Shown here one piece after another: positions 1 through 22,407 of a stretch of 22,407 bases of DNA. The position numbers and the translations under genes are program-made. The notes beneath the pieces are model-generated. The model was given only the letters and a program-made list of their open reading frames with translations. It had not been told where the DNA came from and ran no database searches. Source of the DNA: a virus; IMG/VR virus record IMGVR_UViG_3300030104_002623, positions 2,143-24,549 of that record; one strand, given 5' to 3'. The number at the start of each line of letters is the position of its first letter. Within the stretch, counting starts at the first letter, position 1.

Positions 1-404
1 TTATCATAGTTAAGTGAGTGCCTGTCAAATGTAGAAAGTTCATACTCCTCCGTCATTGATAGACAGTTCGTGGGACAATATTCTACACAGTTTCCGCAGA
101 ATATGCAAGCCCCAAAGTCTATCGAATAATTTCTTAATTCTTTTTTCTTAGTTTGTTTATTCATCACCCAATCGACCACTGGGAGATTTATTGGACATAC
201 TCGGACACACACTTCACAAGCAATACACTTGTCAAATTCGTAGTGAATACGTCCACGATACCTTTCAGATGGTATCAGTTTCTCATAAGGATACTGTATG
301 GTTACAGGTCTCCTTCTCATATGATCAAAGGTTACTTCTAACCCCTGCCACATATATTTGGCAGTGTCTTTAATCTCCTTTAAGTAATTAAAGATTGCTT
401 TCAT
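1..404 (-). CDS. ndhI: NdhI, NDH-1 subunit I (two [4Fe-4S] ferredoxin), partial at left edge
   Basis: NdhI is the peripheral-arm subunit of the cyanobacterial NDH-1 complex that carries two [4Fe-4S] clusters and passes electrons from ferredoxin towards plastoquinone at the thylakoid membrane, supporting cyclic flow around photosystem I. I translated 134 codons from the ATG at 404. Two complete CxxCxxCxxxCP motifs are visible: C60-C63-C66-C70 ([12 protein letters not shown]) and C100-C103-C106-C110 ([12 protein letters not shown]). They are separated by the VVDW...NYSIDFGAC stretch typical of NdhI, and the N-terminus ([39 protein letters not shown]) is also characteristic. Cyanobacterial NdhI is roughly 190-220 residues, so the C-terminal third lies beyond the edge. 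The ATG overlaps the psaJ stop as ATGA, indicating coupled translation. ndhI is known from cyanophages that also carry photosystem I genes. Identification is very secure; a role in infected cells is inference. Confidence 0.93.
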
Positions 405-544
405 TGCATTGGATGAAATAAAAGATCTGGAAAGAAGTAATTAAACTCTATGAGTATAACTGCTGTGATAGTTAGCCAAATGGTTGCTACAACTGGAGCA
501 GATCTAAACCATTTTGTATAAAAGATTTTAAAAAGTGAGTTCAT
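401..544 (-). CDS. psaJ: PsaJ, photosystem I subunit IX, free-standing
   Basis: This 47-residue protein matches photosystem I subunit PsaJ, a single-helix thylakoid protein at the edge of PSI near PsaF that helps dock plastocyanin or cytochrome c6. The visible signature is an N-terminal [15 protein letters not shown] segment leading into one transmembrane helix (about residues 14-34), then [13 protein letters not shown], the conserved PsaJ C-terminus. Length equals host PsaJ (about 41-47). It ends with its own TGA two residues after FHP and is not joined to PsaF; viral photosystem I cassettes often carry a psaJF fusion, so a separate psaJ is unusual. Start and stop overlap the neighbouring genes on both sides (ATGA with the 43-residue gene upstream and ATGA with ndhI downstream). 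The protein is intact with no frameshift. Confidence 0.92.
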
Positions 545-672
545 CGTTTTACATCATGAGCACAACCATCACCAGTATAGTTATCACTATCATAATATCC
601 ATTCTTTGTTCCAAAGTAAAGTGTGGATGCTACGAAAGGTAATGCAACTATGGTCAAGAAAATTCCAAACAT
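541..672 (-). CDS. 43-residue single-helix membrane miniprotein, unknown
   Basis: A short ORF of 43 codons with an N-terminal hydrophobic helix (about residues 1-20, [19 protein letters not shown]) followed by a hydrophilic, Asp/Tyr-rich tail with one Cys ([18 protein letters not shown]). Its ATG overlaps the preceding gene's stop as TAATG, and its TGA overlaps the psaJ ATG as ATGA, which is strong positional support that it is translated. The composition resembles small cyanobacterial and cyanophage membrane proteins of photosynthetic complexes, but I cannot name the family with certainty. Cyanophages with ndhI have been reported to carry a second small NDH-1 subunit gene, ndhP; this or the adjacent 54-residue protein is a candidate. 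That assignment is inference. Confidence 0.75.
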
Positions 673-836
673 TATTTGCTAAACTTTTTCTTTGATCTTG
701 CAACATAAAGGGTTGCTAAACCAAGAACTACAATAGCACTAATAACTTGGACTATTGGAAAAGCAGGATAAGTTGCAGTGGGTGCCTCCCAAGTATATGG
801 TAGGAAGTATACTGATGGATTTGATAGAAAAATCAT
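672..836 (-). CDS. 54-residue single-helix membrane miniprotein, unknown (possible NDH-1 or PSI small subunit)
   Basis: A 54-codon ORF starting one base after the stop of the 164-residue gene and ending in TAATG with the next start. The N-terminal half (SNPSVYFLPYTWEAPTATYP) is polar and aromatic; residues about 25-45 form one transmembrane helix (FPIVQVISAIVVLGLATLYV), and the tail is strongly basic (ARSKKKFSK). By the positive-inside rule the C-terminus would face the cytoplasm (stroma side) and the N-terminus the lumen. Size and topology fit a small subunit of a thylakoid complex, and its place in the same overlapping set as psaJ and ndhI supports that. I do not recognise the family firmly; NdhP is a possible identity because that subunit accompanies ndhI in some photosystem I cyanophages. 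Confidence 0.72.
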   Translation of the reverse strand: MIFLSNPSVYFLPYTWEAPTATYPAFPIVQVISAIVVLGLATLYVARSKKKFSK

Positions 837-837
837 T

Positions 838-1332
838 TTAAGAATAAGTGAAGGTTTTGTTTTTAATTTTAGTATCGTTTTCTCCCGTTCTTCCAGGCCT
901 CATCTTTCCTATACCAATGCGTTTATCTTTTCCTAATCCACCTTTTCTCGTTGCTGAAAGAGTGCCTGTTTTTTTCGTTTGAGTAATAACTGAATCTTGT
1001 CCATACTTTTTACCTAACGATTTAATTGCCTTTTTAAACTTTCTCTTTCCCATTTTACCAGAGGTGACAACATGACTTCTTTCTTTCACCTTTTTAGTTT
1101 CTCCAGTTTTCTTATCTCTCTCATCATACCTACCAGTAACTTTTGTAGCACCAGGTAATCCTTTACCTCGTATATCTTTATCTAACTGCTTTGCTCTTGC
1201 TTTATTCTCTGCTTTTGATTTGTCAGCACGACTTCCCGAAAGAATGGCCATTCCTCCTTTATCTGACTTCGCTTTGATTCTACTTAAACTGCTCTCATCC
1301 AATTGAGAGCAGAATTCTTTAAATGTGATCAT
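838..1332 (-). CDS. Basic 164-residue protein, conserved-type hypothetical
   Basis: A strongly basic protein of unknown function. It starts MITFKEF, a start seen often in small T4-like phage proteins, and contains many Lys/Arg-Gly blocks. A central segment (about residues 60-120) looks like a folded core: KVTGRYDERDKKTGE, RSHVVTSGKMGKRKFKKAIKSLGKKYGQDSVI. The ATG overlaps the stop of the upstream CobT-like gene as ATGA, and the TAA is one base before the next ATG, so it belongs to the same transcript. The GKKYGQDSVI segment is weakly reminiscent of DUF3293-type proteins, which is a hint only. High positive charge could mean nucleic acid binding. No catalytic motif was recognised. The gene is real by position, length and codon use; the function is open. 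Confidence 0.8.
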   Translation of the reverse strand: MITFKEFCSQLDESSLSRIKAKSDKGGMAILSGSRADKSKAENKARAKQLDKDIRGKGLPGATKVTGRYDERDKKTGETKKVKERSHVVTSGKMGKRKFKKAIKSLGKKYGQDSVITQTKKTGTLSATRKGGLGKDKRIGIGKMRPGRTGENDTKIKNKTFTYS

Positions 1333-3485
1333 ACCACTAGAGAAATAAATTCACCTAATACCTTTTTATTTAGTTTTTTCGTCTTGAGTGACTTAACAAA
1401 TGCTCTTTTAATCTGTGCTTTTGTTGCATCTTCATTAACATCAAACTCAACATCATCTGCTAAATTTTCTGCTGACAGTGTAAAGTAAGTATCATAACCA
1501 GAGTTTTTAATAGAGAAACTTTTACTTTTTCTCCAATCTCTTTCCATAATTCTATACTCTTTACTGTACTCTGATGCATACATTTTTGCAAATCTTAGAG
1601 CTTGTGATTTAGGTATAACTCTAATACCAATAAAGTTTACAGTAGGGAATGAATCCTTAAGATTATTCAAGAAAGTTTTAGTGAAGTCATGATAACTCCA
1701 ACCAAACTTATATGTTGCTCCCAACTTACGATCTCTCAACATTACTCTATCAGGATTAACATTGCGAGATCCCATGTATGGTTCATCTTCCCAACTACGA
1801 TCTACCTTTATATGATATGGTAATTGACTTGCTTCACCATCAGTTAATATAACACATTGAACTTTTTCAAGTTTATTCTCTTTCTGAAAACGAGGTAGAA
1901 TGCTATGTAAGGCTATCAAAGTTTCATTTAGAGGAGTTCCAGATAATTGAAAATTTCTAGGAATATCATAACGGCAATTAAATCTTTGTCCAAAGGTATA
2001 AGCCAATCTCCAAACATTTTGCATTTGTTTTTCTAATTTCTTACCATTAACTTTACTTGTTAATAAATTCATTAGAGAAAAATGTTCATCAACAACCATC
2101 TGATATTCTTCAGGTGTGTAAATATCTCCACCAGTTAAACCTCTTCCAGAAACATAATAAGAATCATTAGTTCTATTATATTCATTAGTAAAAGCATATA
2201 CATCAAATGGAATATTTACTTTTTTACAAAACCAAACTAGATTAAAGAGTTGTCTTATTGTATCAAGCATGATATGTGACATTGATCCAGACCAATCTAG
2301 AATAAAAACCAAACCATGATTTTTACCATCAGGTAATATAGTTACCTTCTTAAAAAGATCTTCATTATACTTATAAGTATGAAGTTTTGTCGTATCCAAT
2401 ATACCTGTTCTAGCAATTGAAGCACGAGCATACGAACTTGCTGCTTTCTTACATTCAAACTCTTTAACTAAGTAATTAACTTCTTTTGAAGCATTTCTTT
2501 TAAACTCAATGTATTCAGAATCTACTTCTTGAAAAGGATTGTATGAAGGACAACGATAAGATACACCATATTCCTTTATCATATTTTCAGTTTTAACTTT
2601 TTCAATATCAGCAATAATAGAATCAATTTTTACTTTTGGGAGAGTAACATAAACATTCTCTACACCTTGGCCCAACTTTGTTAGATTTTGTAGTTGTGAT
2701 TGAAGTGATTCTGCAGTTTTTACATCTAAATCATCATCATTGTTCTCAGGTATAGAGGGTTGATCTTTTGATTTTTGGCCACTCTCATCCATCTGAGGTG
2801 TTTGCTCAGATTCACCTTGTGATTTACCTTCTTCCTCTTCACCCTCACCTTCACCATCCTGTGACATGTCATTCATATCCATGTCAGGTGATTTTGGTTG
2901 TTGATGAAAATCAATGTCAGCAACTTTTTTCTTTTGATCTTCTAATCTTTCTTTACAGTATTCATACAATTGTCTAGATGCTTCAATGACATCATCAAAA
3001 GTTTGGCAAGAATCTATTAAATTGATAATCTCTCTTTCACGAGTTGTAAAAGATATATCAATGAACGAACCAATCTTAAAATATAGATTAGCCCTATCAG
3101 CAAGATTAAAAGTGTCAAGATCTTCATTTTCTATGGAAAAGAAATCACTTTCATGTAATTCACTATATGCTCTATAAAATATTTTGGGAAGACCAGCATA
3201 CTTACGTTTGATCATTTTCTCAATACGAGCATCCTCAACAACATTCATAAATTGATGAGGTATATCTTCAGGTGGATCTTGATTTGGTGTGAATAATGCA
3301 TGTCCCACCTCATGTGCAACTAACATATCGTAAACATCATTGCTTGCCTTTTCCCAAACAGGTAAAATCAAAACACGAGTATCCACGTTGAATTGTGCTG
3401 TTTCTACATGCTTGTGCTCTACTACTAAGTCCTCAGTGGCTAGTAGTTTTGCGAGTTGTGATTTGATTTCCTGTTGAACTGCCAT
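1329..3485 (-). CDS. CobT-like protein: HExxH metallopeptidase motif plus VWA domain
   Basis: A 718-residue protein built from three parts. Residues about 1-190 contain HEVGH (58-62) followed by NVVEDARIEK (81-90), a zinc-peptidase HExxH arrangement with a downstream Glu; the VEDARIE helix also resembles the ARVE segment of CobT and NorD proteins. Residues about 195-255 are low-complexity and very acidic. Residues about 385 to the end form a von Willebrand A domain with a MIDAS motif: DWSGS (D397, S399, S401), a later SGTPLNE and an LTDGEAS segment. The acidic linker before a C-terminal VWA domain is the CobT layout, so the likely partner is a CobS/MoxR-type AAA+ ATPase; cyanophages often carry cobS, but none is in this window. 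It could act in metal chelation, complex remodelling or proteolysis. It heads the left-hand operon and overlaps the next gene by ATGA. Confidence 0.85.
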   Translation of the reverse strand: MAVQQEIKSQLAKLLATEDLVVEHKHVETAQFNVDTRVLILPVWEKASNDVYDMLVAHEVGHALFTPNQDPPEDIPHQFMNVVEDARIEKMIKRKYAGLPKIFYRAYSELHESDFFSIENEDLDTFNLADRANLYFKIGSFIDISFTTREREIINLIDSCQTFDDVIEASRQLYEYCKERLEDQKKKVADIDFHQQPKSPDMDMNDMSQDGEGEGEEEEGKSQGESEQTPQMDESGQKSKDQPSIPENNDDDLDVKTAESLQSQLQNLTKLGQGVENVYVTLPKVKIDSIIADIEKVKTENMIKEYGVSYRCPSYNPFQEVDSEYIEFKRNASKEVNYLVKEFECKKAASSYARASIARTGILDTTKLHTYKYNEDLFKKVTILPDGKNHGLVFILDWSGSMSHIMLDTIRQLFNLVWFCKKVNIPFDVYAFTNEYNRTNDSYYVSGRGLTGGDIYTPEEYQMVVDEHFSLMNLLTSKVNGKKLEKQMQNVWRLAYTFGQRFNCRYDIPRNFQLSGTPLNETLIALHSILPRFQKENKLEKVQCVILTDGEASQLPYHIKVDRSWEDEPYMGSRNVNPDRVMLRDRKLGATYKFGWSYHDFTKTFLNNLKDSFPTVNFIGIRVIPKSQALRFAKMYASEYSKEYRIMERDWRKSKSFSIKNSGYDTYFTLSAENLADDVEFDVNEDATKAQIKRAFVKSLKTKKLNKKVLGEFISLVV

Positions 3486-3511
3486 GTTTTTGTCTTTTGT
3501 CTTATATGGCC

Positions 3512-3561
3512 ATTATACGACGAAACCGCCTCGAAGGGCGGCTTTCTAGACACTTTGTCAA
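3512..3561 (-). promoter_or_regulatory. Possible promoter for the CobT-psaJ-ndhI operon (isolated -10, distant TTGACA)
   Basis: On the minus strand a perfect TATAAT lies at 3517-3512, 26 nt before the ATG at 3485. A perfect TTGACA lies at 3561-3556, but the spacer is 38 nt, more than twice the usual 17. The 8-bp hairpin at 3523-3544 lies inside that spacer. No acceptable -35 is present at normal spacing. The -10 alone may suffice, or the long spacer may need an activator or DNA looping; this is unproven. Confidence 0.4.
3523..3544 (-). terminator. GC-rich hairpin after the sulfotransferase gene, weak terminator candidate
   Basis: On the minus strand an 8-bp stem (AAGCCGCC with GGCGGTTT, one G-U pair) closes a six-base loop CTTCGA. 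It is followed only by TTTCGTCG, so the U-tract is poor. It lies between the stop of the sulfotransferase gene (3602) and the ATG of the CobT-like gene (3485), where a transcript end would be expected. A second imperfect hairpin (GCCTTGC / GCGAAGGC, one bulge) is at 3575-3594. Confidence 0.45.
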
Positions 3562-3601
3562 CTGTCTACGTCTTGCCTTCGCTTGACGCAAGGCTTGTGG
3601 C

Positions 3602-4240
3602 TTAAGCGTTCGTTTTTGTTCCTTCTTGGAATGATGCTGCCAATTCGGGATATAGTTGCTCAATGTCCCTCCTGCACATGGTTCTGATATTATCTATAAG
3701 ATTACCAGTTTTCTTCAATTTATTGGACTCATCATATGACAGTTTTTCATATGGAACATCCTCAACTTTAAAAGGAACTCCAAGAACATCACTCATCCAT
3801 TTACTAAAATCATCCCCAAAACCATTTTCAAATTTCCATAAATGAGTCTTATCAGAAATAAAATCCACTTGTGGTCTATACCAATTAACTGCTTCAGTCA
3901 AAGGAAAATTATCAAGCATCATTGAAAACATCATGGGATCCTCCATCGCTTCTTGAATATCTTCACCATACATTCTTTTCAACCAACTAGATGCACTAAA
4001 GAATCTATTGATAGGATTTCTTATGATGGCTATATGGGGAATACCATCAACATTCAAATGTTTCTCATATAATTCTTTATGAAAATGTGCTAGTTCTATC
4101 CCATCAACACTTTCCCAAATATGTTCTTGCTCTAATTCAAAACCATTCTTTTTAAAATTTTGTTCCAAGAATCTACCAGCAGTTCTGGGAATATGTACAA
4201 AAAGAAATCTTCTTCCAGATGAGTGTTTATAAGTCGGCAT
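3602..4240 (-). CDS. Sulfotransferase (PAPS-dependent type)
   Basis: A 212-residue protein with the two signatures of PAPS-dependent sulfotransferases: an N-terminal phosphosulfate-binding loop HIPRTAG (residues 16-22) after a beta strand (RRFLFVHIP), and the 3'-phosphate motif RNPINRFFSAS (74-84). It would move a sulfuryl group from PAPS to a hydroxyl or amino group, probably on a sugar or glycan given its neighbours; the pattern fits the Sulfotransfer_2 (carbohydrate) group better than the cytosolic steroid group. I place the start at the ATG at 4240 (MPTYKHSSGRR). This overlaps the epimerase stop by 14 nt; the longer reading frame begins with TTG. It is the last gene of the gp55-gp46-glycan operon. 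The acceptor is unknown: a phage glycan, a modified structural protein or a host surface polysaccharide are all possible. Confidence 0.82.
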   Translation of the reverse strand: MPTYKHSSGRRFLFVHIPRTAGRFLEQNFKKNGFELEQEHIWESVDGIELAHFHKELYEKHLNVDGIPHIAIIRNPINRFFSASSWLKRMYGEDIQEAMEDPMMFSMMLDNFPLTEAVNWYRPQVDFISDKTHLWKFENGFGDDFSKWMSDVLGVPFKVEDVPYEKLSYDESNKLKKTGNLIDNIRTMCRRDIEQLYPELAASFQEGTKTNA

Positions 4241-4958
4241 TGCCTTTAGCAATCTCTAAAACATCCTTAGTTGGAAACCAACCAGTGGATCTTAATATAG
4301 TTGTGTCTGCTACATTATCGTCTGCCTCACCTGGTGTATGCTCATTTATTGGGAGATTATATTGACCAAATGCTTCTGCTAAATCTTTCACAGGATAAGA
4401 CTTACCATATCCAACAGAAACAGGGCCTTTTATATTTTTTGCCCACAAATATCTGATCGCACGACAAACATCTTTAACATGAATCCAATCTCTTTTATGT
4501 TTGGTTATATATTTTGCCTTTTTATTTTTCAATAAAGCAAACATCATATTGTCTCTACACTCAGGGCCATAAACAGTTGTCATTCTCATTCCTACTGAAT
4601 TTGGAGGAGCCATAATTTCATTAATCCATTTACTCATACCATAAGGGTTATCCCAATATGGGCCTTCTACAGCACTAGAGGAAGCATATATTAAACGTGT
4701 ATTTGTTTCTCTACACCATTCAAATAATGGTTTTGCCTTCACTACATTATTTTGATAATACTCATGAGGTTTTTCTCTACTCTCTCTTATATCTGCCCAT
4801 GCTGCTAAGTGGATAACTAAACCATAATCACCACCTGTAAAGCTTTCAACATTATTAGGATAATCTATACCATGAACATTATACCCATGTGTTCTTCTCC
4901 AATCAGCAAACACATGTCTGCCTATGAAACCTCTATGTCCTGTAATTAATACTTTCAT
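4227..4958 (-). CDS. NAD-dependent sugar epimerase/dehydratase (extended SDR)
   Basis: A 243-residue extended short-chain dehydrogenase/reductase. From the ATG at 4958 it starts MKVLITGHRGFIG, the Rossmann glycine motif (TGxxGxxG, residues 6-13). IHLAAW (49-54), a serine strand ASSSAVEGP (92-100) and the catalytic YGMSK (Y106, K110) follow, then RMTTVYGP (125-132) and RDWIHVKDVC (156-165), typical of NDP-sugar epimerases and dehydratases. Length is shorter than the usual 300-340. It probably interconverts or reduces a nucleotide sugar. The ATG at 4958 forms an ATGA overlap with the upstream dehydrogenase stop; a longer version would need a TTG start at 4970 and is less likely. The substrate cannot be read from sequence. 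Confidence 0.87.
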   Translation of the reverse strand: MKVLITGHRGFIGRHVFADWRRTHGYNVHGIDYPNNVESFTGGDYGLVIHLAAWADIRESREKPHEYYQNNVVKAKPLFEWCRETNTRLIYASSSAVEGPYWDNPYGMSKWINEIMAPPNSVGMRMTTVYGPECRDNMMFALLKNKKAKYITKHKRDWIHVKDVCRAIRYLWAKNIKGPVSVGYGKSYPVKDLAEAFGQYNLPINEHTPGEADDNVADTTILRSTGWFPTKDVLEIAKGNADL

Positions 4959-5743
4959 GTCACTGGCCAATCAATAACTTTTCTAATTTGTTCATTATAC
5001 TTCCATACCTCTTTCAGCATGTCAGCATTTACATTATGGGATTCCATTTGTTTAATTAAAGAATTTATATCTTTAGGAAAACAAGTTCCACCAAATCCTC
5101 TATCATTATCTATACCAGGAACTTTGGTATGTGATTTACCTATTCTACTATCCGCAGTAACTCCTTCACATACCAAATCATAATCCATACCAACCACTTG
5201 GCATAAATCATATATTTTATTAAAATATGCTACCTTATAAGCAAGGAAAGTATTAGAGAAATATTTTATAGCTTCGCTCTCATCTGAAGAAGTAATGATA
5301 CTTGGTATTTCAGGAAAACACTGCTCAAAGAAACGAATAAAATCAATACATAATTCTTCATCGCCACCAACAATATTTCTTTGAGCATTAGCATAATCCT
5401 CTATGGCATTTCTTGCAGTGAGAAATTCTGGATTATGAATTACATTATGCCTTTCAGTATATTTTTTAGTTGTTCCTATGGGAACTGTTGATTTAATAAC
5501 AAATGTTCCTGTTAAAAGATCAGGAAGATTATCAAAAAAGTTATCAAGGATTGATAAATCACAACTTCCATCCATCTTCATTGGAGTTGGAAGACATACA
5601 AATATAAAATCTTGGTTTATTACCTCTTCTAAAGTATTCAGAGATCTATTTTTATCTAGATCAAATACTTTACATTCTGCTTTATCGCGTAGATTTTGAT
5701 ATACAGCATTACCTACAAAGCCATTACCAACAATTCCAATCAT
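4955..5743 (-). CDS. Short UDP-glucose/GDP-mannose 6-dehydrogenase-like protein
   Basis: A 262-residue member of the UDP-glucose/GDP-mannose dehydrogenase family, which oxidises the sugar C6 to a carboxylate with two NAD+. The N-terminal NAD domain has GIVGNGFVG (residues 3-11), and FVCLPTPM and STVPIGTT follow. Catalytic residues appear to be kept: E106 in NPEFL, K160 and N164 in EAIKYFSNTFLA, and C221 in GFGGTCFPKD. The C-terminal UDP-binding domain of the usual 390-450-residue enzymes is absent: the protein stops about 40 residues after the Cys motif, and its TGA overlaps the next ATG, so this is a stable short form and not a sequencing break. Without that domain it may dimerise differently, use another sugar, or act as a different oxidoreductase. 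It overlaps gp46 by ATGA. Confidence 0.88.
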   Translation of the reverse strand: MIGIVGNGFVGNAVYQNLRDKAECKVFDLDKNRSLNTLEEVINQDFIFVCLPTPMKMDGSCDLSILDNFFDNLPDLLTGTFVIKSTVPIGTTKKYTERHNVIHNPEFLTARNAIEDYANAQRNIVGGDEELCIDFIRFFEQCFPEIPSIITSSDESEAIKYFSNTFLAYKVAYFNKIYDLCQVVGMDYDLVCEGVTADSRIGKSHTKVPGIDNDRGFGGTCFPKDINSLIKQMESHNVNADMLKEVWKYNEQIRKVIDWPVT

Positions 5744-7452
5744 GATAGCATCCTACTGAATCCTTTTGTTTTTTCAAATCTTATATTATCTTCAAACTTA
5801 TCCTCTAATCCAGTCTTATGTGATATAACAAATATATTAGCATCTTTAATTACATATCTGATAATTTTTAAAAACTCATCTGTTCCCTGACCATCTAATG
5901 AACTATCAAATACCTCATCCAATATCATTAAGTTTGTCGATATAGAATTTTTAAATTTAGCCACTTCTCTCCATGTAAAGAGTAATGCTAAATCTATTCT
6001 TTGTTTCTCACCTTCACTAAATGAAGCGTATGAAAAATCTTCATGTATGGGTGACTGGATGGTTTCATTAAACTCCTCATCGAGAGTAAAGTTTATATAA
6101 AAATCCATCATCTGTAAATATCGATTTACCTGTTGATTGATAAGTGGTAGATACTTTTTGATGATCTTTGTTTTAACTCCACCATCTTTTAACAATTCAT
6201 AGGTGAAATTAAAATATTTTATTTTTTCTTTTCTAGATACTAACTCATCATAGGTTTCTTGTAAACTAGTTTTAAACGATTCTAACTTCTCATGTTCAGT
6301 ATTTCTGTTTTCAAGTTGATCGGTAAGTGTTTGAATTTCACCTTCCAGATCTCTGAGTTGTCGTTGACAACCTGAAATCCCAGTATTGTTTTTAGAAATG
6401 CCATGCGTGAGTGTTGTAATCTCCTTTGATAGTTGAGTAAAGTGACGCTCTCGCTCTTGTTCTGTTTTAATTGCATCTTCAAGTTGTTGAAACCCAGATT
6501 GCAACTCTTTGGCTTTAGTTTGAGCGTCGTCAATTTTATTTATTCTAAAGTCCTCATCTATAGATTGTGTACAGGTAGGGCAAACTGTATTTTGTGTGAA
6601 AAACTTATGTTCCTTCGTAACGGACGCTACCTTTTGTGATATTTTTCCTTTCAAATTATTAAGTTTAACTAATTTTTCACTTGCTCCCGTTAAAGTTTCT
6701 TGTTGTTTTGTAAGGTCTTCAACTTGAGATTCTTTAAGTTGATTATGTTCTATGTGAGCATCAATTTCAATATTGAGCACTTTAATTTTACTCTCTTTCT
6801 CTTTTATATTTTCTTTACCACGGGATTCAATTTCCCCTATAAATTTACCTTGCATCTCTACCTTATCAGTTAAGGATTCTTTCTTCAAATCTAAAGTTTT
6901 TAGATCTTCTCTTACTAAACGAATCTTATCCTTAATGATATTATTCATCGATGTGAATATTTTTATATCTAAAAGATCTTCAATAACTTCTCTACGATTT
7001 GATGCACTGAGCTGCATAAAAGGAACAAACGTACTACTACCTAATATAACAATTTGAGTAAAAGATTTATAATTCATCTTTACTACATTTTTTTCCAACC
7101 ACTTTTGCTGGTCATTTGCTGAAGCAGATTGATCTAAAAGACTATCATTTCTCCATATTTCAAATATATTTGGCTTGATACCTCTTATAACTTTCCAATT
7201 AATTGTCCCAATAGAAAATTCAACTTCAACTCTACAATCTTTTTCGTTAGTAGCATTTATTAATTGACTTTTACTAATCTTACGAAATGGTTTACCAAAT
7301 AAACTAAAGGTCAAAGCATCAAGAACTGTGCTCTTTCCAGAGCCATTTGTCCCTACAATTAAAGTAGTAGAAGAAGATTTTAAATTTATTTCCGAATACT
7401 GATTACCAGTTGACAGAAAATTTTTCCAACGAACCTTTTCAAATAAAATCAT
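5740..7452 (-). CDS. 46: gp46 recombination endonuclease subunit (Rad50/SbcC-like ATPase)
   Basis: Gp46 is the SMC-type ATPase that with gp47 resects DNA ends for T4-type recombination-dependent replication and helps degrade host DNA. This 570-residue protein (T4 gp46 is about 560) has Walker A GTNGSGKST (34-42), a long central coiled coil interrupted by a CPTC zinc hook (291-294), the ABC signature SFSEGEKQRIDL (477-488), Walker B NLMILDEVFD (507-516) and an H-loop ISHK (543-546). All are intact. The ATG at 7452 overlaps the DUF3110 gene end by 14 nt, and the TGA overlaps the dehydrogenase ATG. gp47 lies two genes upstream; genes inserted between 47 and 46 are common in cyanophages. Confidence 0.96.
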   Translation of the reverse strand: MILFEKVRWKNFLSTGNQYSEINLKSSSTTLIVGTNGSGKSTVLDALTFSLFGKPFRKISKSQLINATNEKDCRVEVEFSIGTINWKVIRGIKPNIFEIWRNDSLLDQSASANDQQKWLEKNVVKMNYKSFTQIVILGSSTFVPFMQLSASNRREVIEDLLDIKIFTSMNNIIKDKIRLVREDLKTLDLKKESLTDKVEMQGKFIGEIESRGKENIKEKESKIKVLNIEIDAHIEHNQLKESQVEDLTKQQETLTGASEKLVKLNNLKGKISQKVASVTKEHKFFTQNTVCPTCTQSIDEDFRINKIDDAQTKAKELQSGFQQLEDAIKTEQERERHFTQLSKEITTLTHGISKNNTGISGCQRQLRDLEGEIQTLTDQLENRNTEHEKLESFKTSLQETYDELVSRKEKIKYFNFTYELLKDGGVKTKIIKKYLPLINQQVNRYLQMMDFYINFTLDEEFNETIQSPIHEDFSYASFSEGEKQRIDLALLFTWREVAKFKNSISTNLMILDEVFDSSLDGQGTDEFLKIIRYVIKDANIFVISHKTGLEDKFEDNIRFEKTKGFSRMLS

Positions 7453-7711
7453 TTTTGACGTTAGGAGGGATTACAATATCATTCTTGGTGATGATAGTGT
7501 ATTCATGCCCATGAACTTCACAAACATCAACCATCATCTCTTCATCAACTTCAATAATATGCATATCTGGATAATCTTGCTCTTCTAAAAGCATAGCATA
7601 CCTAGATGCATCATCTTCATCCTCCCACATATAAAGGACTTGACGACCATTTTCATCTGCAACTGAATATGCACCCTCATTTTCTCTACCATCAACAGCT
7701 AAGATAAACAT
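7439..7711 (-). CDS. DUF3110 family protein
   Basis: A 90-residue acidic protein of the DUF3110 family, found in cyanobacteria and cyanophages and of unknown biochemical role. The pattern is visible: an N-terminal strand with ENEGAYSV, then a VLYMWEDEDDASRYAMLLEEQDYPDM core, in which the EDEDDAxRxAxLLExQDxP motif is diagnostic. I set the start at the ATG at 7711 (MFILAVDGRENEG), since this matches the family N-terminus and overlaps the stop of the oxygenase gene as TGATG. An upstream in-frame ATG at 7729 would add six residues. It sits between the oxygenase and gp46 in the same overlapping chain. Its presence is a good host marker for a cyanobacterium-infecting phage. Confidence 0.88.
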   Translation of the reverse strand: MFILAVDGRENEGAYSVADENGRQVLYMWEDEDDASRYAMLLEEQDYPDMHIIEVDEEMMVDVCEVHGHEYTIITKNDIVIPPNVKNDFI

Positions 7712-8310
7712 CACAGTCTCTTTCCACATGCATGACAGGTTTGTGGGCCTACCTGAGTTGGATCATCCATATACGAGAGATCTGGATAATGCAAATAAGT
7801 ACTAAGAACATACTTATTAGTAGTTTGTGGTGGGAGGCCTTTATGAGGATATTCCCAAGTGGGATTAAACACTACTACTCTACCACATTTTGGCGTAATA
7901 TTCAAGTCCTGTCTTGTAAAAACAGTATCTCCATCACAAGTGTTTAGATAAAAAAGAAAAGACAAAGCTCTTTTTGATGTTCTGAGTCTTTTAATATCAA
8001 CATGTTCATCAAAACGATCACCTGTATTAGGAATATACCTTTTAAGTCTAAACTCCTCTAATGATTTAAAATCTGGTAAAAATTTTGTATTGACATCAGC
8101 AATATACTTATCATATACCCTAAGAACAAATTGAACTAACCCACTGGTATATTGTTTTGCATGAGTGTTAATGCACATCTCAGTAAACTGTGGGCATTGA
8201 TTTCTATTAATTTTACTATGATTTTCTTTTAGGTTTTCAAATGATTTTATTAAACTATCACACCACCCATCAGGAAGGGCTTTGTCATATACACGAATAG
8301 TATCATTCAT
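7711..8310 (-). CDS. 2OG-Fe(II) dioxygenase (prolyl 4-hydroxylase type)
   Basis: A 199-residue 2-oxoglutarate/Fe(II)-dependent dioxygenase of the kind common in marine cyanophages. Metal ligands are H103 and D105 in EHVDI and H156 in YPHKGLP; K166 lies exactly ten residues after H156, the prolyl-4-hydroxylase position for binding 2-oxoglutarate. The double-stranded beta-helix strands LSFLFYLN, GRVVVFNP and YVLSTYLHYP are recognisable. The short tail carries a CHAC pair (C192, C195) in TCHACGKRL, which could bind a metal with a partner. Substrate could be a protein proline, a nucleobase or a small molecule; placement between gp47 and gp46 is conserved in style but does not identify it. The ATG overlaps the gp47 stop (ATGA). 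Confidence 0.88.
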   Translation of the reverse strand: MNDTIRVYDKALPDGWCDSLIKSFENLKENHSKINRNQCPQFTEMCINTHAKQYTSGLVQFVLRVYDKYIADVNTKFLPDFKSLEEFRLKRYIPNTGDRFDEHVDIKRLRTSKRALSFLFYLNTCDGDTVFTRQDLNITPKCGRVVVFNPTWEYPHKGLPPQTTNKYVLSTYLHYPDLSYMDDPTQVGPQTCHACGKRL

Positions 8311-9350
8311 ATTAACTCACAAGCCTCCCTGTAAACTTCTTGAATCATCTTCTGAATTCTAGATTTCTCCAAATCTATTTCAGATTCCTCAACGTATCTA
8401 CTTAGTATGGATAAAGTATCCTCAGATTCAAATGCTTCAAAATCTTCAGACTCTTGCAAATGAAAATTTTCTACTATTTTTAATTCTGATATATTAGATG
8501 CATATAATTTATCTACAAATTTTTCAAATTTTTTAGGATTTGTTTTTTTTCTTACTATTAGTTTTACAATTTTATTTTCATATTCTCTAGTATCAAAAGT
8601 TTGATAATCATGATCACGATAATTTATTATCTTATGTAATCTATAAGGATTGTTTACAGGAGTATGTTCTAAGGTGTCAGTATCAAATATATGAAACCCA
8701 CGATCCTCATCATTTACATCATTCCAGAAAAATTCATACGGACTTCCCAGATAGTAAATATTATCCTGACTAGAACGACAATGATAATGTCCAGAGTAAG
8801 TCTTTTTAAATTTTTTAAATATATCAGATTTCATTCCATGCTCCATCATATGGCCTGGAGTTGCTCTGAATCCATTAAGTTCCAAATGCCCCATACATAC
8901 GGAAGCTCTTGATTTTTTAATTAAACCGATACTCTCATCTCTATTCTCTCTATTAATCCAAGGAACAAGAAGAATATTTAAACCATCTATCTCTATAGAG
9001 GTTGTTTCTTGATATATTGGAATATTATCATACTCTCTTAATAATAAATCTACTGCGTTTACGTCATTTGTATTTTTATAGTATATGTCATGATTACCAA
9101 CAATACTATGAACTATGCAACCCATGTCACGCAAACGATCAAAATAGTGATCTTTGGCCCATGTTAATGCAGCAAAATCTATACCTTTCCTACTATCAAA
9201 GGTATCACCCATATTAATAATCGTGGTGATACCTTCCCTTTCTATAGTTGGGAAAAATATGTCATTATAGAACTTCAGAAAGTAATCATGAAAAAGTTTT
9301 GAATTTTTTCTTGCTCCAAAGTGCTGATCAGTTATGATAGCAATCTTCAT
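8307..9350 (-). CDS. 47: gp47 recombination endonuclease subunit (Mre11/SbcD-like)
   Basis: Gp47 is the metallophosphoesterase nuclease that works with gp46 to process DNA ends. The 347-residue protein (T4 gp47 is 339) carries the full set of motifs: DQH at 8-10, GDTFD at 48-52, GNHD at 85-88, GHLE at 154-157 and GHYH at 187-190, binding two metal ions. The C-terminal part, with VRKKTNPKKFEKFVDKL and a long acidic helix region, would bind the gp46 coiled-coil base. Its ATG overlaps the gp55 stop as TAATG and its TGA overlaps the oxygenase start. No defect was seen. Confidence 0.96.
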   Translation of the reverse strand: MKIAIITDQHFGARKNSKLFHDYFLKFYNDIFFPTIEREGITTIINMGDTFDSRKGIDFAALTWAKDHYFDRLRDMGCIVHSIVGNHDIYYKNTNDVNAVDLLLREYDNIPIYQETTSIEIDGLNILLVPWINRENRDESIGLIKKSRASVCMGHLELNGFRATPGHMMEHGMKSDIFKKFKKTYSGHYHCRSSQDNIYYLGSPYEFFWNDVNDEDRGFHIFDTDTLEHTPVNNPYRLHKIINYRDHDYQTFDTREYENKIVKLIVRKKTNPKKFEKFVDKLYASNISELKIVENFHLQESEDFEAFESEDTLSILSRYVEESEIDLEKSRIQKMIQEVYREACELI

Positions 9351-9826
9351 TAATAACGAAGCTTAGAATGCACAGCGTCTTTGATACTATTATAGTCTGC
9401 TGAATCCATTCCGTCAACCGAATCTCCAGAAAAGACTTCATCAAAACCAGATCTCTCAAGGATCTTGTTTTTAATTTCTAATTGCCTTTTCTCTCTTGAT
9501 ATCCTACGAAGAAACGCATAATGAATAATCTGCGTAAAGTAAGCAAAAGGATTTTTGGATTTCTCAGGATTAAAATTATGTATGTACTGAACGCAATTTT
9601 CGATTCCATCAGAAATCATGTCCTCCTTGAACATGTAATTAACAAAATTTGGCTTAAATGACAAATGATTTGCGATCTTTAAAAAACACTCACCGATATA
9701 ACGAGGAATTGGTGGCTTTTGTTTATCCTGAATTTGTGCTATTTCAACATCTTCACGATACTTAATTAGTGCAGCCAGGAACTCCTTGTTATTAACGTAG
9801 TGTTCAGACCGTTTTCTCTTTGGCAT
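9350..9826 (-). CDS. 55: gp55 late-transcription sigma factor
   Basis: Gp55 is the small sigma70-family factor that directs host RNA polymerase to phage late promoters (TATAAATA), working with the gp45 clamp. The protein (158 residues from the ATG at 9826; T4 gp55 is 185) shows the cyanophage gp55 hallmarks: PPIPRYIGECFLKIANHLS, NFVNYMFKEDMISDGIENCVQYI (like sigma region 2.1-2.2), and NPEKSKNPFAYFTQIIHYAFLRRISREKRQ (region 2.3-2.4). I chose ATG 9826 (MPKRKRSEHYV) because AGGA sits five bases upstream; the in-frame ATG at 9844 has no comparable site. A host-type promoter lies just upstream. Its target boxes are visible in front of the structural genes in this window. Confidence 0.94.
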   Translation of the reverse strand: MPKRKRSEHYVNNKEFLAALIKYREDVEIAQIQDKQKPPIPRYIGECFLKIANHLSFKPNFVNYMFKEDMISDGIENCVQYIHNFNPEKSKNPFAYFTQIIHYAFLRRISREKRQLEIKNKILERSGFDEVFSGDSVDGMDSADYNSIKDAVHSKLRY

Positions 9827-9869
9827 AGTTCCTGATTTTAACATAAGTCTTTATCACTATTATGTAGAT

Positions 9870-9898
9870 AGTATAACATTTCTACAAACAGTTGACAA
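9870..9898 (-). promoter_or_regulatory. Host sigma70-type promoter for gp55-gp47-gp46 operon
   Basis: On the minus strand TTGTCA (9898-9893), a 17-nt spacer and TATACT (9875-9870) make a near-consensus sigma70 promoter, with a start near 9863 and a short leader to the gp55 ATG at 9826. It would let host polymerase transcribe the late sigma gene early. Confidence 0.7.
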
Positions 9899-9920
9899 GT
9901 CTTTGAATTACCTTTAGAAT
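9892..9920 (+). promoter_or_regulatory. Divergent antisense sigma70-type promoter
   Basis: On the plus strand a perfect TTGACA (9892-9897), a 17-nt spacer and TAGAAT (9915-9920, five of six matches). The -35 element overlaps that of the gp55 promoter because TTGACAA is nearly self-complementary. Transcription would start near 9927 and run antisense to the 132-residue gene and uvsW. No gene is on the plus strand there, and no clear terminator was seen, so it may give an antisense RNA or may be silent. Confidence 0.45.
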
Positions 9921-9946
9921 AACTCTGTCAGGGTTCAAGGGAAGGC

Positions 9947-10345
9947 TTAGCTACTTTCTTGTTTATATATTTTTTCTAGTATATCTTTAGCATCATTAAC
10001 GGAAGCAATATATCCCATTTGTCTATTTAACTTAGGTTGTCCAGATTTACTCCTAGATATATCTTGAACATATTGTTGATATATTCTAATAATTTCTAAA
10101 TCATGTGACTCGGACATTGTTATAACATTATTTAAATCTATTATAAACATATCTTCTTTTGTTGTTTTCAACCAAGGCTCAACTTTATATCCAACCATAG
10201 CACCTCTTGATTTTACCTCAACAATAGTTATTGGATTAGAGATGATCAGCATTGTTCTATTTTCTTCTTCAGAAGCCGCGACCTTGGCATAGATCTCCTC
10301 TCCAGATTTTAATTTTAGTGTTGCGTAGAATTCGTCTTCTATCAT
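9947..10345 (-). CDS. 132-residue conserved hypothetical, possible Sm-like barrel
   Basis: A small protein lying between uvsW and gp55. The N-terminal half reads as beta strands with the pattern FYATLKLKSGEEIYAKVAAS and RTMLIISNPITIVEV, then MVGYKVEPWLKTTKEDMFIIDLNNVITMSE. A lead such as LKLKSGEEIYAKV resembles the Sm1 motif of Sm-like RNA-binding barrels, where a strand with a glycine turn leads to an acidic residue; this is a fold guess only. The C-terminal 40 residues look helical (IIRIYQQYVQDISR, DAKDILEKIYKQ). The ATG overlaps the uvsW TGA as ATGA, so it is co-translated with uvsW. A gene of this size at this position is usual in cyanophages. Function unknown. Confidence 0.85.
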   Translation of the reverse strand: MIEDEFYATLKLKSGEEIYAKVAASEEENRTMLIISNPITIVEVKSRGAMVGYKVEPWLKTTKEDMFIIDLNNVITMSESHDLEIIRIYQQYVQDISRSKSGQPKLNRQMGYIASVNDAKDILEKIYKQESS

Positions 10346-11817
10346 TTTTTTAATTGTATGGTGATTATTTCATAGTTAAAACTTTCTTCATTGTAGATTT
10401 TAATTCTTTCTATAAAGTGATTAAGGGTGTAATTCTTTCGAGACTTGAAAGTGCAATCATCAGAGATATCGTAAAGCACTGCTTTATGTTTATTTTTTGT
10501 TCTACGAAGAACTCGTCCAATGCTTTGGAGATTTCTAATTCTCGATTTTGACGGTGAGGCAAAGATAACGTTATGGAGGTTTTTAATATTAATGCCTGTA
10601 GAAAATGTTCCATAAGATGCAACGATAATAGCATTGTTTTCTTGTTCAGTTATTTCTCTAACAAGTTCCCTCTCTTCTGCGTCTACACCACCATGAACAA
10701 AAAATATCTTCCGTTCATGTTGCTTATTATTATTTATCAAATCATAAAGAACTCGACCATGAGCTTCTACTCTAGAGAACAAGATCAATGTATTACCACT
10801 TAAATCTAAAGAAAGATTTTTAATAAAATTATTTCTTTGCTCATGTGTAATTAAATATTCTATCTCATCTTGGTAGGTTTCAAATTTTTGAGGTGGGTGT
10901 TTTAGTATTAAACACTGTATATCTAATTGTGATAAATGACCTTGCTGCATCAATTCTTCAGTTTTTGTAACTTTATATGATGGGCCAAACAATCCTTCTA
11001 AAACCCATTTATGAGTTTGTGTGCCATCTAATGTTCCAGTAAATCCAAATCTATATTTTGCATGGTGCAATTTTGTCATTATAGATATAAGAGACTTACT
11101 CTTAAATAAGTGAGCCTCGTCACCAATAACTACATCATAATCTTCAAAAAATAATCTATCTAGTTTATAAACAGATTGCCAAGTAGTAATTGTGACTGGG
11201 TTTTCGTTTGTCTTTTCCTTACCAGAATATATGCGATGACAATATGACTCAGCATCCCAACCATAGTCTTCAAAATCCTTATACATCTGTTCTACTAAAG
11301 ATGTCGTTGGAACAATTAAGAGACTTTTTTGACCTTTATCAACGTAGTATCTTATCAGAGTATAAATCATCAAAGATTTGCCTGAAGCAGTTGGTGATAT
11401 CAATAGCTTTCTATTATGTCGTAAAGCATCGTATACTCCCTGAACTTGGTATTCTCTGGGACGATGAGAACATATAGATCTCATATAATCTTTTACACCT
11501 TCATATGATATATTATCATTTACTTCAAATGGTGTTCCGTAATATTCGTTATCTACAAAAACGTAACTATAATCGTGTCTCTGACAGAAAGATATAATTT
11601 TATCTAACAATCCAATATAAATTCTTTTTGACCTCATATCAAATAGATGGATCTCTCCATTCCAATTCCTACCACGATATTGTGGCATGAATTTTGCGTT
11701 TGGAACTTCAAAAGTAAAGTGATCCCTCAGTTCATATTCGATATGAGGCTCAGCATTAATTTTTAAAAAAACTTCATTCGCTTTAGAAATAACAAGATTG
11801 GCATTAGTGTCAATCAC
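10342..11817 (-). CDS. uvsW: UvsW helicase (SF2, recombination and fork remodelling)
   Basis: UvsW is an SF2 helicase that unwinds R-loops and branched DNA, shifting T4 from origin-based to recombination-based replication. The 491-residue protein (T4 about 500) has a UvsW N-terminal domain (ELRDHFTFEVPNAKF, RNWNGEIHLFD), motif I SPTASGKS (141-148), Ia IVPTTSLVEQM, motif II GDEAH (232-236), motif III FTGTL (259-263), a RecA2 domain with VASYGTFSTGINIKN and motif VI QSIGRVLRR. No ATG fits the frame: the frame opens after a TGA at 11826-11824, and the first start is GTG at 11817 (read as Met), which puts the N-terminal domain in register with T4 UvsW. A GATAAATA box and a weak sigma70-like TTGACA lie upstream. 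It follows uvsY and overlaps the next gene. Confidence 0.95.
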   Translation of the reverse strand: MIDTNANLVISKANEVFLKINAEPHIEYELRDHFTFEVPNAKFMPQYRGRNWNGEIHLFDMRSKRIYIGLLDKIISFCQRHDYSYVFVDNEYYGTPFEVNDNISYEGVKDYMRSICSHRPREYQVQGVYDALRHNRKLLISPTASGKSLMIYTLIRYYVDKGQKSLLIVPTTSLVEQMYKDFEDYGWDAESYCHRIYSGKEKTNENPVTITTWQSVYKLDRLFFEDYDVVIGDEAHLFKSKSLISIMTKLHHAKYRFGFTGTLDGTQTHKWVLEGLFGPSYKVTKTEELMQQGHLSQLDIQCLILKHPPQKFETYQDEIEYLITHEQRNNFIKNLSLDLSGNTLILFSRVEAHGRVLYDLINNNKQHERKIFFVHGGVDAEERELVREITEQENNAIIVASYGTFSTGINIKNLHNVIFASPSKSRIRNLQSIGRVLRRTKNKHKAVLYDISDDCTFKSRKNYTLNHFIERIKIYNEESFNYEIITIQLKK

Positions 11818-11838
11818 ATATATTCATAAATCTACATA

Positions 11839-11846
11839 TATTTATC
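11839..11846 (-). promoter_or_regulatory. Late promoter-like box GATAAATA before uvsW
   Basis: GATAAATA on the minus strand, seven of eight matches to the T4 late box TATAAATA, ending 21 nt before the GTG start of uvsW. This spacing agrees with the other late boxes of the window. A TTGACA (11858-11853) with an 18-nt spacer and TAGATT (11834-11829) overlaps it, so a host-type promoter is also possible. Confidence 0.45.
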
Positions 11847-11854
11847 AACCCATG

Positions 11855-12292
11855 TCAACCCAGCCCTGAATTAAACCTCATAAACTCTATGGCATTTTTT
11901 ATTTGATATGTCCTATTCTGTATTACTTTTAAAATGCTTTCTAAGTATACAAGCATTGTATCATAATAATCAATCTTTAAAGATGCAGTAGATAGTTTCT
12001 CATCTGCGTCAAGATACTTGGTCATTGTATCCTTATCTCTTATCTTCTTTGGAAAAGGATCTTTGATGTAAATATCAGGATCTGCCTTACCACTAAAGTA
12101 TTCATACCTTTCGTGTCTAATATTCTTTCTTTGCTGCTCTGCTCTCTTTCTTAATAGAAAGATTGTATTGTATATTCCAAAATATTTTGCATGTAGAGAT
12201 GGGATATTCAATGATTCTTCATGTAGATTGTCTCTATCTATCTTTGAATCTTTTTCCCACATCTCTTGAATTGCTTCAAGATCAAAGGTCAT
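11855..12292 (-). CDS. uvsY: UvsY recombination mediator
   Basis: UvsY loads the UvsX recombinase onto single-stranded DNA covered by gp32. The 145-residue protein (T4 UvsY is 137) is almost entirely helical, and the pattern matches T4: an N-terminal EMWEKDSKID, then LHAKYFGIYN, RHERYEYFSGKADPDIY (T4 has RLDYYSGRGD), TKYLDADEKLSTASLKIDYYDTMLVYLESILKVIQNRTYQIKNAIEFMRF. The ATG at 12292 has AGGA just upstream (GCAGGAAATG) and overlaps the end of the gp3-like gene by 11 nt. It immediately precedes uvsW, the usual arrangement. Confidence 0.93.
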   Translation of the reverse strand: MTFDLEAIQEMWEKDSKIDRDNLHEESLNIPSLHAKYFGIYNTIFLLRKRAEQQRKNIRHERYEYFSGKADPDIYIKDPFPKKIRDKDTMTKYLDADEKLSTASLKIDYYDTMLVYLESILKVIQNRTYQIKNAIEFMRFNSGLG

Positions 12293-12842
12293 TTCCTGCT
12301 AAATCAGTTATATTGTACATAGTATACTTGAAATCCACGTCAGCTGTAAAGTATTCTACATCAGTATCTGTAGCATCAAATGTTATAGTTGTCAACCTAT
12401 AGGGCCATAGATCAGTAAAATTGACATTAAACTTTGCCACCAGATTACTTGATAATATCTGGAGCGTTCCATCTGAATATATGTTTTGCCTATCTTTTTT
12501 GAAGTTACCTTTTAAAACTGCTTTGCTTTCAAAATCTCTAAACTCTTGAATACTCTCAGGAAAACCGAGTCCACGTATCCAGTTTTGCAGTTCCATATAG
12601 TTTTCTAGATTTTCATCAACTAAAAATCTTAAACTTAAATCTCCAAAAGAAATCTTATCACCAGGTGTTGGAATATCTCTTAGGTATGTTGGTTGTGTTG
12701 CTTCGCCTAAATTTAAATCAGGTATATTTGCTTGATTGCAAAAGAAAGCAGCCTTAGGACTTCTCTTAAGGTTGAATTTGAATCCAGTTGGTGCTAAAAA
12801 ATTTCTATTCTCTAATTGAGAATCTCTGCCTCCAATAGCCAT
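12282..12842 (-). CDS. 3: gp3-like tail completion and sheath stabiliser protein
   Basis: A 186-residue, beta-rich protein with the tail tube/terminator look: residues 10-25 (LENRNFLAPTGFKFNL), then AAFFCNQANIPDLNLGEATQPT, PTPGDKISFGDLSLRFLVDENLENYMELQNWIRGLGFPES, and the C-terminal LTTITFDATDTDVEYFTADVDFKYTMYNI. The PGDKxxFgdlslrFlvDENLeNYmelqnWirgLGFPe stretch is a cyanophage signature for the gene next to gp23, annotated as gp3, which caps the tail tube where the head joins. T4 gp3 is 176 residues. The fold is shared with gp19, so a paralogous tube or baseplate protein is the alternative. A late-type TCTAAATA box lies 24 nt upstream of the ATG, and uvsY overlaps its end. Confidence 0.76.
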   Translation of the reverse strand: MAIGGRDSQLENRNFLAPTGFKFNLKRSPKAAFFCNQANIPDLNLGEATQPTYLRDIPTPGDKISFGDLSLRFLVDENLENYMELQNWIRGLGFPESIQEFRDFESKAVLKGNFKKDRQNIYSDGTLQILSSNLVAKFNVNFTDLWPYRLTTITFDATDTDVEYFTADVDFKYTMYNITDLAGNDL

Positions 12843-12866
12843 TAGTTCATGCAGGTCTCCGTATTC

Positions 12867-12874
12867 TATTTAGA
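12867..12874 (-). promoter_or_regulatory. Late promoter-like box TCTAAATA before gp3
   Basis: TCTAAATA on the minus strand (six of eight to TATAAATA) ends 24 nt before the gp3-like ATG. It starts directly after the U-tract of the upstream terminator (12876-12902), so a terminator and a new start lie back to back. The identical octamer occurs before gp19. Confidence 0.5.
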
Positions 12875-12875
12875 T

Positions 12876-12902
12876 AAAAAAAAGACCCCCTCGAAAGGGG
12901 GT
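12876..12902 (-). terminator. Rho-independent terminator after the 91-residue gene
   Basis: On the minus strand a 7-bp perfect stem (ACCCCCT / AGGGGGT, 12902-12896 with 12891-12885) closes a TTCG tetraloop and is followed by C and eight T. It sits just after the stop of the 91-residue gene. On the plus strand the stem is followed by GATTTTTT, so it may also work in reverse. Confidence 0.9.
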
Positions 12903-12908
12903 GATTTT

Positions 12909-13184
12909 TTATTTTATCCTTTGAACAACAATACCCTCTTCTTCATTATGACCATAATTTCCTTTTATTGTTCTATATTTTCTACCTTGTGCTGTTAATC
13001 TACAAGGTGCTTGGGGACGATAATTGTGCTTTTTTTGTGATTTTGTCATATCAGTAAATGGTATAAAAAACCATTGTCCAACTTCTGTCAATAAATCAAA
13101 GTCATTTTCTTTTTGTGCTTTTCCTCTTGTAGTAGTTTGGAACAAACTTAGGAGTTGATCCTCATTGAAAATTTCGCGAGCCAT
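12909..13184 (-). CDS. 91-residue hypothetical protein
   Basis: A small gene of unknown function standing alone between gp23 and the gp3-like gene, with an intrinsic terminator on each side. The protein starts MAREIFNEDQLLSLFQTTTRGKAQ and has a core EVGQWFFIPFTDMTK, then a basic stretch KKHNYRPQAPCRL, RKYRTIKGNYGHNEEEG and VVQRIK. The basic, aromatic-rich sequence could be a small DNA-binding or capsid-associated protein; no family recognised. ATG at 13184. A T4-type box (CATAAATC, minus strand of 13194-13201) is weak and only nine bases from the start, so its own promoter is unclear; it may be read through from gp23. Confidence 0.72.
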   Translation of the reverse strand: MAREIFNEDQLLSLFQTTTRGKAQKENDFDLLTEVGQWFFIPFTDMTKSQKKHNYRPQAPCRLTAQGRKYRTIKGNYGHNEEEGIVVQRIK

Positions 13185-13216
13185 GATAAAAATGATTTAT
13201 GTGCAAATTATAGCAT

Positions 13217-13245
13217 AAAAAAAGTCCCCCTGCAATAGGAGGACT
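13217..13245 (-). terminator. Rho-independent terminator after gp23
   Basis: On the minus strand a 9-bp stem (AGTCCTCCT with AGGGGGACT, one G-U pair) around the loop ATTGC, followed by seven T. It lies 27 nt after the gp23 stop codon and should limit read-through from the abundant capsid transcript. Confidence 0.88.
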
Positions 13246-13272
13246 TGATTGAAACAATTCGTAATATCCGAA

Positions 13273-14718
13273 TTACATGAGGTTCTTAACAGCAACACGT
13301 CTGTAGTAACGGTTCTGGTTAACATTAAGTCCACCAAGACTCTGGTTAATACCTTCAGCAAATGGGTTTGCGACAATACCATATCTTGTCTTAAATCCAA
13401 TTTTTGGCTGGAAGGAGTTCTCACCCACCGCACGAACCATCTGTAGTGGAACGTATGGGCAGTAGAAGAGACCAGCATCATAAGGAGATGTACCTTTGTA
13501 TCCAACAACGTAGTACTGATTACCACCAGTTGGAGCACCATTAGCAGCAGTTAGGTTTGCAGCATATGGGTCAATGTAGACACGGAATTTACCCATTAGG
13601 GTTCCAGCAAATGTATTGCCTGTGTCATCAACATTGAGATTTGCATTAAGTGCAGGAGTGTAATCAAGCACACCAGCCATGGTCAACGCAGAAGCAACGT
13701 CTGCAGAGCACATGATGATGTTGCCCTTTCCGCGACGAGTTCTTTGTGCAATCGCGTTAGCATCTCTTTCAATCTGGAATAATAGACCCTTGAATTTCTC
13801 AACAGACCATCTTCCGTTTGAGTCGATGTCTAGGTCAAATGTACCAGCATTTGCTACGTTTTGTACAGCACCTTGCTCTGCAACCTTGTAGATAGTTCTA
13901 ATGACTTCCCTGTTGATTTCAGCAAGGATTTCAGTAGAAAGGATGTTAGCAAGTTCTGCCTCTGCATTCAAGCCATGAATTGCTTTCAAGTCTTGAGCGA
14001 GTTCTAGACTGTACTCTGCCTTTAAAGCACGAGACTTAGCAGTAACGGTGACTTTCTCGATTGAGAATGCCATCTGGTTGAAGGCATTTGTAGTCGTGCC
14101 GTCAAGTTTTTCTGCGTCGTCTGTACGCATACCCTGACCAACACTGTAGCCAGTAGATGCAGCAGAACCAACAGGGTTAAGAACTGCAGGGTTTGTAGCA
14201 CTAGCACCAGTTGTACCCATACCAGCAGCAGTGTCTGTCATGCCGTTGGTTAGGTCGAAGCCGAAGTCCTGTCCAGAATATGCTGAATCTGCTTCGTTGT
14301 AGAATGCTTCTGTACCACCCATGCCATTTGGTCCAGGACCAACATAGCGTGAACGCATTGCGAAGATAAGTCCAGTAGGACCACTCATTGGTTGAACACC
14401 AGCTAGGTCGTATGCGACCAAGTTTGGCATTGCACGTCTAATTAATGAAATTAGAACGGGGTCGAAACCTGCTGTAGGGCCAGCTGCGGTTGCGTCTGCA
14501 CTAAATCCAGCGTTACTACCTGAACTAGTGTTTTGGTTTGGTTGTTCTGCAAGGAACGAACCTGATTGAGCAAAATCTGTTTGCTCGCGTAAGAATTTCT
14601 CTTGGTTTTCTAACAGGACAGCTGTGACTGCTTTACGATGTGAATCCTTGATTTCATCAAGACCTTCATAATTGAGAAGCGGAGCCCACTTTTCCTGCAA
14701 TTGTTCTGATTGGAACAT
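13273..14718 (-). CDS. 23: gp23 major capsid protein
   Basis: The major head protein, 481 residues (T4 gp23 is 521), forming the hexamers of the icosahedral head. The start MFQSEQLQEKWAPLLN is the cyanophage gp23 start, and the body has the usual segments: RRAMPNLVAYDLAGVQPMSGPTGLIFAMRSRY (after residue about 93), VTAKSRALKAEYSLELAQDLKAIHGLNAE, EILAEINREVIRTIY and KTRYGIVANPFAEG near the end. The N-terminal region contains FLAE|QP (residues 55-60); a gp21-type site (L or I)xE predicts removal of the first 58 residues during maturation. I saw no late box in the 47-nt gap to gp22, so it is probably read from the gp22 promoter. A terminator follows it. Confidence 0.97.
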   Translation of the reverse strand: MFQSEQLQEKWAPLLNYEGLDEIKDSHRKAVTAVLLENQEKFLREQTDFAQSGSFLAEQPNQNTSSGSNAGFSADATAAGPTAGFDPVLISLIRRAMPNLVAYDLAGVQPMSGPTGLIFAMRSRYVGPGPNGMGGTEAFYNEADSAYSGQDFGFDLTNGMTDTAAGMGTTGASATNPAVLNPVGSAASTGYSVGQGMRTDDAEKLDGTTTNAFNQMAFSIEKVTVTAKSRALKAEYSLELAQDLKAIHGLNAEAELANILSTEILAEINREVIRTIYKVAEQGAVQNVANAGTFDLDIDSNGRWSVEKFKGLLFQIERDANAIAQRTRRGKGNIIMCSADVASALTMAGVLDYTPALNANLNVDDTGNTFAGTLMGKFRVYIDPYAANLTAANGAPTGGNQYYVVGYKGTSPYDAGLFYCPYVPLQMVRAVGENSFQPKIGFKTRYGIVANPFAEGINQSLGGLNVNQNRYYRRVAVKNLM

Positions 14719-14765
14719 TGCTTTTTAAAATAAATGTTTACGTTTGACTAAAATATTAAATTCAG

Positions 14766-15911
14766 TTATGACTTAAACTGGGATAGTGTTTTAAGGTATG
14801 CAGCCATTGAACCAGATACTGATTCAGGTGAACTATCTACACCTTCTGAAAGATTCTCAGTTTTAGTCGTTGGAGTTGCACTTGGGAAATAAGATTCCTT
14901 CAAGGTTTCCAACTTGTCACGATAAGATTCTTCACTTTCAAACTCAACACTTTCGGAAAGTGAGGCGAGCTTTTCTTTCTGAGTGGCTGCAAGGCCTTCA
15001 GAAACTGATTCGAGGATTCCGTCTGCAACTGACTCTGCGAGTCTGCTGTTTAGGGAAACGTTTTTCTCAATCTGCTCGTTGAGTTTTGTTTCCATTTCAT
15101 CTAGTTTTTCTACCATACTCTCAAGTACATCATATTTCTCTTCAGGGATTGTTACATAATGATCTTCAAAAAGACTCTTCATTCCACTTAGGAATGACTC
15201 TGACATTTCGGTTTTGAGTCCCTGCTCTACAGCAAGTTGGTTCTCAGTGAACCATTCGTCAGCAACATATTCTAGATAAGAATCAACACGTTCGTTAAGT
15301 TCCTTCTTGATTCCTTCTACTTCCTCCGCAATAATGGAGTCAGCTTCTTTCTCAAGAGATTCTTTGATTGCTGCAATTCTTGAGTTAATTGCTGCTTCAA
15401 AGATTGTTTTTGCTTTCTCTTGGAATTCTTCTGAAAGTTCTTCGCCTTCGAGAAGAGCATTAACATCGTCATCGATGTTGAACTCTACAATAGGCTCAGA
15501 CTCTTCCTCTACAACTTCCTCTTCAGTTGCTTCTTCTTCAGAAACTACTTCATCAGTTGTATCTTCACCTTCAGCAACTACTTCATCAGTAGTTACTTCT
15601 TCTTCATCAATTACAGATTCATCAGAGACTTCCTCTTCTTCCTTCATTCCCTTTGCAGGGTCAGCGGCTTTGGCACCTTTATTAACTACATCTTTTACTT
15701 GCTTAAGTGTAGCACCAGGTGATTTCAGTTTTGCTGAATCGTCATCTGGTTTGTAGTTATCTGGTGATGGCCCTCCAAGATCCTCCACATTTGGTGGTAT
15801 GCCACCCGTTGTGAGTTTAGGCATTGCGTCTGGTGCTCCTGCTTTCGCATTCACAGCAGTCTTGGATTGCTTAGTGCTTACTTCCATTTCTTGTAAATCT
15901 CCACGAGGCAT
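14766..15911 (-). CDS. 22: gp22 prohead core scaffold protein, enlarged and acidic
   Basis: The main scaffold protein of the prohead core, broken down by gp21 during maturation. At 381 residues it is larger than T4 gp22 (269). The N-terminal 90 residues are Lys/Pro/Gly-rich and disordered (residues 30-60). Residues 90-140 are strongly acidic with three tandem 11-residue repeats around DEVV/EEVV (residues 107-139). From about 150 to 330 the sequence is helical and coiled-coil-like, with many Glu/Lys and (L/I)xE cleavage-type motifs, as in gp22. The short tail SSPESVSGSMAAYLKTLSQF resembles other cyanophage gp22 C-termini. An AATAAATA box lies 35 nt before the ATG. It follows gp21 and precedes gp23, the normal order. 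Confidence 0.9.
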   Translation of the reverse strand: MPRGDLQEMEVSTKQSKTAVNAKAGAPDAMPKLTTGGIPPNVEDLGGPSPDNYKPDDDSAKLKSPGATLKQVKDVVNKGAKAADPAKGMKEEEEVSDESVIDEEEVTTDEVVAEGEDTTDEVVSEEEATEEEVVEEESEPIVEFNIDDDVNALLEGEELSEEFQEKAKTIFEAAINSRIAAIKESLEKEADSIIAEEVEGIKKELNERVDSYLEYVADEWFTENQLAVEQGLKTEMSESFLSGMKSLFEDHYVTIPEEKYDVLESMVEKLDEMETKLNEQIEKNVSLNSRLAESVADGILESVSEGLAATQKEKLASLSESVEFESEESYRDKLETLKESYFPSATPTTKTENLSEGVDSSPESVSGSMAAYLKTLSQFKS

Positions 15912-15946
15912 TAGAACAGCTCCGATTTTCCTGTAATTAAAATCTA

Positions 15947-15954
15947 TATTTATT
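15947..15954 (-). promoter_or_regulatory. Late promoter-like box AATAAATA before gp22-gp23
   Basis: AATAAATA on the minus strand (seven of eight to TATAAATA), 35 nt before the gp22 ATG, within the 58-bp gap between gp21 and gp22. A Shine-Dalgarno-like GGAG follows nearer the ATG. It likely drives both gp22 and gp23, because gp23 has no box of its own. Confidence 0.6.
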
Positions 15955-15969
15955 TAGAAGTTTAAGAAT

Positions 15970-16620
15970 TTACAATGAATTTATAAATTCATTGAATAAT
16001 CCCAATTTATGCTCTTCGAGACGCTTTTGGTCTACTAGAGTATTGATTGCTCTTTTGGTTTGTGATGCGAACTTCTCACGCAAAACTCCACCTTCCCATA
16101 CCCATTCCTTACCTTCCATGATGCCCTGAACAAAAGCATCTGGTGCGGATGGGTCAGCAACAATGTCAGCTGCAGTTGCTAACATGAAGTCTTCACCGAC
16201 TTCCATGAATCCTTCTTTATTTTGTGAAATTGAACCAATTCCACGAGAAGATACGCCAAGAGTAACACCTTCTTTCAAAAGTGACTCAGCGATTTTACCC
16301 ATAGGTGTTGATAAAATTTGTGCCTTTCCAATAAAGTTGTTACCCTTTTGTTCAAGTGAAACAATTTTATGGGAAACTCTGTCGAGGTTTACGGTAGGGC
16401 CTTCAGGATGACCTAGTTCACCTAAAGCACGACCTTTATTGATATACGATTCAGTATATCTTTTCACCTCTTTTTGCATAATAGGAAGACGATACATCCT
16501 CTGATTACGATTTACCGTTTCAGTCTGAAGGAAAGGCCCTTTAATATAAAGAGTCTTCTTACCACCTCTAGTTTCGGTGATAACCTGCACACTTTCAATT
16601 TCTTCTCTAATCAGTTTCAT
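15970..16620 (-). CDS. 21: gp21 prohead core serine protease
   Basis: The prohead protease that cuts head proteins after (L/I)xE. I start it at ATG 16620 (MKLIREEIESVQVI), giving 216 residues, close to T4 gp21 (212). An AGGGAG ribosome site lies just upstream, and the ATG overlaps the preceding TAA (TAATG); the longer frame start at 16656 lies inside the previous gene. The herpesvirus-protease-like catalytic pattern is visible: GHPEGP with H71 and GVSSRGIGS with S124/S125. NRNQRMYRLPIMQKEVKRY and LGELGHPEGPTVNLDRVSH are the standard gp21 blocks. It lies between the 188-residue virion-type protein and gp22. Confidence 0.93.
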   Translation of the reverse strand: MKLIREEIESVQVITETRGGKKTLYIKGPFLQTETVNRNQRMYRLPIMQKEVKRYTESYINKGRALGELGHPEGPTVNLDRVSHKIVSLEQKGNNFIGKAQILSTPMGKIAESLLKEGVTLGVSSRGIGSISQNKEGFMEVGEDFMLATAADIVADPSAPDAFVQGIMEGKEWVWEGGVLREKFASQTKRAINTLVDQKRLEEHKLGLFNEFINSL

Positions 16621-17186
16621 TATGCACTCCCTGTGGTTTGAACTTGTTGTATCCATAATGAACCAGTACCATCTGCTCCAAAAGCACTTACTGCAACTGA
16701 CTTTCGGAGAACTGCTTGACTATTTTGAGTGTAAGCAGTAGTAACTCCACTGATATTACTATCACGGAGATGTAATTTAGCTTGAACGTATCCGTTAGGA
16801 ACGTAGTCTTCATTGATACCTGTAATTTCTTTATGAGAAATATTCAAGTTAGAATCGTTAGCACCTGATAGAGTAACGAAATCTCCAACGAAAAATGGAT
16901 TTTGTTGACCTTGAGGCAAAGTAATTATAGTAGCAGTGCTATCTGCCTCTATATTCTCAATAGTATTAGTGCGAACATCTAATGCCAAAACCTCTGGCAT
17001 CCCAGTACTAACAACATAATCAGTTGCTGCTGCTGTTGCAGGTCCAGTGCTTATTGCTACATGAGTGTCGGCATTGAGAGCAACCAACCTTACTGCATCC
17101 GATTGAACCACAAATTTACTGGATACTGTTGCAGATCCTTTTGTAATTGCAATCGATGTAGCTGTTCCTACGGGTCTATGTGCCAT
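16620..17186 (-). CDS. 188-residue conserved virion-type protein, unknown
   Basis: A protein rich in Ala, Thr, Val and Ser, with beta-strand alternation throughout and no cysteine, so probably an all-beta structural protein. It begins MAHRPVGTATSIAITKGSATVSSKFVVQSD, continues RLVALNADTHVAISTGPATAAATDYVVS, and ends with a C-terminal LWIQQVQTTGSA. It sits between gp67 and gp21 in the head operon, and its own perfect TATAAATA box lies 25 nt upstream, so it is a late gene. Cyanophages have a conserved protein at this place; a head decoration or vertex role is a guess. Its end overlaps the gp21 start. It has no resemblance to T4 gp68 that I can see. Confidence 0.85.
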   Translation of the reverse strand: MAHRPVGTATSIAITKGSATVSSKFVVQSDAVRLVALNADTHVAISTGPATAAATDYVVSTGMPEVLALDVRTNTIENIEADSTATIITLPQGQQNPFFVGDFVTLSGANDSNLNISHKEITGINEDYVPNGYVQAKLHLRDSNISGVTTAYTQNSQAVLRKSVAVSAFGADGTGSLWIQQVQTTGSA

Positions 17187-17211
17187 TATGGTAAAAAGTC
17201 CATTTACTAGT

Positions 17212-17219
17212 TATTTATA
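17212..17219 (-). promoter_or_regulatory. Perfect late promoter box TATAAATA before the 188-residue gene
   Basis: TATAAATA on the minus strand, eight of eight to the T4 late promoter, ending 25 nt before the ATG at 17186. It abuts the stop codon of gp67. Confidence 0.85.
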
Positions 17220-17435
17220 TTAAGCCTCTTCCTCCTCCTCTGCAGGAGCATCATCTGCTTCTACTTCAGCTTTGGTCTCTGGCTCATCGAACATACTACT
17301 TGCTATTTCGGGTCTAACCGCATCAATTTTTTCTGCAGATTTTGCGAATAGCAAATCTTTGATCTTATTGCTTATATTGGATGGTGATTCATCCTTTGCA
17401 ATCATGTCCATTAATTCATTTGATATTTCAGGCAT
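17220..17435 (-). CDS. 67: gp67-like prohead core protein
   Basis: A 71-residue acidic protein. The first 45 residues are helical (MPEISNELMDMIAKDESPSN, then NKIKDLLFAKSAEKI), and the tail is almost all Glu/Asp/Ala (EADDAPAEEEEEA). The T4 gp67 core protein has the same build: about 80 residues, a short helical head and a long acidic tail. It sits in the 20-67-21-22-23 order of T4, which supports the name; sequence similarity alone is too low. A perfect TATAAATA box lies 25 nt upstream of its ATG at 17435. Gp67 helps assemble the prohead core and set head shape, and is cut by gp21. Confidence 0.8.
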   Translation of the reverse strand: MPEISNELMDMIAKDESPSNISNKIKDLLFAKSAEKIDAVRPEIASSMFDEPETKAEVEADDAPAEEEEEA

Positions 17436-17460
17436 TGTAATAAAATTGGTTCACAAATAG

Positions 17461-17468
17461 TATTTATA
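17461..17468 (-). promoter_or_regulatory. Perfect late promoter box TATAAATA before gp67
   Basis: TATAAATA on the minus strand, eight of eight, ending 25 nt before the gp67 ATG. It sits just downstream of the stop codon of the 52-residue gene. Confidence 0.85.
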
Positions 17469-17472
17469 CGGA

Positions 17473-17631
17473 TTAATTAGATAATATTAAGGAGTACCAC
17501 TCTTCACTCATACCACTGATAATATTATCAGCAGATGTTTGATCTTCAGCATAACCCTCATCGAGTAAATGCTTTACAACCCTTTCATAATTTTTATAAG
17601 CTTCTTTTGCTTCTCTAGGAGTTGGTTTCAT
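17473..17631 (-). CDS. 52-residue cyanophage small protein
   Basis: A short gene of 52 codons in the gap between gp20 and gp67. It reads MKPTPREAKEAYKNYERVV, then KHLLDEGYAEDQTSADNIISGMSEEWYSLILSN. The SADxIISGMSEEWxSLI ending with the LxDEGYAED lead is a pattern I recognise from cyanophage genomes, and a perfect TATAAATA box lies 19 nt before the ATG. It is helical and mildly acidic and may belong to the head core like T4 gp68, which occupies a nearby position, but similarity to gp68 is not visible. Function unknown. Confidence 0.85.
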   Translation of the reverse strand: MKPTPREAKEAYKNYERVVKHLLDEGYAEDQTSADNIISGMSEEWYSLILSN

Positions 17632-17650
17632 CTTAACATCTAATTTTTTC

Positions 17651-17658
17651 TATTTATA
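17651..17658 (-). promoter_or_regulatory. Perfect late promoter box TATAAATA before the 52-residue gene
   Basis: TATAAATA on the minus strand, eight of eight, ending 19 nt before the ATG at 17631. It overlaps the last codons of gp20, so the box is partly coding. Confidence 0.82.
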
Positions 17659-19321
17659 TTTCGCCACCGCTAGGTGCTTCTGTTCTACCACCATCCTTAA
17701 CACCATCAAGATTAGGTTCCATAACTGGAGCACCTAAATCTCCACCAGAACCCTCTAAAGGAGCTCCAGTTTCAGGATCTACTGGTGCAGTTGGATCAGC
17801 AATAATTCCTTTTGATATCTCTTTTTTGATTATCTTATCCTGTTCTATTATCTCCTCATCAGTCTGTCTTAATATCTTACGTCTTACATAATCTTGAGAG
17901 AAATATCTTCCGATGTAAGGTTCTGCTACCTGAACGCTATTTAATCTTTCATTTAACAGTTCTGAATCTTTTAATTCTGAGAAATGATTGTCATACAAAT
18001 AATCATATTGTATGTGTTCACTCATCGTTTCCCAATCTTCTGGAGTGATTACATTCTTCAATATAAGCTGAGTTTTCAGCATATCATTGAATAAATTTGA
18101 GAATCTTTTTCTTAAACGTGCAACAAATTTTGTAAATTTTAATTCATCTCTTAATATTTCTGAGGATCTTCCCAAATTGAATCCTCCCTCTCCGTCCATT
18201 CTTGATGGGGGTACGTTGAGCGACCTATATAATTTCTTTTTGAAGTACTCAATATCCGTGATTTCCCCAAGGTTTTGTCCTCCAGGAAGAGTAGTAATTT
18301 CAGTACCACGTCCTCCTTCTCGTCTAGGTAGCCAAAAATCCTCAAGCATCGCCATGTACTTTTTGTCATCTCGAACCTCCCCTGTAGATGCGTCGTAAAC
18401 AAGTTTGTTTCGATATCTCATCATCACGTCTCTGAGATATTGCTCTGATTTGACTTTAGGTAAATTACCTACATCTATATAGAAAATTCTACGTTCTGGT
18501 GCTCTTGATAATCTGTATATTACTAGTGAATCCTCAATCATTCTAAGTTGATTAAGAGATTTTATTGACTTATGTAAGTATGAAAGAACAGATCCTTTAT
18601 TTCTGTCAACTAAACCAGAGGTGCAATATGTAACTGCATCTTTTGCAATTTTGATACCTTTACTGGCACCAGTTGCATTAATATTACCAGTTGGATAAGT
18701 TCCTTTTGGATTGTAAATATAATATTCTTCAATTTCAGGAAACTGATAATCCATGGGGTCATGATTTGTCTTCATTGACAAATTAACACCATACTTTTGA
18801 GATTCAGTTTTCTTCTGCATTCTAACATGACGCATTTTCATTGCATCAATATAACGAAGTTCCTGAATTCCATCCATAGGATTCTTCAGATCAATAACCT
18901 TATGATAGTAGATTCTACCATCAATATACCAGTTGCGATAAATCTCATGAGATTTTTTATCAAAATCTAATAAGTCTTTTATATACTTAAACTCCTGTCT
19001 AATTTTATTTTTTATGCCATCACTAGCATTAAGATTGGAGAGTTCAATTTCTACTGGACTATCATGTGAATCTGATACTATAGCTTCGTTTACAATATCT
19101 TCAATCGCACTATCCGCTTCTGGATGAAGTGCCATTTCACGATATCTTTTTATAAGATCATATTCAGTTCGATATACACCCTCAATGTCAACGTAAGAAC
19201 CAAAAAAACCACTACTCATATAGTGATCTACAGAGTCCTCATTATTTTGAGGAACTGGTGAGACCGCAGACTGAGATAGTGGTTCTGTGTTCTCTATCGA
19301 GAACCCAAATAATTTAGCCAT
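17654..19321 (-). CDS. 20: gp20 portal protein
   Basis: The dodecameric portal vertex protein through which DNA enters and leaves the head. At 555 residues it is close to T4 gp20 (524). Typical portal blocks are EYDLIKRYREMALHPEADSAIEDIVNEAIVS, LSRAPERRIFYIDVGNLPKVKSEQYL, FWLPRREGGRGTEITTLPGG and FKKKLYRSLNVPPSRM, the stretch used to type cyanophages by g20. The last 40 residues are low-complexity Pro/Gly/Glu. It follows gp19 with a 28-bp gap holding an ACTAAATA box, and its end overlaps a perfect TATAAATA. Confidence 0.96.
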   Translation of the reverse strand: MAKLFGFSIENTEPLSQSAVSPVPQNNEDSVDHYMSSGFFGSYVDIEGVYRTEYDLIKRYREMALHPEADSAIEDIVNEAIVSDSHDSPVEIELSNLNASDGIKNKIRQEFKYIKDLLDFDKKSHEIYRNWYIDGRIYYHKVIDLKNPMDGIQELRYIDAMKMRHVRMQKKTESQKYGVNLSMKTNHDPMDYQFPEIEEYYIYNPKGTYPTGNINATGASKGIKIAKDAVTYCTSGLVDRNKGSVLSYLHKSIKSLNQLRMIEDSLVIYRLSRAPERRIFYIDVGNLPKVKSEQYLRDVMMRYRNKLVYDASTGEVRDDKKYMAMLEDFWLPRREGGRGTEITTLPGGQNLGEITDIEYFKKKLYRSLNVPPSRMDGEGGFNLGRSSEILRDELKFTKFVARLRKRFSNLFNDMLKTQLILKNVITPEDWETMSEHIQYDYLYDNHFSELKDSELLNERLNSVQVAEPYIGRYFSQDYVRRKILRQTDEEIIEQDKIIKKEISKGIIADPTAPVDPETGAPLEGSGGDLGAPVMEPNLDGVKDGGRTEAPSGGEI

Positions 19322-19342
19322 GATTTATTAATATCTTTCTAC

Positions 19343-19350
19343 TATTTAGT
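19343..19350 (-). promoter_or_regulatory. Late promoter-like box ACTAAATA before gp20
   Basis: ACTAAATA on the minus strand (six of eight to TATAAATA), 21 nt before the gp20 ATG, abutting the gp19 stop. Spacing and place agree with the better boxes, so it is likely to be a weaker late promoter. Confidence 0.45.
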
Positions 19351-19940
19351 TACCCATTAGGACCGCCAGCCCCAGATATGGAGAAGGATTGAACTTGGAA
19401 GTCCACTGTAAATTCCTCAATAGCGTCACTATTATCATAAGATAAATCTATTTGAGATACGTTTGTTGGGAATATGTCAATAAATTCATACTCCTTCAAC
19501 ACTGAATTTGCATTTCCATCTTGGTTTTTACTGTTTATTACAGAACCTCTACCAAGTTGATAAACTTTAGCATTAGTCATGTATGCAGAAGGATCAGTAG
19601 CTCCAAGGTTGTTAGAAAGTTTGGAAATTAAATCCATCCATTCCTCCATTGCATTCCTTAGTCTAAAGTCCTCATCGTTAATGATGGTTACAGTCCATAT
19701 ATCAAATGTTCTGTCTCCAGCAACTTTGAAAATACGACCCCTGAACGGAACATCAATGTTTGCGATATTAGATGCAGGTAAATTAGCAGCTTTACACATG
19801 TATCTAAAGTTATCAGCATCCCATGTGATTCCTGCAGGTAGAGTTGTAAGTTCAACTTCAAACAGATTAGGCCTTGCACCGCCCCCAATGAGGGCGGCTT
19901 TAAAATCTGAAATTGTCTTGTTTTCTCTGGTGCTTGCCAT
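19350..19940 (-). CDS. 19: gp19 tail tube protein
   Basis: The tail tube subunit, 196 residues (T4 gp19 is 163). The family pattern is clear: GGGARPNLFEVEL, then YMCKAANLPASNI, VPFRGRIFKVAGDRTFDIWTVTIINDEDFRLRNAMEEWMDLIS (T4: INVAGDRTFDDWTVTVMNDE), YEFIDIFPTNVSQIDLSYDNSDAIEEFTVDFQV. It stacks in hexameric rings inside the gp18 sheath. The 38-bp gap to gp18 contains a TCTAAATA box and an AGGAG Shine-Dalgarno site before the ATG at 19940. Confidence 0.95.
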   Translation of the reverse strand: MASTRENKTISDFKAALIGGGARPNLFEVELTTLPAGITWDADNFRYMCKAANLPASNIANIDVPFRGRIFKVAGDRTFDIWTVTIINDEDFRLRNAMEEWMDLISKLSNNLGATDPSAYMTNAKVYQLGRGSVINSKNQDGNANSVLKEYEFIDIFPTNVSQIDLSYDNSDAIEEFTVDFQVQSFSISGAGGPNG

Positions 19941-19960
19941 TTGCTGTGTGCTCCTTTAGT

Positions 19961-19968
19961 TATTTAGA
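19961..19968 (-). promoter_or_regulatory. Late promoter-like box TCTAAATA before gp19
   Basis: TCTAAATA on the minus strand (six of eight), 20 nt before the gp19 ATG and followed by AAAGGAGC, a good ribosome-binding sequence. It is identical to the box before the gp3-like gene. Confidence 0.5.
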
Positions 19969-19978
19969 TGATGATTAA

Positions 19979-22219
19979 TTAAACTCGACCTGCGACTTCT
20001 TCAAAACTTACTCCAGTTCTAGTAGCAACAAACGTAAGTGTTACGAAGTTGATAGACTTAGCAGGTTTCAAGAAGATATCAGCTCTAAATTCATTGTTGT
20101 CAATAACATCAGGAGTATTATTAGTTGTATCGCAAACAACTAGGAATCCAAAGAGTCCTCGTTTTGCTTCAACATCTCTCAAGAATGGTTCAACAATGTT
20201 TCTAAAGTTTGCTCTGGTAAGTTCGTCATTTAACTCGAAGAGTTGTGCTTCTGCAGCTTTCTCAAGTGCTTGTTCAATTGTTAAGAACAAACGACGAACG
20301 TTAATTCTATCAAATGCTGATGCAAATGCTAGAGCAGTTTTATCACCAAAGAGCATCGTACCTGTGCCAGGTTTTGTAATTACAGAGTTAATTCTGTTTG
20401 GATACAGTTGATCTCTCTGTTCCTTGGTTGGATTGTATGCAAGTTTAACTGCATTATTGATCATTCCCCTTTGCTGACCAGCAGGAGAGAACCAAGGATA
20501 CGCAACAATATTTGTGCGTGTCATCAATCCAGCAACATCAGGGTTGGTTGGAATGTATCTAAACTCGTTGTTAAATCTATCAAACGTATATTTATAACCT
20601 GTATCAAATATTGCATATGATGATGAGGTTAATGGACTAAAGAACGTAAGTAGATTTGTTGTTTGCGTTGTAGTGTTAGTAACATTTACAATGTCCCCTT
20701 TATGAGGCCCTATAGTTGCAACACAATCTTTTCTAGACTCAGCAATAGCAATTAGTTTATTTGCTTTTGCTTGAGATTCATCTTTTGCTCCAAGACTTGG
20801 GCCCATGATTAGATAATCAACTTGAACCTCGTCTTTATTAGAGAACTTATCATATGATGTCATGAGGTCTGCAAGAGTTGCCTCCATTCCACCATTTTGA
20901 CCAGTTGCAGGAACGCCAGCACTATAGTCTTCTCCACCACCAAGTGAGTATGTAATATTACCCAAAGCAGAGAATGTTGTATCCTGTGCTTTTTGACTCC
21001 ATAAACCTTGTGCGGTTGTGTTTGGAGTAAAGTTTGTTGAGAATCCAGTAGCGATTGGTGTTGTTAGATGTCCATCTTTTGTCTTATGGAACGCATCTGT
21101 TGCTTGAGATGGGTTGTATCCAGCAAATACATTATCTGAGAAATCTGCAAGATACTGTTTGTAGTAAATTTTCTGAGGTGAATTTACAGATGATACTGCA
21201 TCTTCTGCCTTAGATAGACTTACATGCTTCTCAAGAATCTGGCCCTTAATACCAGTTATTGTTCCAAAATCATCAACTACAGCAACGTGAATACCATCAC
21301 CTTCTCCGTTTCTTTGAGAAACGTAGTTGTTAGTTACAGGTTTCGGTGCGATAGATTTCCAGAAAACTACTGAGTTTTCTAATGCCAAGGTTTGATTATT
21401 GTACCAGTCTTGTGCGGTAGCAACATCATATGATCCAGTAACTGAAGATAATCCAGCATTACCATGATCCCCATTTACAAAGAACAAACTATCGCTAGTA
21501 TCAAATGATGCATACTGTGTATTCTCTGCATAATCAATTTTAGTTTCAACTCCGCTACCATCAACTCGTGCAACAACTTTTACATCAACTGATGAAGCTG
21601 AACCCGACGCATCGGTGCTAACTCCAGTGATTATACCTTTCAGGTGTCCACTAAATGTAGATGTGCTTCCTGCACCAGGAACAACTACACCAGATAGTGC
21701 TGCCGTAACACCAAAACCAATTCTTGCTCCTGCAAGGAATGGGCTAACAGTTGTAATTCCTAATGTCTGATCTGCTAAATCGTCAATGGTGCAAACCTTT
21801 AATCCGTTTGCCCATGAGCCTGGGTTCTTAGCAGCATAAGTGTATGCACCAGATTCTTTAAAGTTTTCTTGATAATCGTCGTAATTCTTTATCTTTAATG
21901 ATGAGGTAGAGGCAACACCTACACCTGCATTAGCATTGTTAAGATTAGTATTATCTGTCCTGCAAACCTTTAATACACCACCGTATGAAAGGTAAGATGA
22001 CGCACTCATCCAATACCCAAATTGAGAATCAGTAGAAAGTGGTTTACCAAAGACGTTTATTAAGTCTTCTTCTGTAGCAATATCAATAGGGTCGTCAATA
22101 GGGCCAATTGGAAATGGCCCTGCTATAGCACCAATGTTATCCAATACATTCTCAGCTCTCCCTACTGTTAAGTCAACCTCCCTGACTAACACACCAGGAG
22201 ATAATTGAGGAGTCGCCAT
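19979..22219 (-). CDS. 18: gp18 tail sheath protein
   Basis: The contractile sheath subunit, 746 residues (T4 gp18 is 659, so some insertion in the exposed domains). The N-terminus MATPQLSPGVLVREVDLTVGRAEN and GPFPIGPIDDPIDIATEEDLINVFGKP are the conserved sheath entry. The C-terminal 180 residues hold the core: INNAVKLAYNPTKEQRDQLYPNRINSV, DKTALAFASAFDRINVRRLFLTIEQALEKAA, FRNIVEPFLRDVEAKRGLFGF and FVTLTFVATRTGVSFEEVAG. The middle is Gly/Ser/Thr-rich and variable, as in surface domains. It follows gp17 after 56 bp containing an AATAAATA box, and a GGAG lies before the ATG. A perfect TATAAATA also occurs inside the gene at 20596-20589. Confidence 0.96.
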   Translation of the reverse strand: MATPQLSPGVLVREVDLTVGRAENVLDNIGAIAGPFPIGPIDDPIDIATEEDLINVFGKPLSTDSQFGYWMSASSYLSYGGVLKVCRTDNTNLNNANAGVGVASTSSLKIKNYDDYQENFKESGAYTYAAKNPGSWANGLKVCTIDDLADQTLGITTVSPFLAGARIGFGVTAALSGVVVPGAGSTSTFSGHLKGIITGVSTDASGSASSVDVKVVARVDGSGVETKIDYAENTQYASFDTSDSLFFVNGDHGNAGLSSVTGSYDVATAQDWYNNQTLALENSVVFWKSIAPKPVTNNYVSQRNGEGDGIHVAVVDDFGTITGIKGQILEKHVSLSKAEDAVSSVNSPQKIYYKQYLADFSDNVFAGYNPSQATDAFHKTKDGHLTTPIATGFSTNFTPNTTAQGLWSQKAQDTTFSALGNITYSLGGGEDYSAGVPATGQNGGMEATLADLMTSYDKFSNKDEVQVDYLIMGPSLGAKDESQAKANKLIAIAESRKDCVATIGPHKGDIVNVTNTTTQTTNLLTFFSPLTSSSYAIFDTGYKYTFDRFNNEFRYIPTNPDVAGLMTRTNIVAYPWFSPAGQQRGMINNAVKLAYNPTKEQRDQLYPNRINSVITKPGTGTMLFGDKTALAFASAFDRINVRRLFLTIEQALEKAAEAQLFELNDELTRANFRNIVEPFLRDVEAKRGLFGFLVVCDTTNNTPDVIDNNEFRADIFLKPAKSINFVTLTFVATRTGVSFEEVAGRV

Positions 22220-22256
22220 GCTTTTTGTCTCCGTAAGTCTCAGTTTATCTAGAAAT

Positions 22257-22264
22257 TATTTATT
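22257..22264 (-). promoter_or_regulatory. Late promoter-like box AATAAATA before gp18
   Basis: AATAAATA on the minus strand (seven of eight), 37 nt before the gp18 ATG in the gap after gp17. A GGAG Shine-Dalgarno site lies about 11 nt before the ATG. Confidence 0.6.
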
Positions 22265-22275
22265 GTTTACGACTT

Positions 22276-22407
22276 TTACATGTAATCCCACATGTACGAA
22301 CGGTCTCCATATTCGTCTGTAAACCATCTATCACCCTGCGGATCAACAAAACTTTCGTCATCTAAACCATTATCCATAAAACCAAAAGGAGCCATATCTT
22401 GCTCTAG
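22276..22407 (-). CDS. 17: gp17 large terminase C-terminus, partial at right edge
   Basis: The last 43 codons of a gene entering from the right edge, ending TAA at 22276. The residues read LEQDMAPFGFMDNGLDDESF, then VDPQGDRWFTDEYGDRSYMW, DYM. The acidic tail with MAPFGFxDxG and DPxGDRWFTD is the C-terminal end seen in cyanophage gp17, the DNA-packaging ATPase/nuclease. Gene order (17 directly before 18) supports this. No ATPase or nuclease motif lies in this fragment. The name rests on tail pattern and position. Confidence 0.85.
   Translation of the reverse strand, partial: LEQDMAPFGFMDNGLDDESFVDPQGDRWFTDEYGDRSYMWDYM

Follow-up and report, generated by a model that had tools for sequence, protein, structure and literature searches.

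Several described systems pair an AAA+ ATPase of the MoxR type with a protein that carries a VWA domain. In the cobaltochelatase system, CobT (PF06213 and PF11775) is built of an N-domain, an acidic linker and a VWA domain in that order, and it works with the AAA+ partner CobS. NorQD likewise joins a VWA fold to a MoxR-type partner, and to our knowledge NorD lacks a protease domain of the kind considered below. An arrangement with such a domain has been described by Iyer et al. (2021; PMC7824862), who report from group 2.2 jumbo phages an AAA+ MoxR gene whose vWA partner carries a metallopeptidase domain at its N-terminus, and who assign the cyanophages and Ochrobactrum phage OC to group 2.1. 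Cyanophages carry a gene of family PHROG 459 (T4-GC 146), named either ‘peptidase’ or CobT, together with a gene for a CobS partner, and the literature treats the two as a viral gene set for vitamin B12. The ‘peptidase’ name of the cyanophage gene is called a misannotation by Liu et al. (2021).

We analysed a window of 22,407 nucleotides from a 27.9-kb virus fragment (IMG/VR record IMGVR_UViG_3300030104_002623). The open reading frames of the record, read against locus L002, display the T4-like gene order gp18 to gp23, uvsY, uvsW, gp55, gp47 and gp46. An open reading frame on the minus strand (1329..3485) encodes a protein of 718 amino acids that the phrog_459 profile matches over its full length (residues 3-717, E 1e-257). 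This protein shares its genome place and its CobS partner with the cyanophage ‘peptidase’ and differs in nothing essential, except that the window lineage has psaJ and ndhI between the peptidase gene and cobS. Comparison with the nearest relative (L008) gives a crude pN/pS of 0.10, which indicates purifying selection. Searches of the protein against Pfam matched no family, including PF06213 and PF11775 up to E 10, and sequence searches of NCBIfam and the PDB gave no useful match.

A tblastn search located the gene in 463 of 50,697 phage records, nearly all of them T4-like cyanophages. These records are named for Synechococcus (365), ‘Cyanophage’ (61), Prochlorococcus (24), Marine (7) and Pelagibacter (3), with single records for Stenotrophomonas, Pseudoalteromonas and Ochrobactrum. 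The order gp47-gp46-peptidase-cobS-gp45 recurs in S-PM2 and P-HM2, and in P-SSM2 three genes separate the peptidase gene from cobS. A scan of viral_contigs with the Ochrobactrum protein found no relative, and one with the Microcystis phage protein found a single weak one. We also considered a close family of cellular kin and rejected it, because nearly all of the 31 matches in genome_contigs lie on apparently phage-like contigs in MAG bins. Phage-like contigs with the PHROG 459 gene (L171-L199) turn up in MAGs assigned to a wide range of unrelated phyla, and MAG-based gene counts may therefore mislead.

The encoded protein consists of an N-terminal metallopeptidase-like domain, an acidic linker and a VWA domain, in that order and all on the minus strand. 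A sequence-only reading of this DNA had described a VWA protein of the CobT kind that combines HEVGH and VEDARIE motifs with an acidic linker and an intact MIDAS, a description borne out by the open reading frame and the alignments. The N-terminal domain (residues 1-193; 2907..3485) is predicted by an AlphaFold2 model to adopt a gluzincin-like fold. HEVGH (residues 58-62; 3300..3314) would supply two zinc ligands, H58 and H62, and the catalyst E59, whereas the predicted third ligand, E84, belongs to NVVEDARIE (residues 81-89; 3219..3245). The acidic linker follows at about residues 192-255 (2721..2912) and is modelled with low confidence (pLDDT <50 at 192-251). The nearest solved structures to the VWA domain, which spans about residues 388-640 (1566..2324), are those of NorD VWA domains complexed with NorQ. 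Its MIDAS is complete, comprising the DWSGS motif (residues 397-401; 2283..2297), T517 (1935..1937) and D549 of a TDG motif (1839..1841), and D397, S399, S401, T517 and D549 are invariant across 36 aligned relatives.

The putative zinc-protease site is conserved to the same degree. H58, E59, H62, N81, E84, D85 and R87 do not vary among the 36 relatives, and when 49 N-domains from three subfamilies were compared (15-97% identity to the window protein), just nine columns remained invariant (P42, H58, E59, H62, T66, N81, E84, D85 and G98). A chance origin of HExxH can be ruled out, since the motif is expected 0.022 times at the composition of the protein and yet is invariant in all 49 N-domains. 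In the AlphaFold2 model of the N-domain (mean pLDDT 86.7, pTM 0.81), HEVGH lies in one helix (residues 49-65) and E84 in the next (residues 77-95), 22 residues beyond H62, a layout that fits a gluzincin. The top Foldseek matches of this model are selecase (4qhi; prob 1.00, E 0.025, the best E value obtained) and ArdC (6sna). Zincins also make up nearly all of the best 20 VIA rows, including ZMPSTE24 (Z 6.5), selecase (5.8), ArdC (5.7), PprI/IrrE (5.6), jannalysin (5.5) and Wss1 (3.8), as well as minigluzincins and BlaR1, with every Z score at or below 6.5 and thus below 8. Rows for TetR, GntR and similar proteins were set aside as helical chance matches. No Pfam metallopeptidase model matches the protein, the best being PF01434 (E 0.14), which aligns away from the N-domain site. 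Motif placement and zincin matches together fit the prediction that the N-domain is a gluzincin-type metallopeptidase. The protease site that the literature dismisses as an annotation error thus appears, from its conservation, to be real. We reject plain misannotation, as Liu et al. (2021) describe it; both names, CobT and peptidase, carry some truth.

A search for an AAA+ partner gene had been proposed as a check on the sequence-only reading, and such a gene is present in the same record. A CobS-like gene (G000:C1:614-1723, minus strand) lies 420 bases outside the window, and its product matches phrog_249 (E 4.5e-134), AAA_5 (E 3e-17) and CbbQ_C (PF08406, E 1e-5). The peptidase gene was present in 86 loci, and cobS accompanies it in 71 of these; in the remaining 15 the sequence ends within 1500 bases downstream. 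The lack of a partner is thus excluded as a refutation. The two genes also reach equal totals in Synechococcus, ‘Cyanophage’ and Prochlorococcus records (365, 61 and 24), a comparison of totals rather than of individual records. In Staphylococcus, Mycobacterium and Microbacterium phages with an AAA+ match, no VWA protein was found among the four neighbours translated.

Kinship with CobT is visible mainly through more distant relatives. A phage-plasmid relative matches CobT_C (PF11775, E 8e-36), and proteins from Pseudovibrio and Thorsellia that have both HExxH and NxxEDxRIE score 32.5 and 48.9 bits against PF06213, above its cut-off of 26.1. When the cyanophage N-domain was compared by hhalign, it matched the plasmid type (prob 98%, E 2.5e-13) and the phage-plasmid type (97%), whereas the direct match to CobT was weak (1%), and the link is therefore transitive, through the plasmid-type proteins that exceed the PF06213 cut-off. 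We drew true CobT proteins from 30 loci out of the 60 matching genomes among 61 searched, and HExxH is absent from all 30. N81, E84, R87, E89 and G98 are nevertheless kept in the 8/30 true CobT proteins that were aligned. The residues opposite HExxH depend on the aligner, being SMALR with MAFFT and an HDPAVH stretch with hhalign (plasmid type), neither of which is HExxH.

The sequence-only reading had regarded the zinc motif as an addition to a CobT-like protein. The comparison points the other way, as HExxH is usual in the phage and plasmid relatives and true CobT is the member without it. Because the motif is missing from 30/30 CobT proteins and mostly retained by the phage and plasmid relatives, the protease site is probably old, by parsimony, and was probably lost in CobT. 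Two relatives have lost the HExxH histidines while keeping the AAA+ partner, namely those of nickie (L089 2454-4538) and an Acinetobacter phage-plasmid (L207 8001-9923), which suggests that the protease is dispensable in some elements; by parsimony these too are losses, whether or not separate from that in CobT. In the open-licence literature, searched by title and the start of the abstract, we found no report that links CobT to a lost protease.

These relationships bear on the proposal of Liu et al. (2021) that phage CobS and CobT join the CobN of the host to raise B12 output. The matches of phage-plasmid relatives to CobT_C and of plasmid-type relatives with HExxH to PF06213 speak for it. 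However, CobN was found in 0/8 phage records searched, and in the same number of records no class II ribonucleotide reductase exceeded the NrdJ cut-off (0/8). In addition, the phage CobS scores 72.6 against a PD_CobS cut-off of 558.55, neither CobT model of Pfam matches the window protein, and its HExxH is shared by 0/30 true CobT proteins. Although the CobN of the host could serve in place of a phage copy, the absence of CobN and NrdJ from the eight records weakens the B12 reading, and we consider a cobaltochelatase role very unlikely.

Downstream of the peptidase gene, the genes on the same strand form a chain with end-to-start overlaps or gaps of 1-2 bases. In the window lineage, the genes between the peptidase gene and cobS are a SAM-lyase-like gene, two small open reading frames, psaJ and ndhI. 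The photosynthesis cassette occupies positions 1-836 and contains two small open reading frames of no known family (541-672 and 672-836), psaJ (401-544; PF01701, E 3e-16) and an NdhI-like gene that extends to position 404 (Fer4, E 1e-13). The gene next to the peptidase gene (838-1332, minus strand), whose sequence overlaps the peptidase stop, belongs to the S-adenosylmethionine lyase family (PF23780, E 7e-17). It occupies the same place in several relatives and is possibly an anti-restriction gene. An insertion that separates gp46 from the peptidase gene (3602-5743, minus strand) carries genes for a sulfotransferase-like protein, an epimerase and a UDP-glucose dehydrogenase. In locus L006, outside the window, a gene for a ferredoxin-dependent bilin reductase (1-666, minus strand; PF05996, E 2e-9) follows cobS.

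The position of psaJ and ndhI had been taken as a hint that the protein helps to assemble metal-bearing complexes of the photosystem. This hint is not supported. Among the loci compared, psaJ and ndhI are confined to the present record and the near-identical L008, whereas the peptidase gene is found in 463 phage records, including those of Pelagibacter and Ochrobactrum, and the two photosynthesis genes therefore tell little about the role of the peptidase. The photosystem idea is one form of a broader explanation, by which the pair would insert metal into, or activate, a metalloenzyme of the phage or the host in the manner of NorQD and CbbQO, with the zinc site handling metal rather than performing proteolysis. 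The closeness of the VWA domain to NorD in NorQD structures and the CbbQ_C match of the phage CobS are in its favour. Yet true CobT works without the protease site that the phage families keep, and with the cassette confined to the window lineage we judge this explanation unlikely.

Regulatory sequences provide information on the time at which the gene is expressed. Upstream of the peptidase gene on the minus strand lies TATAAT, a host-type -10 element (3512..3517), and just upstream of this element is a terminator-like hairpin of eight pairs, including one G-T (3523..3544). Of the 80 distinct 80-mers that precede the gene across the family, 34 contain TATAAT or TATACT, compared with 6.2% of random 80-mers. 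The same elements precede gp55 in 23/27 upstream regions, gp45 in 22/66 and cobS in 53/58. As a late motif we used CTAAATA or NATAAATA, chosen from recall and from the structural genes of the window. It is found upstream of gp18, gp19 and gp20 in 5/5 regions, but upstream of gp21 in 0/3, gp22 in 1/2 and gp23 in 1/4. It also precedes cobS in 14/58 regions, so that some late synthesis within the pair is possible.

A hairpin followed at any distance by a -10-like hexamer occurs in 40/82 family upstream 100-mers and in 28/1000 random ones. This combination may unite terminator and promoter in a compact form, or it may define a separate class of promoter. The hairpin ends 5-9 bases ahead of the hexamer in 35/82 distinct upstream regions of the peptidase gene, and a CAGTT-A-AA element lies farther upstream in 28/82 of them (random, 1/1000). 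Elsewhere in the window (12842-12932 and 13184-13274), a hairpin also precedes the promoter of two other genes, in one case with CTAAATA and in the other with TATAAT.

Timing bears on the idea that the pair is a chaperone-protease for virion assembly, in which the AAA+ and VWA proteins would fold structural proteins and the peptidase would trim them. Iyer et al. (2021) propose this explicitly for the group 2.2 pair, whose architecture, as published, is the same as that seen here, so that the cyanophage protein is a further member of an arrangement already described in other jumbo phages. That paper also reports that tail assembly of an archaeal virus needs a MoxR-vWA pair, and the late motif upstream of some cobS genes adds to the case. 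However, the late motif precedes the peptidase gene in only 1/80 distinct regions, near the random rate of about 1.8%, and the gene stands in a replication and recombination block. Relatives are also found in conjugative plasmids, which make no virions. A role in virion assembly is, on this evidence, rather unlikely.

The relatives in other mobile elements reveal a recurrent setting. With a plasmid-type query, 1442 plasmid records were matched, of which 1215 are typed as conjugative. Plasmid and island modules of VWA, DUF3150 and AAA+ genes (IncC and IncHI type, Pseudovibrio, Thorsellia) resemble the phage system in having HExxH with a VWA domain, an AAA+ gene nearby in most cases, adjoining ssb, bet/RecT or exo genes and an N-domain profile match, but they differ in the presence of a DUF3150 gene and in their low sequence identity. 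Five plasmid stretches have ssb, bet/RecT, exo, DUF3150 or toprim nearby, the Pseudovibrio and Thorsellia loci have RecT, YqaJ, an AAA+ gene and DUF3150, and the nickie and B1VFA loci have dnaE. A literature search on DUF3150 returned no relevant paper. We compared 17 loci from phages, phage-plasmids and conjugative plasmids, which are not a random sample and whose T4-like members share one ancestral order. Replication or recombination genes (dnaE, ligase, clamp, gp46/47, ssb, bet/RecT, exo/YqaJ, toprim or a RecA-family ATPase) are neighbours in 16/17 of these loci, the exception being the Acinetobacter phage-plasmid. An AAA+ gene is present in 15/17, with none in the stretches read of IncC E. 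coli and Vibrio dhg.

Domain make-up, invariant site, partner gene, synteny and promoter class can all be read from the sequence, and together they very probably describe a unit of a MoxR-type AAA+ ATPase, a VWA domain and an intact metallopeptidase. Rather than a role in B12 synthesis, photosystem assembly or virion assembly, we favour a protease that remodels proteins under the drive of an AAA+ motor and acts in DNA metabolism. In this proposed machine, the 718-amino-acid protein would be the substrate-handling subunit, and the CobS-like ATPase, encoded downstream of the psaJ-ndhI cassette, would form the motor. The VWA domain would dock on the motor and contact substrates through its MIDAS metal. 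The N-domain, as an active gluzincin-type protease with zinc bound by H58, H62 and E84 and with E59 as its catalyst, would cut the proteins that the motor remodels. Zinc binding, proteolysis, complex formation and substrates are our predictions. The protein would be made together with those of replication and recombination, and its substrates would most likely be DNA-metabolism proteins of the phage or of its host. A role in DNA metabolism is a tentative assignment, somewhat short of an even chance, and the statement as a whole, that of a MoxR-machine subunit with an active protease that acts on DNA-metabolism proteins, we put close to an even chance.

A more specific and speculative version, which we think improbable, would make the pair a DNA-linked protein-clearing machine. 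The motor would clear phage or plasmid DNA of proteins while that DNA replicates and recombines by annealing, the zinc domain would cut the proteins removed, and CobT would be a tamed, protease-dead descendant. In eukaryotes, Wss1/SPRTN is thought to act likewise with Cdc48.

If the protease reading is true, the role assigned so far to a core gene of these abundant marine cyanophages is wrong, and ‘cobS’ in viral metagenomes would have to be treated with caution as an indicator of B12 synthesis. It would also suggest an origin for CobT, and it would point to one widespread AAA+/protease module that resides beside recombination genes in phages, phage-plasmids and conjugative plasmids.
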